A stretch of 64,000 nt of DNA from assembly GCF_013364155.1 (NCBI RefSeq), contig NZ_CP054916.1, positions 4,275,001 to 4,339,000 of the forward strand, read 5' to 3'. A program made the translations under genes and the position numbers. Origin of the DNA: Streptomyces sp. NA02950. GTDB taxonomy: Bacteria > Actinomycetota > Actinomycetes > Streptomycetales > Streptomycetaceae. Within the stretch, counting starts at the first letter, position 1. Each line of letters starts with the position of its first letter. A model generated the notes under the pieces. That model did not search any database and was not told the DNA's origin. It was given only the letters and a program-made list of their open reading frames with translations. This document shows, in pieces, positions 1 through 64,000 of the stretch.

Positions 1-103
1 CCGTTCGCCACTAATCCCCGGCCGAAACCGGTTCATCGTTCGACTTGCATGTGTTAAGCACGCCGCCAGCGTTCGTCCTGAGCCAGGATCAAACTCTCCG
101 TGA
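1..103 (-). rRNA. rrs: 16S ribosomal RNA, 5' end (partial)
   Basis: Read on the minus strand, this is the conserved 5' end of actinobacterial 16S rRNA: TCACGGAGAGTTTGATCCTG at the start, then the GACGAACGCTGGCGGC block and the AAGTCGAACG signature. The mature 5' end is placed at about 103. The gene runs off the left edge, so only about 100 of roughly 1,500 nt are present. Confidence 0.97.
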
Positions 104-500
104 ATGCTTCCGGGATATCCCGGTCAACACTGCACGAGAGCGGAACCATCGGAGGAATAGTCCGACGGTTCACAGCGTCCTCGCTGTGTGTGTTTCTTCA
201 AAGGAACCTCGACCACATCGACGATGCGGACGGGGTATCAACATATCTGGCGTTGACTTTTGGCACGCTGTTGAGTTCTCAAGGAACGGACGCTTCCTTC
301 GAAACCGTTTCACCGGTTTCTCCGGGCTTCCCTTCGGTGTTTCCAACCTTACCAGATCCGTTTTCCGGTCCGTTTCCGAACCGCATTCCGTTTCCGGCCC
401 CCTGTTGGAGCGGGGTTTCGCGCCTTCCGGCGTGTTCACTACTTTAGCGGATTCCCCCCGATGCTCATAATCGAGCTTTCGAACCGAATTCCGGCATGCC
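104..500 (-). promoter_or_regulatory. rRNA operon leader and promoter region
   Basis: No protein gene is credible here. On the minus strand a -35-like TTATGA (465-470) and -10-like TAAAGT (441-446) are 18 bp apart. A second -10-like TAAGGT (346-351) lies in the same kind of context as other Streptomyces rrn promoters. Nearer the 16S gene is the TTGAGAACTCAACAGCGTGC block, common to actinobacterial pre-rRNA leaders, where antitermination and RNase III processing elements are expected. Several promoters in series are usual for Streptomyces rrn operons; exact start sites cannot be read from sequence. Confidence 0.75.
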
Positions 501-647
501 GAAATTCATCCCGAGGAGGGGCCGTGCAGTAGTGGTTTGCCGCCGGTGCGGCTCGAGTGCGTACCGGAGAACCGTTACGGCTCCGTGGCAGCTCGGAGAA
601 CATTACGGATCGCGCATGGCAGTGTCAACCCGTGTCGGCCGAATGCC

Positions 648-1199
648 TCAGTCGAGGTCGTTCAGCCGTCCCCCGGCGTCGGGTTGGTCCTCCTCCACCC
701 GGCGCAGCACCCGCGTCAGCATCTCGCCGAGGGCGCCGCGTTCCTCGCTGGAGAGGTCCTGGAGCAGGTCCTCCTCGAAGACCGTCGCGCGGCGCATCGC
801 CTCGAGCCACTTCTCCCGGCCGTCGGCGGTCAGCTCGACGATGACCCGGACCCGATTGCTCTCATCACGCTCACGGGTGACAAGCCCTTCATTCACCATG
901 CGGTCGATCCGGTGGGTCATGGCGGCGGGGGTGAGCCCGAGTCGCTTGGCCAGGTCGCCGGGGCCGAGCTGGTACGGCGCGCCGGAGAGGACGAGGGCCT
1001 TGAGGACCTCCCACTCGGCGTTGGTGATGCCGAGGGTCGCGGACTGGCGGCCGTAGGCCACGTTCATCCGCCGGGTGAGCCGGCTGAGGGCGCTGACCAC
1101 CTGCTCCACCTGCGGGTCCAGGTCGTGGAATTCGCGCTGGTAGGCCGCGATCTGCTCGTCGAGGCTCAGCAGGTCGTCCTGGTCGGGGGTCTCAGGCAT
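648..1199 (-). CDS. MarR-family transcriptional regulator
   Basis: A 183-residue winged-helix regulator. The central part (about residues 60-130) has the MarR layout: recognition helix GDLAKRLGLTPAAMTHRID, then the wing with ESNRVRVIVELTADG. The start at 1199 (MPETPDQ) is chosen over one 29 codons upstream because a good -10 (CATACT) ends 7 nt before this ATG, implying a leaderless transcript and placing the longer start in promoter DNA. It is divergent from an MFS transporter, the classical MarR/efflux arrangement, so repression of itself and the transporter is likely. The ligand is unknown. Confidence 0.9.
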   Translation of the reverse strand: MPETPDQDDLLSLDEQIAAYQREFHDLDPQVEQVVSALSRLTRRMNVAYGRQSATLGITNAEWEVLKALVLSGAPYQLGPGDLAKRLGLTPAAMTHRIDRMVNEGLVTRERDESNRVRVIVELTADGREKWLEAMRRATVFEEDLLQDLSSEERGALGEMLTRVLRRVEEDQPDAGGRLNDLD

Positions 1200-1206
1200 G
1201 CCGCGC

Positions 1207-1235
1207 AGTATGACACGAAACTCATTGGCGCCGAA
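1207..1235 (-). promoter_or_regulatory. Promoter of the MarR gene (leaderless)
   Basis: On the minus strand, TTCGGC (1230-1235) and CATACT (1207-1212) are separated by 17 bp, with the ATG 7 nt beyond the -10. No ribosome-binding site lies between them. The predicted transcription start therefore coincides with the start codon. Confidence 0.5.
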
Positions 1236-1258
1236 GTCCTTCGTTGTGTACTCTTCAC

Positions 1259-1279
1259 CTTCGAAGTTTAGGTTCAAAG
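1259..1279. promoter_or_regulatory. Candidate MarR operator (inverted repeat)
   Basis: CTTCGAA-N7-TTCAAAG is an imperfect inverted repeat (one mismatch) in the divergent MarR/MFS intergenic region, just upstream of the MarR promoter. Its size and position suit a MarR dimer site. The assignment is inferred from position and symmetry only. Confidence 0.4.
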
Positions 1280-1359
1280 TCTTCATGCTTCGACTGTCCG
1301 GACTTCATCCCTGTTCATCGACACCCCTGGGCCCCGTGGGCCCTCTTCGACCTAGGTAG

Positions 1360-2691
1360 GTGAGTGTGACCACCGCGATGGGCGCAGCGCTGCGCCGGAT
1401 CCAGCTGGGCAACGCGCTGAGCGCGTTCGGCAACGGCTTCACTGTTCCGTTCCTCTTCGTCTATGTGGCGCAGGTGCGGGACCTCGGCGCGAATACGGCG
1501 GGCCTGGTGCTCGCCACGTTCGCGGTGGCCGCGCTTGTTGTGCTGCCCTTCACCGGTCGGGTGATCGACCGGCGGGGGCCGCTGCCCGTTGCCGTCGTGG
1601 GTGCGGTCGCCGCCGCCGTCGGATCGATGGGGCTCGGCCTGGCCTCGAGCGAGCCGCTGGTCATCGCCGCGGCCGGAGTGCTCGGCGCGGGTATGGCGGT
1701 CATCCAGCCCGCGCTGGCCACGCTGATCGTGTGGTGCTCGACGACGGTCACCCGCTCGCGCGCGTTCGCCACGCAGTTCTTCCTCAGCAACCTCGGCCTC
1801 GGGGTCGGCGGGTTGTTCGGCGGGCTCCTGGTGGACACCTCCTCGCCGTCCAGCTTCGTGCGGCTCTTCGCGATCGACGCGGCGATGTTCCTGGTGCTGG
1901 GCGCGGCGGTCGCCACGGTGCGGCTGGCGAAGGCGCCGGTCTTCGCGGATGCGGTTCCTAGGAACGAGAGCGTGGACGCCCGGGGCGGCTGGCGCGCCCT
2001 GCTCCGCGACCGCGCCATGGTGCAGCTCTGTGTGCTGGGCTTCGTGATGTTCTTCGCCTGCTACGGGCAGTTCGAGTCCGGGCTGTCGGCGTTCGCGGTC
2101 GAGGTCGCGCATGTCTCGCCCGCGATGCTGGGTGTCGCGCTGGCCGCGAACACGGCGGCCATCGTGCTGGCGCAGTTCGTGGTGCTCAGGCTGGTCGAGC
2201 GGCGCCGTCGCAGCCGGGTGATCGCGCTGGTCGGCCTGGTGTGGACGGCCGCGTGGGTCGTCGCGGGGGCCGCCGGGCTGGTCCCGGGGAGCCAGGTGCT
2301 GGGCACCGCCGCGATCATCTCGGCGTACGCGCTCTTCGGGCTCGGTGAGTCGATGCTGTCGCCCACGGTCGCCCCGCTGGTCGCGGATCTGGCACCGCCG
2401 TCCCTGATCGGGCAGTACAACTCCGCGTTCTCGCTGGTGAAACAGCTCGCGCTGGCGGTCGGTCCGGCGGTCGGCGGGCTGCTGGCCGGTGCCGGTCTGT
2501 ACGGGGCGTACATCGCGTCACTGATCGTCTGCTCGCTCGGTGTCACGGTGCTCGGTCTGCGGCTGGGCCGCGGGCTCACGGCCCGGCAGGACAATCCGCT
2601 GCGGGTCGTCGCCGGTGCCTCGGTGCCCGCGCCCCGTAAGGAGTCGGCGGAGCCCAAGGAGCCGTCGGAGACGGTGACCACCGCGGCCTGA
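1360..2691 (+). CDS. MFS transporter (drug-efflux type)
   Basis: A 443-residue integral membrane protein with about 12 hydrophobic segments and a typical MFS first half: GNALSAFGNGFTVPF in TM1, then TGRVIDRRGPLPV as the motif-A loop between TM2 and TM3. A hydrophilic central loop (about residues 195-215) separates the halves, and the last 40 residues form a polar cytoplasmic tail. It starts at a GTG with a weak AGGTAG upstream; a second GTG two codons later is possible. Divergence from MarR suggests drug or metabolite export; the substrate is unknown. Confidence 0.92.
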   Translation: MSVTTAMGAALRRIQLGNALSAFGNGFTVPFLFVYVAQVRDLGANTAGLVLATFAVAALVVLPFTGRVIDRRGPLPVAVVGAVAAAVGSMGLGLASSEPLVIAAAGVLGAGMAVIQPALATLIVWCSTTVTRSRAFATQFFLSNLGLGVGGLFGGLLVDTSSPSSFVRLFAIDAAMFLVLGAAVATVRLAKAPVFADAVPRNESVDARGGWRALLRDRAMVQLCVLGFVMFFACYGQFESGLSAFAVEVAHVSPAMLGVALAANTAAIVLAQFVVLRLVERRRRSRVIALVGLVWTAAWVVAGAAGLVPGSQVLGTAAIISAYALFGLGESMLSPTVAPLVADLAPPSLIGQYNSAFSLVKQLALAVGPAVGGLLAGAGLYGAYIASLIVCSLGVTVLGLRLGRGLTARQDNPLRVVAGASVPAPRKESAEPKEPSETVTTAA

Positions 2692-2732
2692 GGCGCTCAG
2701 CCGCGGCCGTGACCCCGATATCGCCCTCGTGG

Positions 2733-2771
2733 TCGCCCTGGTGGCAGTGGTACCGCTCGCCACCAGGGCGA
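2733..2771. terminator. Bidirectional terminator hairpin
   Basis: TCGCCCTGGTGGC and GCCACCAGGGCGA form a perfect 13-bp stem, and the 13-nt spacer is itself nearly palindromic. It lies between the convergent MFS gene and SpoIIE phosphatase gene. There is no U-run, as is usual in Streptomyces. Confidence 0.85.
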
Positions 2772-2805
2772 TGTTGTCGGCTGATCCGCTCGCCCTTGCG
2801 TCGCG

Positions 2806-4716
2806 CTAACCCGCCGGAAGGGCGAATTCGCACCACACCGCCTTACCGCCGCCCGGGGTGCGGCGGCAGCCCCAGGACGAGGCGATGGTCGCGACGATCG
2901 AGATCCCACGCCCGGCCTCGTCCACCGGTTCGGCCCGGCGGCGGCGCGGCAGATGCTCATCGCCGTCCGTCACCTCGATGATCAGGCGGCGGTCGGTGCG
3001 GCGCAGCCGCAGCCGCATCGGGGGCGTGCCGTGCTGGAGGGAGTTGGCGACCAGCTCGCTGACGGCCAGGACGCCCAGGTCGCGCAGCTCGGTGGGGAAG
3101 CGCCAGCTGGCCAGGACGCCCGAGGCGAAGGCGCGGGCGCGCGGTGCGGCTTCCACCCCGCCGAGCAGATCCAGCGCCGCGTTGTGGAAGAGCTCCGCGT
3201 CATGGCCGGTGCGGGCGGGGTGCTGGAGGACCAGCACGGCCACGTCGTCGTCGTGCTCCGCGGTGATGCCCAGCGCCCGGATCAGCCGGTCGCACATCAC
3301 CTGGGGCGAGCCGGTCGCCCCCGCGAAGACCCGCTCGAGCGCGGCCACACCGTCGTAGATGTCCTTGTCGCGGCGCTCGACCAGGCCGTCGGTGTAGAGA
3401 ACGGCGCCGGCACCGGGGCCGAACGGGACGGAGCCGGAGGTGTGCAGCCAGCCTCCGGTGCCGAGCGGCGGGCCGGTCGGTTCGGCGGCGCGGCGCACGG
3501 TGCCGTCCGGGTCGCGGACCAGGATCGGCAGATGGCCCGCGGAGGCGTAGACGAGACGGCCCTCGTTGGGGTCGTGGACGGCGTAGACGCAGGTGGCGAT
3601 CTGGTTGGCGTCGATCTCGGCGGCCAGGCCGTCGAGCAGTTGCAGCACTTCGTGCGGGGGCAGGTCCAGCCGGGCGTAGGCCCGGACGGCGGTGCGCAGC
3701 TGGCCCATGACGGCGGCGGCCCGCACACCGCGGCCCATGACATCGCCGATGACCAGCGCGGTGCGCCCGGCGCCGAGGGTGATGACGTCGTACCAGTCGC
3801 CGCCCACGGCGGCTTCGGTGCCGCCCGGCTGGTAGGTGGCGGCGATCCTGAGGTCGTCGGGCTGCTCCAGCTCCTGGGGCAGCAGGCTGCGCTGGAGGGT
3901 GACGGCGGCCTCGCGCTGGAGTCGCTCACTGGCGCGCAGCCGCTCGGCGGCCTCGACCTGGTCGGTGACGTCCGCGCCGAAGACGAGCACACCGCGGACG
4001 GGGGCGGTGGTCTCCGGGGCGGGGGTGTCGGCGTCGGGTCGGACCGTCGCCGCCGTGTCGTCGGTCGCCGCGGTCACGGTCGGCTGGGCGGCGGGCGCCC
4101 GGTCGGGGGCGGCCGGCGCCGGGAGCGCCATCTCGATCGGGGAGCAGGTGAAGGTGTAGTAGCCGTGGCGGGACCGTCCGCCGCCCGCGGCCGGCGCCTC
4201 CGGCTCGGAGCCCGGTGCGGTGCCGGGCCCGGCCCCGGGCCCGGAATCGGCCGCGGACACCCGCCGGGACTTGACCGTACGGGGCTTGCCGCTGCGCAGG
4301 ACCTGGTCCATGAGCGGCAGCAGTCCCAGCTCGCTCAGCTCCGGCAGGGCCTGACGGGCGGGTGTGCCGGGCGGGCGGCGGCCGAAAAGGTCGGCATAGG
4401 CGTCGTTGGTGTAGGCGATGCGGTGGTCAGGGCCGTAGACGACCGCGACCAGGGCCGGGACCTGGCCGAGGACATCGTGGACGGACAGCCCGTCGAGGGT
4501 CGGGACGGCGGCGGGGGCCTCGGCCTCCGGGGCGGCCACCGCCGCGGGGGCCGCTGCGCCGCGCGCCGCGGGATCGGCGCGCTCGCCCCGGGCCGCGGGG
4601 ACGGAGCCGCCGCCCGATGCGGGCGCGGGCTGCGGACGCCGCGCGCCGCGGTCGGCGCGCGAGCCGATGCGTCGCTGGGTTCGGGGGAGCCGGGCGCTCC
4701 AGCGCGTGAAGTTCAC
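2806..4716 (-). CDS. PAS / SpoIIE phosphatase / HATPase regulatory protein
   Basis: A 636-residue soluble signalling protein. After a low-complexity Ala/Pro-rich N-terminus comes a PAS domain (about 85-135, with VVYGPDHRIAYTNDAYADLFG-like sequence). A SpoIIE/PP2C phosphatase domain follows (about 300-510; GGDWYDV and GDVMGRG carry the metal-binding Asp residues, then YTDGLVERRD). The C-terminus is a GHKL ATPase like RsbW (about 530-636; ELVANSLQHG N-box, DEAGRGISI G-box). Such fusions combine a PP2C that dephosphorylates anti-anti-sigma factors with an anti-sigma-type kinase, so a partner-switching role is likely. GTG start with GAGG nine nt upstream. Confidence 0.9.
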   Translation of the reverse strand: MNFTRWSARLPRTQRRIGSRADRGARRPQPAPASGGGSVPAARGERADPAARGAAAPAAVAAPEAEAPAAVPTLDGLSVHDVLGQVPALVAVVYGPDHRIAYTNDAYADLFGRRPPGTPARQALPELSELGLLPLMDQVLRSGKPRTVKSRRVSAADSGPGAGPGTAPGSEPEAPAAGGGRSRHGYYTFTCSPIEMALPAPAAPDRAPAAQPTVTAATDDTAATVRPDADTPAPETTAPVRGVLVFGADVTDQVEAAERLRASERLQREAAVTLQRSLLPQELEQPDDLRIAATYQPGGTEAAVGGDWYDVITLGAGRTALVIGDVMGRGVRAAAVMGQLRTAVRAYARLDLPPHEVLQLLDGLAAEIDANQIATCVYAVHDPNEGRLVYASAGHLPILVRDPDGTVRRAAEPTGPPLGTGGWLHTSGSVPFGPGAGAVLYTDGLVERRDKDIYDGVAALERVFAGATGSPQVMCDRLIRALGITAEHDDDVAVLVLQHPARTGHDAELFHNAALDLLGGVEAAPRARAFASGVLASWRFPTELRDLGVLAVSELVANSLQHGTPPMRLRLRRTDRRLIIEVTDGDEHLPRRRRAEPVDEAGRGISIVATIASSWGCRRTPGGGKAVWCEFALPAG

Positions 4717-4950
4717 TGCGGATTACCTCGCGGGGTGGTGGCTGAGCAGCGCGCCGGCGCGGGATCGGGGAGATGGGTGCGGATACGGGGGACGGCCCCC
4801 GGGGGAATGCAGCAAACTTCCGAATCCTCGCGATTGTCACTCTTTGCAGATACGAGCCCACCCATGGTCACACGTCCAGTGTGGCCGACCGGACTGACAT
4901 CCGTCAGACGCCGATCGTGGGAGGGGAGTTCCCGGCTCCGCTCGCGGGGA

Positions 4951-6306
4951 TCAACTGGCTTCGGGATGGCGACCGGTGTCCGCGGCGAGTTTGAACTCGG
5001 CGCGCGGGTTCTCCAGCGACCCGAGCGAGACGATCTCCCGTTTGAACAGCCCCGACAGGATCCACTCGGCCAGGACGCGTGCCTTACGGTTGAAGGTCGG
5101 CACTCGGCTGAGGTGGTAGACGCGGTGCATGAACCAGGCCGGATACCCCTTCAGCTTCCGTCCGTAGACATGCGCGACACCTCTGTGGAGGCCCAGGGAG
5201 GCCACCGAGCCGACGTACTTGTGCGCGTAGTCCTGGAGCGGCCTGCCGTGCATCGAGGCGATGAGGTTCTCGGCGAGGACCTTGGTCTGGCGGACGGCGT
5301 GCTGCGCGTTGGGCGCGCATTCGGTGCCGGGCTCCTCCGCCGTACGGTCCGGGACGGCCGCGGCGTCCCCGGCCGCCCACGCGTGCTCCACGCCGTCCAC
5401 CTGGAGCGCCGCCGTGCACTTGAGGCGGCCGCGCATGTTCCGCGGCAGATCGGTGGAGGCCAGGATCGGATGCGGTTTGACGCCCGCGGTCCACACCAGG
5501 GTGCGGGTGGGGAAGCGTGAGCCGTCGCTCAGGACGGCGACACGGTTCTCGCAGGAGTCGAGCCGGGTCTCCAGGCGTACGTCGATGTTGCGGCTGCGCA
5601 GCTCGCGCACGGCGTACTGGCCCATCTCCTCACCGACCTCGGGGAGGATCCGTCCGGTGGCCTCCACCAGGATCCATTTCAGGTCCTCGGGCGCGATGTT
5701 GTGGTAGTAGCGGACGGCGAACCGGGCCATGTCCTCCAGCTCGCCGAGCGCCTCGACGCCCGCGTACCCGCCGCCGACGAACACGAAGGTCAGCGCCGCG
5801 TCGCGGATGTCGGGATCCCGGGTCGAGGAGGCGATGTCCAGTTGTTCGAGCACGTGGTTGCGCAGCCCGATGGCCTCCTCGACGGTCTTGAAGCCGATGC
5901 CGAACTCGGCGAGGCCGGGGACCGGGAGGGTGCGGGAGACGGAGCCGGGGGCGAGGACCAGCTCGTCGTAGTGGATCTCGATCGAGCCGGTGCCCTCCTC
6001 CTCGGTGGCGAGGGTTCTGACGGTCGCCGTGCGTTTGCCGTGATGGATCGCGGTGGCCTCGCCGATGACGACCTTGCACTCGGGCAGGACGCGGCGCAGC
6101 GGCACCACGACATGGCGCGGGGAGATGGACCCGGCCGCCGCTTCGGGGAGGAACGGCTGATAGGTCATGTACGGCTCGGGGTCGACCACGATGACCTGTA
6201 CGTCGCCTTGCCTCAGCTCTCGCTTCAGCTTCCGCTGGAGGCGCAGCGCGGTGTACATCCCGACGTAGCCACCGCCGACAACGAGAATGCGCGCAGGTTC
6301 CTTCAC
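4951..6306 (-). CDS. NAD(P)/FAD-dependent oxidoreductase, type II NADH dehydrogenase-like
   Basis: About 451 residues from the chosen start. An FAD Rossmann motif sits at the N-terminus (ILVVGGGYVGMYTAL) and a second dinucleotide fold in the middle (TFVFVGGGYAGVEALGEL). The ATG-type FAD motif is WAAGDAAAVPD, and YMTYQPFLPEAAAGSISPRH is the isoalloxazine-side signature of NDH-2. NDH-2 enzymes pass electrons from NADH to quinones at the membrane without pumping protons. The start is uncertain: the GTG at 6306 puts the flavin motif near residue 8, but the frame stays open to 6429 with other GTGs at 6342 and 6321, and no ideal ribosome site decides. Confidence 0.85.
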   Translation of the reverse strand: MKEPARILVVGGGYVGMYTALRLQRKLKRELRQGDVQVIVVDPEPYMTYQPFLPEAAAGSISPRHVVVPLRRVLPECKVVIGEATAIHHGKRTATVRTLATEEEGTGSIEIHYDELVLAPGSVSRTLPVPGLAEFGIGFKTVEEAIGLRNHVLEQLDIASSTRDPDIRDAALTFVFVGGGYAGVEALGELEDMARFAVRYYHNIAPEDLKWILVEATGRILPEVGEEMGQYAVRELRSRNIDVRLETRLDSCENRVAVLSDGSRFPTRTLVWTAGVKPHPILASTDLPRNMRGRLKCTAALQVDGVEHAWAAGDAAAVPDRTAEEPGTECAPNAQHAVRQTKVLAENLIASMHGRPLQDYAHKYVGSVASLGLHRGVAHVYGRKLKGYPAWFMHRVYHLSRVPTFNRKARVLAEWILSGLFKREIVSLGSLENPRAEFKLAADTGRHPEAS

Positions 6307-6627
6307 CCTCCCATGAGGCACGCACAGCCGCAGTTTGTCCACAGCCCCGACGAATTGTGTGACCGCAGGGCGTGGCGCGACCGGAGGCCGGGATTCGCCT
6401 GGACGTGCGAAAGGTACGCAGGTCAGCACGGGGGCGCAGGGCGGGGAGCGGACGGAATGGCGGGAAATGGCACGCGACTGCTCCGACTGGGGGGCGGTCT
6501 GTCCGGACCTACCCCCTTCTTTCTTGACCTGGGCTCAACTATGTTCGTACTTCGTCGGGGTTGTGACTGCCCCGGCAGTCTGGGCGGGGAGTCTCCGGGG
6601 GGAGACGTCATTACCGGGGGATCACTT
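6307..6627. other. Intergenic region between divergent genes, no gene seen
   Basis: This separates the divergent oxidoreductase and TetR genes. A TTGACC at about 6524 may be part of a promoter, but I could not match it to a convincing -10. It presumably holds both promoters and any TetR operator. No other gene is supported. Confidence 0.4.
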
Positions 6628-7365
6628 ATGCACCTTCAGGGTTCGTCATGGTCCGCAGCCGTCGCTTCTTCGGACGGGAACGGGGGCCGGAGCACTCCGC
6701 TGCGCGTGGACGCGCAGCGCAATCTCGAGCATGTTCTACGCGCGGCGCGCGAGGTCTTCGGGGAGCTGGGGTACGGGGCTCCGATGGAGGACGTGGCACG
6801 GCGGGCGCGGGTCGGGGTGGGCACCGTCTACCGGCGGTTCCCCAGCAAGGACGTGCTCGTGCGCCGGATAGCCGAGGAGGAGACGGCCCGGCTCACGGAC
6901 CAGGCCCGCTCGGCGCTGGGGCAGGAGAACGAGCCGTGGTCCGCGCTGGCCCGGTTCCTGCGCACATCGGTGGCGTCCGGCGCGGGCCGGCTGCTGCCGC
7001 CGCAGGTGCTGCGGGTCGGGGTCGATGTGGAGGCCGAGATCCGGGTGCCGCAGCAGCGGCAGGCGGCTTTAGCCACCACGGCGGCCCCGACGGCCCAGCC
7101 GGAGCTGCGGCTGGTCGAGCAACCGCCCGCACCGCAGGACGAGCCGGACGACGCGGGAGCGGCGGCGCTGCTCGAGGTCGTCGGGCAGCTGGTGGAGCGG
7201 GCACGGGCCGCGGGCGAGCTGCGCCCGGATGTGACGGTCGCGGATGTGCTGCTGGTCATCGCCACGGCGGCGCCCTCGTTGCCGGACGCGGCGCACCAGG
7301 CCGCGGCGTCGGCACGACTGCTGGACATCCTGCTGGACGGACTGCGGTCACGCCCCGCCGGATGA
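6628..7365 (+). CDS. TetR-family transcriptional regulator
   Basis: A 245-residue regulator. The N-terminal HTH (about residues 28-75) matches TetR closely: HVLRAAREVFGELGYGAPMEDVARRARVG with GVGTVYRRFPSKDVLV following. The C-terminal half is a divergent ligand domain with an Ala/Pro-rich linker. The ATG at 6628 is chosen because GGGGG stands 7 nt upstream; the frame is open further left but only as a shadow of the opposite-strand gene. The ligand is unknown. Confidence 0.88.
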   Translation: MHLQGSSWSAAVASSDGNGGRSTPLRVDAQRNLEHVLRAAREVFGELGYGAPMEDVARRARVGVGTVYRRFPSKDVLVRRIAEEETARLTDQARSALGQENEPWSALARFLRTSVASGAGRLLPPQVLRVGVDVEAEIRVPQQRQAALATTAAPTAQPELRLVEQPPAPQDEPDDAGAAALLEVVGQLVERARAAGELRPDVTVADVLLVIATAAPSLPDAAHQAAASARLLDILLDGLRSRPAG

Positions 7366-7443
7366 GGTGACGTTGGCGCCGCCCGGTGTACGCGGGGCGG
7401 CGTGGGCCACGCCGGGTCCATCAGGCGTATGACGTCCATCGGG

Positions 7444-7480
7444 CGTAGACGGCCGGGCGAGCGGTGCCCGGCCGTCTACG
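7444..7480. terminator. Terminator hairpin after the TetR gene
   Basis: A perfect 15-bp stem (CGTAGACGGCCGGGC / GCCCGGCCGTCTACG) with a 7-nt loop lies 79 nt beyond the TetR stop. The following 7481-7797 contains no supported gene; it separates this terminator from the end of the opposite-strand regulator. Confidence 0.85.
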
Positions 7481-7797
7481 GAGCGGCGTGCCGCGGCGTC
7501 GTTCGGCCGGGGGCCCGCGTTGGTCTCCCGTCTGTTTCTGCCTGCCGTGGATGTGCGGGCTGCGGTGTGCGGCGTGTGGCCGCGTCCGGCGGGGGCGTGA
7601 CGGTTCCGGCGGTCGGGGGCCCGCACGGTCTCGCGTTCGCCCATGGGTCGTTCGCCCATAGGTTTCGGGTTCGTGCGCCACGCCTTCCCCGTACGGGTGA
7701 ACGTACGCCTGCGTCGTCCGGGATTCATTTGTCGCCTTTCGACGCCTGGGGGCGCAGCGACCGGCGGTGTTCGGGCGCTGGCCGAGGCGTGCGTGTC

Positions 7798-10700
7798 TCA
7801 GCCGGTGGCCGAGGTCCGGTCCGGGGCGTCGGAGGGGCCCGCGTCCACGGGGTGGCCGAGTCGGCTCAGGGCGTCGTCGAGCAGGGCGATGACCTGCTCG
7901 ACGGAGAGTGCCGAGCCCTCCGCGCGCAGTTCCCCGACCATCGGCCGGCCCAGCGTCTCGGCGGCCTGTGCCACGGTCCGGCCGGTCTCCTCCAGCATCA
8001 GCGGTGAGCGCGGCAGCCTGCCGCGCCAGCTGTCGGCCGCACCCAGCAGCCGCGCGGCGAGCCCTTCCTCTCCGCAGCCGGTCAGGACCTGCGCGGCGGA
8101 CTCGGCCTGCTGAGCCATCAGCGTCTCGGTGCAGCTCGCCTCGGCGCCGCGGACCAGGGTGTCGCGCAGCGCACGCAGTCCGGCGGGCCGATCGCCCTCG
8201 GCCGCGAGGATGCGGCCGCTCAGGCCGTGGGCGACGACCCAGAACTGCGGTGGCAGGGTGCCGCGCTCGGCCCAGTACATCGCCTTGTCGTAGTACGTCC
8301 TGGCCTCGGCCACCTCACCGCGGACCAGGTGCGCGACACCGCGCAGCATCTGGTTGAAGGAGCGCACGTCCAGCGCGCCACAGCGTTCCGCCTCCTCCTC
8401 GGAGCGGTCGACCAGCTTCATCATTCCCTCGTGGTCGCCCTCGTGCAGGGCGAGATCGGCGAGGCGGGTGTAGAGGAACGGCACTTCGGTCTGCGCCCCG
8501 AGTTCCCGGGCGAGCCGCTGTGCCTCCTCATAGGCGGCCCGCGCCTCGGTGAACCGGCCGCGGAGCGTGGCGATCTCGCCGAATGCGCCCTCCACCTGGG
8601 CGAGCATCCAGCGGTCTCCGACGAGGGTGCTCAGCTCGCGAAGCTCGGTCCAGTGGCGATCGGTGTTCTCGATGCCGCCGGGCATGTCGATCGCCAGATG
8701 GGTGCGGAACATGAGCGCCACGCCGAGCGCCCAGTCGTCGCCGTACTTCCGGCAGTTGGCCACCGTCTGGTCCATCAGCGGCATCACCCCGGAGTGACCG
8801 TTGATGACAAAACCGGAGAACGGCCAGAGCATCGCGGGGAAACGGGCGCTCCGGGGGCCGGGGTGGGCACTGTAGGCGTCGCGGATCCGCTCGGCTCCGA
8901 TCCGTGTCCTCTCGTCGTGCAGATCCGATCCGCCGTGCTCGGCGAGCAGAAAGAAGTAGAGCAGCCGCAGGTCCATGAACTGCCAGTACCGGGTGGTGGC
9001 CGGGTCGATGCCGTCCGTGCCGTCGGGGACCTCGGCGGGGACGGGGCCCGGGCCGCCGTACGGACCGGGTCCGTCCGCGGTGATCCGGTCGCCCGGGAAG
9101 TCCGCGCCGTCCGGGAGGTTTTCCAGGATCAGGGCGCTACGGGTCCAGGCGGCGCCCTCGTCGCGGTAGTTGCGCAGCCACCAGAACCAGCCCAGGGCGA
9201 AGATGATCGCGAAGAGGTTGTCCTCGTCACGTGCGGTCAGCGAACGCTGAAGAGCGGCCCGGATGTTGTCGAGATCGGTCTCGACACGGCGCAGCCACGG
9301 CAGTTGTTCGGCCGAGCGCAGGCGTGGCTCGGCGGCGCGGACGAAGTCCCGGAACCAGGCGGTGTGACGGGTGAGGGCGGCGGCGTGGTCGGCGCGGGCG
9401 GCCTGGTCCTCGATGGCCCGTTCCGTCGCGTATTCGTGGATCGTCTCCAGCATGCGGTAGCGGGCCTCGCCCGCCGGGGCGGACGGATCGGCGGCCGGGG
9501 GCTGCCCGGGGTGGTCGACGACCAGGAGGGACTTGTCGGCCAGCGCCCCGAGCAGTTCCAGGACGTCATGGGGCGCGATCTGCGCACCAGGGTGTGCATG
9601 GAAGCGCGAGGGGGCGTGTGCGTCGGCGTACGAGCCCTCGCCACCGCCGGCACCCGTGTCGGGTTCGGTGGCGTGGGTGGCGGGCCCGACAGGGTGATCG
9701 GTGGGTTCGGCGGCACCGGGCGGCGCGTCCGCGCACACCGCCTCCGCCGCCGCCAGGCTCCAGCCGCCCGCGAAGACCGAGGCCCGGCGCAGCACGGTGC
9801 GTTCACGCTCGTCGAGGAGTTCCCAGGACCAGTCGACCACCGCTCTGAGGGTCTGCTGGCGCGGCAGAACGGTTCTGCTGCCGCTGGTGAGCAGACGGAA
9901 CCGGTCGTCGAGCCGGTCGGCGATCTGGCGCGGGGTGAGCAACCGCAGCCGGGCCGCGGCCAGTTCGATCGCCAGCGGCAGACCGTCCAGGCGGCGGCAG
10001 ATCTCGGCGACCGCCTCCGCCGTCGCCGGGTCCGCCGCCGGGTCGAAGCCGGGGCGCACGCTCCCGGCGCGCTCCACGAACAGCTGGTGGGCGGGGATCG
10101 GAGGCAGCGGCTCCAGGGGCCGTACGACCTCGCCGGGCACACCCAGCGGCTCACGGCTGGTGGCGAGCACGGTCACGCCCGGACAGTGCGCGAGCAGGGT
10201 CTCGGTGAGCCGCGCCGCGGTGTCGATGACGTGCTCGCAGTTGTCGAGCAGGAGCAGCAGGGTGCGGTCGGCGCAGTACTCGACGAGGCGGCCGGTCGGA
10301 TCGGCGCCGTCCGAACTGCTCGTACGGCCCTCAAGACCGGAGGCGAGCAGTGCCGTCTCGCGGCGGCCCACCGCGCTCAGCACGGCGCCGGGGACGGCCG
10401 CGGGTTGGTCCAGCGGGGCGAGTTCGGCGACCCACACACCGTCCGGATAGCCGTCCGTCACGGACGCGGCGATCTCCTCGGACAGCCGGGTCTTGCCGGA
10501 TCCGCCGGGTCCGGTGAGGGTGACCAGCCGGGCGCCGCCCAGGTCCTGGCGCAGGGCGCCGATCTCGCCCTGACGGCCGACGAAGCTGGTGAGACGGGCG
10601 CGGATGTTGTGGTGCGGGGGTGCCGGGGCGGTGGGGCCCCGGGGCGGGGCCGACGGCGGGGGTGAGGCGGGTCGAGGGGCCTCGTCCTGGCCGTCGGCGC

Positions 10701-11580
10701 GCGGCGCGCTCCCCCTGGCGGGCGCCGCGCCGCTGGTGGCGGCGGGCGCTGCTCCGTGGGTAGCGGCGGGCGCTGCTCCGCGGGTAGCGGCGGGCGCTGC
10801 TCCACCGGCGACGGCGGGCTCCCAGATGGCGGGCGTGCCGTCCGCCAGCAGCATCTGCCGGTGGAGTTCCTTCAGCTCCGCGCCCGGGTCCGTGCCGAGC
10901 CGGTCGGCGAGGATCCGGCGCACCTGCTCGTACGCGGTGAGGGCGTCGGCGTGGTGACCGGCCGCGCGCAGCGCCCGGATCAGCTGCGCATGGCACGTTT
11001 CGTCCAGCGGATGGTCGGCGACCAGCTCCCGCAACTCGGGTATCAGGTCCACGGCGCGGCCGAGCGCGAGGTCGGCGTCGATCCGGCGGCGCAGGGCGGT
11101 CAGCCGCAGCGCCTCGGGGCGGGCGGCGGCCGCGTCCCGGTCCGGGAGGTCCGCGAGGGCGGCGCCGCGCCACAGGGCGAGTGCCTGGCGGAAGGCGGTG
11201 GCGGCCGTCCCGGGGTCGTCGGCGTCGAGGGCGCGTTTGCCGTCCTGGGTCAGCCGCTCGAAGCGCAGCAGGTCGACGTCGTCGTGGGGGGTGGCCGTGG
11301 CGAGGCGGTAGCCGCCGGGTGAGGAGACGACGGCGTCCTTGCCGATGACCCGGCGCAGCCGGCCGACGAGCGCCTGGAGTGCGGCGGGCGCGTCGTGCGG
11401 GGGCTCGTCGGCCCACACCTCGTCGATGAGGACGTCGACGGGGACCGGCGCGGAGCGTGCGGCGCGCAGGGCGAGCGCGGCGAGCAGCGCGCGGATCCGG
11501 GGTCCGCCGAGGGGCAGGGCGTGCCCCTGTTCGTCGCGCGCTTCGCTGGTGCCGAGGATCAGATACCGCACGGGGGCCAT
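7798..11580 (-). CDS. AfsR/SARP-type regulator: BTAD + NB-ARC ATPase + TPR-like region
   Basis: A 1,260-residue regulator. Residues 1-100 are an OmpR-like winged helix and about 100-250 the bacterial transcriptional activation domain, ending in the DRLGTDPGAELKELH signature. An Ala/Pro-rich linker with an octapeptide repeat follows. The NTPase has a Walker A (GPGGSGKT, about 356-366), Walker B LLLLLDNCEH, and downstream winged-helix motifs (CRRLDGLPLAIELAAARLR). The last 450 residues are helical, TPR-like. AfsR-like proteins activate secondary-metabolite or differentiation genes. The ATG at 11580 has AGGAG only 2 nt away; a GTG three codons in (11571) has better spacing. The frame stays open to 12054, but that extension has no family similarity. 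Confidence 0.88.
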   Translation of the reverse strand: MAPVRYLILGTSEARDEQGHALPLGGPRIRALLAALALRAARSAPVPVDVLIDEVWADEPPHDAPAALQALVGRLRRVIGKDAVVSSPGGYRLATATPHDDVDLLRFERLTQDGKRALDADDPGTAATAFRQALALWRGAALADLPDRDAAAARPEALRLTALRRRIDADLALGRAVDLIPELRELVADHPLDETCHAQLIRALRAAGHHADALTAYEQVRRILADRLGTDPGAELKELHRQMLLADGTPAIWEPAVAGGAAPAATRGAAPAATHGAAPAATSGAAPARGSAPRADGQDEAPRPASPPPSAPPRGPTAPAPPHHNIRARLTSFVGRQGEIGALRQDLGGARLVTLTGPGGSGKTRLSEEIAASVTDGYPDGVWVAELAPLDQPAAVPGAVLSAVGRRETALLASGLEGRTSSSDGADPTGRLVEYCADRTLLLLLDNCEHVIDTAARLTETLLAHCPGVTVLATSREPLGVPGEVVRPLEPLPPIPAHQLFVERAGSVRPGFDPAADPATAEAVAEICRRLDGLPLAIELAAARLRLLTPRQIADRLDDRFRLLTSGSRTVLPRQQTLRAVVDWSWELLDERERTVLRRASVFAGGWSLAAAEAVCADAPPGAAEPTDHPVGPATHATEPDTGAGGGEGSYADAHAPSRFHAHPGAQIAPHDVLELLGALADKSLLVVDHPGQPPAADPSAPAGEARYRMLETIHEYATERAIEDQAARADHAAALTRHTAWFRDFVRAAEPRLRSAEQLPWLRRVETDLDNIRAALQRSLTARDEDNLFAIIFALGWFWWLRNYRDEGAAWTRSALILENLPDGADFPGDRITADGPGPYGGPGPVPAEVPDGTDGIDPATTRYWQFMDLRLLYFFLLAEHGGSDLHDERTRIGAERIRDAYSAHPGPRSARFPAMLWPFSGFVINGHSGVMPLMDQTVANCRKYGDDWALGVALMFRTHLAIDMPGGIENTDRHWTELRELSTLVGDRWMLAQVEGAFGEIATLRGRFTEARAAYEEAQRLARELGAQTEVPFLYTRLADLALHEGDHEGMMKLVDRSEEEAERCGALDVRSFNQMLRGVAHLVRGEVAEARTYYDKAMYWAERGTLPPQFWVVAHGLSGRILAAEGDRPAGLRALRDTLVRGAEASCTETLMAQQAESAAQVLTGCGEEGLAARLLGAADSWRGRLPRSPLMLEETGRTVAQAAETLGRPMVGELRAEGSALSVEQVIALLDDALSRLGHPVDAGPSDAPDRTSATG
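10717..10812. repeat. 24-bp tandem repeat (4 copies) in the regulator linker
   Basis: Four adjacent 24-bp units begin at 10717, 10741, 10765 and 10789 with GGCGGGCG. The second and third differ at one base, the outer two are more diverged. On the coding strand each unit gives eight residues of the type GAAPAAT plus one variable residue, extending the linker between the BTAD and ATPase domains. Unit loss or gain keeps the frame, so linker length can vary between strains. Confidence 0.85.
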
Positions 11581-12108
11581 TCTCCTAGGTTGCCGATCGC
11601 GGAGCGGGATGTCGGGGCGGGCGGGATCGTGCCCGGCACACCTGGGGCAGACCTCATGGTCGTGCACGGGCGACGGAACGAGCCGTTCCAACCGGTCGGA
11701 GCGCTGAACCGGATGTCGGCCAACCGTTTTGCGCCCCCTCCGCCCGGCCGTTCGGCCGACGGGGAACGCGCCGGTGGCGCCGCCCGCCCCCTTGGACGGG
11801 CACCCCCGTGTCCCGGGCCGGGCGTGCGTCCTCCGGAGCCCCCCACGGGGGCGACCGCTTCGGCCCGGTCCGTCCGCTCCGGTCACCGCCGATGCCCACG
11901 ACCACCCCGCGAACGCTCCGCACCAGCCGCCCGGCCACCGCGACCGCCCGAACGCCCAGCCGTCCAGCCGTCCAGCCGTCCGCGAAGCCGTCGCCGCATG
12001 CTCCGCACCCCAACCCACCACCCAACACCCCGCGGCCCCCGCCCCGCACCCCAATTACCCGCGGGCGGGGAGACGCCGGGGAGGCACCGTGGGCGCGCCC
12101 GCGCCCCG
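11581..12108. other. Intergenic region, no gene supported
   Basis: About 530 bp upstream of the AfsR-like gene, downstream of the next minus-strand gene. Frames are open by high G+C alone. The octamer CAGCCGTC is repeated three times near 11950. I see no tRNA, protein motif or clear promoter. Confidence 0.4.
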
Positions 12109-14193
12109 TCACAGGCTCGGTCGCGGCACTCCGCCCGCCACCGCGCGCTGCCGCGGGGCCGCCGTGCCCGTCCAGCAGGTGCCACGGCGGGCGACCAGCC
12201 GCCGCAGCCACACCTCGGTGGAGACGAGTTCGGCCAGGCCGTCCAGGGGCAGCCGCTCGCCCTGGGACGCCGCGCGCAGCGCCTTGCGGACGACATGGGC
12301 CTCGACCAGGCCCGCGTCGGCCAGCAGCGGCGCGTCGAACAGGGCCAGCAGATCGCCGACCCAGGTGCGCATACCGGTCCGTACGGCGGCGGTGTGGGCG
12401 GCGTGGGAGGTGGCGCCCCACCCGGCGGGGAGGTCCCGGATACCGGTTCCGGAGAGGACCGCGCGCAGGACGGCGGCGCGCGCCCCCGGTTGCACACGAA
12501 GCGCTTCGGGGAGCGCGCGGCAGGCCCGTACGACCTGGTTGTCGAGGAAGGGCGCGTGCAGGCGCTGGCTGCGGACCTCCGCCGCCTGCTCGAAAACGCG
12601 GTGGTCGGCGGCGTACCGGGCGAGGGCGGCGTCGGCGCGGCGCTCCCCCGGGCGGCGCAGCAGGACGGGGCGTACGGCCGCTTCCACCAGCCGGACCGAC
12701 ACTTCCGCCAGGGCCTCTCCGGTCATCCAGCGGGCCGCGGGGCCGGGGCGGCACCAGGTCAGGGCGGCGAGGGAGGCGGACACGGCCCCGGGGCCGCCCG
12801 CCGTGGGGTCGTCGGTGAAGCGGCGCTCCAGCAGACGCGCGGCGGCCTCCTCGACGCCGTCCCTGTAGGACGTACGGGCCAGCCTGCGCGCCGCGCGGTA
12901 GACGGTGAACGGTACGAAGAAGGAGTGGGCCGAGGGCCCGTCGGCCTTGGCGAGCGCGGTCGCCGGACGCAGCAGATGGCGTCTGCGGCGGTCGAGCAGC
13001 AGGTCGGCGAGGCGCGCGGGGTGGGCGTCGAGCACTTGGCGGGCACCATGGCCGACGAAATGGTCGGCGCTGCCCGCGGCGAGCCGGCGCCGGTGGCGTT
13101 CGGCGATGACGAGGGAGGGGCCCGGTTCGTCGGTGAGCGCACCGCTGTCGAGCGCGGCGTAGGGCAGGGCCTCCTCGCCCGCGGCGACGACCACATGGTG
13201 CAGCCGTGGGTTGGCGGCGATGGTTCCGGCGCGCTCCAGCTCGGCCTCGCGGACCCGGGCGCCGCCCGCCGTGGCGAGGTCGTTGAAGGTGACGGCCAGG
13301 AGGCGTTCACCGGCTTCGGTGCCGTGTCCGAGGAGGGTGCCGGGCATCCCGGGGAGTCCGGCGGCGAGCAGGGCGAGCGTGGCGGAGGCGCTGCCTCCGG
13401 ACAGATCGGCGCCGATGCCGGGGGCCGGGGCACCGCGCGCGGCGCGGCGTTCGGCCGGGCCCATGCCGGGGACGGGGCCGGGGTCGAGGCCGCCGCTCTC
13501 GGGGGCGTGGCGCGGTGCGGTGAGCCGGGCCCGTACGGCATCCACCAGCGCGTCCCGGATCCCGTCCACGGCCTTGTCCTGGTCGATCTGGGGCGCGGCG
13601 ACGGCGAGCGAGGCGGTGGGTTCGTAGCCGGTGATGTCCCGGGCGCCGTCGCGCAGGATCAGCGCATGGCCCGGGGGGACGCGTCCGACGCCTCTGTAGG
13701 GCGTGCTGTCGCCGACGGCTTCCGGGGAGTCGGGGCAGGCCAGGAGCGCGCCGAGATGGCTGACGTCGAGTTGGGCCTCGATCAGGTCGGCGAGCGGGAG
13801 GGCGGCGGTGGCGTAGGCGGTGCCGCCCGCCCAGTCGGTGTGGAAGACGGGCCGGGCGCCCGCCAGATCACCGGCGATGGTGACGCGGCGGCCGACCTGG
13901 GCGACGGCGGTGTAGCTGCCGGACCAGGCGGTGAGATGGCGCAGGGCGCCGCCGCGGGCGGCGAACAGGCCGACCCGCAGCTCCTCGTCGGAGGCGCCGC
14001 AGCAGCCGAAGACGGCGAGCCGGGTGAAGGGGTCGGCCTGGACGACGCGCACCTCGTCGGGGCGCCAGTCACCGACCGCCCACAGCGGATCGGGGTCCGA
14101 CCACAGGAGTTGGGCACCGACCGGTTGGATCGCACGGCCTTCCGGGGGGACCGGGCCGGATGCGGTACTGCTCCACCCCACCAACCACCGCAT
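12109..14193 (-). CDS. Asparagine synthetase-like / lasso macrolactam cyclase-like protein, catalytic motifs degenerate
   Basis: A 694-residue protein resembling class B asparagine synthetases and the lasso-peptide cyclases derived from them. The N-terminal Ntn-like half lacks the catalytic Cys (it begins MRWLVGWSS), as in lasso cyclases. The C-terminal half keeps the synthetase layout: ADLSGGSASATLALLAAG at the pyrophosphate loop and QRLHAPFLDNQVVRACRALP near the end. The usual SGGxDS is SGGSAS and the usual GxGGDE-type loop is GHGARQV, so key acidic residues seem lost. The ATG at 14193 has GGAGG 5 nt upstream. No lasso precursor or leader peptidase is nearby. It could be a pseudoenzyme or a divergent ligase. 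Confidence 0.75.
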   Translation of the reverse strand: MRWLVGWSSTASGPVPPEGRAIQPVGAQLLWSDPDPLWAVGDWRPDEVRVVQADPFTRLAVFGCCGASDEELRVGLFAARGGALRHLTAWSGSYTAVAQVGRRVTIAGDLAGARPVFHTDWAGGTAYATAALPLADLIEAQLDVSHLGALLACPDSPEAVGDSTPYRGVGRVPPGHALILRDGARDITGYEPTASLAVAAPQIDQDKAVDGIRDALVDAVRARLTAPRHAPESGGLDPGPVPGMGPAERRAARGAPAPGIGADLSGGSASATLALLAAGLPGMPGTLLGHGTEAGERLLAVTFNDLATAGGARVREAELERAGTIAANPRLHHVVVAAGEEALPYAALDSGALTDEPGPSLVIAERHRRRLAAGSADHFVGHGARQVLDAHPARLADLLLDRRRRHLLRPATALAKADGPSAHSFFVPFTVYRAARRLARTSYRDGVEEAAARLLERRFTDDPTAGGPGAVSASLAALTWCRPGPAARWMTGEALAEVSVRLVEAAVRPVLLRRPGERRADAALARYAADHRVFEQAAEVRSQRLHAPFLDNQVVRACRALPEALRVQPGARAAVLRAVLSGTGIRDLPAGWGATSHAAHTAAVRTGMRTWVGDLLALFDAPLLADAGLVEAHVVRKALRAASQGERLPLDGLAELVSTEVWLRRLVARRGTCWTGTAAPRQRAVAGGVPRPSL

Positions 14194-14347
14194 CGCCGCC
14201 TCCACAGGCTGTGGGCATCCAGGGCAACCAAGAAGTAGGTGCCATCATGCACAGCATGTTGACGGTTTCGGCATCGAACCGGACAACTACGTGGACCTCC
14301 TGGATGTCCAGTGACCACGGATGACCGCAGGATTCGCCAGGGGTTGA

Positions 14348-14590
14348 TCACACGTTGTGTGCTTTCCGTGCCAGGGCATCCCCCGGGTCTCGCTGAGGAG
14401 TCCAGGAGGGAACACCGCCGGTCGCGACGCACCGTTCCGCCGTGGCCCATGCTGCCACGATTGAGGCGCACAAGAGCGCAAGGACGCCGACGAGTGTGCG
14501 AAGGCACGCGAGCACGAGCGCGGTGCCCGGTGCCGCGGCGGATGTGCCGACCGGGGCGTCGGCCGCGCTCCCGCGGGACCGCGGACGCAC
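14348..14590 (-). CDS. Possible small membrane protein (uncertain)
   Basis: An 80-codon frame from a GTG at 14590 with a strongly hydrophobic stretch (LVLACLRTLVGVLALLCASIV) in mid-protein and moderately biased third positions. It lies just upstream of and in the same direction as the asparagine-synthetase-like gene. The ribosome-binding site is poor and I recognise no family, so it may be chance. Confidence 0.22.
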   Translation of the reverse strand: MRPRSRGSAADAPVGTSAAAPGTALVLACLRTLVGVLALLCASIVAAWATAERCVATGGVPSWTPQRDPGDALARKAHNV

Positions 14591-15154
14591 CAACTGGCCT
14601 GCACGGAAACGCGTTTCCTGATGCGTGAAAACAGCTTCCGGTGTGCGGGACAGGGGGCGCCCCGTGTCGGGCCTCCCCCTCCGCGGCCCGACACGGGAAT
14701 CCCCGGCCGTGGTGGATGCCGATGACGGTGACGGGTGTTGGCGCGCGTTGACGGACGTCGATGCGACGGTGCTGGTGGACACCGACAGGCGTCGAGGGAC
14801 GTTATTCAGCCAAAGTTGCGATGGCTCTCTCAACGCCCTTGCGCAAGCCCTGTACTGACCCGGCCCTTCGTCGCCCGCCCTCCGCTCACCCGTCTCGCCG
14901 TCGGTCAACACGACAGTCCGGGAGGCGCCGTTCGCCTCCCGGACCGTTCCGCCACCCGCGGGGAATGAGGCGGCGGCGTCCCCCAGCCCACTGGATCCAG
15001 TACAGCGGGCCGACCCACGCAAGACCCATCGAAACGTCCTGGCCGCGACTGAGACAGAGCGCACACACAGGCGCACGGCCACACACAGCCGGAGCACACG
15101 TACCGCCCCGCACGCCCGTTCGTACAAGAATCTCGCCATCCGGGACACCACCTC
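14591..15154. other. Long non-coding stretch upstream of the NsdA-like gene
   Basis: Together with the doubtful small frame at 14348-14590, this is about 1 kb without a convincing gene. Frames on both strands are open but show poor codon bias and no motifs. The promoter of the NsdA-like gene is at its right end. Confidence 0.4.
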
Positions 15155-15183
15155 TTAACGGTCGGGATGCGGCGAACTACGCT
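15155..15183 (+). promoter_or_regulatory. Candidate promoter of the NsdA-like gene
   Basis: TTAACG (15155-15160) and TACGCT (15178-15183) are 17 bp apart, about 60 bp upstream of the start codon at 15244. It is a fair match to a principal-sigma promoter. Confidence 0.45.
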
Positions 15184-15243
15184 GGGTTTACGAATGCCCC
15201 GTGCTTATGCCGGGGCGGCCGTCGGTGCTGTCGAGGGGTGCGC

Positions 15244-16695
15244 ATGTCCAGGGAGCCACGCGGGCCGAACGAAAAGCTCGGCACCGTTCTCGCCCTCGCT
15301 GGGATCAGCAATGCCGGGCTCGCGCGCAGAGTCAACGACCTCGGCGCCCAGCGCGGCCTGACGCTGCGCTACGACAAGACGTCCGTGGCGCGCTGGGTGT
15401 CCAAGGGCATGGTTCCCCAGGGCGCCGCGCCCCATCTGATTGCTGCTGCGATCGGCAGCAAACTCGGCCGCCCCGTCCCGCTGCACGAGATCGGTCTGGC
15501 CGATGCCGATCCGGCTCCCGAAGTGGGCCTCGCCTTCCCGCGCGACATCGGCCAGGCCGTCCGCTCCGCGACCGAGTTGTACCGGCTGGATCTCGCGGGT
15601 CGGCGCGGAGGTGTCGGTATCTGGCAGAGTCTGGCCGGTTCCTTCGCCGTCAGCGCATACGCCACACCCGCGTCCCGCTGGCTCATATCTCCCGCCGACA
15701 GCTCGGTGGCGCGCGAGCCCAAGGACGCCGAGACCGTGCCGAGCGCCACCAACGGCGGCGGCTCCGAGGCATTACCGCAGCGCGTCGGCCACAGTGACGT
15801 CACCAAGCTGCGCGAGGCCGCCGAGGACGCGCGCCGCTGGGACTCCAAGTACGGCGGCGGGGACTGGCGTTCGTCCATGGTTCCCGAGTGCCTGCGGGTG
15901 GACGCGGCACCGCTGCTGCTCGGCTCGTACAGCGACGAGGTCGGCCGCTCGCTCTTCGGCGCCACCGCCGAACTGACCCGGCTCGCCGGGTGGATGGCCT
16001 TCGACACCGGCCAACAGGAGGCCGCGCAGCGGTACTACATCCAGGCGCTGCGCCTGGCGCGTGCCGCCGCCGACGTCCCCCTGGGCGGCTATGTCCTGGC
16101 GTCCATGAGTCTTCAGGCCACCTACAGAGGCTTCGCCGACGAGGGCGTGGACCTCGCCCAGGCCGCCCTGGAGCGCAACCGCGGCCTGGCCACCGCCCGC
16201 ACCATGAGCTTCTTCCGCCTCGTCGAGGCCCGCGCCCAGGCCAAGTCCGGCGACGGACCCGCCTGCGGGGCGGCACTGAAGTCCGCCGAGGGCTGGCTGG
16301 AGCGTGCGCGGGCGGGCGACTCCGACCCCTCCTGGCTCGACTTCTACAGCCATGAGCGGTTCGCCGCCGACGCCGCCGAGTGCTACCGCGACCTCCGGCT
16401 GCCGCGCCAGGTGCGGCGCTTCACCGAGCAGGCGCTCGCCCGGCCGACGGAGGAGTTCGTACGCTCCCACGGGCTGCGGCTCGTCGTCTCCGCCGTGGCC
16501 GAACTGGAGTCCGGGAACCTGGACGCGGCCTGCGCGGCCGGCGCCCGCGCCGTGGAGGTCGCCCACCGCATCTCCTCCGCCCGCACCACGGAGTACGTAC
16601 GCGACCTGATGAACCGCCTCGAGGCATATCGGGACGAACCACGCGTCGCCGAGCTGCGCGAGCAGGCCCGGCCGCTGCTGGTGACACCGGCGTGA
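15244..16695 (+). CDS. NsdA-like regulatory protein with TPR-like repeats
   Basis: A 483-residue protein. The N-terminal 90 residues resemble a helix-turn-helix of the type in Streptomyces NsdA and sporulation-associated regulators: [21 protein letters not shown] and a [16 protein letters not shown] segment. The last 300 residues are alpha-helical with TPR-like periodicity ([22 protein letters not shown]). Members of this family modulate sporulation and antibiotic production; the exact role here is inferred. GAGGGG 6 nt before the ATG at 15244 fixes the start. Confidence 0.82.
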
Positions 16696-16805
16696 GCCGG
16701 TCCAGGGCCCGGGTTCGGGTTTCCGGCCGATGTCAGTGGCGCAGGTCATGATAGGGATCGACGGTCGGGGGACTGGACGGTGCGGCGTGTGGGGAGGTGC
16801 ATGAC

Positions 16806-18020
16806 GTGACGGCGTTGGACTGCGACGTGCTGGTGATCGGGGGCGGCATCGTCGGCCTGTCGACGGCGTACGCGCTCACGCGCGCCGCGCCCGGCACCCG
16901 GGTGACCGTGCTGGAGAAGGAGGCCGGTCCGGCCCGCCACCAGACCGGGCGGAACAGCGGCGTGATCCACAGCGGTATCTACTACCGGCCGGGGTCGCTG
17001 AAGGCGCGGTTCGCGGTGCGCGGCGCGGCGGAGATGGTGAAGTTCTGCGCCGAGCACGGCATCGCCCACGAGGTGACCGGCAAGCTGATCGTCGCCACCG
17101 AGCGGTCGGAGCTGCCACGGCTGCACGCCCTGGTCCAGCGCGGCCGGGAGAACGGCATTCCGGTGCGCGAGCTGGGCCCCGCCCAGATCGCGGAGTACGA
17201 GCCGTGGGTGCGGGGCCTGGCGGCGATCCATGTGGGCAGCACGGGCGTGTGCGACTTCGGAGCGGTCGCGGCCCGGCTGGCCCGCCTCGCGCAGGACGCG
17301 GACGCCTCCGTGCGGTACGGGGCCGAGGTGCGCACCATCGGGCGGCGTTCGTCGGCGGTCGCGGTGCGCACGGCGGACGGCACGGTGCTGCGCGCCCGCG
17401 CTCTGGTCAACTGCGCGGGGTTGCAGTGCGACCGGATCGCCCGGCTGGCCGGTGACGACCCCGGGATGCGGATCGTGCCCTTCCGGGGTGAGTACTACGA
17501 GCTGGTGCCCGACCGCGCGTCCCTGGTCAACGGCCTGGTGTACCCCGTGCCCGACCCGGCGTTCCCGTTCCTCGGCGTCCATCTGACCCGCGGCATCGAC
17601 GGCGGCGTCCACGTCGGGCCCAATGCGGTGCCCGCCCTCGCCAAGGAGGGCTACGCCTGGCACACGGTGCGCCCGGGGGAGCTGGCGGCCACCCTGGCCT
17701 ACCCGGGCTCCTGGCGGATAGCCCGCCGCCACTGGCGGTACGGGGCGGGTGAGCTGCACCGCTCCCTGTCCAAGCGCGCCTTCACCGACGCCGTCCGCAG
17801 GCTGCTGCCGGACGTGACCGCCGACGACCTGACGGCGGCCCCGGCGGGGGTGCGCGCCCAGGCGGTGCTGCGCGACGGCACGCTGGTGGACGACTTCCTG
17901 ATCTCGGAGTCGCCCCGCGTCGTCCATGTGCTCAACGCACCCTCTCCGGCGGCGACGGCCTCGCTGCCGATCGGGCGCGAGGTGGCCCGGCGGGTGCTGG
18001 ACACGCTGCGGACCGGGTGA
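16806..18020 (+). CDS. lhgO: L-2-hydroxyglutarate oxidase
   Basis: A 404-residue FAD-dependent oxidoreductase of the DAO/LhgO family. It has an N-terminal GxGxxG (VIGGGIVGLSTAY), then KEAGPARHQTGRNSGVIHSG with YYRPGSLKA, the LhgO signature, and a C-terminal substrate loop. It oxidises L-2-hydroxyglutarate to 2-oxoglutarate, passing electrons to the quinone pool. The GTG at 16806 is preferred because GGGGAGG is 8 nt upstream; an earlier GTG at 16797 overlaps that site. Confidence 0.93.
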   Translation: MTALDCDVLVIGGGIVGLSTAYALTRAAPGTRVTVLEKEAGPARHQTGRNSGVIHSGIYYRPGSLKARFAVRGAAEMVKFCAEHGIAHEVTGKLIVATERSELPRLHALVQRGRENGIPVRELGPAQIAEYEPWVRGLAAIHVGSTGVCDFGAVAARLARLAQDADASVRYGAEVRTIGRRSSAVAVRTADGTVLRARALVNCAGLQCDRIARLAGDDPGMRIVPFRGEYYELVPDRASLVNGLVYPVPDPAFPFLGVHLTRGIDGGVHVGPNAVPALAKEGYAWHTVRPGELAATLAYPGSWRIARRHWRYGAGELHRSLSKRAFTDAVRRLLPDVTADDLTAAPAGVRAQAVLRDGTLVDDFLISESPRVVHVLNAPSPAATASLPIGREVARRVLDTLRTG

Positions 18021-18333
18021 CGGGGCGGGGCCGAGTGCCGTCTGTGCGGGCGACGGGCTGTGACCCTGTGCGCGGAGAGGCTGTGGGCGCTGGGGACGGC
18101 CCAAGGTTGTGGCCCCTACGGCCCTGGGCCAGGCCCGTGTGCTGACCCGCCGGGCTGGTGTGATGACGCGCACATCCCGTCCGGGCCTCGGTACGGGGCT
18201 CCCGTCGCGCCCCCGCTCGACGGCCGAACGGCCCCGGACCCGCCCCCGGGCTCCGCCGAAGGGGCCGGGGCTCCGGGCCCCCGCCCCGTCGCGCCCCGCC
18301 CGTGGAAGCCCCGCCCGTAGAATCGGAAGCACT
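18021..18333. other. Intergenic region, no gene seen
   Basis: About 310 bp of very G+C-rich DNA between lhgO and trmB. A -10-like TAGAAT at 18318-18323 lies 10 nt before the trmB start codon. No other feature is supported. Confidence 0.4.
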
Positions 18334-19152
18334 GTGTCCGAGAACCCCACTGCCCCCGAAGCCCCCGCGGAGCCAGGCACCGTACCGACGCCCCGCGACC
18401 GCGGCGAGCCGATGTTCCCCGGCGGCCCCGTCGCCGATCCGGCGGGCTCGCACCACGAGCGCCGGATCCGTTCCTTCCGCCCCCGTCGCGGCCGCGTCAC
18501 CGTCGGCCAGGGCGAGGCGCTGCGCCGCCTGTGGCCGCAGTGGGGCCTGGACATCGACGGACTGCGCCGTATCGACCTCGGTGAGCTGTTCCACACCGAG
18601 GGGGCCGGGGACTCCGATCTCCCCGTCGTGCTGGAGATCGGCTTCGGCATGGGCGAGGCCACCGCGCAGATGGCCGCCGCCGACCCCGCCACCGGCATCC
18701 TCGCCGCCGATGTCCACACCCCCGGCCAGGGCAATCTGCTCGCGCTCGCGGAGCGGAACGGCCTGACCAACATCCGGGTCGCCAACGGCGACGCGATCAT
18801 TCTGCTGCGCGAGATGCTGGCGCCCGCCGCCCTCTCCGGGCTGCGCGTCTTCTTCCCCGACCCCTGGCCGAAGAAGCGGCACCACAAGCGGCGGCTGATC
18901 CAGCCCGAGTTCATCGAGCTCGCCGCCACCCGGCTGAAGCCCGGCGCGCTGCTGCACTGCGCGACCGACTGGGAGCCGTACGCCGAGCAGATGCTCGAGG
19001 TCCTCACCGCGAGCCCCGCCTTCGACAACACCCGGTCCGACGGCGGCTACAGCCCCCGCCCGGACTTCCGCCCGCTCACCAAGTTCGAGGGCCAGGGGCT
19101 GGACAAGGGGCATCCGGTCCACGACCTGATCTTCCGTCGCAACGACACATGA
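18334..19152 (+). CDS. trmB: tRNA (guanosine(46)-N7)-methyltransferase
   Basis: A 272-residue SAM-dependent methyltransferase. After a 45-residue Pro-rich N-terminus comes RIRSFRPRRGRVTVGQ, then the SAM-binding VLEIGFGMGEAT and the TrmB signature FFPDPWPKKRHHKRRLIQ with the invariant PDPWPKxRH. A conserved TKFEGQG motif is near the C-terminus. It makes m7G46 in the variable loop of several tRNAs. The GTG at 18334 has GGAAG a few nt upstream. Confidence 0.96.
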   Translation: MSENPTAPEAPAEPGTVPTPRDRGEPMFPGGPVADPAGSHHERRIRSFRPRRGRVTVGQGEALRRLWPQWGLDIDGLRRIDLGELFHTEGAGDSDLPVVLEIGFGMGEATAQMAAADPATGILAADVHTPGQGNLLALAERNGLTNIRVANGDAIILLREMLAPAALSGLRVFFPDPWPKKRHHKRRLIQPEFIELAATRLKPGALLHCATDWEPYAEQMLEVLTASPAFDNTRSDGGYSPRPDFRPLTKFEGQGLDKGHPVHDLIFRRNDT

Positions 19153-19216
19153 CGACCCCAAGGGGATGGGCATAATCCCTCAGTCCGCCACTCCCCCTTT
19201 CGTTAGGGTCGGTTGA

Positions 19217-20914
19217 GTGCATCAGTCCCCGCCCCCTCAGCAGCCACCCGAGCCGCCGCCCGCGGCGCCGGCCGACCGGCCGTACGACCCGGCCTATGAC
19301 GCGGCGTACGGCCGGCAGCCCTGGTTCGACGGAGCCAACGCTCCGGAGGGCTGGCCGCATCCGCCGCGCCGCGGTCTGTGGGGCAGACACGGCCGCCTCG
19401 GCAGCCTCTGGGACAACAAGTCGCTGCGCGCCACCGCGCTGGTGCTGCTGCTCTCCGTCTCCGGGCTGGTCATCCTGGCGCTGGTGCGCGAGCAGACCGG
19501 CACCAAGGGGTTCCTGGTGGGGCTCGGCCTCGCCGTACTGCCCGTACCGCTGATCGTCGCGGCGTTCCGCTGGGTGGACCGCGTCGAGCCGAAGCCCTGG
19601 CGGAACCTCCTGTTCGCGTTCGCCTGGGGAGCGTGCGCCGCGACGCTGGTCGCGCTGATCGCCAACGGTTTCGCGACCGAGTGGCTGATGACCACCATCG
19701 ACTCCTCGTCCGCCTCCCGCCGGGCCGACGCCGACACCTGGGGCGCCACCCTCGTCGCCCCGTTCGTGGAGGAGAGCGCCAAGGCGGCCGCCGTACTGCT
19801 GCTCTTCCTCTTCCGCCGCCGCGACTTCAACGGGATCGCGGACGGCGTTGTTGTGGCCGGAATCACCGCCACCGGGTTCGCCTTCACCGAGAACATCCTC
19901 TATCTCGGCTCGGCCTTCGTCAGCGACCAGGAGTTCGGCTACTCCGGGATACGGTCCACCACCGCGGCGACCTTCTTCATCCGCGGTGTGGTCTCCCCCT
20001 TCGCGCACCCCCTCTTCACCGCCATGACCGGTGTGGGCTTCGGCATCGCCGCGGCCGCCGCACGCCATCAGCGCGCCCGCCGCGTCCTGGTGCCGATCGC
20101 GGCGCTGCTGGCGGCGATGGTGCTGCACGGCGTGTGGAACGGCTCGGCGACGCTCGGGGGGTACGGATTCATCACCGTCTACGCCCTGTTCATGGTGCCG
20201 GTCTTCGGGCTGCTGACCTGGCTCACGATCTGGTCCCGCGGCAAGGAGCTGCGCGCCGTACGGGAACAGCTCTGCGCGTACCAGGCGGCGGGCTGGCTCA
20301 CCCCGCCCGAACCGGTCGCCCTGGGGTCGATGCGGGCCCGCGGCATAGCCCGTGACCTCGCGCGCCGTACCCGTGGCGCGGCGGCGGCCCGTACGGTCGC
20401 CGAGTACACCGCCGTCGCGACCTCCCTGGCCTTCCTGCGGCGGCGGGCCCACCGGGGTACGGCGGGGCCGGAGTTCACCGCCCAGGAGAGGGAGCTGCTG
20501 GACCGCCTGTGGGAGCGGCGGGAGGTGGCACAGCCGGCGTTGGCGCACGCGGCGCTGACGGTGCCGATCCGGCGACCGCGCCCGGTGCCCCGGCCGGTGC
20601 CGGGGGCGGTGCCCGCGCCGTTCTGGCCCGCGGCGCCGTACGGGGGCCACGGGGCCGCCGGGTACGGAGCCGCCGGATACGGCTACGGGTACGGGTACGG
20701 GGGGCCGCCGGCGTACGGGGGACAGGGGCCGTACGGGGCCCAGCCCGGCGGGCAGCCGGCGTACGGGGGGCAGACGCCGTACCCGGGCCAGCCGCCTTAC
20801 GGAGGGCGGACGCCGCCGGGCGCACCGCAGGCCGCCGGTCCGCCGTATGTTCCGCAGGCCCGCCCGACCCGGTCCGTTCCGTATGGATCCGGGGGTCCGC
20901 AAAGTCATGTGTAA
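19217..20914 (+). CDS. PrsW-family intramembrane metalloprotease
   Basis: A 565-residue membrane protein. After a Pro-rich cytosolic N-terminus (about 75 residues) come eight or so TM segments with the PrsW motifs: WGAxxA, the EES of VAPFVEESAKAA, FAFTENILY, HPLFTAMTG and HGVWNG, which supply the metal ligands and catalytic Glu. In Bacillus PrsW cleaves an anti-sigma factor; the target here is unknown. The C-terminus carries a hydrophilic tail with Gly/Tyr/Pro repeats (about residues 470-560). TAGGGT at 19204-19209 stands 7 nt before the GTG, suggesting a leaderless transcript. Confidence 0.9.
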   Translation: MHQSPPPQQPPEPPPAAPADRPYDPAYDAAYGRQPWFDGANAPEGWPHPPRRGLWGRHGRLGSLWDNKSLRATALVLLLSVSGLVILALVREQTGTKGFLVGLGLAVLPVPLIVAAFRWVDRVEPKPWRNLLFAFAWGACAATLVALIANGFATEWLMTTIDSSSASRRADADTWGATLVAPFVEESAKAAAVLLLFLFRRRDFNGIADGVVVAGITATGFAFTENILYLGSAFVSDQEFGYSGIRSTTAATFFIRGVVSPFAHPLFTAMTGVGFGIAAAAARHQRARRVLVPIAALLAAMVLHGVWNGSATLGGYGFITVYALFMVPVFGLLTWLTIWSRGKELRAVREQLCAYQAAGWLTPPEPVALGSMRARGIARDLARRTRGAAAARTVAEYTAVATSLAFLRRRAHRGTAGPEFTAQERELLDRLWERREVAQPALAHAALTVPIRRPRPVPRPVPGAVPAPFWPAAPYGGHGAAGYGAAGYGYGYGYGGPPAYGGQGPYGAQPGGQPAYGGQTPYPGQPPYGGRTPPGAPQAAGPPYVPQARPTRSVPYGSGGPQSHV

Positions 20915-20980
20915 CCTTCCGCCCCTTTCAGACGTGCTTCTTAGTAGAAGCGGGGAGCACGCGGGGGGCGCGGGGGACAC

Positions 20981-21682
20981 ATGTCGGCACCAACACATCG
21001 ATCACGACCATCACATCCACCGACACAGCCGGATTTCGACCAGTTCTCCGCGGCCACGGCGGAGCGGCTGGTGTCCGCGGTCCACGCGGCGGCATCTGAC
21101 CGCGCCGGGCAGCGCTGGGACCGGCTGACCGCCGAAGGCGATCCCGTCCCGTGGGTCCGTACGGTCGCCCCGCGGCCGGCCGTCAGCTCCTGGCGCCATG
21201 CCCGTAACCGGATGCGGGCCCGCTTCCGGCACGGCCCGCCCGCCGACCTCCTCGATCCCGCCCCGGACCGGACGGCGCTGATCCATGCCCTGCGCCGCGG
21301 GAAGCCCGTCGACTCCCCCGGCGGGGGCCGGATCCCCCTTCGCCCTCTCGGCCGCGCCAGACCACGAAGGTCTTCCCGCACGATCTCCAGGCGAGCCCGG
21401 GCCCGGCCGGGCACACCTCCGCCCGGCAGACCGTGGCCCCGTACACCCGGCACTCCAGCGCCCCATAGCGGTCCGCGCAGGGCGTACCAACGCCCTGGGA
21501 CGCCGAGGTCGCCGTCCTCCCGGGCCGCCGGCCTCGGCGGGCCTGGCCACCGGTCATACCGAGGCCCGTCAGTCTCCTGCATGTCGGCCTCGCGCCGACG
21601 GTCCAACCCTCTCAGCGTCCGCTTCTCCCCTTCTCCCCGTCTTCACGAGCGCAACCCCGAGGAAGCGCAGCGGCGTTGCTGA
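20981..21682 (+). pseudogene. Decayed ECF (SigE-like) sigma-factor gene
   Basis: A frame of 233 codons starting at an ATG with GGGGG 6 nt upstream. The first 110 residues look like pieces of an ECF sigma factor: FDQFSAATAERLVSAVH, then RWDRLTAEGDPVPWVRTVA and SSWRHARNRMRARF (region 2.4-like), then DRTALIHALRR. The EDxVQE core of region 2.2 is missing and nothing like region 4 follows; beyond residue 115 it is Arg/Pro-rich with poor codon bias. It sits between the PrsW gene and the L,D-transpeptidase. A pair of PrsW with a dead sigma factor would be notable but is inference. Confidence 0.45.
21183..21557 (-). CDS. Possible small cysteine-rich protein, antisense (uncertain)
   Basis: A 124-codon frame opposite the decayed sigma-like gene. 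Its middle part (about residues 20-70) has clearly better codon bias than the plus-strand frame and a plausible composition, with C-x-RYGALECRVYG, VCRAEVCPAGPG and WRSCGKTFVVW. The N- and C-terminal thirds look non-coding. This may be a fragment of a real gene or chance; I do not recognise a family. Confidence 0.28.
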   Translation of the reverse strand: MTGGQARRGRRPGRTATSASQGVGTPCADRYGALECRVYGATVCRAEVCPAGPGLAWRSCGKTFVVWRGREGEGGSGPRRGSRRASRGAGHGSAPSGPGRDRGGRRAGRAGSGPASGYGHGARS

Positions 21683-21717
21683 CTCACACTTCCCACAACA
21701 CCCATAAGAGGTTTGCT

Positions 21718-22902
21718 TTGATCTCCGTACGCTCACTCCGCATCGCCGCGGTGCCCTCGCTCGCCGTCGTCCTCCTCGCCGCCTGCTCCGGCTCGTCCGA
21801 CACGGTGGACCCGGCCAAGGCCAGGCCCGCCCGGATATCCATCACGCCGAACAGCGACTCCGCGGCGATAGCCCCCGACGCCAAGGTCAAGGTGACCGCC
21901 TCCCACGGCACCATCACCAAGGTCCGCATCACGCCCGACGGCGCGGGCTCCCAGGCCGTCTCGGTGACCGGCTCGCTCTCCTCCGACAAGAACAGCTGGC
22001 GCTCCAACCGCCCCATGACGCCGGGCACCACCTACACCGTCGAGGCCACCGCCGCCAACGCCGCGGGCCGCACCGCCACTCAGCACTCCACCTTCCGCAC
22101 CCGTGCCGCCCAGCAGGTCAACGGCGTCACCGTCACCCCCTCCAACAACACCACCGTCGGCGTCGGCCAGCCCGTCTCGGTGGCCTTCGACCACCCGGTC
22201 ACCGACAAGGCCGCGGTCGAGCGCCAGCTCTCCGTGTCCACCTCACCCAAGACCGAGGGCTCCTGGGGCTGGACCAAGGACCCCCTCACCGGCACCGAGC
22301 GCGTCGACTGGCGCCCCAAGACCTACTGGCACAAGGGCACCAAGGTCACCCTCCGCGCCCGCCTCAGCGGCGTGGACACCGGTGACTCCCGCTACCTCCG
22401 CCGCGATGTCTCCAGCACCTTCACGATCGGCACCGCCCGCGTATCCAAGGTCGACCTCAACAAGCACACCATGACCGTCTTCGAGGACGGCACGCAGCAG
22501 AAGTCCATCCCCATCTCCGCCGGCCAGCCCTCCTACCCCACCTGGAACGGCAAGATGGTCGTCCTCGACAAGGCCCCCATGGTCCATATGACCAGCGACT
22601 CCGTCGGCATAGCCGACCCCTACAACAAGGACGTCCCCTGGGCCGTCCACCTCACCACCTCCGGCACCTACGCCCACGCCGCCCCCTGGAACGAGGGCCG
22701 CGGCTACTTCGGCCGCGTCAACATGTCCCACGGCTGCGTCGGCATGTCCGAAGCCGACGGCAAGTGGTTCTACAACCGCGCCACCCGCGGCGATGTCGTC
22801 GAGGTCACCGGCTCCACCCGCGAAACCGTCGCCACCGGCAACGGCATCGGCGACTGGAACCTCTCGTACACGGCTTGGCAGAAGCTGAGCGCCCTGCGGT
22901 GA
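21718..22902 (+). CDS. L,D-transpeptidase lipoprotein (YkuD domain, Ig-like domains)
   Basis: A 394-residue lipoprotein. The signal peptide ends in a lipobox (VVLLAACS, Cys about residue 23). Two Ig-like regions (about 45-250) precede the YkuD catalytic domain (about 250-375), whose active site is SHGCVGM with the nucleophilic Cys and an upstream His. It makes 3-3 cross-links in peptidoglycan or anchors proteins outside the membrane. The TTG at 21718 is chosen because AGAGG lies 6 nt upstream and it gives a standard signal peptide; the frame opens earlier without a ribosome site. Confidence 0.94.
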   Translation: MISVRSLRIAAVPSLAVVLLAACSGSSDTVDPAKARPARISITPNSDSAAIAPDAKVKVTASHGTITKVRITPDGAGSQAVSVTGSLSSDKNSWRSNRPMTPGTTYTVEATAANAAGRTATQHSTFRTRAAQQVNGVTVTPSNNTTVGVGQPVSVAFDHPVTDKAAVERQLSVSTSPKTEGSWGWTKDPLTGTERVDWRPKTYWHKGTKVTLRARLSGVDTGDSRYLRRDVSSTFTIGTARVSKVDLNKHTMTVFEDGTQQKSIPISAGQPSYPTWNGKMVVLDKAPMVHMTSDSVGIADPYNKDVPWAVHLTTSGTYAHAAPWNEGRGYFGRVNMSHGCVGMSEADGKWFYNRATRGDVVEVTGSTRETVATGNGIGDWNLSYTAWQKLSALR

Positions 22903-22910
22903 CGTTTCCT

Positions 22911-22960
22911 GACACCTGTGGGCAGTTACTTCCGGGCGGAAGTAGCTGCCCACAGGTGTC
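22911..22960. terminator. Strong bidirectional terminator
   Basis: A 23-bp stem, perfect apart from one G-U pair, with a GGGC loop: GACACCTGTGGGCAG and its complement form the outer part. It lies between the convergent L,D-transpeptidase gene and the island nuclease gene, 8 nt beyond the former's stop. It marks the left boundary of the lower-G+C island. Confidence 0.92.
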
Positions 22961-22973
22961 CTGCGGCGGATCG

Positions 22974-24080
22974 TTACTGCATGTCGACCATGCCCCATGC
23001 CACAGCCATGGGCGAACCCGCCCAGCCCTCCACCGTCTTCCAGATGGACGCAATGCCGCGCTCTTCGAGGTAAGGGGCGTACACCTCGATGTCCTCGGTG
23101 AAGAGCCCCAGCAGCTGCGGCTCGGGGTGCCCCCGCTGGGCGTAGAGGAAATGGCTGTACTCAAAGAGCTGACTCAGCGCTTCACGCACGGCCCTGGTGG
23201 GGTTGCCACGCTTGACGGTCTTGGCCTCCACCAGCCACTCCGTACCGTCTCGCCGGAGCACGAGGTCCTTGGGATGCATCTGGTCAGTGATCGGAACGAA
23301 CCCTCGCGGCTCGATGTATCGACCGAAGCCATCGATCAGGTTCTCGTGGTCCCGCCTGACCGTGATCGTGCGCTGAGCGATGTGCGCTACATAGTCGCTG
23401 CCGTCCTTGGGACGAAAGCCGTCGAGTCCCTTGAACTCAGCTTGGGGATCGGAGACAAAGCCGGTCGTACGAAGCCCTTCCGACGTCTCCTCGTCCTTGA
23501 GCAACTTCTCTACGGAGGCAGCGTGCTGAAGGAGTTCGGCCATGTGCCACAGGTCCTCACGGAGACTGGTCTCCGTCGGCATGGCGGCCGTGCTGTAGGT
23601 CCGAGCCGCCACACTTCCCGCTTCATAGGACAGCGCCCGCGATAGCTTGCACCTGAACTCGGGGCGGTCTTTCCATCCTGCTCTCAGGCTCTTCGGGAGC
23701 CCCTCCTGCAATGTCTTGGCCCTGCTCAGCAGATAAGTGCGGCGCTTCTCCCCCTCGCCGAGCTTGCCCTTGAGTGACGTCACGCCCTGCTGGAGAGTCA
23801 ACGTCACCGTCGCAAGGTCGGCCGCAAAGATGTAGGCAAGGTAGAGCCCCTGCTTCGGGTCCCGGGTGATGGCTGGGTCATAGACGCCGATCCAGGGTGT
23901 CCGGCTGGCGCCGCCGCTTCCTCCATTGCCTTCCGCCTCGAAGCCTCCTGGCAGGAGAGGCGCCCACTCAGCCCTTGCGGCACGCAGCAGATCTTGCGCA
24001 CGCACCCCTGATGACGTCCCCTTCCCTGCGTCGTAGGTGAGGGCAATCTCAAGGAGCAGACCACGTATGTCCGTGCTCAA
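22974..24080 (-). CDS. McrB-N-like domain fused to PD-(D/E)XK nuclease (putative restriction enzyme)
   Basis: A 368-residue protein. Residues about 5-105 look like the N-terminal DNA-recognition domain of McrB (DUF3578 type): a PWIGVYDPAITRDPKQGLYL block, then YIFAADLATVTLTLQQGVT. The C-terminal 130 residues contain DLVLRRDGTEWLVEAKTV, a PD-(D/E)XK core (Asp, then E-A-K), followed by a helix with SQLFEYSHFL. There is no AAA+ GTPase, so this is not a complete McrB. In known enzymes the N-terminal domain reads modified cytosine context. TTG start (24080); the family's first helix begins within ten residues, supporting it. Divergent from the helicase gene 152 bp away. Confidence 0.72.
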   Translation of the reverse strand: MSTDIRGLLLEIALTYDAGKGTSSGVRAQDLLRAARAEWAPLLPGGFEAEGNGGSGGASRTPWIGVYDPAITRDPKQGLYLAYIFAADLATVTLTLQQGVTSLKGKLGEGEKRRTYLLSRAKTLQEGLPKSLRAGWKDRPEFRCKLSRALSYEAGSVAARTYSTAAMPTETSLREDLWHMAELLQHAASVEKLLKDEETSEGLRTTGFVSDPQAEFKGLDGFRPKDGSDYVAHIAQRTITVRRDHENLIDGFGRYIEPRGFVPITDQMHPKDLVLRRDGTEWLVEAKTVKRGNPTRAVREALSQLFEYSHFLYAQRGHPEPQLLGLFTEDIEVYAPYLEERGIASIWKTVEGWAGSPMAVAWGMVDMQ

Positions 24081-24232
24081 GAACTATGCATGAACGGTCG
24101 GACAGCAACTTAATTGATCACATACGGTCATGGTGTGTGTACACCCGACAGGGTCCCCGATCGATCTACCTGAGGACTGTCGGACACCGCTGATAGAACG
24201 ACACATGAATGAGTGAAACGAGGAGTTGCTGC
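24081..24232. promoter_or_regulatory. Divergent promoter region of the nuclease and helicase genes
   Basis: 152 bp of AT-richer DNA shared by the two divergent island genes. On the plus strand TTGATC (24114-24119) lies about 18 bp before TGTACA, an approximate promoter. GACAGGGTCC and GGACTGTC form a partial inverted repeat. On the minus strand CATAGT stands just before the TTG, too close for an ordinary leader. Joint control is likely but not shown. Confidence 0.35.
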
Positions 24233-27200
24233 ATGGCCGATGCCTTCAAAGACCCCGCAAGTCCCGTACCGGGCCTCTATGAGCGTCTCATCACCGATCG
24301 CATCGAGCACCAACTCAAGGCGTTAGATCCCGACGGCTGGAAGATCATCGAGCAAGGGGTCGGCGAGCACTCCTCGCCCCATGTGTTGGCTCGACACATC
24401 GCAGATACCGTCCAGCAGGTCTTCACGACCCTGCCGCACGATGAGCAACTCATCGCTGCGAACCGCATCCTCGAATCGATCAGCACCTCCGACGGAGCCA
24501 AGCAGTGGGTTGACCTCATCGCGGACGGACCGCGGCAGTTGATCGCCATCGCCGCACAAGAGGCACCCGGCGTCTACAGCGTGCGCCCTGCAACGCCGCT
24601 CTCCGAGACGGCCCTCATCACCAACTCCCCCGAAGATCCCAACCTCGGCTTTGAGCTGCGGGCCGAGCTGGCGACCGCCGACCGCGTGGATCTGCTGTGC
24701 GCGTTTGTGAAATGGCATGGCCTCCGCGTTCTGGAAGAGTCACTCAAAGCCGCTCGCGATCGAGGGGTGCCGATCCGCGTCATCACCACCACCTACATCG
24801 GGGCGACCGAGCGTCGTGCCCTGGATCGGCTGGTCAGGGAGTTCCATGCCGAGGTCAAGGTCAACTACGAGGTGCGGTCCACGCGTCTCCATGCGAAGGC
24901 ATGGCTCTTCCGTCGCAACAGCGGCTATGACACCGCATACGTGGGGAGTTCTAACCTTTCGAAGGCTGCTCTTCTCGATGGCTTGGAATGGAACGTACGA
25001 CTCTCCTCGATAGCGACTCCCGCCGTGATGAAGAAGTTTGAGGCAACGTTTGATTCCTACTGGAGCGACCCCACCTTTGAAACGTATGCCCCAGATAGCG
25101 ACGGCGCCCGGCTTCTCGAGGCCCTCTCACTAGCTAGCGGGAAACGGCAGACCGACACCCAGACCATCAGCCTCGCCGGTCTTGAGGTGCGTCCATATCC
25201 TCACCAAGAAGATATGCTCGAACGGCTTGCCATCGAGCGTGAGATCCACGACCGTCACCGTAACTTGCTCGTCGCCGCGACCGGCACCGGCAAGACGGTC
25301 ATGGCAGCCCTTGACTACAAGTCTCTCGTTAGGGCAAACCGAGGTCGGCGCCCAAGCCTTCTTTTCGTGGCCCATCGACAGGAGATACTCGAGCAGTCAC
25401 TGCGCACCTACCAGCATGTGCTGAACGATGCGAATTTCGGTGAGCTTATGGTGGGCGGCGAAGTCCCCGAGGACTGGACACATGTCTTCGCTAGCGTCCA
25501 ATCCCTCAATGCCCACTCCCCAGAGCGTTTCGCTCCTGATCAATTCGATGTTGTGGTCATTGACGAGTTTCATCACGGCGTCTCACCGACCTATCGACGC
25601 ATCATTGACCATTTTGAACCGAACGAACTCCTCGGCCTGACGGCCATACCCGAGCGCATGGACGGAAAAAACGTTCAGGATGAGTTCTTCGACGGCCATA
25701 TCGCTGCGGAGATGCGACTCTGGGAGGCATTGGAGAATGAACTCCTAAGCCCCTTTCACTACTTCGGGATTGCCGACAACACCGACCTCGATGGACTCAC
25801 CTGGAAGCAGGGGTCCTACGTCATGAGCGAGCTCAACCAGCTCTACACGGGGAACCACGCCCGCGCCCGGCTCATCGTGAAGGCCGTGGAAGAGAAGGTG
25901 ACAGACCCAGGCGCCATGCAGGCACTCGGCTTCTGCGTCTCCGTAGCACACGCCCGCTTCATGGCGGACTTCTTCCGTCAGGCCGGGATCAAAGCCGAAG
26001 CCCTCGATGGATCCTCCTCCGCCACAGAGCGCGCCCAGGCCCTTGCAGAACTCCGCGATGGGCGGGTGCAGATCCTCTTTTCCGTTGACCTCTTCAACGA
26101 GGGCCTTGACATCCCCGACGTGGACACGCTCCTCTTGCTGCGGCCCACGTCTAGTGCCACCGTATTCCTCCAGCAACTTGGACGTGGCCTACGCCGCACA
26201 CCGGACAAGGCCGTGCTCACGGTCCTTGACTTCATCGGCCAACACCGCAAGGAATTCCGCTTCGAGGAGCAGTTCCGCGCGCTGACCAACTTCACGCGCA
26301 ACCGGCTTACCGAGAATATGGAGCACGACTTCCCTCAGCTCCCCTCTGGCTGCCAGATCATCCTGGACCGCAAATCGAAGCGGCGGATCTTGGACAACAT
26401 CAGGAGCCAGATCAACGTCAACGTACGGCAGTTGACCCAAGAGGTCGCTGCCTACGCCGAGCCGTGTCTTGATGCATATCTGCGAGAGAGCCGCCGAGAG
26501 TTGAAGGAGCTCTATCGTGCCAATAACTCATGGACCCGCCTCCTGAGGAGGGCCAGCCTCCTCACCGAGGAGGCACCCGAGGGCGAGGAGCAGCTCCTCA
26601 AGCGCGTGTCAGCCTTTCTCCACGTGGACGACAAACAGCGGGTACAGGCGTATCAACGCATGCTGGCCGACAATGCACCCGACTACGCCGAACTCAACGC
26701 AACGGATCAAGCGTACGCACGTATGCTCTTCTTCTCCGTCTGGCCTCTCGGTGGGGGCTTCTCCAGCTACGCGGATGGATTTGATTCCTTGCGCAAGCAG
26801 AGCGCATTCCGAAACGAGCTGCGGCAAGTTCTCGCCTACAACGCGGAACACACCGACCACTACCCCATTCCGCTCCTCGGCGAGCACAGTGGTGTCCCGC
26901 TGACCATCCACGCCTCGTACAGCCGAGAAGAGATCCTGCCCGCCCTTCGCCAGGCAGACGTCAACGGCTTCCTGCCGGGACACTTTCGTGAAGGGGTGAA
27001 GTGGTGTGAGGACATGCAAACCGATGCGCTGCTGATCACCCTGGAGAAGGACAACAAGGACTTCTCACCGCAGACCCGCTACAAGGACTACGCCATGAGC
27101 CCGGTCCGGTTCCACTGGGAGTCACAGAACCAGACGTCGGAAGCGTCCTCCACTGGACAGCGTTATCAGCATCACCAGGAGCGCGGATCACATGTCCTGC

Positions 27201-27373
27201 TCTTCGTCCGGCGCTACAAGAAGACAGACATAGGTGGCCCACAGCCATGGATGTTGCTCGGTCCCGCCGAGTACGAGTCTCACGAAGGCAGTAAGCCCAT
27301 GGGGATCGTCTGGCGGCTACAGCATGAACTGCCCGCCGATGTCTGGACCTACTCGGCCATCGCAGCGGGGTAG
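24233..27373 (+). CDS. PLD-nuclease / SF2 helicase / DUF3427 protein
   Basis: A 1,046-residue protein in three parts. Residues about 130-290 are a phospholipase-D-type nuclease half-site (RLHAKAWLF, H220 and K222, then VGSSNLSKAAL). Residues about 320-700 are an SF2 helicase: AATGTGKTVMAALDY (Walker A, about 349), VVIDEFHHG (DEXH, about 444), TAIPER, and motif VI FLQQLGRGLRRT. The last 300 residues match DUF3427. This architecture suggests ATP-driven translocation on DNA coupled to cleavage, as in restriction or anti-phage systems. GAGGAG 7 nt before the ATG at 24233 sets the start; an ATG eight codons earlier has no ribosome site. Lower G+C than flanking core genes. Confidence 0.85.
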   Translation: MADAFKDPASPVPGLYERLITDRIEHQLKALDPDGWKIIEQGVGEHSSPHVLARHIADTVQQVFTTLPHDEQLIAANRILESISTSDGAKQWVDLIADGPRQLIAIAAQEAPGVYSVRPATPLSETALITNSPEDPNLGFELRAELATADRVDLLCAFVKWHGLRVLEESLKAARDRGVPIRVITTTYIGATERRALDRLVREFHAEVKVNYEVRSTRLHAKAWLFRRNSGYDTAYVGSSNLSKAALLDGLEWNVRLSSIATPAVMKKFEATFDSYWSDPTFETYAPDSDGARLLEALSLASGKRQTDTQTISLAGLEVRPYPHQEDMLERLAIEREIHDRHRNLLVAATGTGKTVMAALDYKSLVRANRGRRPSLLFVAHRQEILEQSLRTYQHVLNDANFGELMVGGEVPEDWTHVFASVQSLNAHSPERFAPDQFDVVVIDEFHHGVSPTYRRIIDHFEPNELLGLTAIPERMDGKNVQDEFFDGHIAAEMRLWEALENELLSPFHYFGIADNTDLDGLTWKQGSYVMSELNQLYTGNHARARLIVKAVEEKVTDPGAMQALGFCVSVAHARFMADFFRQAGIKAEALDGSSSATERAQALAELRDGRVQILFSVDLFNEGLDIPDVDTLLLLRPTSSATVFLQQLGRGLRRTPDKAVLTVLDFIGQHRKEFRFEEQFRALTNFTRNRLTENMEHDFPQLPSGCQIILDRKSKRRILDNIRSQINVNVRQLTQEVAAYAEPCLDAYLRESRRELKELYRANNSWTRLLRRASLLTEEAPEGEEQLLKRVSAFLHVDDKQRVQAYQRMLADNAPDYAELNATDQAYARMLFFSVWPLGGGFSSYADGFDSLRKQSAFRNELRQVLAYNAEHTDHYPIPLLGEHSGVPLTIHASYSREEILPALRQADVNGFLPGHFREGVKWCEDMQTDALLITLEKDNKDFSPQTRYKDYAMSPVRFHWESQNQTSEASSTGQRYQHHQERGSHVLLFVRRYKKTDIGGPQPWMLLGPAEYESHEGSKPMGIVWRLQHELPADVWTYSAIAAG

Positions 27374-27386
27374 CCTCCCCGTTCGC

Positions 27387-28034
27387 TCAACCGACCGCAT
27401 TGCCCCGTGACTCGAAATACATCTGCGCTCGGTCCAATGCGGTGTCAGGGTCCTGCCCATGCGCATGGAACCAGTGGAGGAGGTCCGCGATGAGAGTGAT
27501 CGCGGCCTCCTCGGCCCCTACCAGCTCCCTTCGCGTCGCTGCCGCACTGGCGCCTGCCTGGTCGTAGAGCGTAAGTACCGCATCTGCACGGTGGACTTGA
27601 GGGCTAGCGACATGGCCATCTGTGTGGCTGAGATCAGTGCCGAGCTCGCACCAGGTTGTCTTACCGGTCTCGGTCGGGATCACGCCCCATCGATCCGATA
27701 CCGCTGTGACCAAGGTCAGCCCCCGACCGGACTCGGCTGTCTTAGGCACGTTCAGCAACGTGGGCAACGCACTCCTGTCGGGGTCGTGAACCTCAATACG
27801 CAGGTCAGTGCCGTTCATGACAAGAGCCAGGGTCGTCGGAGTGCCGACACCTACGTGCCTGATGACGTTGGCGACGAGTTCGGTCACGCAGATCTGTGCC
27901 GCACCGACGAGATCAGAAAGCCCCCATAACTTCAGGTGTGTTCGCACGATCCGTCGCAGTGCAGCTACTTCACCGGGTACCGCGAGGAAGGGAAGGTCCC
28001 ACGCCTTCCGCGACATGCACCGTTTGATCATCAT
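27387..28034 (-). CDS. ATP-binding protein, GHKL anti-sigma-like
   Basis: A 215-residue protein. The first 130 residues are a single GHKL ATPase domain of the RsbW/HATPase_c_2 type: VTELVANVIRHVG (N-box), VHDPDRSALP (D-box), ESGRGLTLVTAVSDRWG (G-boxes). The last 65 residues form a less conserved helical extension. Such genes accompany XRE(DUF5753) and DUF397 genes in many Streptomyces loci (whiJ/abaA type) and modulate development or secondary metabolism. The stop lies 13 bp from the convergent helicase stop. ATG at 28034 with AGGGG 9 nt upstream; ATGs at 28031 and 28016 are alternatives. Confidence 0.87.
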   Translation of the reverse strand: MMIKRCMSRKAWDLPFLAVPGEVAALRRIVRTHLKLWGLSDLVGAAQICVTELVANVIRHVGVGTPTTLALVMNGTDLRIEVHDPDRSALPTLLNVPKTAESGRGLTLVTAVSDRWGVIPTETGKTTWCELGTDLSHTDGHVASPQVHRADAVLTLYDQAGASAAATRRELVGAEEAAITLIADLLHWFHAHGQDPDTALDRAQMYFESRGNAVG

Positions 28035-28158
28035 GCGCGTCAGCCCCTTGCTGTTCGACCATCACTCGATCACCGATTGCAATGAGTCGATGGCGCTTAG
28101 TTACTCCATGTGAAAGCATGGCAGCGCACATCCCCTCGTGCAATGTGCATATACGGAT

Positions 28159-28174
28159 TCGCTCGATCGAGTGA
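28159..28174. promoter_or_regulatory. Palindrome in the divergent ATPase/XRE intergenic region
   Basis: TCGCTCGATCGAGTGA contains the perfect palindrome CTCGATCGAG extended by two more matches after one mismatch per side. It lies 60 bp upstream of the XRE gene. It is a plausible XRE operator by position only. Confidence 0.3.
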
Positions 28175-28233
28175 CTGACGTGGGCCCAGCCGCCCGGCAA
28201 GACTGAACGACCCTGACAACCCGAGGAGTTCGC

Positions 28234-29067
28234 GTGTCTGGATCACCCACCGCTCGACGACGCCGCCTGGCGATCGAGCTCAAGAAACTCCGGGAGGAGC
28301 ATCGGCTCACGTGCAATCAAGTGGGCAAGGCACTGGACTGGAGTGGTTCGAAGGTCAACCGCCTCGAGACCGGTCAGGGTCGTGTACAGCCATCGGACGT
28401 GGATGCACTCTGTCGCTTCTACGGAACGTCGGATGAACTTCGCGAACTCCTCAAGGACCTCGCCAAGCAATCGAAGATGCGCGGTTGGTGGCATGCTTAT
28501 GGCAATGCCATCCCCGGCTGGTTCTCGGTCTACGTAGGGCTCGAACAGGCAGCCTCGGGGCTACGAACGTACGAGTGTGAGTTCGTCCCCGGTCTGCTTC
28601 AAACGGTTGACTACGCTCGTGAACTCCACCTCGCCACGCCTCCTTCAGATGCAGACGAGGTTGAGCGCTTGATCGGCGTACGGCTGGAGCGGCAAGAATT
28701 GCTCACCAGCACCACACCGCCCGACCTGTGGGCCATCGTGCACGAAAGTGTGCTGCGACATGTGATCGGCAGCCCGAAGGTCATGCGCGGCCAGTTCGAG
28801 CTCCTCCTGAAGATGGGGGAGCTGAAGAACATCACCATCCAGGTGCTGCCGTTCGACGCTGGAAGCTACCCCGCTGCCGGAGCCTTCACCATCTTGGAGT
28901 TCCCGGAGCAGGGCGATCCCGATGTCGTGTACCGCGATGGCTTGACGGACGCTGTGTATCTGGAGTGTCCGGAAGACATTGCTCGATACACTAAGGCATT
29001 TGACAACCTCCGTGCCATGTCCTTGAGTCCTCAGCGATCGGCCGATCTGATCAGACAGGCGAAGTAG
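28234..29067 (+). CDS. XRE-family HTH regulator with DUF5753 domain
   Basis: A 277-residue protein. Residues about 10-70 are an XRE helix-turn-helix (LKKLREEHRLTCNQVGKALDWSGSKVNRLE, read with the following TGQGRV). The rest is DUF5753: YECEFVPGLLQTVDYAREL, VRLERQELL, IHES-like VHESVLRH and a C-terminal PEQGDPDVVY. GAGGAG 5 nt before the GTG fixes the start. It is followed 9 nt later by a DUF397 gene, the usual pair; together they resemble the WhiJ-type regulatory modules of Streptomyces. Confidence 0.93.
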   Translation: MSGSPTARRRRLAIELKKLREEHRLTCNQVGKALDWSGSKVNRLETGQGRVQPSDVDALCRFYGTSDELRELLKDLAKQSKMRGWWHAYGNAIPGWFSVYVGLEQAASGLRTYECEFVPGLLQTVDYARELHLATPPSDADEVERLIGVRLERQELLTSTTPPDLWAIVHESVLRHVIGSPKVMRGQFELLLKMGELKNITIQVLPFDAGSYPAAGAFTILEFPEQGDPDVVYRDGLTDAVYLECPEDIARYTKAFDNLRAMSLSPQRSADLIRQAK

Positions 29068-29076
29068 GGGCTAACG

Positions 29077-29277
29077 ATGACTGAGATACCACCTCTCATG
29101 TGGCACAAGAGCAGCTATAGCAATGGCGCAGGAGGCAACTGCGTAGAGTCTGCGCGTCATGGGGGCGACCGGACCGCTGTGCGCGACTCCAAAGACCCTG
29201 GCGGACCCGTGCTGGCGTTTTCCGATCGTGCCTGGGGGGACTTCATTGCGGCCGTGCGGGGCCGGCGGTTGGGCTGA
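29077..29277 (+). CDS. DUF397 domain protein
   Basis: A 66-residue DUF397 protein with the classical motifs WHKSSYSNGAGGNCVE, VRDSKDPGGPVLAF and a closing WGDFIAAVR. It begins 9 nt after the XRE stop with GGGG upstream of the ATG, so it is co-transcribed. DUF397 proteins act as small partners or antagonists of the adjacent XRE regulator; toxin-antitoxin-like behaviour has been proposed for some pairs. Confidence 0.94.
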   Translation: MTEIPPLMWHKSSYSNGAGGNCVESARHGGDRTAVRDSKDPGGPVLAFSDRAWGDFIAAVRGRRLG

Positions 29278-29375
29278 GGTAGCTCACCAGGGCTGTTGTC
29301 GCGTCGGCACCTGGCGCCGGAGAACTCTGCGTAGGGTCGGGCTCAGGAATCTCAATCTCGGAGTGGAGGTCGGAG

Positions 29376-29678
29376 ATGGCTGGAGTTCCGGCGGGCGTGG
29401 TGGCCGCGGGTGGGTTGGTCGGGGGGTACGGGGTGGCCCGGTGGACCAGGAAGCGGCCCTTGGGCGGGGTGGCGTTGGCGGCGGCTGGAGCCGTGGCCGC
29501 CCGGGGGTGGCGGGAGAAGGCCGGGAACGGGACGGCGGCCGCGCTGAGCGGGATGTACCTCGCCGCCTTCGCCGGATCGCATCCCCTCGCCAAGAAGGTC
29601 GGGGCCTGGCCGTCGGTGTTCGCCGTCGCCGGTGGGGTCGCCCTCGCCTCCTGGGCTCTTGCCGATCGGCGTCCGTAG
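29376..29678 (+). CDS. Small membrane protein, unknown function
   Basis: 100 residues with three hydrophobic segments (MAGVPAGVVAAGGLVGGYGV; VALAAAGAVAA; and VFAVAGGVALASWAL) separated by short basic loops. GGAGG 6 nt before the ATG supports it. Codon bias returns to core-chromosome style here, so it marks the right side of the island. I do not recognise a functional family. Confidence 0.75.
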   Translation: MAGVPAGVVAAGGLVGGYGVARWTRKRPLGGVALAAAGAVAARGWREKAGNGTAAALSGMYLAAFAGSHPLAKKVGAWPSVFAVAGGVALASWALADRRP

Positions 29679-29744
29679 AGTTCGTAGGGTTTTCGTAGGG
29701 TTGGTGCGGTGGGCGGTCCGTATGGTCCGCCCGCCGCACTCCGT

Positions 29745-30689
29745 TCAGGCCGAGGCCCTCGTCAGCAGATCCAGCTCCTGCTGGGTCAGGGTGAGGTCCG
29801 CCGCTGCCAGCAGGGGCGGGAGTTGGGCGAGGGTGCGGGCGCTGGCGATCGGGGCGGCGACCGTGGGCTGGGCGGCCAGCCAGGCCAGGGCGACCGTGGC
29901 GTGCTCCGCGCCGTGGTGGGCGGCCACCTCGTCCAGGGCGGCGAGGACCTTCCTGCCGCGCTCCGTCTCCAGGTGCTCGGCCGCACGCGTGGAGCGCGGG
30001 CTGTCGACCGCGGTGCCGGGGCGGTACTTGCCGGTGAGGAAGCCGGAGGCGAGTGCGTAGTAAGGGACGGTCGCCATACCGTGGCGGGTGACCACGTCGG
30101 CCAGGTCACCCTCGAAGGTGTCGCGTGAGACCAGGTTGTAGTGGGGCTGGAGGGCGGCGTAGCGGGCCAGGCCCTCCTGGGCGGAGAAGGTCAGGAAGGA
30201 GTCGAGCCGTTCGGCACCGATGTTGGAGGCCGCGATCTCGCGGACCTTGCCCTCCCGGACCAGCGCGTCCAGGGTGGTGGCGATCTCCTCCACCGACACC
30301 GACGGGTCGTCGTAGTGGGTGTAGTAGAGGTCGATGTAGTCGGTGCGCAGCCGCCGCAGGGAGTCCTCGACACCGGACCTGATGGCGGCCGGGGAGAGCC
30401 CGCGGCGTTGCGGGGAGCCGCCGCCGACCTTGGTGGCGAGGACGATGTCGGAGCGGTTGCCGCGGGAGGCGAACCAGTTGCCGAGGACGGTCTCGGACTC
30501 GCCGCCCTGATTGCCGGGCACCCAGGCCGAGTAGACGTCGGCGGTGTCGATGAAGTTGCCGCCCGCGGCGGCGTAGGCGTCGAGCACCGTGAAGGACTCG
30601 GCCTCGTCCGCGGTCCAGCCGAAGACGTTCCCGCCGAGGGAGAGCGGGGAGACGGAGAGGTCGCCGATCCTCTGCTTGTTGTCAGCCAT
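29745..30689 (-). CDS. Aldo/keto reductase
   Basis: A 314-residue (beta/alpha)8 NADPH-dependent oxidoreductase. Motifs are SLGGNVFGWTADE, NFIDTADVYSAW with catalytic Asp and Tyr, LATKVGG with the catalytic Lys, then YYTHYDDP for the His, and the C-terminal cofactor site VAAPIASARTLAQL. The subclass resembles voltage-gated-channel-beta-like reductases. The ATG at 30689 begins MADNKQRIG; the frame opens upstream without support. Substrate unknown. Confidence 0.93.
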   Translation of the reverse strand: MADNKQRIGDLSVSPLSLGGNVFGWTADEAESFTVLDAYAAAGGNFIDTADVYSAWVPGNQGGESETVLGNWFASRGNRSDIVLATKVGGGSPQRRGLSPAAIRSGVEDSLRRLRTDYIDLYYTHYDDPSVSVEEIATTLDALVREGKVREIAASNIGAERLDSFLTFSAQEGLARYAALQPHYNLVSRDTFEGDLADVVTRHGMATVPYYALASGFLTGKYRPGTAVDSPRSTRAAEHLETERGRKVLAALDEVAAHHGAEHATVALAWLAAQPTVAAPIASARTLAQLPPLLAAADLTLTQQELDLLTRASA

Positions 30690-30827
30690 GCGGTGCTTCA
30701 ACACCCGTATCGGGGAGCTTGTTCCGGACCCCGCGGCGGAACGAACCGGCGGCCCTGGCGTCAAGGGGGGAGAGAGCGCCAGGACCGCCGGAGTATCGGG
30801 GATACCCAGAGGATCAGGGGAGGGGTA

Positions 30828-32039
30828 TCAGGGGTTCTGGCCGTGCTCGCGCAGCCAGGGCATCGGGTCGATCGGGGAGCCGCCGCCGGGGCGCACCTCG
30901 AGGTGGAGGTGCGGACCGGTCACATTGCCGGTGGCGCCGACGCGGCCGATCACATCGCCCGTGGTCACCTTGCCCGAGGTGACGACCATGGACGACAGGT
31001 GGCAGAACCAGAGTTCGGTGCCGTCATCGAGCTTCAGCACGATGCGGTACCCGTACGAACCGGCCCAGCCCGCCTGGGTGATGGTGCCTCCGTGCACCGC
31101 CTTGACGGGGGTGCCGGTCGGGGCGGCGAAGTCCTGGCCGGTGTGGTCGGCGGACCACATGTCACCGGCCTGACCGAAGCCCGCGGTCAGGGTGTAGGAC
31201 GCGACGGGGAGGGTGTAAGAGGCGGCCAGCTTGGCGCGGCGCTCGGCCTCGGCCTTGCGTTCGGCGGCCTCCTTGGCCTTCCGCTCGGCTTCCTTCTTCG
31301 CGGCGGTGGCCGCGGCCCTCCGCTCGGCCGCATCGTCGGCTGCCTTGTCCGCGGCCTTCTGGGCGGCGGCCTTGGCGGCGGCGGTCCGCTCGTCCTCGTC
31401 CGCGGAGTTCTGCTGGTTCTCGGCCTGCTTGAGGATGCGGGCGCGCAGCGCCTCACCGGCGTCGGTGGTGCCGCTCGCCTCGTCCTGGGAGGTCAGCCCG
31501 ACCTGGGAGAGGGGGGCCGCGTTCGTGGTCGCGGAACCGCCGTCGTCGTCGGCGACCAGCGAGCCGATGCCCGGGATGTCCTTGGCGTCCGGCAGCCGGT
31601 CCGCGACCTGGTCGGCGACATGGGCGAGGTCGGGCATGGATATGGGGGCCGCCGGACGGTCCTTGGCACTCGCCATCCCGCCCGCCCCGACGGCCGCGAT
31701 GACACCGACGCCGAGGACGGCGCCACTGCGCGCCATCGTCCCGCCCCGCTGCTTCACCACGCGGTGCCGGCCGCGCACGGAGGCGACGGATTCCTCGGTG
31801 GGGTTCCATTCCTCCCAGGGCTCGGGGTCGAGTCCCGGGCCCGCCGGGCCGTCGGCGGCGTCCGCCGCGAACTCCCCACGGTCACCGTCGGCGGCGAAGT
31901 CCCCTTCGGTGGCGGATCCGCCACCGGACCTCATGCCTCCACTGGCATCGAAACCGGGCCCGTAGGCGGTTGCGGTGCCGAGACCGCCGCCCGATGCGCG
32001 GTATGGAGCCTCGTCCAGGACAGACCTGTTGGACGCCAC
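30828..32039 (-). CDS. M23 (LytM) peptidase, peptidoglycan hydrolase
   Basis: A 403-residue protein. A long acidic N-terminus precedes a membrane segment (about 103-125, SGAVLGVGVIAAVGAGG), then a disordered region and an Ala/Lys/Glu coiled coil (about 195-275). The C-terminal LytM domain (about 285-395) has the zinc motifs HTGQDFAAP and HLHLEVRPGG. It likely cleaves cross-bridges outside the membrane. GTG start with AGGAG 9 nt upstream. A c-di-AMP riboswitch precedes it, linking expression to wall or osmotic signalling, as known for resuscitation-promoting-factor genes. Confidence 0.93.
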   Translation of the reverse strand: MASNRSVLDEAPYRASGGGLGTATAYGPGFDASGGMRSGGGSATEGDFAADGDRGEFAADAADGPAGPGLDPEPWEEWNPTEESVASVRGRHRVVKQRGGTMARSGAVLGVGVIAAVGAGGMASAKDRPAAPISMPDLAHVADQVADRLPDAKDIPGIGSLVADDDGGSATTNAAPLSQVGLTSQDEASGTTDAGEALRARILKQAENQQNSADEDERTAAAKAAAQKAADKAADDAAERRAAATAAKKEAERKAKEAAERKAEAERRAKLAASYTLPVASYTLTAGFGQAGDMWSADHTGQDFAAPTGTPVKAVHGGTITQAGWAGSYGYRIVLKLDDGTELWFCHLSSMVVTSGKVTTGDVIGRVGATGNVTGPHLHLEVRPGGGSPIDPMPWLREHGQNP

Positions 32040-32064
32040 GGGGGCGCACTCCTTTCCTTCCCTC

Positions 32065-32217
32065 TCGCCTACCGGGTTAGCTGACGGGTTCGGAGCAGGA
32101 AGGTCTCCTACGGGTCAGGTTCGACCCGATTCACCCCAAGGTGGTGGTTCCCCGGTTCCCTCGGTGCTGTTGTGGTGCGGTGATGCTGCTGCCGCTGTGC
32201 GTTATGGGATTCGGCGA
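32065..32217 (-). promoter_or_regulatory. c-di-AMP (ydaO/yuaA-type) riboswitch
   Basis: The minus-strand leader of the M23 gene has the ydaO features in order: P1 TCGCC (32213-32217) closing with GGCGA (32065-32069), the GGGAACCGGGG block, GGGGTGAATCGGGTCGAACC, a hairpin GACCCGTAGGAG, and the 3' consensus CCGAACCCGTCAGCTAACCC followed by GGTAGGCG. In Streptomyces this aptamer controls wall-lytic genes and binding of c-di-AMP usually lowers expression. The downstream expression platform is not obvious. Confidence 0.88.
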
Positions 32218-32448
32218 CGGCGCACGGTGCCGCCCTGGCGACGGCTGTGACGACCGCGCTGCGTTATCGAACGTTAATAGAGAGCGCTATGTGATTCCAA
32301 GCTGTTCCGAGGAATCGGCGCAGCTTTGCCATGAACTTAGCGACCAAGTCTGGACAGATAGGGGCGAGTCGGCCCCCTGGGAAAGGGTTGGCAAAACCCA
32401 AGAAGCGCTGATCGTGCATCAATTGTTATGCACAGAGGGAACCTACGA

Positions 32449-33717
32449 CTACGGACCGTGGCCGGGCCCCTTCACCAGTCCCTCACCTTTGCCGCTTCCG
32501 CCGGCGTACCGCCCGTTCCCCCGGACCGATCCCGTGGAGCGGCGGCGCAGCGCGAGCAGCGCCATGTCGTCCGTCGTCCCGCCGCCCGTATGCCGCTCGA
32601 CATCGGCCACCAGCGCGTCCAGCAGTTCCCCCGGGCCGCCGAAACGGTGACCGCGCAGCCGGTCCTCCGGGTCGTAGAACACGCCCTCCCGGTCGCGCGC
32701 CTCCGTCACCCCGTCCGTGAAGAGCAGCAGGGTCGCGCCCTCGGCGAACCTCAGCTCCGTCACCCGGTCCGGCCAGCCGCCCAGCTCCCCCATCCCCAGC
32801 GGCAGCGCCGATGCCTCCGGCTCCACCCGGCGCACCGCGCAGCCGTCCCCGTCGATCCGGCTGCCCCCGGCACCTCCCCCTCCCCCTTCGCCGTCCTCCA
32901 GCAGCAGGGGCGGCGGATGGCCGCGGTTGATCACCCGGAGGGTCGAATCGCCGCGCGGGATCTCGGCCAGTACGGCCGTGGTGAACCCCTCGAACCCCTC
33001 GAGGTCGGCCCGCCGCGCGCCCTCGCGCTGCAACGCCCGCTCCAGCCGCCCCGCCAGCCCCTCCAGCGTCGTCTCCTGCTCCGCCGCCTCCCGGAAGGAG
33101 CCGATGAGGATCGCGACCGTCTCCACCGCCTGGAGCCCCTTGCCGCGTACGTCGCCGACGACCAGGCGGACCCCGTGCGGGGTGTCCTGCACCGCGTACA
33201 GGTCACCGCCGATCGCGGCGTACTTCTCCGCGGCCACATAGCGCGCCGCGACGTCCAGCCCGGCCAGCCGGGCGGGCGGTACGGGCAGGACGGCGCGCTG
33301 GGCCGCCTCCGCCACACCGCGCGCCGAGGCCAGCCGCCGGTCGCTGCGGCGTACGAGGCGGTTGATGACGAGCGCGAGCGAGGTGACGGTCGCGACCGTG
33401 ATGATCTCGGACAGGGCCTGGCTGGGATCCTTCGCCCCGTGCCCCTCGGCCAGCGCGACCGCGGCGGCGATGGCGAAGACCGCCGTGGTGACGGTCTCCC
33501 ACAGCCGGAGGAGCGGAGCGGCGACGAGCGGGGCGGCGGCGAGGAAGGGGCCCGCCGTGTAGTTGGCCGGGGAGCCGAGGTCGAAGACGACGCCGCCGAC
33601 GATCAGAAGCCCGGGGATCCAGTGCGCCAGCCGCCGGCCTGACGTCCCCTTGGACGACTCACCGGCCGACCCGGTGGCCCCGGCGGGCCCGTTCGGGACG
33701 CGGGTGTCGACGAGCAT
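32449..33717 (-). CDS. Membrane-anchored SpoIIE-type PP2C phosphatase
   Basis: About 422 residues. Three or four TM segments lie between residues 30 and 120 (GLLIVGGVVFDLG; FLAAAPLVAAPLL; TTAVFAIAAAVAL; ITVATVTSLALVI). The phosphatase domain follows: KYAAIGGDLYAV and GDVRGKGLQAVE (metal Asp), RVINRGHPPPLL, LLLFTDGVTEARDREG and TDDMALLALRRR. It probably dephosphorylates an anti-anti-sigma protein in response to a membrane signal. The ATG at 33717 lacks a good ribosome site, and the frame is open to 34101, so the start may lie further upstream. Confidence 0.85.
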   Translation of the reverse strand: MLVDTRVPNGPAGATGSAGESSKGTSGRRLAHWIPGLLIVGGVVFDLGSPANYTAGPFLAAAPLVAAPLLRLWETVTTAVFAIAAAVALAEGHGAKDPSQALSEIITVATVTSLALVINRLVRRSDRRLASARGVAEAAQRAVLPVPPARLAGLDVAARYVAAEKYAAIGGDLYAVQDTPHGVRLVVGDVRGKGLQAVETVAILIGSFREAAEQETTLEGLAGRLERALQREGARRADLEGFEGFTTAVLAEIPRGDSTLRVINRGHPPPLLLEDGEGGGGGAGGSRIDGDGCAVRRVEPEASALPLGMGELGGWPDRVTELRFAEGATLLLFTDGVTEARDREGVFYDPEDRLRGHRFGGPGELLDALVADVERHTGGGTTDDMALLALRRRSTGSVRGNGRYAGGSGKGEGLVKGPGHGP

Positions 33718-34072
33718 ATGGAGGCGGGTCCGGGGGCGCGCACGGGACCGGGACAGGCGCGCCCAGGTCCTACCCCGCTCCGTACGGGCGCTCGTACGAG
33801 CCCCGTTCCCTCGCACCCGCACCGGTCTCTCCCGCTTTCGCTGGTCCGCAGCCGGAGCGCTCGGTCCTCGCGGCCGCCGCCCGTCACTACTCCAGGCTTC
33901 CGGCTGACGGGCCGCCAGGCGAATCGGTGTCGTCCATGTGGGTGGGCGGGTGGGTGGTCGGGGCAGAGGCGGGCTACGGAGGTCTGAGCGGGTCCGTACG
34001 GGCTCCGGGCGAGGCGCGGCATCGGGGGCGAGGCAGGCCCGCCCGGGGGCGCGCAGAAGGGCGCGGAGCGGA

Positions 34073-34846
34073 TCAGAGATCGACGCCGAGCGCCCGGGCA
34101 CGGCGGTCCGCCGCCAGCTCCGCCGACACCTCGTCGAGATAGACCTCGCACACCAGCCGGCCGTCGTGGGTCAGATTGTGCTCCAGCTCCCACAGCACGA
34201 CCTCGTCTCCTCCGGCCAGCAGGAAGGCGTGCTCGTAGAAGCGGCACCAGGTGGTGTCGGGACCGCCGGAGCGGCGGCGCGGCTTGGGGGCCAGGGCGAT
34301 GTCATGGGCGAACGCGGTCTCCAGCAGCCGCTCGGTCTCCTCGCCCGGCCGATCGGGGTTCTCGGCGCGGCGCAGCACCCGGCGTGCGTGGTCGGCCGAG
34401 TTGTCGGCCACGTAGGCGCGGGGGGACTCCACGGGCTCGGCGGCCTGGTGCAGCAGCTGCTCGGGCAGCCAGAGCGGTAAGCCGTCGAGCTCTTCCCAGC
34501 GGGCACCGCCGATGCGCTCGTGCACCCGCCGTTCGGCCAGCGCGAGGGCGTTCTCGTCGGCGTAGAGCTCGTGGTGGGGGCCGTCGTCCGGGCCGGTGCT
34601 GTGCTCCAGCTCCCACAGCAGCAGGCTGCTGCCGTCGGGGAGCAGGAAGACATGGCGGTAGGTGCGGTAGCCCAGCGGGCCGGACGGATCGTTGCACTGG
34701 CGACAGGAACGCAGCTCGGACTGGTGCATCAGGGCGCCGCGCGCCCGGGTCAGCACCGCTTCGCCGATCTCGAACCCGTTCTGCGCGCGGGCGAGCAGCC
34801 CGTCCATCAGCTCGGCGGGGGTTCCGCCCGCTCGTGAGTGCCCCAT
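34073..34846 (-). CDS. DUF6227 family protein
   Basis: A 257-residue soluble protein with an internal duplication: FLLPDGSSLLLWELEHSTG (about residue 72) recurs as FLLAGGDEVVLWELEHNL (about residue 218), each followed by an LYADEN or VYLDEV strand. CRQC near residue 51 is a possible metal pair. I recognise the family only by this DUF; it is widespread in Streptomyces. The ATG at 34846 has GGGAGG unusually close (2 nt). Confidence 0.75.
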   Translation of the reverse strand: MGHSRAGGTPAELMDGLLARAQNGFEIGEAVLTRARGALMHQSELRSCRQCNDPSGPLGYRTYRHVFLLPDGSSLLLWELEHSTGPDDGPHHELYADENALALAERRVHERIGGARWEELDGLPLWLPEQLLHQAAEPVESPRAYVADNSADHARRVLRRAENPDRPGEETERLLETAFAHDIALAPKPRRRSGGPDTTWCRFYEHAFLLAGGDEVVLWELEHNLTHDGRLVCEVYLDEVSAELAADRRARALGVDL

Positions 34847-35321
34847 GTCCGTCCTCCCGCCTCCCGGCCTTGATGCGCCGCGCCCCCCGGGCGACCGCTT
34901 CGCGTACGTAGCGTAGCGGCGTGAACACGGACCGCGCTGCGGTTCGGCGAAGCTGTCGATGTGACTGTGCCTCACATACTCCTGCGTCGGCGCACCCGGA
35001 TGTATCACTCGTCCGCGCCGGGCGTCACACCGGCGGACCGCGCCCGTGAGCTGCCCGCCCGGACCCTGATCCATCGCCGCGGACCCCTCCCCGGCCCCTC
35101 CGGCCCCCTCCGCCTTTCTCTATAAGGAGGCATCGGAGCTCCGCACTGCTCCAAATGCCACTTCTCCCGGTATCGATTGCGGGAATCGCGGGGAACACGC
35201 GCCGAGGAAGTCGCGCTATGCCGGACGGGTGAAGCTGAGTGGTGGGCCGAAGCCTTAACTGATGAGCTTCGTTGTGCCAGACGTCCGTGAATTCGCGGAG
35301 CAACCCAGACGGAGGAATTAA
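34847..35321. other. 475-bp intergenic region, promoter side of the two-Cys repeat genes
   Basis: It lies between the divergent DUF6227 gene and the first small secreted protein. CTATAAGGAGG near 35120 resembles a -10 or ribosome site, but no gene follows it in frame. GGGAATCGCGGGGAAC near 35182 could be part of a promoter for an alternative sigma factor. No protein or RNA gene can be supported. Confidence 0.4.
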
Positions 35322-35675
35322 GTGAACATCGGCAAGAAGGCAATTCTCCTGACCGCTGCTGCCGGCGCTCTGGTCATCGGGGGTTCGGGCGGCGCCCTGG
35401 CTCACAGCAACGGCGACGCCGTCTCTCAGAGCAACCACTGCGACACCACCACCGGCCTCCTGGCCGGGGGTAATGCCTCCCTGGCTCCCGGGGGCGACAT
35501 CAACATCGGCGCCGACTGCATCAACTTCACCAACCGCAACGACGGCGCTGTCACCCAGAGCAACCACTGCGACACGAGCACCTCCGCCGACCTCGGCGGC
35601 AACGCGACCTTCGCCCCCGAGGGTGACACCAACATCGGCGCCAAGTGCGCCAACATCGCCGTCTCGGACAACTGA
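35322..35675 (+). CDS. Small secreted two-cysteine repeat protein (paralogue 1)
   Basis: 117 residues. Signal peptide (about 1-27, ALVIGGSGGALA|HS), then two repeats of about 43 residues. Each begins with QSNHCDT, runs through a Gly/Asn/Ala-rich stretch, and ends with NIGADCINF or NIGAKCANI, giving two Cys per repeat. GGAGG 6 nt before the GTG fixes the start. The strand-like periodicity suggests a small beta-rich surface protein. It is neither a chaplin nor a rodlin by sequence. Two paralogues follow in the same direction, each with its own terminator. Confidence 0.85.
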   Translation: MNIGKKAILLTAAAGALVIGGSGGALAHSNGDAVSQSNHCDTTTGLLAGGNASLAPGGDINIGADCINFTNRNDGAVTQSNHCDTSTSADLGGNATFAPEGDTNIGAKCANIAVSDN

Positions 35676-35697
35676 CCGGCTCAGTCGTTGACCATCT

Positions 35698-35729
35698 CGC
35701 AGTGTTCCCGCGCCCGCGGGAACACTGCG
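35698..35729 (+). terminator. Terminator hairpin 1 after paralogue 1
   Basis: CGCAGTGTTCCCGCG pairs perfectly with CGCGGGAACACTGCG, a 15-bp stem with a tiny loop, 23 nt after the stop. Confidence 0.9.
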
Positions 35730-35744
35730 GGCCCGTTGGGACCC

Positions 35745-35775
35745 GCGGCCCTGGAAACTCCCCTTCCAGGGCCGC
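35745..35775 (+). terminator. Terminator hairpin 2 after paralogue 1
   Basis: GCGGCCCTGGAA pairs with TTCCAGGGCCGC (12 bp, 7-nt loop). It is a second hairpin in tandem with the previous one. Two strong hairpins suggest high transcription of the upstream gene. Confidence 0.85.
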
Positions 35776-35856
35776 TGCTACGTAAATGGCTTTCCAGCGA
35801 CCGCCGTCATGTGTCCGATGTTCGCTGAGACAGCCAAGAATCCACGGAGGCTCTTT

Positions 35857-36360
35857 ATGCATATGCGCAAGAGGACGGCACTTCTTGTAGCGGCCATGGG
35901 GGTGCTGCTCATCGGCGGCGCGGGGGGAGCCGATGCTGCCGACGACAGCGCCGCCCACCGAGCCGCCCCCAATGGCGGAGGCAGCCAGAAGAACCGCTGC
36001 AACACGAGTTCCGCCATCGGCGGGGTCACGCTGGCGACGTCGGACATCACGACCGAGACCAATTGCGTCAACTACGCCGAATCCGGTGTCTCGGAGCAGA
36101 GCAATCGCTGCCGGACCCACTCCGTCATCGGCCCCGTTACGGTCAACCTGACCGGAGCCGATGTCACGCAGCGGACCAATTGCACCAACATCAGCAAGTC
36201 GGGTGGTGTGACCAAGCAGTCCAACGACTGCAAGACGACCTCGGTCCTCGGCCCGATCACGATCGGAACCGGAGAGGTCATCCAGGAGACGAACTGCACC
36301 AATCTCGCCGGGTCCGCTCCCGCGAAGGGGAAGGCCAAGCAGAAGGCGGGCACCGCGTAA
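35857..36360 (+). CDS. Small secreted two-cysteine repeat protein (paralogue 2)
   Basis: 167 residues. Signal peptide (about 1-27, LLIGGAGGADA|AD), then three repeats: KNRCNTSSAIGGVTL..ETNCVNY, QSNRCRTHSVIGPVTV..RTNCTNI and QSNDCKTTSVLGPITI..ETNCTNL. Each repeat has two Cys and ends TNC(V/T)N. A short Lys/Ala tail closes it. GGAGG 6 nt before the ATG. The repeats are shorter and more regular than in paralogue 1 and look like successive beta-strand coils. Confidence 0.85.
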   Translation: MHMRKRTALLVAAMGVLLIGGAGGADAADDSAAHRAAPNGGGSQKNRCNTSSAIGGVTLATSDITTETNCVNYAESGVSEQSNRCRTHSVIGPVTVNLTGADVTQRTNCTNISKSGGVTKQSNDCKTTSVLGPITIGTGEVIQETNCTNLAGSAPAKGKAKQKAGTA

Positions 36361-36449
36361 GACCGCGGGCGGCACACAGAGCCGTTGGCGGAGAAGCCCT
36401 CGGCCCACTTCGGTCCTCGCTTCTTCGGGTCCGTCTTCTCGTCATGGAC

Positions 36450-36483
36450 GCGACCTCCGGGATTACTTTGTCCCGGGGGTCGC
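36450..36483 (+). terminator. Terminator hairpin after paralogue 2
   Basis: GCGACCTCCGGGAT and GTCCCGGGGGTCGC form a 14-bp stem with two G-U pairs and a 6-nt loop, 90 nt beyond the stop. Confidence 0.8.
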
Positions 36484-36667
36484 GTTCACGCATTTCTGGG
36501 TCGGAAACGGGAAATGTGAATTTCCATGGCCTCCATCGACTGAATATACCTTTACTGTGGCGCATGGGTGACGCTCCCGTATACGCCGGATCCTCTTGGG
36601 GGGAAACCTCGTTGATTGGGTGTCTGCGGATCGTTCGCGGAAAACCTGATATGGAGGCACCAGCACA

Positions 36668-37150
36668 ATGCAGATCAGCAAGAAGGTAGCTCTCATGGCC
36701 GCGGCGGCCGCGGGCACGATGGTCGTCGGTGGCGCAGGTAGCGCGAGTGCGTACGGTCTGTTCCCGCACCACGACGGGGTCACCCAGTCCAACAAGTGCG
36801 ACACCAACATCGGCCCGGATGTCGACCTCGACCTCGAGACCACCGAGGACACCGACCTCAACCCGGACTGCGTCAACTTCACCAACGCCGGCGGCTCGGT
36901 CTCCCAGAGCAACGAGTGCGATTCCAACATCGGCCCCGACGTCAGCCTCACCGAAGTCACCCCGGGCGGCGACATCAACATCGGCCCCAACTGCGCCAAC
37001 ATCGCGGTCGAGCCCCCGGTGGAGCACAAGGACAAGAAGCACCACAAGGCGAAGAAGCACCACAAGGCCAAGGAGCACAAGGCCAAGAAGCATGTGAAGG
37101 CCAAGGCCAAGGTCAAGTCGAAGGCCAAGAACATCAAGGTCAAGCACTGA
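36668..37150 (+). CDS. Small secreted two-cysteine repeat protein with Lys/His-rich tail (paralogue 3)
   Basis: 160 residues. Signal peptide (about 1-28, VVGGAGSASA|YG), two repeats (QSNKCDTNIGPDVDL..NPDCVNF and QSNECDSNIGPDVSL..IGPNCANI), then a 45-residue tail made almost only of Lys, His, Ala, Val and Glu (HKDKKHHKAKKHHKAKEHK and on). The tail is strongly basic, suited to binding anionic wall polymers, DNA or metals; this is inference. The ATG is preceded by GGAGG at 36653-36657, 10 nt away. Confidence 0.85.
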   Translation: MQISKKVALMAAAAAGTMVVGGAGSASAYGLFPHHDGVTQSNKCDTNIGPDVDLDLETTEDTDLNPDCVNFTNAGGSVSQSNECDSNIGPDVSLTEVTPGGDINIGPNCANIAVEPPVEHKDKKHHKAKKHHKAKEHKAKKHVKAKAKVKSKAKNIKVKH

Positions 37151-37176
37151 CCTTTCACTCTCCCCTGGAGAGCGGC

Positions 37177-37207
37177 GCGACCCTGGAAGCATCGCTTCCA
37201 GGGTCGC
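37177..37207 (+). terminator. Terminator hairpin after paralogue 3
   Basis: GCGACCCTGGAAGC pairs perfectly with GCTTCCAGGGTCGC across a 3-nt loop, 26 nt after the stop. It also separates this gene from the convergent beta-helix gene. Confidence 0.9.
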
Positions 37208-37283
37208 ATGGGTTTTCGGGGGACTTTCGGCGTCGTCCGGTGCGGTACGGGCCACCGCACCGGACGAGCCTTCAGGCCATGGG

Positions 37284-38402
37284 TCAGGTCGTGCACGTAC
37301 CCATAGCCGGCTGGCAGTTCGCGGGGTTGTTGCCGGTCACCAGGGTCGCGTTGAGCGTCACCGTACCGCCGTCGGTGAAGATGCCGCCGCCGGTGTTCCC
37401 CGGGCCGCCATTGGCCGTGTTCCTCGTGATGTAGTCCCCGGTCAGCTGGGCGGAACCCGCGTGATTGAACAGCCCGCCGCCGTTCAGGGTGGCGGTGTTG
37501 TCGGACACCGTGGTGCCGGACACGCTCAGTGTGCTGCCGAGGTTGGCGATGCCACCGCCGAAGCTCCCGGCGGTGTTCTGCTGAATGGTGCTCCCGCTGA
37601 TGATGAGGGGGCCGACGGAGGTGGCGACTCCGCCGCCTTCGAAGTTGGTCGTCCGGTTTCTCTTCACCGCGACGCTGCTCAGCGTCGTCGTGCCGTAGTT
37701 CGCGACGCCACCACCGGTGTTCTCCGCGGTGTTGTCGGAGATGTTCCCGCTGCTGACAATGGCATTGGCCTGGGTGTTGATGTGAATACCGCCGCCGTCT
37801 CCCGCCGTGTTGTACGTCAGATCCGTGGCCGAGAGTCTCGCGTTGGCACCGGAGGCGACCTCGATGCCTCCGCCGAGGATGCTCGCGGTGTTACCGGTGA
37901 CGGTCGCCCGGCTCATCGTCAGGTTGCCGAGGTCGAGAATGCCTCCGCCGTCGCTGGCGCCTCCCGACGTGGCCCGGCCGTTGGCCAGCGTGACACCGCT
38001 GACGGTGAGGCTGCCCCCGGCGGCCACCTCGGCGATACGGAAGTCCGGAGCCGACGCGCTGCGCTGGATGGTCGCGCCGAGGCCGGTGATCGTCACCTTC
38101 CCGGTGATGATGGGCAGTCCGTCGGAGCCGTTGGCGCCGGTCTCCGCCGCGGACGTCAGCGTGTACACGCACCCCGCGACCAGGGCGACGTCGCCGCCCG
38201 ACGGCTGGTTGTTGGCGGCGGTCACCGCGGCGACCAGGGCCGCCGCGTCCCCACAGGGGACGGGGACCTGCCTCGATCCGTTGCCGCCTCCCCCTCCCCT
38301 GCCCCCGTTCTCCTCGGCGGAGGCGGGGACGGAGAGTGCCCATGCCGATACCGCCAGTGCGATGACGGGGATGAAACCGCGGGTCGTTGTCGCGAGTCGC
38401 AC
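37284..38402 (-). CDS. Secreted right-handed parallel beta-helix protein
   Basis: 372 residues. Signal peptide (about 1-29, AWALSVPASA|EE), a Gly/Arg-rich stretch, then 11 or so beta-helix coils of about 20-25 residues. Recurrent features are GGGI..G, VTGNTAS or SDNTA asparagine ladders and alternating hydrophobic strands (for example GGGVANYGTTTLSSVAVKRN). Polymorphic-membrane-protein/choice-of-anchor-like repeats of this sort occur in adhesins and polysaccharide lyases; no catalytic residues are evident. GTG start with AGGAG 8 nt upstream. Convergent with the two-Cys repeat cluster. Confidence 0.88.
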   Translation of the reverse strand: MRLATTTRGFIPVIALAVSAWALSVPASAEENGGRGGGGGNGSRQVPVPCGDAAALVAAVTAANNQPSGGDVALVAGCVYTLTSAAETGANGSDGLPIITGKVTITGLGATIQRSASAPDFRIAEVAAGGSLTVSGVTLANGRATSGGASDGGGILDLGNLTMSRATVTGNTASILGGGIEVASGANARLSATDLTYNTAGDGGGIHINTQANAIVSSGNISDNTAENTGGGVANYGTTTLSSVAVKRNRTTNFEGGGVATSVGPLIISGSTIQQNTAGSFGGGIANLGSTLSVSGTTVSDNTATLNGGGLFNHAGSAQLTGDYITRNTANGGPGNTGGGIFTDGGTVTLNATLVTGNNPANCQPAMGTCTT

Positions 38403-38780
38403 GAGGTGTCTCCTTTAGCGTTCCTGAGCAAGTCGAGCAAGCAGAGATCAGCAGCATCAGACTGTGCGGAGGCACCGCGTTCGGCATCCGCTCGGGCACG
38501 GGACGAACGATCACGACCTGCGGTGACGACGGGCTCACGGCCCCGGAACAACTCTCGGGAGTCCGGCCGCGCGACCCTGCCGAGTGCGGCAAAGCCGCAG
38601 GTCACCGGCTGGGTCCCACGGCATTTCAGATGGATCGTCAGATACGCTGATCGGGTTCCGGAAAATTCGGATGTCCGCGATGGTCCGATCGTGGACCGTG
38701 GGGGAATAATCCGTCAGTTTTCGCTCATCGCTGGGGGATGACCGCGCGATGCGGCCAAGGTGGGGTACGACGCGACGCCT
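38403..38780. other. Intergenic region, no gene seen
   Basis: 378 bp upstream of the beta-helix gene and downstream of the next minus-strand gene. Presumably holds the beta-helix promoter. No terminator, RNA or protein could be assigned. Confidence 0.4.
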
Positions 38781-39032
38781 TCAGCGGGGCTGCCCGTCGC
38801 TCCGGGACGAGACGCGGGCGTGGATCCGGCCCAGCGCCTCGCGGGCCGTCAGATCCGTCAGCCCCTCGGTGAGGGGCAGATGCGCGGGGCAGAACCACTC
38901 GGCGTTCTCCGGATGGCCCGCCCAGTCGTCGGGGTACTCCGCGGTCGGACGGAAATACACCACGGTGAATCCGCCGAAGCGATGGCCGTCGCGCTCCGGC
39001 TTCGACCGGCACACCGCGCACATCGGTGGCAT
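38781..39032 (-). CDS. Small protein with putative zinc ligands, unknown function
   Basis: 83 residues. CAVC near the N-terminus and FCPAHLPL in mid-protein give three Cys and a His in a zinc-ribbon-like arrangement. A conserved-looking FGGFTVVYFRP and an Asp/Trp-rich segment (YPDDWAGHPENAEW) lie between. GGGGG stands about 6 nt before the ATG at 39032; a second ATG three codons later is possible. I do not recognise a function. Confidence 0.65.
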   Translation of the reverse strand: MPPMCAVCRSKPERDGHRFGGFTVVYFRPTAEYPDDWAGHPENAEWFCPAHLPLTEGLTDLTAREALGRIHARVSSRSDGQPR

Positions 39033-39179
39033 CACGGCCCGGCCCCCACTTCCGTCGTCCGTCGTCCGTCGTTTCCGCCCGCATGCGTCTTCTGGCGTCC
39101 GTCCTCGGCCCGGCCGTGTCACCGGCCCTCGGTACGGCCGAGGCCCGCGCCGGGATCGCCCGGGCACGGGCCTCGTCGG

Positions 39180-39252
39180 TGGGTCATCAGGGGCTCGAAC
39201 CCTGAACCAATGGATTAAAAGTCCACTGCTCTGCCAATTGAGCTAATGACCC
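39180..39252 (-). tRNA. tRNA-Lys (anticodon TTT)
   Basis: The minus strand reads GGGTCATTAGCTCAATTGGC and folds as a 73-nt cloverleaf. Acceptor GGGTCAT pairs with ATGACCC; the anticodon loop is CTTTTAA (TTT, Lys); the T arm carries GGTTCGAGCC; discriminator A. CCA is not encoded. Confidence 0.97.
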
Positions 39253-39384
39253 GCACCCCCGCAGCATAGCTCGGCCGGGGGCCAAGACCCGAGCCAATAC
39301 CCTCCAGGAGCGAAAGGCCGTGCAACAGCGCGGTGTTGCACGGCCCCCATCCGCTCCGGGCGAACGCCGGGTCAGCCGTTCTGA

Positions 39385-41634
39385 TCAGCCGTTGCGCTTC
39401 CAGCGCGGCTTGTCGGCACGGCGGTCGAAGGAGCGGTCGTGCGACCGGCCGCCGGTGCCGCCGCCGCGGTGGTCGTCACGGCGGGCCGGGCGCTCGTCGC
39501 GGCGGTCCCGGTTGAACGGACGGTCCCCGCCGCGGTGGGCGTGGTCGCGGCGCTCGAAGGGACGTCCCGGACGGTCGTCGCGGCGGTCGTCGCGGCGGTT
39601 GAAGCCGCCCCGGTCGTCACGGCGCTCGATGGAACGGCCACCGCGGTCGTCGCGCCGGTTGAAGCCACCACGGTCGTCACGGCGCTCCCGGCCGAACGGA
39701 CGCTCGTCGCGCCGGTCGCGGTTGAAGCCGCCCCGGTCGTCACGGCGCTCGAAGGAACGGCCGCCACGGTCGTCACGGCGGTCGTCACGGCGCTCCCGGC
39801 CGAAGCCACGGTCGCCCCGGTCGTCGCGCCGGTTGAAGCCACCGCGGTCGTCCCGGCGGTTGAAGCCACCACGGTCGTCACGGCGCTCCCGGCCGAAGCC
39901 ACGGTCGCCGTCCCGGCGGTCCCGGCGGTCGAAGTTGCCCCGCTCGTCACGGCGGTCGTCACGGCGGTCGTACGAGGAGCGGCGCGACGCGTCGTCGGCA
40001 CCCGCGGCCTCGGCGGCGGCGACGGACGCGGGCTCGGCCGTACGCTGCGCCGGAACCGCCGCGGTGGACTCCGCGGCCCCTCCGGCCGTCTGCGCCGCCT
40101 CAGTCGGGGCACCGGCCTCGGCCGTCTCGGCACCGGTCGCCGTCGCGGCCGCGGAGGCCGTGGGGACGACGGTCTCGCCGCGCTCGCGCGCCGCCCGCGC
40201 GGCCAGCCGGTCGGCGTCCTCGCGCAGCTCGGCCGCCCGCCGCTGGACCCGCTCCAGCTGCCGGGTGAGGTCCTGGACCTCACGCTCGGCCTGCTTGGCG
40301 GAGTTCGCGGCCGCCTCGGCCTGTACCTCGGTGAGCGAGCGGGCACCGGTGATCCGGGCCACGTCCTCGTCGAAGGCGCCCGCCCCGCCCACGATGTGGC
40401 GGGAGGCGTCCACGCCCGCGTCCTCCATCAGCCGGAAGATCTGGCGGCGCTGGTGCGGCAGGGCGAGCGACACGACCGTGCCGCTCTGGCCCGCGCGGGC
40501 CGTACGGCCGGAGCGGTGCAGATAGTCCTTGTGGTCACCGGCCGGGTCCACGTTCAGCACCAGGTCGATGCCGTCCACGTGGATGCCCCGTGCGGCGACG
40601 TCCGTCGCGACGAGGACGTTGACGTACCCGTCCTTGAAGTCGGCCAGGGTGCGGGTCCGGGCGCCCTGCGTCATACCGCCGTGCAGCGCGTCGGCCCGTA
40701 CGCCCGCGTCGCAGAGCTGCTCGGCGACGCGGTCGGCGCCCAGCTGGGTCCGGACGAAGATGATGGTGCGGCCCTTGCGCGCGGCGATGGCGGCGGTGAC
40801 CGGCGCCTTGTCCTTCGGCTTCACCACGAGGACGTGGTGGGTCATGGTGGTCACCGCGCCCTGCGCCGCGTCGACCTCGTGGGTGATCGGGTTGACCAGG
40901 TAGCGCTTGACCAGCGTGTCGATCTCGTTCTCGAGCGTCGCGGAGAACAGCAGCCGCTGGCCACCGGCCGGCACCAGGTCGAGGATCTCGGTGACCTCGG
41001 GCAGGAAGCCCATGTCGGCCATCTGGTCGGCCTCGTCGAGGACCGCGACCTGGACCTTGTCGAGGGAGGCGGCGCCGCGGTCGATAATGTCGCGCAGCCG
41101 GCCCGGGGTGGCGACGAGGATGTCGACACCGCGCTCCAGCGCGGAGATCTGATTGCCCATCGAGGTACCGCCGCAGACGACCTTGAGCCGGAGGCCGAGA
41201 ACATCGCCGTACGGCTGGAGCGCGTCGCTCACCTGCATCGCGAGCTCGCGGGTGGGGGTGAGGATCAGACCGCGGGGACGCTTCTTCTCGGTGTGGCCGC
41301 CGGCCAGCGTGGTCAGCAGCGGAAGGCCGAAGGAGAGGGTCTTGCCGGAGCCGGTACGGCCGCGGCCGAGGATGTCGCTTCCGGCCATGGCGTCGGGGAT
41401 GGTCGCGGCCTGGATCGGGAAGGGCGTGGTCACGCCGTTCTGCGCCAGCTTGCGGACGATCTGCTCGGGGAGCCCGAGGTCGGCGAAGGTGATCTCGGGG
41501 GTCTTCTGGTCCTGCGGCTGGTCGAGCTGGTCCTGCTGGTCGAGCTGGTCCTGCTGGTCCTGCTGCGCCCGGACGGGCTGCTCGGACTGCTCGTCGTGGG
41601 CAGGCATGACGGCGTGATCAGTGGAAACGGACAT
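39385..41634 (-). CDS. DEAD/DEAH-box ATP-dependent RNA helicase with RDDRGG-rich tail
   Basis: A 749-residue helicase. Q motif FADLGLPEQIVRKL, Walker A RGRTGSGKT, PTRELA, VATPGRL, DEAD-type VLDEADQM, SAT, then the C-terminal helicase motifs (ATDVAARGIHVDGI, HRSGRTARAGQ). A coiled region (about 410-500) and an Ala-rich linker lead to a 200-residue tail of RDDRGGFNR-type repeats, typical of RNA-binding cold-shock helicases and degradosome partners. The N-terminus has a Gln/Asp repeat (DQQDQLDQQDQLDQ). ATG at 41634; GGAAGG is rather far upstream. Confidence 0.93.
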   Translation of the reverse strand: MSVSTDHAVMPAHDEQSEQPVRAQQDQQDQLDQQDQLDQPQDQKTPEITFADLGLPEQIVRKLAQNGVTTPFPIQAATIPDAMAGSDILGRGRTGSGKTLSFGLPLLTTLAGGHTEKKRPRGLILTPTRELAMQVSDALQPYGDVLGLRLKVVCGGTSMGNQISALERGVDILVATPGRLRDIIDRGAASLDKVQVAVLDEADQMADMGFLPEVTEILDLVPAGGQRLLFSATLENEIDTLVKRYLVNPITHEVDAAQGAVTTMTHHVLVVKPKDKAPVTAAIAARKGRTIIFVRTQLGADRVAEQLCDAGVRADALHGGMTQGARTRTLADFKDGYVNVLVATDVAARGIHVDGIDLVLNVDPAGDHKDYLHRSGRTARAGQSGTVVSLALPHQRRQIFRLMEDAGVDASRHIVGGAGAFDEDVARITGARSLTEVQAEAAANSAKQAEREVQDLTRQLERVQRRAAELREDADRLAARAARERGETVVPTASAAATATGAETAEAGAPTEAAQTAGGAAESTAAVPAQRTAEPASVAAAEAAGADDASRRSSYDRRDDRRDERGNFDRRDRRDGDRGFGRERRDDRGGFNRRDDRGGFNRRDDRGDRGFGRERRDDRRDDRGGRSFERRDDRGGFNRDRRDERPFGRERRDDRGGFNRRDDRGGRSIERRDDRGGFNRRDDRRDDRPGRPFERRDHAHRGGDRPFNRDRRDERPARRDDHRGGGTGGRSHDRSFDRRADKPRWKRNG
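39420..39985. repeat. Degenerate repeats encoding the RDDRGG-rich helicase tail
   Basis: Recurrent short blocks such as CGGTCGTCACGGCG and GGTTGAAGCC tile this stretch in irregular order. On the coding strand they give about a dozen RDDRGG(F/G)-like units. The array is in frame and probably varies in length between strains. Confidence 0.7.
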
Positions 41635-41789
41635 GCGAAATGCGAAACCTTCCGGAGTCTCGGCACGCGCCCAAACTCCGTGTGAGTCGCAAACAACCGC
41701 CTCTATGCGGTCAGCCACAGGATGGGAAGGAACGCGCCTCGCGACGCACTTCAATGAGGCGCCGGGCAAATGGGATCAAACGATCTACC

Positions 41790-41819
41790 ACCATACGCAC
41801 TCCCACCCCTCAAGAGCAA
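41790..41819 (-). promoter_or_regulatory. Candidate promoter of the RNA helicase gene (long 5' UTR)
   Basis: On the minus strand TTGCTC (41814-41819) and TATGGT (41790-41795) are 18 bp apart. The start codon at 41634 is about 150 nt away, so the transcript would have a long leader, as is common for cold-inducible DEAD-box helicases. The rest of the 310-bp gap 41635-41944 holds no gene. Confidence 0.45.
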
Positions 41820-41944
41820 ATTCACTCCACCTGTGATCCATCCGCCCTCCACCTCCTCCCTCATATGCTCTGCCTGTGCGCTCCGCCGGACCCCCAGCGC
41901 CGCCCCGTGCCGCCGGGGCGGGTTTCCGCCGGAGGCCGCCACGG

Positions 41945-42541
41945 TCAGTCCGCGGGCGCGTCCGTGGAGGCGGGCGGGGACGTGGGCTCGGGCGGCGTGG
42001 GCTTCGGGTCCGAGGCGGTCGGCGGCTCGGTGGTGGGGTGGGGCTCCGGGGCCGGGCCGGAGGGCACACCGCCGCCCGGCTGCGGCGGCGGGGACGGGGC
42101 CGGACGGTCCTGCGACGAGCCGTGCTTCTTCCCGGACGACGGCGTGGGCGACTCCTCGGAATCCGACGCGGTGGCCGACGGCGTCCCGCTCTCGTCGCCC
42201 TTCCGCTTCTCGCCCTTCTTCCTCCCCTTCTCGCCCCGCTCGTGACCGGCGTACGGGTGGCCCTTGCCGCCCGACCGCACCACCGAGCCGCCGGACTCGT
42301 CCGAACCGCCCTTCTCCTGGGAGCTGCGGTGCTTGTCGGGCCGCTCGGGGTCGTCCGAGATGCTCATGCAGCCGCCCAGGGTCATCGCCGCCACCACGAG
42401 GCTCGCGACCGCCGCGCCGCGCGCCGTCATGCGCGGCGCACGCCCGGCGCGGGACGCGCCACGTCCGGCGCCCGCCGAACGGTCGGACCGGGGGGACCGG
42501 GGGGACGGGTCGTCGGTGCGTGGAGCGGGGGATCCGGGCAT
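41945..42541 (-). CDS. Putative lipoprotein with Pro-rich C-terminus
   Basis: 198 residues from the ATG at 42541. The hydrophobic segment GAAVASLVVAAMTLGGC ends in a lipobox (LGGC). The mature part is disordered, first Lys/Gly/Ser-rich then Pro/Thr/Ser-rich, without a recognisable domain. A normal lipoprotein signal would begin at the internal ATG near 42430 (MTARGAAV), so the 37-residue N-terminal extension may not be translated. GGAGG lies 10 nt before the 42541 start. Function unknown. Confidence 0.65.
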   Translation of the reverse strand: MPGSPAPRTDDPSPRSPRSDRSAGAGRGASRAGRAPRMTARGAAVASLVVAAMTLGGCMSISDDPERPDKHRSSQEKGGSDESGGSVVRSGGKGHPYAGHERGEKGRKKGEKRKGDESGTPSATASDSEESPTPSSGKKHGSSQDRPAPSPPPQPGGGVPSGPAPEPHPTTEPPTASDPKPTPPEPTSPPASTDAPAD

Positions 42542-42726
42542 GCGCGGGACACCTCCAGGCCGCAGGGCTGTGACGCACTGCCCAACTGGCCCCGCCCCGC
42601 CCAGGACACGCGCCCGACACGGCTGGTACGCGAGTGGCACGCGGTGAACCCGGGCACCGGGCCGACGGCCGGGGCCGCCCGATGCTCCCCGTACCCCGCC
42701 GCGAACGGGTACGGGTGCGGGAACGC

Positions 42727-42753
42727 GTACGGCCGGGGGCGCCCCGGCCGTAC
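42727..42753. terminator. Terminator hairpin downstream of the zincin gene
   Basis: GTACGGCCGGGG pairs with CCCCGGCCGTAC across a 3-nt loop, 33 nt beyond the zincin stop. Next to it (42755-42797) a unit of the type CGATCAGCSGTACG is repeated nearly three times and reaches the end of the coding region. Confidence 0.8.
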
Positions 42754-42785
42754 CCGATCAGCGGTACGCGATCAGCCGTACGCGA

Positions 42786-43136
42786 TCAGCCGTAGCCGAG
42801 GGCGTGCAGCCGTTCGTCGTCGATCCCGAAGTGGTGGGCGATCTCGTGGACCACGGTCACCTCCGTCTCCTGGACCACGTCCTCCCGCGACTCGCTCATA
42901 CGCAGCGTCGGCCCCCGGTAGACGGTGATCCGGTCCGGCAGTACGCCCGCGTACCACTCGCCCCGCTCCGTGAGTGGCGTCCCCTCGTACAACCCGAGCA
43001 GCTCGGGGTCGTCGGCCGGTGGCTCGTCCTCCACGAACACGGCGACATTGTCCATCAGCCGCGTCAGCTCCGGCGGGATCCGGTCCAGCGCCTCGGCGAC
43101 CAGTTCCTCGAACTCCTCGCGCGTCATCTCCAACAC
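42786..43136 (-). CDS. Metallopeptidase family protein (small zincin, DUF1025 type)
   Basis: A 116-residue protein with the zincin motif VVHEIAHHFGIDD (HExxH) near the C-terminus. Upstream motifs are REEFEELVAEALDRIPPELTR split around residue 20, and TVYRGPTL. Family members are single-domain minimal zincins of unknown substrate, widespread in Actinobacteria. GTG at 43136 chosen because residues from there match the family; no extra N-terminal domain is plausible. Confidence 0.93.
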   Translation of the reverse strand: MLEMTREEFEELVAEALDRIPPELTRLMDNVAVFVEDEPPADDPELLGLYEGTPLTERGEWYAGVLPDRITVYRGPTLRMSESREDVVQETEVTVVHEIAHHFGIDDERLHALGYG

Positions 43137-43310
43137 GTGGCCATTGTCGGGCAGCCGAGCCCGGAAAGGCGCGGCGCGTAGCCCACTTCGTCGAACCGGC
43201 GAACGTTCCGGTTCCAGGACGGACCCGGGGGCGCGTCCGGGGCGGCTTCGGGAACCGGTGGCGGAACGGGTCCAGGAATGCGGGGCGGGGCGGCAGGGCA
43301 TACGGGCCCA

Positions 43311-44924
43311 ATGGCCCGCGAACCGCTCCGGCTGCTCCGTGCCACCGCTCAGCGTGCACGGGCTGCGGCCGCCTCCCCCTTCCGCCGCTACCGCAGCCGC
43401 CCGTCCCCCTCCGCTCCCCTACGCCCCACCCGACGCAAGCGCCCCAGCCGCTCCCCACGGCTGGACGACGCCGCGGTCGACTCCGCCGCGCGCCCCCGGC
43501 CGCTGGTCCGGGCCGCCGGGCTGGCCGTCGTGACCGTCCTCGGGGCGTGGATGGGGCTGCTCGCCGTCGGCAGCGTCCACATCTCCGTGGGCCCCATGGA
43601 CACGCGGATGGCGCTGCGGCCGTCCCTCGTCGGCGGCACCGAGATCAATGTGTCCCCGCTCGGCGCGCTCGAGCTCGACAGCCATCACGCCCCGGTCCGG
43701 CTGGACGTCGATGTGGACCGGCTCGATCCGGTCCGTTCCGAAGCCCTCGTCGATCACCCCGAACGGCTCTCCGGACTCCAGGAGGAGGTCGCGAGCGATG
43801 TCGCCCACGGCACCCTGGACCTCGCGGTGCGCTCCTGCGCCGCCGTGGTGTTCGGCGCCACCGCGCTGGGCCTGGCCGTCTACCGCCGCCCGCGCCGGGC
43901 GCTGGCCGCCGGGGGCCTCGCGCTCTCGCTGCTCGCCGCGTCGGGCGCCGCCGCCTACGCGACCTGGAACCCGAAGTCGGTGCTGGAGCCGCGCTACTCC
44001 GGGCTGCTCTCCAGCGCACCGTCGGTGGTCGGCAACGCGCGCAGCATCGTCACGGAATTCGATGTCTACCAGCGGGAGTTGGCCAGGCTGGTGACGAACG
44101 TCACGCAGTTGTACGAGGTCACCTCGACCCTCCCCGCGTACCAGCCCGACCCGACGACCATGCGGGTGCTGCACATCTCGGACGTCCATCTCAACCCGGC
44201 CGCCTGGCACATCGTCGATTCGCTGGTCCGGCAGTACAAGATCAACGTGATCATCGACACGGGCGACACGATGGATCACGGCACCGCCGCCGAGAACGGC
44301 TTCCTGGACCCGGTCTCGACCCTCGGCGCGCCGTATGTGTGGGTGCGCGGCAACCACGACTCGGCGGCGACCCAGCGCTACCTCGCCAAGCGCAAGGGCG
44401 TCCATGTCGTGGACGACGGCAAGGCGGTCACCGTCGGCGGACTGCGGATCGCGGGCATCGGCGACCCCCAGTTCACCCCCGACCGCTCGGTCGCCGCCTC
44501 CGGCGACGCGGCCGAGCACCGCGCGGGACGGCGGCTGGCCGACGCGATCCGGGCCCGGAAGGCCGCGGGCGACCGCCCCGTGGACATCGCCGTCGCCCAC
44601 AACCCGGTCGCGGCCCGGGAGACCGACGGCACCGTCCCGCTCGCCCTCACCGGCCATGTCCACCACCGCGATACGGAGGTCCTCCCGCACGGCACCCGGC
44701 TGATGACGGAGGGCTCCACGGGCGGTAGCGGACTGCGCGCGGTGGACGACGGCGACCCCGACAAGGTCCAGGCGTCGGTCCTCTACCTGGACCGCGACAC
44801 CCATCGGCTCCAGGCGTGGGACGAGATCGACCTCGGCGGTCTCGGCCTGTCGAAGGCCGAGGTCAGCCGCCATCTCCCGGCCGAGAACGCACCGGGCGCG
44901 ACATCGACACCCGCTACCGGGTAA
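43311..44924 (+). CDS. Membrane metallophosphoesterase
   Basis: A 537-residue protein. An Arg/Pro-rich N-terminus leads to a TM segment (about 80-105), an extracytoplasmic segment, and another TM pair around residues 185-230. The calcineurin-like phosphoesterase domain (about 285-500) has the metal motifs HISDVHLNP (D-x-H), DTGDTMDH (GD), RGNHDS (GNHD), AHNP and GHVHHRD. It may hydrolyse lipid- or nucleotide-linked phosphates at the cell surface. The ATG at 43311 (MAREPLRLL) is an inferred start; no strong ribosome site. Confidence 0.87.
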   Translation: MAREPLRLLRATAQRARAAAASPFRRYRSRPSPSAPLRPTRRKRPSRSPRLDDAAVDSAARPRPLVRAAGLAVVTVLGAWMGLLAVGSVHISVGPMDTRMALRPSLVGGTEINVSPLGALELDSHHAPVRLDVDVDRLDPVRSEALVDHPERLSGLQEEVASDVAHGTLDLAVRSCAAVVFGATALGLAVYRRPRRALAAGGLALSLLAASGAAAYATWNPKSVLEPRYSGLLSSAPSVVGNARSIVTEFDVYQRELARLVTNVTQLYEVTSTLPAYQPDPTTMRVLHISDVHLNPAAWHIVDSLVRQYKINVIIDTGDTMDHGTAAENGFLDPVSTLGAPYVWVRGNHDSAATQRYLAKRKGVHVVDDGKAVTVGGLRIAGIGDPQFTPDRSVAASGDAAEHRAGRRLADAIRARKAAGDRPVDIAVAHNPVAARETDGTVPLALTGHVHHRDTEVLPHGTRLMTEGSTGGSGLRAVDDGDPDKVQASVLYLDRDTHRLQAWDEIDLGGLGLSKAEVSRHLPAENAPGATSTPATG

Positions 44925-44930
44925 ACCGTT

Positions 44931-44960
44931 TTGGCGAACTTCCCCGGCATCCCATATGCT
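44931..44960 (+). promoter_or_regulatory. Promoter of the tRNA-Glu gene
   Basis: TTGGCG (44931-44936) and TATGCT (44955-44960) are 18 bp apart, 45 bp before the tRNA-Glu. This is one of the best principal-sigma-type matches in the window. Confidence 0.6.
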
Positions 44961-45005
44961 TCTCGCGTCCCCGAAAGCGCCACCAGGCGCCCAGGTGAGC
45001 CATCG

Positions 45006-45078
45006 GCCCTCATCGTCTAGTGGCCCAGGACGCCGCCCTTTCAAGGCGGTAGCACGGGTTCGAATCCCGTTGGGGGCA
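45006..45078 (+). tRNA. tRNA-Glu (anticodon TTC)
   Basis: A 73-nt cloverleaf. Acceptor GCCCTCA / TGGGGGC with one G-U pair, anticodon loop CTTTCAA (TTC), T arm GGGTTCGAATCCC, discriminator A. CCA is not encoded beyond the CACA that follows the acceptor. First of three tRNA genes. Confidence 0.96.
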
Positions 45079-45360
45079 CAGAATCTCCATATCGCCGCAG
45101 GTCAGACCCACGTCGGGGCGGCCTGCGGCTTTTGTTTCCCCCTCGGCGCATCCCCCGGGTGCCCGTTCATCCCCTCCCCCGCCCGGCTCTGTGAGCGGTC
45201 AGAACACGCCCCGAGGTCTGATACGCTGATCCAGCGACATCGACGCGGCGGAGCCCGAAAGAGCCCCTCACCCGAAGGTCGCGGGGAATGCGAATCCACC
45301 GAGAGAGATCCCGTTGGGAGCGCATGCCATCCTGTGCGAGACTCGTGCTCGTACACGCAA

Positions 45361-45435
45361 GGTCCTGTGGAGCAGTTTGGAGTGCTCGCCACCCTGTCAA
45401 GGTGGAGGCCGCGGGTTCAAATCCCGTCAGGACCG
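45361..45435 (+). tRNA. tRNA-Asp (anticodon GTC)
   Basis: A 75-nt cloverleaf: acceptor GGTCCTG / CAGGACC, anticodon loop CTGTCAA (GTC), T arm GGGTTCAAATCCC, discriminator G. Its sequence is identical to the copy at 54658-54732. It starts 282 bp after tRNA-Glu; a -10-like TACGCT at 45222-45227 suggests a separate promoter. Confidence 0.97.
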
Positions 45436-45439
45436 CTGC

Positions 45440-45513
45440 GGCTGGGTAGCTCAGTTGGTACGAGCGTCCGCCTGAAAAGCGGAAGGTCGCCGGTTCGACC
45501 CCGGCCCCAGCCA
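45440..45513 (+). tRNA. tRNA-Phe (anticodon GAA)
   Basis: A 74-nt cloverleaf: acceptor GGCTGGG / CCCAGCC, anticodon loop CTGAAAA (GAA), T arm CCGGTTCGACCCCGG, discriminator A. It begins 4 nt after tRNA-Asp, so the two are co-transcribed. Confidence 0.97.
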
Positions 45514-45529
45514 CTGCCGCAGTACAGCG

Positions 45530-45566
45530 AAAAGGCCCCGACGGGTTCGCCCGTCGGGGCCTTTTT
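45530..45566 (+). terminator. Rho-independent terminator of the tRNA-Asp/Phe unit
   Basis: AAAAGGCCCCGACGGG, loop TTCG, CCCGTCGGGGCCTTTTTC: a 15-bp stem followed by a true T-run, 16 nt after tRNA-Phe. Confidence 0.95.
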
Positions 45567-45712
45567 CGTGCTCAGTACGCCAACGCGTACGCCAACGGTC
45601 TCAGGAGAGCTTGTCTCCAAGGCTCCCGAGCGCCCTCCGCTGCTCGGCGAGCGAGGCATGGGGCACGGCACACCCAGATCGAGCAGCGGGGTCACGCCCG
45701 CTCCGACGCCGC

Positions 45713-45961
45713 CTCGGGCTGTCGATCGAGATCGACAGCGTCCCATCGGCGACGCCGAGCCCTGCTCCGTTCCGGGTCTACGACAACGACGACTACTCGT
45801 GCTACTCGATCTGCGTCAAGCCGCACACGTACATCAACAACCTGAAGTGCGGCTGGGTCTTCAACGACGAGGCCGAGAGCGCCAAGACCGTCGCTCGCTG
45901 GCTAGGCAGCACGAGCTGGCCCAGCCCAGGCCCGGCAGGGCCAGCCACCGCAGCCCTCACC
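45713..45961 (+). pseudogene. Gene remnant downstream of the tRNA cluster
   Basis: A short frame with non-random composition: VYDNDDYSCYSICVKPHTY, then NNLKCGWVFNDEAESAK and TVARWLGSTSW, with three Cys and many aromatic residues. There is no credible start upstream (Arg/Pro-rich, poor codon bias) and the frame runs on through a terminator. I take it as the remains of a gene brought by an element once integrated at the tRNA cluster. Family not recognised. Confidence 0.3.
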
Positions 45962-45971
45962 AGGGCAAATC

Positions 45972-45995
45972 CCCCTCCGAGATCGCTCGGAGGGG
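45972..45995. terminator. Terminator hairpin between the remnant and the OGG-fold gene
   Basis: CCCCTCCGAG pairs perfectly with CTCGGAGGGG (loop ATCG), followed on the plus strand by TTTCTT. It can serve the plus-strand remnant and, in the other direction, the OGG-fold gene ending at 46038. Confidence 0.85.
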
Positions 45996-46037
45996 TTTCT
46001 TGTTGTCCGTGGCGCTTGTGCGCGTACTCGGCACGGT

Positions 46038-46763
46038 CTACGGCCGGGTGTCGAAGAGCCAGCGCTCGATCTCGTCGGGGCACACCTCGCGCTGGACGTG
46101 ATCGCTTTCCGTTTTCGCCCACCGTGACAGCAGCCCGCAGTAGCGCTCGTAGGTCTTGGCGGGCCAGTGGCCGGTGCCGTACAGCGAAGCCCAACCGCAG
46201 CGCTTTCGGAGGGTGATGGCGACGCGGCTGTCGAGAATGGCGCAAGGGTGATCGGATGCGCCGGCTCCCGCGAAGTAGAGGTACTTGGTGAAGAAGGACG
46301 GGCCCAGGTACTTCAGTAGGGGACGCGTGCCGCCGGCGCTGGTCAGCCTCGCGTAGGCGGCCTCCGGGTCGTTGCGGGCCAGGTGGGCGGCGGTCCGGAG
46401 GGCGTTTGTCGCGTCCTGGCGCTGCCGCGAAATCGCGACGAGGCGGCGATGGTTGTGGCGGAGTTTGGAGCCGCTGCCCCAGGCCAGCACATGCCAGAGC
46501 AGTCCGAGGATCTCCTCGTCGCTCTCCGCCTCCGAAGCCAGGGAGAAGAGACGGGAACGGGTGATGGTGGTGTACCCGTCACCCTTGGTCTCTCCGCCGA
46601 TCGGTCCCCCTGGCAGCGTTCGCTCCGTGAGAGCCGCGTTCCACCAGGCGGCCGGAACACGAATGGCATGGGCGTGGATGCGTTCTTCCCGCGGCTTCTT
46701 CAGGGCGTCTCGGGCCTCGGGCGGCAGGGGAAGGGACGTCAGGTCGGTGCCAGGATGCGTCAC
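46038..46763 (-). CDS. OGG-fold (8-oxoguanine DNA glycosylase-like) protein
   Basis: A 241-residue protein resembling the bacterial OGG-fold family: a helix-hairpin-like GTRPLLKYLGPSFFTKYLY with FAGAG, then HPCAILDSRVAITL, where the Asp is in the place of the catalytic Asp of HhH glycosylases. The C-terminal helical part has Trp/Tyr-rich segments. Whether it removes oxidised bases is not known. The GTG start (46763) overlaps the stop of the upstream membrane-protein gene by 4 nt (GTGA), so the two are translationally coupled. Codon bias is weaker than in core neighbours. Confidence 0.7.
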   Translation of the reverse strand: MTHPGTDLTSLPLPPEARDALKKPREERIHAHAIRVPAAWWNAALTERTLPGGPIGGETKGDGYTTITRSRLFSLASEAESDEEILGLLWHVLAWGSGSKLRHNHRRLVAISRQRQDATNALRTAAHLARNDPEAAYARLTSAGGTRPLLKYLGPSFFTKYLYFAGAGASDHPCAILDSRVAITLRKRCGWASLYGTGHWPAKTYERYCGLLSRWAKTESDHVQREVCPDEIERWLFDTRP

Positions 46764-47101
46764 AGGACGATCCTGGCCCTCGCGCCCAGGCCTACGGGCC
46801 GGTATGCGAAACGCTCCCGCGCTCCGAGTCGCGGCGCCAGGGCCGTCAGGCGGAGCAGGGCGGCCAGGGTCAGGAGGAGGAGGAGGACGGTCCGCCACCA
46901 GTGGCGAAGCCACTCGGCGCGGATGAAGAGCCTGGTGAGCTGGGCTGTGAAAAGGGCGGAGAACGGGGCCAGGCATGAGGTGATCTTCGAGTGGAAGACG
47001 GTTTCCGTGTCCCAGGGGCCCGCCGGGTCCGCCACATAGGCGAGGAGTTCCAGGTACCCGGTCACCGTAAGGCCCAGGCACAGGATCAGGGCCTTGATCA
47101 T
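46760..47101 (-). CDS. Small membrane protein coupled to the OGG-fold gene
   Basis: 113 residues with an N-terminal hydrophobic segment (ALILCLGLTVTGYLELLAY), a mid-protein segment and a long C-terminal one (WWRTVLLLLLTLAALLRL), then a basic tail. The stop overlaps the next gene's GTG. The ribosome site before the ATG is weak. Function unknown; the coupling to a DNA-glycosylase-like protein is unusual. Confidence 0.65.
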   Translation of the reverse strand: MIKALILCLGLTVTGYLELLAYVADPAGPWDTETVFHSKITSCLAPFSALFTAQLTRLFIRAEWLRHWWRTVLLLLLTLAALLRLTALAPRLGARERFAYRPVGLGARARIVL

Positions 47102-47181
47102 CGTGCCGGCCGGGGCGCCGGCGCGGGCCGGCCGAGGGGCGGGAGGCGGCGGTATCGGGCGTTGCGCCGTACGCTGGCCGC

Positions 47182-48282
47182 GTGACGCGGCTGATCGTGG
47201 CGGGCGGAGGTGGCGGGGACGCGGTTGCCGCCGCTGTGATCGACAACGTGCTGTACGGGGCGGACGGCAGCGGCGGGGAACCGGCCGTGATCCTCACCTA
47301 CTCCTGGGACCGGCTCATCGTCGACCCCTTCCCCGGGCCGCGCGGCGCCGCCGACTTCACCGGGCTGCGGCCCCTGACGCCCAGCGTGTACGCCGTGCCC
47401 GCCGACGCGGTGCCCGTACCACCGGGCGGGTCCACACTGCCGCGGCTCGCCCGGGAGCTTCCGTACACCTTCGCCCTGATCGATCCGCACCACGGGGTCG
47501 AGGGCATGATCCACCAGCTCGAGGAGCTGGTGGAGCGGCTGACCCCGGACTCCGTCGATCTGCTGGACGTGGGCGGCGACATCCTCGCGCGGGGCGACGA
47601 GCCGACATTGCGGAGTCCACTCGGCGACGCGCTGTCACTCGCCGCCTGTGCCCAGGTCAACGCCGAGGTCCGGCTGCTGGTCGCCGGGCCCGGGCTCGAC
47701 GGGGAGATTCCGCCGGCCGTACTGCGGGAGCGGCTGGGGCCGGTGGTCCACACCCTGGGGGCCGAGGAGGTCTCCTCCGTCCACGCGGTCATGGAGTGGC
47801 ATCCGTCGGAGGCCACCGCCATGCTCGTGGCCGGCGCCCGGGGCGAACGGGGGCTGTGCGAGATCCGCGACGCCGGGCTGGCGGTGCCGCTCACCGACGG
47901 CTCCCCGGCCGTTCACGAGGCCGGTCTCGACGCCGCCTTCGAACGCAACCGGCTCGCCCAGGCCATCGTGACCACCACCAGCCTCGACGAGGCCGAGCGG
48001 TACAGCCGGGAGCTCTTCGGATACTCCGAGATCGACTACGAGCGCGACAAAGCCGCCGGGCTGGGCGGCCGGGAGGGCGCCGCCGCGCCGCTCGACCGCG
48101 TCGCGGTACTACGGCGGCTGGCGCCCTTCGAGGACGAGGCGCGGGCCCGCGGGGTCACCCACACCACGTTCCGCCGTCTCACCGAAGCTCTCGGCGTACC
48201 CGCTGAGCACCGGACCGCCCTGCGCTCCCTGCTGATCGGCGCCCACCCCGAGCGGTACGCCGCTCCCCTGTGGCGGCTGTGA
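47182..48282 (+). CDS. DUF1152 family protein
   Basis: A 366-residue protein with an N-terminal dinucleotide-like glycine loop (LIVAGGGGGDAVAAAVI), an acidic LLDVGGDILARGDE motif in the centre and a second Gly motif VAGPGLDGEIPP. The family is DUF1152; the biochemical role is unknown to me. The GTG start is preceded by TACGCT (47170-47175) at 6 nt, so the mRNA is probably leaderless. Confidence 0.85.
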   Translation: MTRLIVAGGGGGDAVAAAVIDNVLYGADGSGGEPAVILTYSWDRLIVDPFPGPRGAADFTGLRPLTPSVYAVPADAVPVPPGGSTLPRLARELPYTFALIDPHHGVEGMIHQLEELVERLTPDSVDLLDVGGDILARGDEPTLRSPLGDALSLAACAQVNAEVRLLVAGPGLDGEIPPAVLRERLGPVVHTLGAEEVSSVHAVMEWHPSEATAMLVAGARGERGLCEIRDAGLAVPLTDGSPAVHEAGLDAAFERNRLAQAIVTTTSLDEAERYSRELFGYSEIDYERDKAAGLGGREGAAAPLDRVAVLRRLAPFEDEARARGVTHTTFRRLTEALGVPAEHRTALRSLLIGAHPERYAAPLWRL

Positions 48283-48350
48283 CCGGCCGGACGGCCTTCC
48301 CGGGCGTCGGCCGCTCCCGCACCGATTCCCGGTACCGGTTCCCCGCACGG

Positions 48351-48380
48351 TTTCTTCCGATGATCGGGATGGGGTAGAGT
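48351..48380 (+). promoter_or_regulatory. Promoter of the tRNA-like RNA
   Basis: TTTCTT (48351-48356) and TAGAGT (48375-48380) are 18 bp apart. A transcript from about 48387 would carry a 5' hairpin CCGCCCC-GA-GGGGCGG (48394-48409) and then the tRNA-like fold. It lies 69 bp after the DUF1152 stop. Confidence 0.55.
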
Positions 48381-48417
48381 TGATCTCGCAACGCCGCCCC
48401 GAGGGGCGGGGGTTGAT

Positions 48418-48489
48418 GCGTCGGTCGTCTAAGGAAAGATGCTCGTCTCCAAACGAGAGATGTAGGTGCAAGGCCTGCTCGGCGCTCCA
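48418..48489 (+). ncRNA. tRNA-like small RNA (Trp-CCA-like, non-canonical)
   Basis: It folds as a full cloverleaf: acceptor GCGTCGG / TCGGCGC (two G-U pairs), D arm GTCT-AAGGAA-AGAT with the GG pair, anticodon stem CTCGT / ACGAG, T arm GTAGG-TGCAAGG-CCTGC, then T and an encoded CCA (48487-48489). Oddities: the anticodon loop is only 6 nt (CTCCAA), T-loop position 55 is G instead of T, and the discriminator is T where tRNA-Trp needs G. With its own promoter and terminator it looks like a dedicated RNA rather than a working tRNA; a decayed tRNA-Trp is the alternative. Confidence 0.6.
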
Positions 48490-48492
48490 GTG

Positions 48493-48524
48493 AAGATCCC
48501 CCTCTGACAGCAGAGGGGGATCTT
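48493..48524 (+). terminator. Terminator of the tRNA-like RNA
   Basis: AAGATCCCCCTCTG pairs perfectly with CAGAGGGGGATCTT (14 bp, loop ACAG), followed by TCTTC, only 4 nt after the encoded CCA. It also lies at the end of the convergent DUF3533 gene. Confidence 0.92.
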
Positions 48525-48527
48525 TCT

Positions 48528-49754
48528 TCATGTCTCCCGCCACGGGCGCTCCCGCGACGGATGCTCCGGTGTCGCCCTCGGTGGCCGCCCGCCCGGATGC
48601 CGGTGGCGCCAGACCCAGAAGACCGTCACCGACAGCACACACCACCCCGCCAGCACCAGGAACGGGAACGCGTGCTGGTGGTCGCCGAAATAGACCGCCG
48701 TGTGCTGGGCGTTCACCGAGGCGCCCGGCGGCAGCCAGCGGCCGATGCGGCCCAGGAGCGACGGGAGCAGCGGCCAGGAGACCGCGCCTCCCGACGAGGG
48801 GTTGCCCAGCAGCACCATCAGGCCCCAGGTCGGGATGAGCGCCCAGCGCCCGAAGAGGACGTTGAACATCGAGAAGACCAGCCCGGAGGTGAACATCGTC
48901 AGGGCCAGGATCGACCAGGACTCCAGGAACGGCAGGTCCAGCGTGCCCAGCCCCCAGTCCACGATCGCCGCGATGGTGAAACCCCCGAGCACGGCGTACG
49001 CGATCATGAAGCCGATGCGTTCGGCCGGTTCGAGGCCGGAGGCGTTCACGCTCAGCTGGATGGCGCCCAGGAAGCCGATGATCACGGCGGCGAGCGTGAT
49101 GTAGAAGACGGCGAGGCCACGCGGGTCGCCCTCTTGCAGTGGCTTGAGGTCCCTGACCCGGACCGGTACGCCGGCCGCCCGGCCGACCCTTCCGGCGGCC
49201 GAGGTGAGCACCTGGGCGACGGTCGCGCCCGCCGCGGCGGAGACGTCCAGTTCGACGCCGCGGCCCCGCATCCGCAGCACCGCGAAGACCTTCTGCTCCT
49301 CGATGGCCCAGCGGGCCGCGCCGAACGAGGGGTACACATGCAGCCGGAGCGAGGCGTCCAGGGCCTTCTCCATACCGCCGATGAACTTCATCCGCGGGGC
49401 GGTGCCCTGGTCGCTGAGGATCACCGCGGTGGGGATCTGGCGGGGGGTGGGGTTGGCGAACGCGTAGGTGTACGAGCCCGCGAAGAGCCCCGCGCCCGCC
49501 GAGATGATCAGCACGATGACGGTGGCCGGGAGGTACGCCGAGTGCTTGAAGCGCGCCCAGGCCGATACCGGGGTTGCCGATGGTGCCGATGGCGCCGATG
49601 GCGATGGTGCGGATCGCGGTCCCGAGTCGGAACCCTGCCCGGCGTCAGCCCCCTGCCCGGCGTCAGCCCCCTCCCCGGGGTCGGGCCGCCGCCCGGAACC
49701 GGTCCCCCGCTCGGGGTCCGGGCGTCCCGCCCCGTCCGCCTCGTCATCCGCCAT
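48528..49754 (-). CDS. DUF3533 / YhgE-Pip-like membrane protein
   Basis: 408 residues. A 65-residue Gly/Asp/Pro-rich cytosolic N-terminus, one TM segment (ATVIVLIISAGAGLFAGSY), an extracytoplasmic domain of about 120 residues and then five TM segments, as in ABC-2-type/DUF3533 proteins related to phage-infection protein Pip. No ATPase partner is adjacent. The ATG at 49754 starts MADDEADGAG; its promoter is in the 99-bp gap to hrpA. Confidence 0.82.
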   Translation of the reverse strand: MADDEADGAGRPDPERGTGSGRRPDPGEGADAGQGADAGQGSDSGPRSAPSPSAPSAPSATPVSAWARFKHSAYLPATVIVLIISAGAGLFAGSYTYAFANPTPRQIPTAVILSDQGTAPRMKFIGGMEKALDASLRLHVYPSFGAARWAIEEQKVFAVLRMRGRGVELDVSAAAGATVAQVLTSAAGRVGRAAGVPVRVRDLKPLQEGDPRGLAVFYITLAAVIIGFLGAIQLSVNASGLEPAERIGFMIAYAVLGGFTIAAIVDWGLGTLDLPFLESWSILALTMFTSGLVFSMFNVLFGRWALIPTWGLMVLLGNPSSGGAVSWPLLPSLLGRIGRWLPPGASVNAQHTAVYFGDHQHAFPFLVLAGWCVLSVTVFWVWRHRHPGGRPPRATPEHPSRERPWRET

Positions 49755-49853
49755 GCGCTCACGCTAAAACGCGCATCACGGACATATGCGCAACACGGCC
49801 CGAACAGAAATGGTTCGCCAGCCGTTTTCCGGAGGTGAGATCCTGGGGTTCGT

Positions 49854-52800
49854 ATGTCCACGACGCCTGCCCCCGCCCTGTCCGCCCTGCTGGAGCGGCT
49901 CCCCGAGCTCATGCTGCGTGACCAGCAGCGACTGGGGCGCCGGCTCGACGGTGCGCGCCGGATCCGTAAGCCCGAGGCCCGTGCGGCCGTCCTCGGCGAG
50001 ATCGCCCAGGAGGTCGAGCGCGCCGAGCTGCGGGTCGCGGACCGCCTCGCCGCCGTGCCGGACGTCACCTATCCGGAAGAACTGCCGGTCGCCCAGAAGA
50101 AGGACGACATCCTGGCGGCCGTGCGCGATCACCAGGTGGTGATCGTCGCGGGCGAGACCGGCTCCGGCAAGACCACCCAGATCCCCAAGATCTGTCTGGA
50201 GCTGGGGCGCGGGGTGAAGGGGCTCATCGGCCACACGCAGCCGCGCCGTATCGCGGCCCGTACCGTCGCCGAGCGCATCGCCGAGGAGATCGGGACGCCG
50301 CTGGGCGAGTCGGTCGGCTGGAAGGTCCGCTTCACCGACCAGGTGAGCCCGGACACCCACGTCAAGCTGATGACCGACGGCATCCTGCTCGCCGAGATCC
50401 AGACCGACCGCGAGCTGCGCCAGTACGACACGATCATCATCGACGAGGCCCATGAGCGCAGCCTCAACATCGACTTCCTGCTGGGCTATCTCGCCCAGCT
50501 GCTCCCCCGCCGCCCCGATCTCAAGATCGTGATCACGTCCGCGACCATCGACCCCGAGCGCTTCTCCCGCCACTTCGGCGACGCGCCGATCGTCGAGGTC
50601 AGCGGGCGTACCTATCCGGTCGAGGTGCGGTACCGGCCCCTGCTGGAGGAGGGCGGCGAGGACAGCGACCGCGACCAGATCACCGCGATCTGCGACGCGG
50701 TCGACGAGCTCCAGGCCGAGGGGCCGGGCGACATCCTGGTCTTCCTCTCCGGTGAGCGGGAGATCCGGGACACGGCCGACGCGCTGAACAAGAAGCAGCT
50801 GAGGGCGACCGAGGTGCTGCCGCTGTACGCGCGGCTGTCCCACGCCGAGCAGCACCGGGTCTTCCAGCGGCACACCGGCAGACGGATCGTGCTGGCGACG
50901 AATGTCGCGGAGACCTCGCTGACCGTCCCCGGCATCCGCTATGTGATCGACCCGGGCACCGCCCGCATCTCCCGCTACAGCCACCGCACCAAGGTCCAGC
51001 GGCTGCCCATCGAGCCGGTCTCGCAGGCCAGCGCCAATCAGCGCAAGGGCCGCTGCGGCCGTACCAGCGACGGCATCTGCATCCGGCTGTACTCCGAGGA
51101 CGACTTCCTCACCCGCCCGGAGTTCACCGACGCCGAGATCCTGCGGACCAACCTCGCCTCCGTCATCCTCCAGATGACCGCCGCCGGGCTCGGCGACATC
51201 GAGAAGTTCCCGTTCATCGACCCGCCGGACCGGCGCAACATCAAGGACGGCGTTCAGCTCCTGGAGGAGCTGCACGCGCTGGACGCCGCACAGAAGGATC
51301 CGCGCAAGCGGCTGACGCAGGTCGGCCGCAAGCTGGCCCAGCTGCCGGTGGACCCGCGGCTGGCCCGGATGGTGCTGGAGGCGGACCGCAACGGCTGTGT
51401 GCGCGAGGTGATGGTGATCGCGGCCGCGCTGTCCATCCAGGACCCGCGTGAGCGCCCCTCGGACCGACAGCAGCAGGCGGACCAGCAGCACGCCCGCTTC
51501 AAGGACGAGTCGAGCGACTTCCTGGCCTTCCTCAACCTGTGGAAGTACATCAGGGAGCGGCAGCGGGAGCTGTCCTCGTCCGCGTTCCGCCGGATGTGCC
51601 GTCAGGAGTTCCTGAACTACCTGCGGATACGCGAATGGCAGGACATCTACAGCCAGCTGCGTACGGTCGCGAAGACCATGGACATCCAGCTGTCCGAACA
51701 GGACGCGGCACCGGACCGCATCCACACCGCGCTGCTGTCCGGACTGCTGTCGCATGTGGGTCTCAAGGACACCGAGAAGAACGAGTACGTGGGCGCGCGC
51801 AGCGCCAGGTTCGCGGTCTTCCCCGGGTCGGCGCTGTTCAAGAAGCCCCCGCGCTGGGTGATGTCGGCCGAGCTGGTCGAGACGTCCCGGCTGTGGGCGC
51901 GGGTCAACGCCAAGATCGAGCCGGAGTGGATCGAGCCGCTCGCCGAGCACCTGGTCAAGCGCACGTACAGCGAGCCGCACTGGGAGCAGAAGCAGGCGGC
52001 GGTGATGGCGTACGAGCGGGTCACGCTGTACGGCGTGCCGATCGTCGCCCAGCGGAAGGTCAACTACGGCCGGATCGACCCGGAGACCTGCCGCGATCTG
52101 TTCATCCGCAATGCCCTGGTCGAAGGCGACTGGCGCACCCACCACCAGTTCTTCCACGACAACCGGAAGCTGCTGGGCGAGGTGGAGGAGCTGGAGCACC
52201 GGGCCCGGCGCCGCGACATCCTCGTGGACGACGAGACCCTCTTCGACTTCTACGAGCAGCGGATCCCCGAGCACGTGGTCTCGGGCGCGCACTTCGACTC
52301 GTGGTGGAAGCACAAACGGCGCGAGGAGCCGGAGCTTCTCAACTTCGAGAAGTCGATGCTCATCAACGAGCGGGCGCAGGGCGTCACCAAGGACGCCTAT
52401 CCGGACTCCTGGCGCCAGGGGAAGCTCAAGTTCCGGGTGACGTACCAGTTCGAGCCGGGCGCGGACGCGGACGGCGTCACCGTCCACATCCCGCTCCAGG
52501 TGCTCAACCAGGTCACCGCGGAGGGCTTCGACTGGCAGATCCCGGGGCTGCGCGAGGACCTCACCACCGAGCTGATCCGGTCGCTGCCCAAGCCGGTGCG
52601 GCGCAATTACGTCCCGGCGCCGAACTACGCCAAGCGCTTCCTGGAAAGCGCTCTCCCCCTCCAGGAGCCGCTGACCGCATCCCTCGGCCGGGAGCTCCAG
52701 CGGATGGTGGGCGTACGGATCGAGCCGGAGGACTGGGACTGGTCGAAGGTCCCCGACCACCTCAAGATCACCTTCCGGGTGGTCGACGAGCGGCGCCGCA

Positions 52801-53780
52801 AGCTCGCCGAGGACAAGGACCTGGAGGCGCTGAAGCAGCGGCTGAAGCCCAAGACCCGGGCCGCGATCTCCAAGGCGTTCGAGACCTCGAGGCAGACGGT
52901 CGGCATCGAGCAGCGCGGCGGGCTGACCCAGTGGACGATCGGGGCGCTGCCGCGCACCTTCGAGACCCGCCGCGGGGGCCAGCCGGTCAAGGCGTATCCG
53001 GCGCTCGTGGACGAGGGCGCCTCGGTGGCGGTGCGGCTCTTCGACACCGAGGCCGAGCAGCGGGACGCGATGTGGCGGGGAACGCGCCGGCTGATCCTGC
53101 TCCAGCTGCCGTCCAGCCCCGCCAAGTTCGTCCAGGGCAAACTGTCCAACCAGGCCAAGCTGGCGCTCTCCAGCAGCCCGCACGGCAGTGTGCAGGCCCT
53201 CTTCGAGGACTGTGTGGCCGCGGCGGCCGACCGGCTGATCGCGGCGCGTGGCGGCCCCGCGTGGGACGAGGAGTCCTTCCGCAAGCTCTTCGACGCGGTG
53301 CGGGCCGACCTGATGGACGCCACGCTGGACACCGTCCGGAAGGTCCAGGAGGTGCTGGCGGCCTGGCAGTCGTGTGAGCGGCGGCTGAAGGCCACCACGA
53401 GCCCCGTGCTGCTGCCGTCGCTCCAGGACGTCCGGGAGCAGCTCTCGCGGCTGATCACCCCGGGCTTCGTGACCGCCCACGGAGTGCGCCGCCTCCCGGA
53501 CCTCATGCGCTATCTGGTGGCCGTGGACCGGCGCCTCCAGCAGCTCCCGGGCAACGCCGAGCGGGACCGCACCCGGATGGCGAAGGTACGTGAGATGCAG
53601 GACGAGTACGCCTGGCTGCTGGAGCAGTTCCCGGCCGGGCGTCCGGTGCCCCAGGAGGCGCTGGAGATCCGCTGGATGATCGAGGAGCTGCGGGTGAGCT
53701 ACTTCGCCCATGCCCTCGGCACCGCCTATCCGGTCTCCGACAAGCGGATCGTGAAGGCGATCGACGCGGCGGCTCCCTAG
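49854..53780 (+). CDS. hrpA: ATP-dependent RNA helicase HrpA
   Basis: 1,308 residues. DEAH helicase core: GETGSGKTTQIPK (Walker A, about residue 98), TQPRRIAARTVA, DEAHERSLNIDFLLG, SAT, the helicase-C motif QRKGRCGRT, then HA2 and OB-type domains and the 600-residue C-terminal DUF3418 region specific to HrpA. It resolves structured RNA and in other bacteria rescues stalled ribosome collisions. The ATG (MSTTPAPALS) follows TGGGG; GGAGG lies further upstream. Length is normal for actinobacterial HrpA. Confidence 0.96.
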   Translation: MSTTPAPALSALLERLPELMLRDQQRLGRRLDGARRIRKPEARAAVLGEIAQEVERAELRVADRLAAVPDVTYPEELPVAQKKDDILAAVRDHQVVIVAGETGSGKTTQIPKICLELGRGVKGLIGHTQPRRIAARTVAERIAEEIGTPLGESVGWKVRFTDQVSPDTHVKLMTDGILLAEIQTDRELRQYDTIIIDEAHERSLNIDFLLGYLAQLLPRRPDLKIVITSATIDPERFSRHFGDAPIVEVSGRTYPVEVRYRPLLEEGGEDSDRDQITAICDAVDELQAEGPGDILVFLSGEREIRDTADALNKKQLRATEVLPLYARLSHAEQHRVFQRHTGRRIVLATNVAETSLTVPGIRYVIDPGTARISRYSHRTKVQRLPIEPVSQASANQRKGRCGRTSDGICIRLYSEDDFLTRPEFTDAEILRTNLASVILQMTAAGLGDIEKFPFIDPPDRRNIKDGVQLLEELHALDAAQKDPRKRLTQVGRKLAQLPVDPRLARMVLEADRNGCVREVMVIAAALSIQDPRERPSDRQQQADQQHARFKDESSDFLAFLNLWKYIRERQRELSSSAFRRMCRQEFLNYLRIREWQDIYSQLRTVAKTMDIQLSEQDAAPDRIHTALLSGLLSHVGLKDTEKNEYVGARSARFAVFPGSALFKKPPRWVMSAELVETSRLWARVNAKIEPEWIEPLAEHLVKRTYSEPHWEQKQAAVMAYERVTLYGVPIVAQRKVNYGRIDPETCRDLFIRNALVEGDWRTHHQFFHDNRKLLGEVEELEHRARRRDILVDDETLFDFYEQRIPEHVVSGAHFDSWWKHKRREEPELLNFEKSMLINERAQGVTKDAYPDSWRQGKLKFRVTYQFEPGADADGVTVHIPLQVLNQVTAEGFDWQIPGLREDLTTELIRSLPKPVRRNYVPAPNYAKRFLESALPLQEPLTASLGRELQRMVGVRIEPEDWDWSKVPDHLKITFRVVDERRRKLAEDKDLEALKQRLKPKTRAAISKAFETSRQTVGIEQRGGLTQWTIGALPRTFETRRGGQPVKAYPALVDEGASVAVRLFDTEAEQRDAMWRGTRRLILLQLPSSPAKFVQGKLSNQAKLALSSSPHGSVQALFEDCVAAAADRLIAARGGPAWDEESFRKLFDAVRADLMDATLDTVRKVQEVLAAWQSCERRLKATTSPVLLPSLQDVREQLSRLITPGFVTAHGVRRLPDLMRYLVAVDRRLQQLPGNAERDRTRMAKVREMQDEYAWLLEQFPAGRPVPQEALEIRWMIEELRVSYFAHALGTAYPVSDKRIVKAIDAAAP

Positions 53781-53919
53781 GCCCTGTCCAGTGCCGGGGT
53801 ACCGGGGAGGCGACGGATCGCCATGTGACGTGTGCACCGAGCGCTGACGACATCCGCCCTGGTCAGCGGCAAGACTCACGGCGGCGCACGACACGCGCCA
53901 CCGTTGAGAAGGAACGTAT

Positions 53920-54367
53920 ATGAAGCGCACGTTGCGTAAGACCGCCGTGGCCGTTCTCGCGGCCACGGGAGTGGCCCTCGGTACGGCGGCTTCCTCGTCG
54001 GCCGCGACCGCCCAGCCCAGCCCAGCCCAGTCCAGTCCAGTCCAGCCAGGCGAACGCCTTCTGCTACGGCGGGTAGTTCACCGTCCGGGGGAACGGCGAG
54101 GAGTACAAGGTGGGCGAAATGACCTGGTGCGCGGATGGCGACAGGGTTTCCGTCCGGGACACGGAGTACGACGGCTACGCCTTCGGGGTGCGGATCTCCG
54201 ACGGCAGCGGCCGGTACCGCTGGTGCAAGGACACCAGCGGCGCGGACGACACGTGGAAGCGGTGCAACGTCGACCTCCGCGAGAACACGGCGATCGAGAT
54301 CCGCGGGTCCAAGGAGCGGAGCGGTCACCGGACCATCTGGTTCAACACCCACACCTTCTCCCACTGA
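53920..54367 (+). pseudogene. Secreted-protein gene disrupted by frameshift and stop
   Basis: A signal peptide starts at 53920 (MKRTLRKTAVAVLAATGVA, GAAGGA before the ATG) and runs into a pentamer repeat. The mature domain lies in another frame, about 54044-54367, with AFCYGG, an in-frame TAG (54075-54077), then FTVRGNGEEYKVGE and a two-Cys region (MTWCADGDRV, YRWCKDTSG, WKRCNVD) ending at a TGA. Both a frameshift within the repeat and the TAG must be undone for a full product of about 145 residues. The mature domain is well preserved, so decay is recent or a sequencing error is involved. Confidence 0.65.
54011..54040 (+). repeat. Pentanucleotide repeat in the secreted-protein pseudogene
   Basis: Six adjacent units of YCCAG (CCCAG x3, TCCAG x3), followed by a partial seventh. 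Since 5 is not a multiple of 3, slippage changes the reading frame between the signal peptide and the mature domain. Confidence 0.85.
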
Positions 54368-54657
54368 TCCATCCCGCCCCCTCCCTCCCCTGGCCCTCAG
54401 GAAGCTCCAGGGACTGCCTGAGGGCCTTCCGGCGCTCTTCAGGGGGCACCGGGGCCAAGCCGGGGGCGCATCTCCGGGGGCTTTCCCGGGGAGCTTCCCG
54501 GGGCGTCAGCGGCCCTTCGGGCCCCGCCAACCCCCGCCCAACCCCCGCCGAGCGCTCGCCGGGCGCGAGTTCGACCGCACCCCCTGACCTGCTGTAGAGT
54601 CTGGACCGCAAGCGCACACCAGCGCGGCGCACACGGCCAGGCCGTAGCGTCCCTGTT

Positions 54658-54732
54658 GGTCCTGTGGAGCAGTTTGGAGTGCTCGCCACCCTGTCAAGGT
54701 GGAGGCCGCGGGTTCAAATCCCGTCAGGACCG
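54658..54732 (+). tRNA. tRNA-Asp (anticodon GTC), second copy
   Basis: 75 nt, identical to the gene at 45361-45435: acceptor GGTCCTG / CAGGACC, anticodon GTC. The flanks differ. It is a single-gene unit with its own terminator. Confidence 0.97.
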
Positions 54733-54740
54733 CATCATGG

Positions 54741-54773
54741 AAGGCCCGGATCCCCAGTGGATCCGGGCCTTTT
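54741..54773 (+). terminator. Rho-independent terminator after tRNA-Asp
   Basis: AAGGCCCGGATCC pairs with GGATCCGGGCCTT (13 bp, loop CCAGT) and is followed by T residues, 9 nt after the tRNA. Confidence 0.93.
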
Positions 54774-54849
54774 GGCATCTTGACGACCACCCGCGCCCGG
54801 AGGTACCCAGACAAGAAGGCGTGGTGGGGGTGCGTGGGAGGTGCGGCGT

Positions 54850-55089
54850 ATGGCGACGTCCGCGAAGCATGAGACCAGGGCGCTGCTGCGCGCCCATCTG
54901 GCGGCGGCCACGGGCTATCGCCATCTGACCCGGCACTGTCCGATCTGCCATCGGCTGCTGCGGCTGGCGATGGAGCCGACGGCGGCCGACGAGGGGCGCG
55001 ACGCGGTCCGGGAGGAGCCGTCGGAGGAGCCGGCGGCGCGGGAGTCCGGCCGGGAACCGGAGCCTTTTGCTCCGCCCTCAACTCGGTAA
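54850..55089 (+). CDS. DUF6274 family small protein
   Basis: 79 residues. The first 45 are conserved-looking: MATSAKHETRALLRAHLAA, then YRHLTRHCPICHRLLRLAM with a CPIC pair that could bind zinc. The rest is an acidic Glu/Pro tail. GGGAGG 8 nt before the ATG at 54850 fixes the start. I recognise it as the small actinobacterial family that sits near bldC; its function is unknown. Confidence 0.8.
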   Translation: MATSAKHETRALLRAHLAAATGYRHLTRHCPICHRLLRLAMEPTAADEGRDAVREEPSEEPAARESGREPEPFAPPSTR

Positions 55090-55388
55090 GCCCTTACCGC
55101 AGTTGCCTTTTACCGCAGCCATCAGGGCGGAAACAAGTACTCAATAGTGTGACGGGAGTCACTGAATGGGTTTCCGTCGCGGTGGAACTTATACCTCGCT
55201 CACAACGGGTCAATTTAATATGTGCAATTGCACCCTCTGTCCGAGCCGCCCCGGACCGCCTCCGGGACCGCCGCGACCGGCCCGGATCGCGACCCCTCGG
55301 GGCCGTGCGGAGACATTCGGCGACGCCCCCGGGGGAGCCATCATCCCCCGGTCCGCAACCACGCCATGGACGGAAGCGGGCACAAAAA
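55090..55388. other. AT-richer intergenic region with a 12-bp palindrome
   Basis: Downstream of both the DUF6274 gene and (opposite strand) bldC. 55130-55235 is unusually AT-rich and contains TTTAATATGTG with the perfect palindrome GTGCAATTGCAC at 55222-55233. This could be a promoter/operator, but no gene follows on either strand. Confidence 0.4.
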
Positions 55389-55422
55389 GATCGCGCTGGA
55401 CCCGGCGGAGTCCAGCGCGATC
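55389..55422 (-). terminator. Rho-independent terminator of bldC
   Basis: GATCGCGCTGGAC pairs with GTCCAGCGCGATC (13 bp, 8-nt loop). Read on the minus strand it is followed by TTTTTGTG. It lies 115 nt beyond the bldC stop. Confidence 0.88.
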
Positions 55423-55537
55423 GACGACGCACCCATGTCGAGCGGTGATTGGCCTGTTGGGGCAGGCACCCGTCGTATGGAGCCGTACAGGCGAAAGCCG
55501 GGCTGGGGGGCCCGGAAATGCCCGGTTATGCGGTTGT

Positions 55538-55744
55538 TCAGGCCTCGCTGCGCTGCTGCGGGATGCCCGCCAGAAGTGCACGGACCTCCGCTTCGCGGTA
55601 GCGCCGATGCCCTCCGAGCGTGCGGATGGACGTGAGCTTGCCTGCCTTCGCCCAGCGCGTGACCGTCTTCGGGTCCACGCGGAACATCGTGGCAACCTCA
55701 GCCGGGGTCAGCAGCGGCTCGGCATCAGGGGTGCGAGCGGTCAT
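55538..55744 (-). CDS. bldC: Developmental regulator BldC
   Basis: 68 residues, the usual length. MerR-type winged helix without an effector domain: LLTPAEVATMFRVDPKTVTR, then WAKAGKLTSIRTLGGHRRYR and EAEVRALL. BldC binds cooperatively to direct repeats in AT-rich promoters and controls the timing of sporulation and antibiotic synthesis. GAGGAGG 6 nt before the ATG at 55744 sets the start. Its own terminator lies at 55389-55422. Confidence 0.97.
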   Translation of the reverse strand: MTARTPDAEPLLTPAEVATMFRVDPKTVTRWAKAGKLTSIRTLGGHRRYREAEVRALLAGIPQQRSEA

Positions 55745-56203
55745 GAGCGGCCTCCTCGGGAGAACCGAACCATCACGGTTCTTTCCTCTAAATTCTGCAC
55801 CTTGACCCACGTTGCCCGAAATGGCAGACGCGGGCCGAGTCGGTTATAGGACGAACGGCTTGTCCTCGGCACTACAACTACACCATCTGTCCAGCCCCGT
55901 CGGCCAAACCGATGGAATTGCGCTCTCAGGTGTTCAACCTCGACGGAAGCCGATGGACCATGTCATAACGGACAGTCACGCGACCGTGACGATCAGTCAC
56001 AACAGGATCAGGCGGCACCAGATCCATCAAGGAGTGCAATACCGAAGAATCCGCCCATACTTGGGCGGAAGGAGCCCTTCCCGGACTCCTTGTCCTATTT
56101 TGACACGAGGGTGGGGGATTGCCGCAAGGCCCGAAGTCAGTGCTTTAGGTCACGATTGGGGCAATGGCCCGGATCGGGACCTACGTCCCCGGTACGCTCC
56201 CGC
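55745..56203. other. bldC upstream region, no gene seen
   Basis: About 460 bp upstream of bldC, comparatively AT-rich. AACCGTGATGGTT (55771-55783 region) is a short inverted repeat just before the bldC ribosome site. It must hold the bldC promoter(s); BldC autoregulation would place sites here. The end of the next minus-strand gene is at 56204. Confidence 0.4.
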
Positions 56204-57040
56204 TCAGCTCGCGTGCCGCCGTCCGCGCACATCGGTCCACCGGTCGGTCAGCCGTTCGTAAACGCTTCCCGCCCGCTCTCCGTCCCCGTCGCGCAGTGCG
56301 GCGAGCCCCTCGGCCACATCCGCGGCCGAGCGGTCGTCCTCCAGATGCCCGGCGGGTACCGCGTGCACCAGACCGCCGTAGTCCAGCTCGACCAGTGACC
56401 GCGGATGGAATTCCTCGAGCCACCGGCCGACGTCCACCAGGCCGTCGATCAGCGGTCCCTCTCCGAGAGATTCCTTCAACACTTTAAGGCCACGCGCCAC
56501 CCGCCGCCTGGCCTGGACCATTGGCGTGCGGTAACGCATCAGCGGACCGTCGTCACCCTTGGTGTACTCGCGCTCCTCGTCAGCGAAGAGCACGAACCAG
56601 CGCACCGGCACATGCCAGGTCGCGGTGCGGATCCACGGCCGGGCGTCCGGGTTGCGCTCCAGCCACTCCTCGTAGTCGGAGACCGCCTGGCGCCGCACCA
56701 CCGGGGGCAGCGCCGCGTCCAGCAGCGGCCCGGGAAGCTGTTCGGACAGCTCCTCCAGCGCCAGCCAGCCCCGCAGCCGCGTCCGCCAGGGGCAGACACA
56801 GGTGACACCGTCCACGACCGCCACGAAGGCGTCCGCGCTCTCGTGCACGGGCACCGGCACCGGGGGCACCGGCAGCAGATCGGCCAGCGAGCGGCGCAGC
56901 TCGTCCTGCGCGCCCGGAATGTCGTCCCGCTTGGCATAACGCGCCCAGTGCGACCGCTCCGGCTCGGGAAATGCGGCCAGTGGTTCATAGACTCGGAGAT
57001 ACGCCGCGTACGGGACAATCACCGAAGACGCCAAGGTCAC
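56204..57040 (-). CDS. Conserved actinobacterial protein, unknown function
   Basis: 278 residues, soluble, rich in Trp, Arg and Glu, without TM segments. Notable segments are VIVPYAAYLRVYEPLAAFP at the N-terminus, CVCPWRTRLRGWLALEEL with a Cys pair, and RTATWHVPVRWFVLFADEER. I recall it as constant next to bldC in Streptomyces but know no function. The GTG at 57040 is chosen for GGGAG 5 nt upstream; the frame is open to 57085. Confidence 0.8.
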   Translation of the reverse strand: MTLASSVIVPYAAYLRVYEPLAAFPEPERSHWARYAKRDDIPGAQDELRRSLADLLPVPPVPVPVHESADAFVAVVDGVTCVCPWRTRLRGWLALEELSEQLPGPLLDAALPPVVRRQAVSDYEEWLERNPDARPWIRTATWHVPVRWFVLFADEEREYTKGDDGPLMRYRTPMVQARRRVARGLKVLKESLGEGPLIDGLVDVGRWLEEFHPRSLVELDYGGLVHAVPAGHLEDDRSAADVAEGLAALRDGDGERAGSVYERLTDRWTDVRGRRHAS

Positions 57041-57231
57041 CCGCGCTCCCTCAAGGCTGAGACCACCGCCAGGAGTTGTCTGCACCCGGCTGACCGCATC
57101 GTCCCACGCCCGCCATGCGGACTCGTCGGGGACGTGACCGATCCGCCGGGTGCCCAGGGCTTACCCTCTTGCCCACCGGCCCTCCCCACCAGCACGGAGG
57201 GCGCCTACCCCGACCTATGGGAGTCACCACC

Positions 57232-58374
57232 GTGACCGACGTACGTCACACCGTCAGCGCCGACGGTCCGACGGTAAGTCGCGTGCCGAACCCTCTGTCC
57301 CCCCTCTCGATACTGTTCCGGTCCGACCTGGGCGGACATGAACAGGTCCTGCTGTGCCAGGACCGGGAGAGCGGTCTGAAGGCCGTCATCGCCATCCACT
57401 CGACCGCCCTGGGCCCGGCCCTCGGCGGCACCCGTTTCCATGCCTACGGTTCCGAGGAGAACCCCGAGGAAGCGGCGGTCCTCGACGCGCTCAACCTCGC
57501 CCGCGGCATGTCCTACAAGAACGCGCTGGCCGGTCTCGACCACGGCGGCGGCAAGGCCGTGATCATCGGTGATCCCGATGAGATCAAGACCGAGTCCCTG
57601 CTGCTGGCCTACGGCCGCTTCGTCGCGTCCCTCGGCGGCCGGTACGTGACCGCCTGCGATGTCGGCACCTATGTCTCCGACATGGACGTGGTGGCCCGTG
57701 AGTGCCCCTGGACCACCGGCCGCTCCCCCGAGAACGGCGGCGCCGGCGACTCCTCCGTGCTCACCGCCTTCGGCGTCTTCCAGGGCATGCGGGCCAGTGC
57801 CCAGGCGTCCTGGGGCGCGCCCACGCTGCGCGGCCGCCGGGTCGGCATCGCGGGCGTCGGCAAGGTCGGCCACCACCTCGTGGAACACCTCCTCGAGGAC
57901 GGCGCCGAGCTCGTGGTGACCGATGTGCGCGGCGAGTCGGTCGACCGGGTGCTGTCCCGCCACCCGCGGATCCAGGCCGTCCCGGACACCGCGGCGCTGA
58001 TCCGCGCGGACCTCGACGTGTACGCGCCGTGCGCGCTCGGCGGCGCGCTCGACGACGACACGGTGCCCGCCCTGACCGCGAAGGTGGTGTGCGGCGCGGC
58101 CAACAACCAGCTCGCCCACCCGGGTGTGGAGAAGGACCTCGCCGACCGCGGGATCCTCTACGCGCCGGACTACGTGGTGAACGCGGGTGGCGTGATCCAG
58201 GTCGCGGACGAGCTGCACGGTTTCGACTTCGACCGGGCGAAGGCCAAGGCGGCCAAGATCTTCGATACGACTTTGGCCATATTCGATCGGGCCAGGACCG
58301 ACGGCATTCCGCCCGCCGCGGCCGCCGACCGTCTGGCGGAGCACCGGATGGCCGAGGGCCGGTCCGGCGCCTGA
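57232..58374 (+). CDS. vdh: Valine (branched-chain amino acid) dehydrogenase
   Basis: 380 residues of the Glu/Leu/Phe/Val dehydrogenase family. [15 protein letters not shown] carries the catalytic Lys region (GGGK), [13 protein letters not shown] the second catalytic Asp, and the NAD fold has [17 protein letters not shown]. It deaminates valine and related amino acids to 2-oxoacids, supplying precursors for branched fatty acids and polyketides. The GTG at 57232 (MTDVRHTV) is favoured by GGGAG 8 nt upstream; an ATG at 57217 is possible. It has an N-terminal extension of about 15 residues compared with other Streptomyces Vdh I recall. Confidence 0.95.
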
Positions 58375-58452
58375 GGGTCCGGGAAGGCGCTCAGGAGCCA
58401 CTGAGAACCGTTCGGGCAGGCCGTGCGGGTCCCCTCCGGACGGCTTCGCGCG

Positions 58453-58502
58453 GGGCCGTGAGAGCCCCGGCGGAGCCGTCGGGGAGAGATCCCTCACGGC
58501 CC
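58453..58502 (+). terminator. Terminator downstream of vdh
   Basis: GGGCCGTGAG pairs with CTCACGGCCC and encloses a second stem CCCCGGC / GTCGGGG-like. The composite hairpin lies 78 nt after the vdh stop. Confidence 0.7.
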
Positions 58503-58739
58503 GTCGGCGGGTCGGCCCACAAGACACGTTAAAATCGCAGCTGACCAGCGGGGAAGGGGCTCCCCGTTTGTCCTGCGGCGTGGCACGTCGTGCGGGCGAC
58601 GTACCGTATGGCCACAGAAGCAGGTACCGTTGAAGCCCTACGGACCGGTCTCTCTCAGGAGAGTCCGCTCTAAGTGATGAACGTGAACGCGTGTCAAGAC
58701 TCTGGGGCCGTCGAGCCCCGTCGTTGAGGGGGTCGAGCC
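58503..58739 (+). promoter_or_regulatory. Upstream region of the DUF3073 gene
   Basis: 237 bp with no gene. It contains the small inverted repeat CTCTCAGGAGAG (about 58653) and a GTTGAAG at 58629 that may be a -35. Promoter position uncertain. Confidence 0.3.
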
Positions 58740-58994
58740 ATGGGGCGCGGCCGGGCCAAGGCCAAGCAGACGAAGGTCGCCCGCCAGCTGAAGTACAACA
58801 GCGGTGGGACTGACCTCTCACGCCTGGCCGAGGAGCTGGGCGCATCGACATCGAGCCAGCCGCCGAATGGCGAGCCGTTCGAGGACGATGAGCTGGACGA
58901 CGACCCGTACGCACAGTACGCGGATCTGTACAACGACGATGAGGACGAGGACGACGAACAGTCCGATCCGTCCCCGCAGCGTCGCCGCGCCTGA
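58740..58994 (+). CDS. DUF3073 domain protein
   Basis: 84 residues. Basic N-terminus MGRGRAKAKQTKVARQLKY, then SGGTDLSRLAEELG, and an extremely acidic C-terminal half (FEDDELDDDPYAQYADLYND). This is the standard DUF3073 layout, common in Actinobacteria, with unknown function; the charge split suggests binding to nucleic acid or ribosomes. GAGGGGG 7 nt before the ATG. Confidence 0.95.
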   Translation: MGRGRAKAKQTKVARQLKYNSGGTDLSRLAEELGASTSSQPPNGEPFEDDELDDDPYAQYADLYNDDEDEDDEQSDPSPQRRRA

Positions 58995-59096
58995 ACCACT
59001 GGTTCCAGGCGCCCGGCTTTTCGCCGCACCTCCGCCGGTCCGGGGCACCCGCCTCGGACCGGCCTCTGTGCTGCCCGCGCACCTCGCGGGGCGAGC

Positions 59097-60173
59097 TCAG
59101 CTCGCGTAGTCACCGGTCAGCGTCACCGCTTCGGTGTCCTCGGCCGTGCGGTCGAGGATCTCGCCGCTGACCCAGGCGTCCACCCCACGGTCCGCGAGTG
59201 TGGCGAGCGCCACATCCACCGACTCGGCGGGGATGACGGCCATCATGCCGACGCCCATGTTGAGGGTCTTCTCCAGCTCCGGCCGCTCGACCGAACCGGC
59301 CTCGCCCACCAGTCGGAACACCGGGCCGGGGGTCCAGGTCGAACGGTCGACCACCGCACGCAGCCGGTCCGGGATCACCCGGGCCAGGTTGCTGGCGAGC
59401 CCGCCGCCGGTGATGTGCGAGAAGGCGTGGACCTCGGTGGTGCGGGTCAGGGCCAGACAGTCCAGTGCGTAGATCCGGGTGGGCTCGAGCAGTTCCCCGC
59501 CCAGGGTCCGGCCGAGCTCCGGCACCTCGCGGTCCAGCGTCCAGCCGGCCTTGTCGAAGAGCACATGACGGACCAGCGAGTACCCGTTCGAGTGAAGTCC
59601 GGAGGATTCCATGGCGATCACCACGTCACCCGTTCGGATTCGATCCGCGCCCAGCACCCGGTCGGCCTCGACCACGCCCGTACCGGCACCGGCGACATCG
59701 AAGTCATCGGCGGCCAGCAGTCCCGGGTGCTCAGCGGTCTCGCCGCCCACCAGGGCGCAGCCGGCCAGCGCACAGCCCTCGGCGATGCCCTTGACGATGG
59801 CCGCGACCCGCTCGGGGTAGACCTTGCCGACGCAGATGTAGTCGGTCATGAACAGCGGCTCGGCGCCGCAGACGACGAGGTCGTCGACGACCATGCCGAC
59901 CAGGTCGTGGCCGATGGTGTCGTAGACGCCCATACGGCGCGCGATGTCCACCTTGGTGCCCACGCCGTCGGTGGCGGAGGCGAGCAGCGGGCGCTCGTAG
60001 CGGGCCAGCGCGGAGGCGTCGAAGAGCCCGGCGAAACCGCCGAGACCGCCCACGACCTCGGGCCGGGACGCCTTCTTCACCCACTCCTTCATCAGCTCGA
60101 CGGCGCGGTCGCCCGCCTCGATGTCGACGCCCGCGGCGGCGTAGGTGGACCCGAACTCGGACCGGGGTGTCAT
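59097..60173 (-). CDS. purM: Phosphoribosylformylglycinamidine cyclo-ligase (AIR synthetase)
   Basis: 358 residues. Motifs: TYAAAGVDIEAGDRAV, LLASATDGVGTKVDIA (ATP site), VDDLVVCGAEPLFMTDY, LVGGETAEHPG and SSGLHSNGYSLVR. It catalyses the fifth step of IMP synthesis, FGAM plus ATP to AIR. ATG start (MTPRSEFGS). It lies 44 bp downstream of purF on the same strand and is probably co-transcribed with it. Confidence 0.97.
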   Translation of the reverse strand: MTPRSEFGSTYAAAGVDIEAGDRAVELMKEWVKKASRPEVVGGLGGFAGLFDASALARYERPLLASATDGVGTKVDIARRMGVYDTIGHDLVGMVVDDLVVCGAEPLFMTDYICVGKVYPERVAAIVKGIAEGCALAGCALVGGETAEHPGLLAADDFDVAGAGTGVVEADRVLGADRIRTGDVVIAMESSGLHSNGYSLVRHVLFDKAGWTLDREVPELGRTLGGELLEPTRIYALDCLALTRTTEVHAFSHITGGGLASNLARVIPDRLRAVVDRSTWTPGPVFRLVGEAGSVERPELEKTLNMGVGMMAVIPAESVDVALATLADRGVDAWVSGEILDRTAEDTEAVTLTGDYAS

Positions 60174-60217
60174 GGCGTTGAGCTCTTTCGTATCGGGGGG
60201 ATGGCGGGCGGACGGTC

Positions 60218-61777
60218 CTACGGGCGGCGGAGCGCGTCGGCGCCGCCGACCCCGGCGGTCAGCGTCCGCACACCGTCGGCGTCACCGCTGCTGGGGGTCT
60301 GTGTCTCGGTCTCCAGCAGGTGCTTGCCGAGCAGCTCGGGATCCGGCAGATCCATCGGGTACTCGCCGTCGAAGCAGGCGCGGCACAGGTTCGGCTTGGC
60401 GATGGTGGTCGCCTCGATCATGCCGTCGATGGAGATGTACGCCAGCGAGTCGGCGCCCAGCGACTTGCCGATCTCCTCGACCGACAGCCCGTTGGCGATC
60501 AGCTCGGCACGGGTGGCGAAGTCGATGCCGAAGAAGCACGGCCACTTGATGGGCGGGGACGAGATGCGGATGTGCACCTCGGCGGCCCCGGCCTCGCGCA
60601 GCATCCGTACCAGGGCGCGCTGGGTGTTGCCGCGGACGATCGAGTCGTCGACGACCACCAGGCGCTTGCCGCGGATGACTTCCTTGAGGGGGTTCAGCTT
60701 GAGGCGGATGCCGAGCTGGCGGATGGTCTGCGAGGGCTGGATGAAGGTCCGGCCCACATAGCTGTTCTTGACCAGCCCGGAGCCGTACGGAATGCCGCTG
60801 GCCTCGGCGTAGCCGACGGCGGCGGGGGTGCCGGACTCGGGCGTCGCTATGACCAGGTCGGCGTCGGCCGGGGCCTCGGCGGCGAGCTTGCGGCCCATCT
60901 CGACCCGGGAGAGGTAGACGTTCCGCCCGGCGATGTCGGTGTCGGGGCGGGCCAGGTAGACGTACTCGAAGACACAGCCCTTGGGGCGGGCGGCGGCGAA
61001 GGTGGTGGAGCGCAGCCCGTTCTCGTCGATGGCGACCATCTCACCGGGCTCGATCTCCCGGATGAAGGAGGCGCCGACGATGTCCAGCGCGGCGCTCTCG
61101 GACGCCACCACCCAGCCGCGCTCCAGGCGGCCGAGGACCAGCGGGCGGACGCCCTGCGGGTCGCGGGCGGCGTAGAGCGTCTGCTCGTCCATGAAGACGA
61201 GGCTGAAAGCGCCCTTGACCCGGGGGAGGACGAGGGGGGCGGCCTGCTCGACGGTCAGCGGCTTGCCGTCCTCGTCGGTCTGGCCCGCGAGGAGGGCCGT
61301 GACGAGGTCGGTGTCGTTGGTCGCCGCGACCTGGGTGGCCCGGCCGCCGTCCCGGGGCAGGGCCGCGACCATCTCAGCCAGCTCGGCCGTGTTGACCAGG
61401 TTGCCGTTGTGGCCGAGCGCGATGGAGCCGTGGGCGGTCGCCCGGAAGGTCGGCTGCGCGTTCTCCCACACCGAGGCTCCGGTGGTGGAGTAGCGGGCGT
61501 GGCCCACCGCGATATGGCCCAGCAGGGAGCTGAGGGAGGTCTCGTCGAAGACCTGGGAGACCAGGCCCATGTCCTTGAAGACGAGGATCTGGGAGCCGTT
61601 GCTCACCGCGATGCCCGCGGACTCCTGTCCGCGGTGCTGCAGCGCATACAGCCCGAAATAGGTGAGTTTGGCGACCTCTTCACCCGGGGCCCAGACTCCG
61701 AAAACGCCGCAGGCGTCCTGGGGGCCTTTCTCACCGGGGAGCAGGTCGTGGCTGAGTCGTCCGTCACCACGTGGCAC
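60218..61777 (-). CDS. purF: Amidophosphoribosyltransferase
   Basis: 519 residues. After a short propeptide the glutaminase Cys is in GPQDACGVFGVWAPGEE (CGVFG). Ntn motifs HRGQESAGIA and GHARYSTTG follow; the PRTase domain has the PRPP loop VVVDDSIVRGNTQ. Conserved Cys residues near the C-terminus (PCFFGIDF, NLCRACFDGEYP) would bind an iron-sulphur cluster as in the Bacillus enzyme. First committed step of purine synthesis. The GTG at 61777 coincides with the predicted transcription start (leaderless); the frame opens further upstream without support. Confidence 0.97.
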   Translation of the reverse strand: MPRGDGRLSHDLLPGEKGPQDACGVFGVWAPGEEVAKLTYFGLYALQHRGQESAGIAVSNGSQILVFKDMGLVSQVFDETSLSSLLGHIAVGHARYSTTGASVWENAQPTFRATAHGSIALGHNGNLVNTAELAEMVAALPRDGGRATQVAATNDTDLVTALLAGQTDEDGKPLTVEQAAPLVLPRVKGAFSLVFMDEQTLYAARDPQGVRPLVLGRLERGWVVASESAALDIVGASFIREIEPGEMVAIDENGLRSTTFAAARPKGCVFEYVYLARPDTDIAGRNVYLSRVEMGRKLAAEAPADADLVIATPESGTPAAVGYAEASGIPYGSGLVKNSYVGRTFIQPSQTIRQLGIRLKLNPLKEVIRGKRLVVVDDSIVRGNTQRALVRMLREAGAAEVHIRISSPPIKWPCFFGIDFATRAELIANGLSVEEIGKSLGADSLAYISIDGMIEATTIAKPNLCRACFDGEYPMDLPDPELLGKHLLETETQTPSSGDADGVRTLTAGVGGADALRRP

Positions 61778-61784
61778 GGCATCG

Positions 61785-61814
61785 AGTCTAGGACAGTTCC
61801 CGAGCACGTCCGAA
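61785..61814 (-). promoter_or_regulatory. purF promoter (leaderless)
   Basis: On the minus strand TTCGGA (61809-61814) and TAGACT (61785-61790) are 18 bp apart, and the purF GTG begins 7 nt past the -10. There is no ribosome-binding site between, so translation would start on a leaderless mRNA. Confidence 0.55.
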
Positions 61815-61970
61815 CGAGGGACCGGCCCCGCGGCATATGTCACATCTGCCGCACCCGCCCGCGGGACCTCCGACCCCGGTCCCACCAGGGGACGAGGGGC
61901 GGAGGACGGGGGCGAGTGGGGCATGGGTCACATCTGCCGCGAACCCTCCCGGGGCCCGGCCGCGGGGAGC

Positions 61971-62765
61971 CTACGCCAGAACCGGGAGGTGGGCGGCGAG
62001 GTCGGCGCGCTCTCCGCCCGCCGACACCTCGGCGGCCTCCAGCGCCTCGGCCCAGCCGGTACGGCCGGTGGCCAGCCGCACCCAGGTGAGCGGGTCGGTC
62101 TCCACGACGTTCGGCGGGGTGCCACGGGTGTGCCGGGGCCCCTCGACGCACTGGACGACCGCGTACGGCGGGATCCGGACCTCGACCGATCCGCCGGGCG
62201 CCTTCGCCGCGAGGGCGTCGGCCAGCATGCGGACGGCGGCGGCCATCGCCTGGCGGTCGTACGGGACCGGGGTGCCGGTGGCGGCCGCCAGGTCGTCGGA
62301 GTGGACGACCAGCTCCACACAGCGGGTCACCAGGTAGTCGTCCAGCCGCATGGCGCCCAACGGCACCGCCAGCAGCCGGTCCCCCGGCGCCACGGCGGCC
62401 ACCTCGGCGAACCGGCCCTCCGCGCGCTCCAGCAGCGCCCGCGGGTCCGCTCCGTCCGCCGCCGCGCGGGTGCGCTCGTCGACCGCTCCGGCGAACGAGG
62501 CGACCGCGGCCGCGTAGTCGTTCACCCCGGCCTCCTGGGCGGGTGGCGCGGGCGTCTCCAGCAGCCGGGCGACCGAGTCCACGGTCGCCGCCACATGCGT
62601 CAGCAGCTCGCGGACGGTCCAGTCACCGAGCCGGGTGGGGGCGCCCAGCCGCTCGTCGTCCAGCTCCGCCACCGCCTGGCGCACATGGCGCAGCTGCGCG
62701 GTCGCGGCGGCGCGGATCACGGCGGAGTCGTAGGTGCGGGCGCGGGCACGGGCACGAGGCGGCAT
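61971..62765 (-). CDS. Maleylpyruvate isomerase-like (DinB-like) protein
   Basis: 264 residues. N-terminal DinB-like/mycothiol-dependent isomerase helical bundle: TRLGDWTVRELLTHVAATVD and RCVELVVHSDDLAAATG, where His residues would bind the metal. The last 100 residues resemble a sterol-carrier-type C-terminal domain. Such proteins use mycothiol; the substrate here is unknown. ATG at 62765 (MPPRARARARTY). Confidence 0.85.
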   Translation of the reverse strand: MPPRARARARTYDSAVIRAAATAQLRHVRQAVAELDDERLGAPTRLGDWTVRELLTHVAATVDSVARLLETPAPPAQEAGVNDYAAAVASFAGAVDERTRAAADGADPRALLERAEGRFAEVAAVAPGDRLLAVPLGAMRLDDYLVTRCVELVVHSDDLAAATGTPVPYDRQAMAAAVRMLADALAAKAPGGSVEVRIPPYAVVQCVEGPRHTRGTPPNVVETDPLTWVRLATGRTGWAEALEAAEVSAGGERADLAAHLPVLA

Positions 62766-62868
62766 GCCGCCGAGCCTATCGAGCGCCGTGGACAGCCCGG
62801 CGGGTCCGGCAGACGATGGAAGGGAACGGAAGAAACGGACTCTATCCGCAAGAAAGGTGTGAATCACC

Positions 62869-63273
62869 ATGGGCGAGCATCCGGACTGTGCCCTGGTGCG
62901 CAAGGCGTTCGACACGTTCACCCGGGGCGACCTGAACACCCTGTCCACGATGATGACCACGGACGTCGTCCACCACGTGCCCGGCAGTAACCCGCTGTCC
63001 GGCACCCACAAGGGCGTGGAGGACGTCCTCCGGCTGTACCGCGACTGGGGCCGGGCGGACGGCAGCAGCAAGGGAATCGAGCCCGAGTTGCTGACGGCCG
63101 ACGGCCAAGGGCATGTGATCTTCGGTTACCGCTACACCGCGCGGAAGGCTGACGGAAGCCGCAGCTTCGCCATGAAGGGCGCTCAGTACATCACCGTCCT
63201 CGGGGGAAAGATCTCCGACATGGAGGAGTGCGTCGAGGACCTCGACGCTTTCGACGCGTACTGGCTGGGCTGA
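62869..63273 (+). CDS. NTF2-like / SnoaL-like protein
   Basis: 134 residues with the cone-shaped NTF2-like fold pattern: LVRKAFDTFTRGDLNTLST, VVHHVPGSNPLSGTHKG, VIFGYRYTARKADGRS-type strands and a C-terminal KISDMEEC. Substrate unknown; these folds serve as isomerases, cyclases or binding proteins. AGAAAGG lies about 12 nt before the ATG. Confidence 0.88.
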   Translation: MGEHPDCALVRKAFDTFTRGDLNTLSTMMTTDVVHHVPGSNPLSGTHKGVEDVLRLYRDWGRADGSSKGIEPELLTADGQGHVIFGYRYTARKADGSRSFAMKGAQYITVLGGKISDMEECVEDLDAFDAYWLG

Positions 63274-63358
63274 CCGGCCGGACGTACGGCCCCGTCCTCC
63301 CCTGCCCTGCGGAGGACGGGGCCGTACCAGGCGGTTACGGGCCCCGCGACGGGATCCG

Positions 63359-64000
63359 TCAGACCAGCAGACCCGGGATCGTCGCCTCGTACGCGTCCCT
63401 GAGCTCGGCCAGCGGGAGCGAGAACTGCCCCTGGACGTCGATCGCGTCGCCGTCCACCACGCCGATCCGTACCGCCGGAAGCCCGCGGGCGCCGCACATG
63501 TCGTTGAAACGGACCTCCTCGCTGCGCGGCACCGAGACGACCGCCCGGCCCGCGGACTCCGAGAAGAGCAGCACGAACGGGTCGGTCCCGGCGGGGACCA
63601 CGATCCGGGCGCCCTTGCCGCCGCGCAGACACGACTCGGCCAGCGCCTGGATCAGACCGCCATCGGAGAGGTCGTGCGCCGCGTCCACCATGCCGTCGCG
63701 CGAGGCCGAGATCAGGATCTCGGCGAGCAGCCGCTCACGCTCCAGGTCCACCCTGGGCGGCAGCCCGCCGAGATGGTCGTGGATCACCTGCGACCAGGCC
63801 GAACCGCCGAGCTCCTCCGCGGTGTCGCCGAGGAGGTAGAGCAGCTGGCCCTCCTCCGCGAACGCGATCGGGGTACGGCGCGTCACGTCGTCGATCACAC
63901 CGAGGACGGCCACCACCGGGGTCGGGTGGATGGCCACCTCGCCGGTCTGGTTGTACAGCGAGACATTGCCGCCGGTCACCGGGGTGCCCAGGGTCTGGCA
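63359..64000 (-). CDS. purL: Phosphoribosylformylglycinamidine synthase subunit PurL, C-terminal part
   Basis: The C-terminal 213 residues of the large FGAM synthase subunit. [13 protein letters not shown] and [14 protein letters not shown] are family signatures, followed by the terminal AIRS-C domain. The frame is open at the right window edge, so the start lies beyond 64000. Fourth step of purine synthesis; together with purM and purF it completes the purine block. Confidence 0.95.

What the first reader, a model, noticed from the sequence alone, without database searches (positions are those of the whole stretch)
22974..27373. Divergent nuclease/helicase pair: candidate undescribed restriction or anti-phage system
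A McrB-N/PD-(D/E)XK protein and a PLD/SF2-helicase/DUF3427 protein share a 152-bp divergent promoter region in an island of lower G+C. Seen: EAK nuclease motif, HxK PLD motif, Walker A and DEXH boxes. Known: type IV and helicase-linked systems often pair a modified-DNA sensor with a translocase. Inference: one protein senses modified or foreign DNA and the other moves and cuts. I cannot match the pair to a named defence system.
Basis: partly seen in the sequence, partly recalled or inferred. Interest (0 to 1): 0.78.

Follow-up and report, generated by a model that had tools for sequence, protein, structure and literature searches.

The report
Two paired modified-DNA-cutting enzymes in Streptomyces
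Two back-to-back genes in a soil bacterium look like two separate enzymes that destroy chemically marked foreign DNA; one belongs to a known enzyme family and is often missing from related species that can put that mark on their own DNA, which points to its target.

Summary
In detail: P1 (368 aa, minus strand) and P2 (1054-aa frame, plus strand) diverge across 152 bp in a low-G+C island of a Streptomyces chromosome.

P2 is not unmatched: it is a colinear homologue of SauUSI, a type IV enzyme with its own nuclease (PLD), motor (SF2) and 5-methylcytosine reader (SRA/DUF3427). P1 has a McrB-like DNA-reading domain fused to a PD-(D/E)XK nuclease, without a GTPase.

The pair recurs, always divergent, in 20 of 51 other full-length P1 loci and at two chromosomal sites, but each gene also occurs alone.

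New evidence: P2 genomes carry strong cytosine-C5 methyltransferase matches far less often (16 of 84 versus 169 of 211; not corrected for phylogeny); two adenine/N4 methyltransferase controls and P1-only genomes show no significant effect.

P2 orthologues share a promoter resembling the RecA-NDp/PafBC DNA-damage promoter (44 of 49 loci); the match is imperfect and the window's copy keeps only the TGTCR core, spacing and TA. None of 52 P1 loci has it.

No biochemistry or phage test was possible. Verdict: new variant of a known kind (type IV restriction).

The parts
22974..24080 (-). P1 (P0001): MrcB_N + PD-(D/E)XK protein, 368 aa
   Evidence: ORF; Pfam PF12102 92.8 bits; AF2 model pLDDT 87.4
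23505..24074 (-). P1 residues 3-192: fold of the McrB DNA-binding domain (modified-cytosine reader)
22977..23351 (-). P1 residues 244-368: PD-(D/E)XK nuclease domain
23220..23228 (-). EAK motif (residues 285-287)
24081..24232 (.). divergent intergenic region, 152 bp to the ATG at 24233
   Evidence: 105-188 bp between aligned coding ends in 21 paired loci
24177..24199 (+). CTGTCGGACACCGCTGATAGAAC: conserved P2 promoter, RecA-NDp/PafBC-like -26 element plus extended -10
24233..27373 (+). P2 (P0002): SauUSI-like PLD/SF2/DUF3427 enzyme; the longer frame begins at 24209
24890..24898 (+). P2 PLD catalytic HAK (H228, K230), aligned to HAK of SauUSI
25280..25297 (+). P2 Walker A TGTGKT
25562..25573 (+). 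P2 DEFH box
26699..27352 (+). P2 DUF3427 (SRA-like target-recognition region)
   Evidence: Pfam PF11907 81.6 bits; family profile aligns to 7clg through its residue 919
27387..28034 (-). HATPase_c_2 gene, recurrent neighbour of P1 and P2
28234..29067 (+). HTH_31/DUF5753 regulator, recurrent neighbour
29077..29277 (+). DUF397 small protein

Best explanation
The locus encodes two self-contained modification-dependent (type IV-like) restriction enzymes. P2 works like SauUSI: its SRA/DUF3427 region binds a site with modified cytosine, the SF2 motor burns ATP and translocates, and its PLD domain cuts. P1 is a single-chain enzyme in which a McrB-like reader binds a modified base and delivers the attached PD-(D/E)XK nuclease, with no NTP motor. 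They sit together because both serve the same task with different target spectra, so one locus covers more marks; they are not halves of one machine. P2 expression is probably raised by DNA damage or single-stranded DNA through a RecA-NDp/PafBC-type promoter (about 0.6 for this part); P1 appears to have an ordinary, probably leaderless promoter. Shown here by computation: homology, folds, catalytic residues, recurrence of the pair, solo occurrence, scarcity of C5 methyltransferases with P2, the conserved promoter. Inferred: cleavage, target marks, inducibility, benefit against phage or plasmids.
For: P2: 7clg (SauUSI) is the top solved homologue (E 7e-80; family profile E 8e-94 over profile positions 143-1015, i.e. 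PLD, SF2 and SRA parts in order; Foldseek first); PADLOC mREase_IV 1556 bits. Published SauUSI mechanism: nuclease dimer, translocating ATPase, SRA reader (PMC7913695 passages). P1: reader and nuclease folds, catalytic set invariant. Independence: solo loci in both chromosomal sites. Target: strong C5-MTase match (PF00145, E<=1e-20) in 16 of 84 P2 genomes against 169 of 211 others, OR 0.058, p 1.3e-22 (any match: 44/84 vs 194/211, p 1.8e-13); controls PF01555 39/84 vs 115/211 (p 0.25) and PF02384 79/84 vs 186/211 (p 0.2); P1-only 9/14 vs 176/281. In S. rugosispiralis (L108) the P2 slot holds a type II cluster with a cytosine MTase while P1 stays. Promoter: TGTC-N12-TA at a fixed place in 44 of 49 P2 loci, 0.41 expected after shuffling, 1 on the opposite strand; 0 of 52 before P1. 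The strict motif marks recA and, among 20 scanned frames downstream of other sites of this genome, uracil-glycosylase, MgsA/RarA-type, RuvC, DnaX, UvrD-type and AlkZ-like genes. A Pup-ligase family gene with two WYL matches 2-3 kb downstream, presumed pafA and pafBC, is present.
Against: No activity was tested. P1 and P2 distances correlate across 21 pairs (r 0.87, 0 of 5000 shuffles as high), which a joint machine would also give (though P1 and the flanking SEC-C gene correlate as well, 0.95 in 8 loci). The C5-MTase scarcity is not corrected for phylogeny, and 16 P2 genomes, the window's own among them, do carry a strong match. P1 is not clearly free of the effect: all P1 genomes 11/23 vs 174/272 (p 0.18), and within P2-lacking genomes 9/14 vs 160/197 (p 0.16). 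The promoter departs from the published consensus: the last -10 base is never T in the 44 sites, the window reads TGTCGGAC rather than TGTCRGTG, and only 14 of 49 loci fit the strict form I used. Of the 20 frames downstream of strict sites, 6 (7 with a DEAD helicase) are repair or replication genes, 6 have no Pfam match and the rest are of other kinds. A published initial motif search did not find the mycobacterial PafBC motif conserved in S. venezuelae (PMC9380542 passages). hhalign of the P1 family against E. coli McrB gave a probability of only 0.4%. The P2 structure model is poor (pLDDT 64).
Confidence: 0.7

Rival explanations
1. One joint system: P1 senses modified DNA and recruits or licenses P2, which translocates and cuts.
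For: Divergent arrangement with short gaps in 21 of 21 pairs, at two chromosomal sites, and correlated P1-P2 distances, r 0.87.
Against: Each protein carries its own reader and nuclease; each occurs alone in most of its genomes (75 of 84 and 14 of 23); co-presence is not above chance; the damage-type motif is on the P2 side only; P2 but not significantly P1 is scarce beside C5 methyltransferases.
Confidence: 0.15
2. Two unrelated passengers of the same integration hotspots; their pairing means nothing beyond shared sites.
For: P1-only, P2-only and paired loci lie between the same flanks; L108 has a type II R-M cluster in the P2 slot; co-presence p 0.24.
Against: Always divergent and contiguous, 105-188 bp between aligned ends; the paired state persists through three P1 clades with few changes (5 on the tree; the four-group labels need 6, as low in 0 of 200 shuffles, though near-copies favour clustering).
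Confidence: 0.25
3. P2 is a repair helicase of the RadD type and the locus serves repair after damage, not restriction; the damage-type promoter would fit.
For: RadD is the best NCBIfam match (99 bits), third in PDB by sequence and second by profile; damage-type promoter.
Against: RadD similarity covers the helicase only and is far below its curated cut-off of 720 bits; PLD and DUF3427 parts match SauUSI; a repair helicase would not predict scarcity beside C5 methyltransferases.
Confidence: 0.05

Closest known systems
SauUSI (type IV, Staphylococcus; PDB 7clg)
   Same: PLD nuclease, SF2 translocase and SRA/DUF3427 reader in the same order; HAK catalytic motif; one polypeptide.
   Different: About 100 extra residues before the PLD domain, 21-22% identity over the Foldseek alignment, lies beside P1 in some species, damage-type promoter; target sequence unknown.
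McrBC (E. coli)
   Same: The P1 reader shares Pfam family PF12102 and the fold of the McrB DNA-binding domain.
ScoA3I / Sco2863 of S. coelicolor
   Same: A putative helicase with an hsdR-like domain (PMC1934918 passages), listed after the SauUSI-type rows as restricting m5C DNA in vivo (PMC3874153 Table 1).
   Different: Whether it is an orthologue of P2 was not tested; no P1-like partner is named in the passages seen.
RecA-NDp promoters read by PafBC
   Same: TGTCR element, 12 bases from TGTC to a TA-type -10; the strict motif stands at recA and repair genes of this genome.
   Different: The P2 sites have an invariant TG one base before the TA (TGnTA, 44 of 44) and never T at the last -10 base; the window lacks GTG.
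BrxR-regulated defence islands
   Same: A WYL-domain regulator controls an island that includes a type IV enzyme, BrxU (PMC9122601 passages).
   Different: BrxR is a local regulator of its island; here the suspected activator is the host damage regulator PafBC and the enzyme is SauUSI-like.

Membership tests
SauUSI-type type IV enzyme (P2) | PLD nuclease with HxK | tested here: met
   PLDc_2 47.8 bits; H228 and K230 invariant in 40 rows and aligned to HAK of 7clg
SauUSI-type type IV enzyme (P2) | SF2 translocase motifs | tested here: met
   ResIII, Helicase_C; TGTGKT and DEFH in 21 of 21 paired loci; the window has TAI instead of TAT in LTATPERMD
SauUSI-type type IV enzyme (P2) | C-terminal SRA/DUF3427 reader, colinear homology | tested here: met
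   DUF3427 81.6 bits; profile match to 7clg over positions 143-1015
SauUSI-type type IV enzyme (P2) | cleavage only of DNA with modified cytosine | not testable with these tools
   Indirect only: scarcity of C5 methyltransferases in P2 genomes
McrBC (P1) | McrB-type DNA-binding domain | tested here: met
McrBC (P1) | AAA+ GTPase in the same protein | tested here: not met
   Only MrcB_N found in P1 at E<=1, whereas E. coli McrB gives AAA_5 111.7 bits
McrBC (P1) | McrC nuclease partner next door | tested here: not met
   Immediate neighbours in the window are P2, an L,D-transpeptidase-like gene, HATPase, HTH/DUF5753, DUF397; other loci not scanned for McrC
PD-(D/E)XK nuclease (P1) | fold and catalytic D...ExK | tested here: met
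Mrr family (P1) | Mrr_cat sequence family | tested here: inconclusive
   No such Pfam match up to E 1; no profile-profile test made
RecA-NDp/PafBC promoter (P2) | tTGTCRgtg - 8 nt - TAnnnT | tested here: inconclusive
   TGTC-N12-TA in 44 of 49 loci; TGTCRGTG-N8-TANNNY in 14 of 49; last -10 base never T in the 44; the window has GAC for gtg
RecA-NDp/PafBC promoter (P2) | induction by DNA damage through PafBC | not testable with these tools
   A Pup-ligase family gene followed by two WYL matches is present in the genome

The most novel reading that the evidence does not exclude
A two-tier restriction circuit wired to the host damage response: constitutive P1 nicks or cuts DNA bearing one class of modification; the resulting single-stranded DNA activates PafBC, which switches on P2, an ATP-driven shredder of DNA with modified cytosine. 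WYL-regulated type IV enzymes are known (BrxR and BrxU), but control of one by the host's own damage activator would be new as far as my searches go, and incompatibility of P2 with resident C5 methyltransferases would shape which Streptomyces can carry m5C marks.
Probability: 0.2. Interest if true: 0.8.

Novelty: new variant of a known kind. Interest (0 to 1): 0.55.

Why it matters
Methylated DNA transforms Streptomyces poorly (stated in the PMC6769113 passages). The locus names two likely causes, gives a genome-scale signature (scarcity beside C5 methyltransferases) that predicts the target mark of an uncharacterised enzyme without biochemistry, and links a SauUSI-like enzyme to a damage-type promoter. 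I did not find that link in the listings (10 and 8 papers shown of 8,282 and 168) or in the passages of PMC9122601 and PMC7641849; the library holds open-licence papers only. P1 would show that a McrB-type reader can work without a motor.

Tried and rejected
Sequence searches of PDB with P1 or its 59-row profile found no relative; only the fold comparison did. hhalign of the P1 family against E. coli McrB was weak (probability 0.4%), so no base-pocket residue is claimed. The P2 structure model is poor; P2 claims rest on sequence. A shared bidirectional damage promoter was rejected: the motif was found on the P2 side only (0 of 52 P1 loci). A dedicated role for the neighbouring HATPase and HTH/DUF5753 genes was not adopted: they flank solo and paired loci alike, their distances follow P1 and P2 weakly (r 0.32-0.52 in 11 and 12 loci), and neither hits PADLOC. 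A common substitute for P1 was not seen: of the genes just upstream of P2 in two P2-only loci, one has no Pfam match (L083) and one is a GntR/TetR regulator (L086); an O-methyltransferase gene in L084 lies on the other side of P2. Full-length P1 outside Streptomyces was not found: (two peptide patterns, so misses are possible) gave 55 loci, 51 full-length and all Streptomyces, 4 weak and partial, 8 of 396 genomes had a match and only the window's own was full-length. Co-presence of P1 and P2 as evidence of a joint system: not significant. Recalled first and then checked: that P2 resembled SauUSI and that the promoter resembled RecA-NDp. Recalled and not from a call: the names NucS, RarA, pafBC for the two WYL genes, and the idea of leaderless transcripts.

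Papers: all were seen as passages found by term, none read whole: PMC3874153, PMC3009677, PMC7913695, PMC7159879, PMC11090510, PMC1934918, PMC6769113, PMC5087735, PMC11804915, PMC9380542, PMC5656591, PMC8223512, PMC12707154, PMC9122601, PMC7641849.
Full report
What is there. Two genes diverge across 152 bp at 22974-27373 of a Streptomyces chromosome (own genome handle G000, 9.77 Mb). P1 (minus strand, 368 aa) has a MrcB_N domain; P2 (plus strand, 1054-aa frame, most likely 1046 aa from the ATG at 24233) has PLD, SF2 helicase and DUF3427 domains. The low-G+C stretch of 23-29 kb also holds an HATPase gene, an HTH/DUF5753 regulator and a DUF397 gene.

What P2 is. The best solved relative is SauUSI, 7clg (E 7e-80). 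A 40-row family profile aligns to it from position 143 to 1015, covering nuclease, motor and SRA parts in order (E 8e-94), and Foldseek ranks it first although the model is poor. PADLOC names it type IV at 1556 bits over about 940 residues. The passages I saw of PMC7913695 describe SauUSI as a nuclease dimer with a translocating ATPase and an SRA domain that reads 5-methylcytosine; PMC12707154 passages give the site S5(h)mCNGS. P2 meets the sequence features of that family; its chemistry is untested.

Is the pair real? In 295 genomes of the genus, 23 have full-length P1 (7 more match the MrcB_N domain only) and 84 have P2 (E of 0); 9 have both, 6.5 expected (p 0.24), but in 7 of the 9 the two are adjacent and divergent. 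A scan of a collection of 84,980 species with two peptide patterns returned 55 loci, 51 of them full-length P1 and all Streptomyces; 20 of these carry P2 divergently, with 105-188 bp between aligned ends over the 21 pairs that include the window. Two sites host the module: one by trmB and an aldo-keto reductase gene (the window's), one between a SEC-C gene and a DUF445 gene. Both sites also hold P1 alone and P2 alone; a few solo copies lie elsewhere (for example L074 and L075). On the P1 tree the paired state needs 5 changes over three clades. P1 and P2 distances correlate at 0.87 in 21 pairs, but in the 8 SEC-C loci P1 tracks that flanking gene as well (0.95, against 0.91 for P1-P2), so vertical descent explains much of it.

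What each one targets. A modification-dependent enzyme and a methyltransferase making its mark can be lethal together (PMC12707154 passages). Strong C5-cytosine methyltransferase matches (PF00145, E<=1e-20) occur in 16 of 84 P2 genomes and 169 of 211 others (OR 0.058, p 1.3e-22); with weak matches included 44 of 84 and 194 of 211 (p 1.8e-13). The same test with adenine/N4 families shows nothing significant (PF01555 39/84 vs 115/211, p 0.25; PF02384 79/84 vs 186/211, p 0.2). P1-only genomes carry strong C5 matches in 9 of 14, against 176 of 281 of all others; among genomes without P2 alone the figures are 9 of 14 and 160 of 197 (p 0.16), and for all P1 genomes 11 of 23 against 174 of 272 (p 0.18), so a weak effect for P1 is not excluded. 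In S. rugosispiralis the P2 slot is taken by genes matching a type II REase, a cytosine methyltransferase and Vsr, and P1 is kept. This argues that P2 reads m5C and that P1 has another or narrower spectrum. The species are related, the test is not phylogenetically corrected, and 16 genomes, the window's included, are exceptions.

How P2 is switched on. Upstream of P2, CTGTC and TGnTA(G/C)AAC stand at fixed spacing while most of the rest of the intergenic region diverges. TGTC-N12-TA is found at this place in 44 of 49 P2 loci (22 of 24 paired, 22 of 25 solo), against 0.41 after shuffling and 1 on the opposite strand; the four positions after TGTC, left free in the search, read R (40 of 44), G (37), T (25), G (31). 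That resembles the published RecA-NDp element tTGTCRgtg-8 nt-TannnT (PMC5656591 passages), linked to PafBC (PMC8223512 passages) and found upstream of the UV-inducible SCO6735 in S. coelicolor (PMC5087735 passages). In the window's genome the pattern TGTCRGTG-N8-TANNNY occurs 44 times against 3 for the reversed pattern. One site precedes recA. Of 20 other downstream frames scanned, six match repair or replication families (uracil glycosylase, MgsA/RarA-type ATPase, RuvC, DnaX, UvrD-type helicase, AlkZ-like glycosylase), one is a DEAD helicase, six have no match and seven are of other kinds, such as ABC transporters, a sugar kinase and an amine oxidase. A Pup-ligase family gene with two WYL matches 2-3 kb downstream, presumed pafA and pafBC, is present. 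Against: the last -10 base is never T in the 44 P2 sites, the window's own site is TGTCGGAC, only 14 of 49 loci fit the strict pattern, and PMC9380542 reports that an initial search did not find the mycobacterial motif conserved in S. venezuelae. I rate the promoter reading at about 0.6. P1 has no such motif in 52 loci; by eye many carry a TA-type -10 about 7 bases before the start, suggesting a leaderless transcript.

Verdict. The split sensor/motor model is not supported; two complete modification-dependent enzymes at a shared site fits better. P2 is a new member of the SauUSI type; P1 is a GTPase-free McrB-reader nuclease; their combination with a damage-type promoter is a new variant of a known kind.

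Noticed in passing
window 24072-24074 (minus strand): The ATG that starts P1 in close relatives (TTGAGCATGGAC in L097) is ACG in the window; an in-frame TTG lies two codons upstream, so P1 translation may be weak here.
   Followed up: partly
window P2 residue 480: Helicase motif III reads LTAIPERMD; it is LTATPERMD in 17 of the 20 paired relatives (my pattern was not found in the other 3). The window's genome is one of 16 P2 genomes with a strong C5-methyltransferase match, the best one on its second contig.
   Followed up: partly
L108:3322-7161: In S. rugosispiralis genes matching a type II REase, a cytosine methyltransferase and Vsr occupy the slot of P2 next to P1.
   Followed up: yes
window 27387-29277: HATPase_c_2 and HTH/DUF5753 genes accompany many P1-only, P2-only and paired loci at both chromosomal sites; role unknown.
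   Followed up: partly
L173 (G000:C1:2120243): Another HTH/DUF5753 regulator of this genome has a strict RecA-NDp motif about 60 bp upstream of its start.
   Followed up: no
G006, G029, G057, G137, G143, G275: Partial or split P2 copies in several genomes may be remnants of lost enzymes or assembly breaks.
   Followed up: no
window 40423-40728 (minus strand): A weak P2 helicase-like match (29% over 103 residues) inside another gene frame.
   Followed up: no
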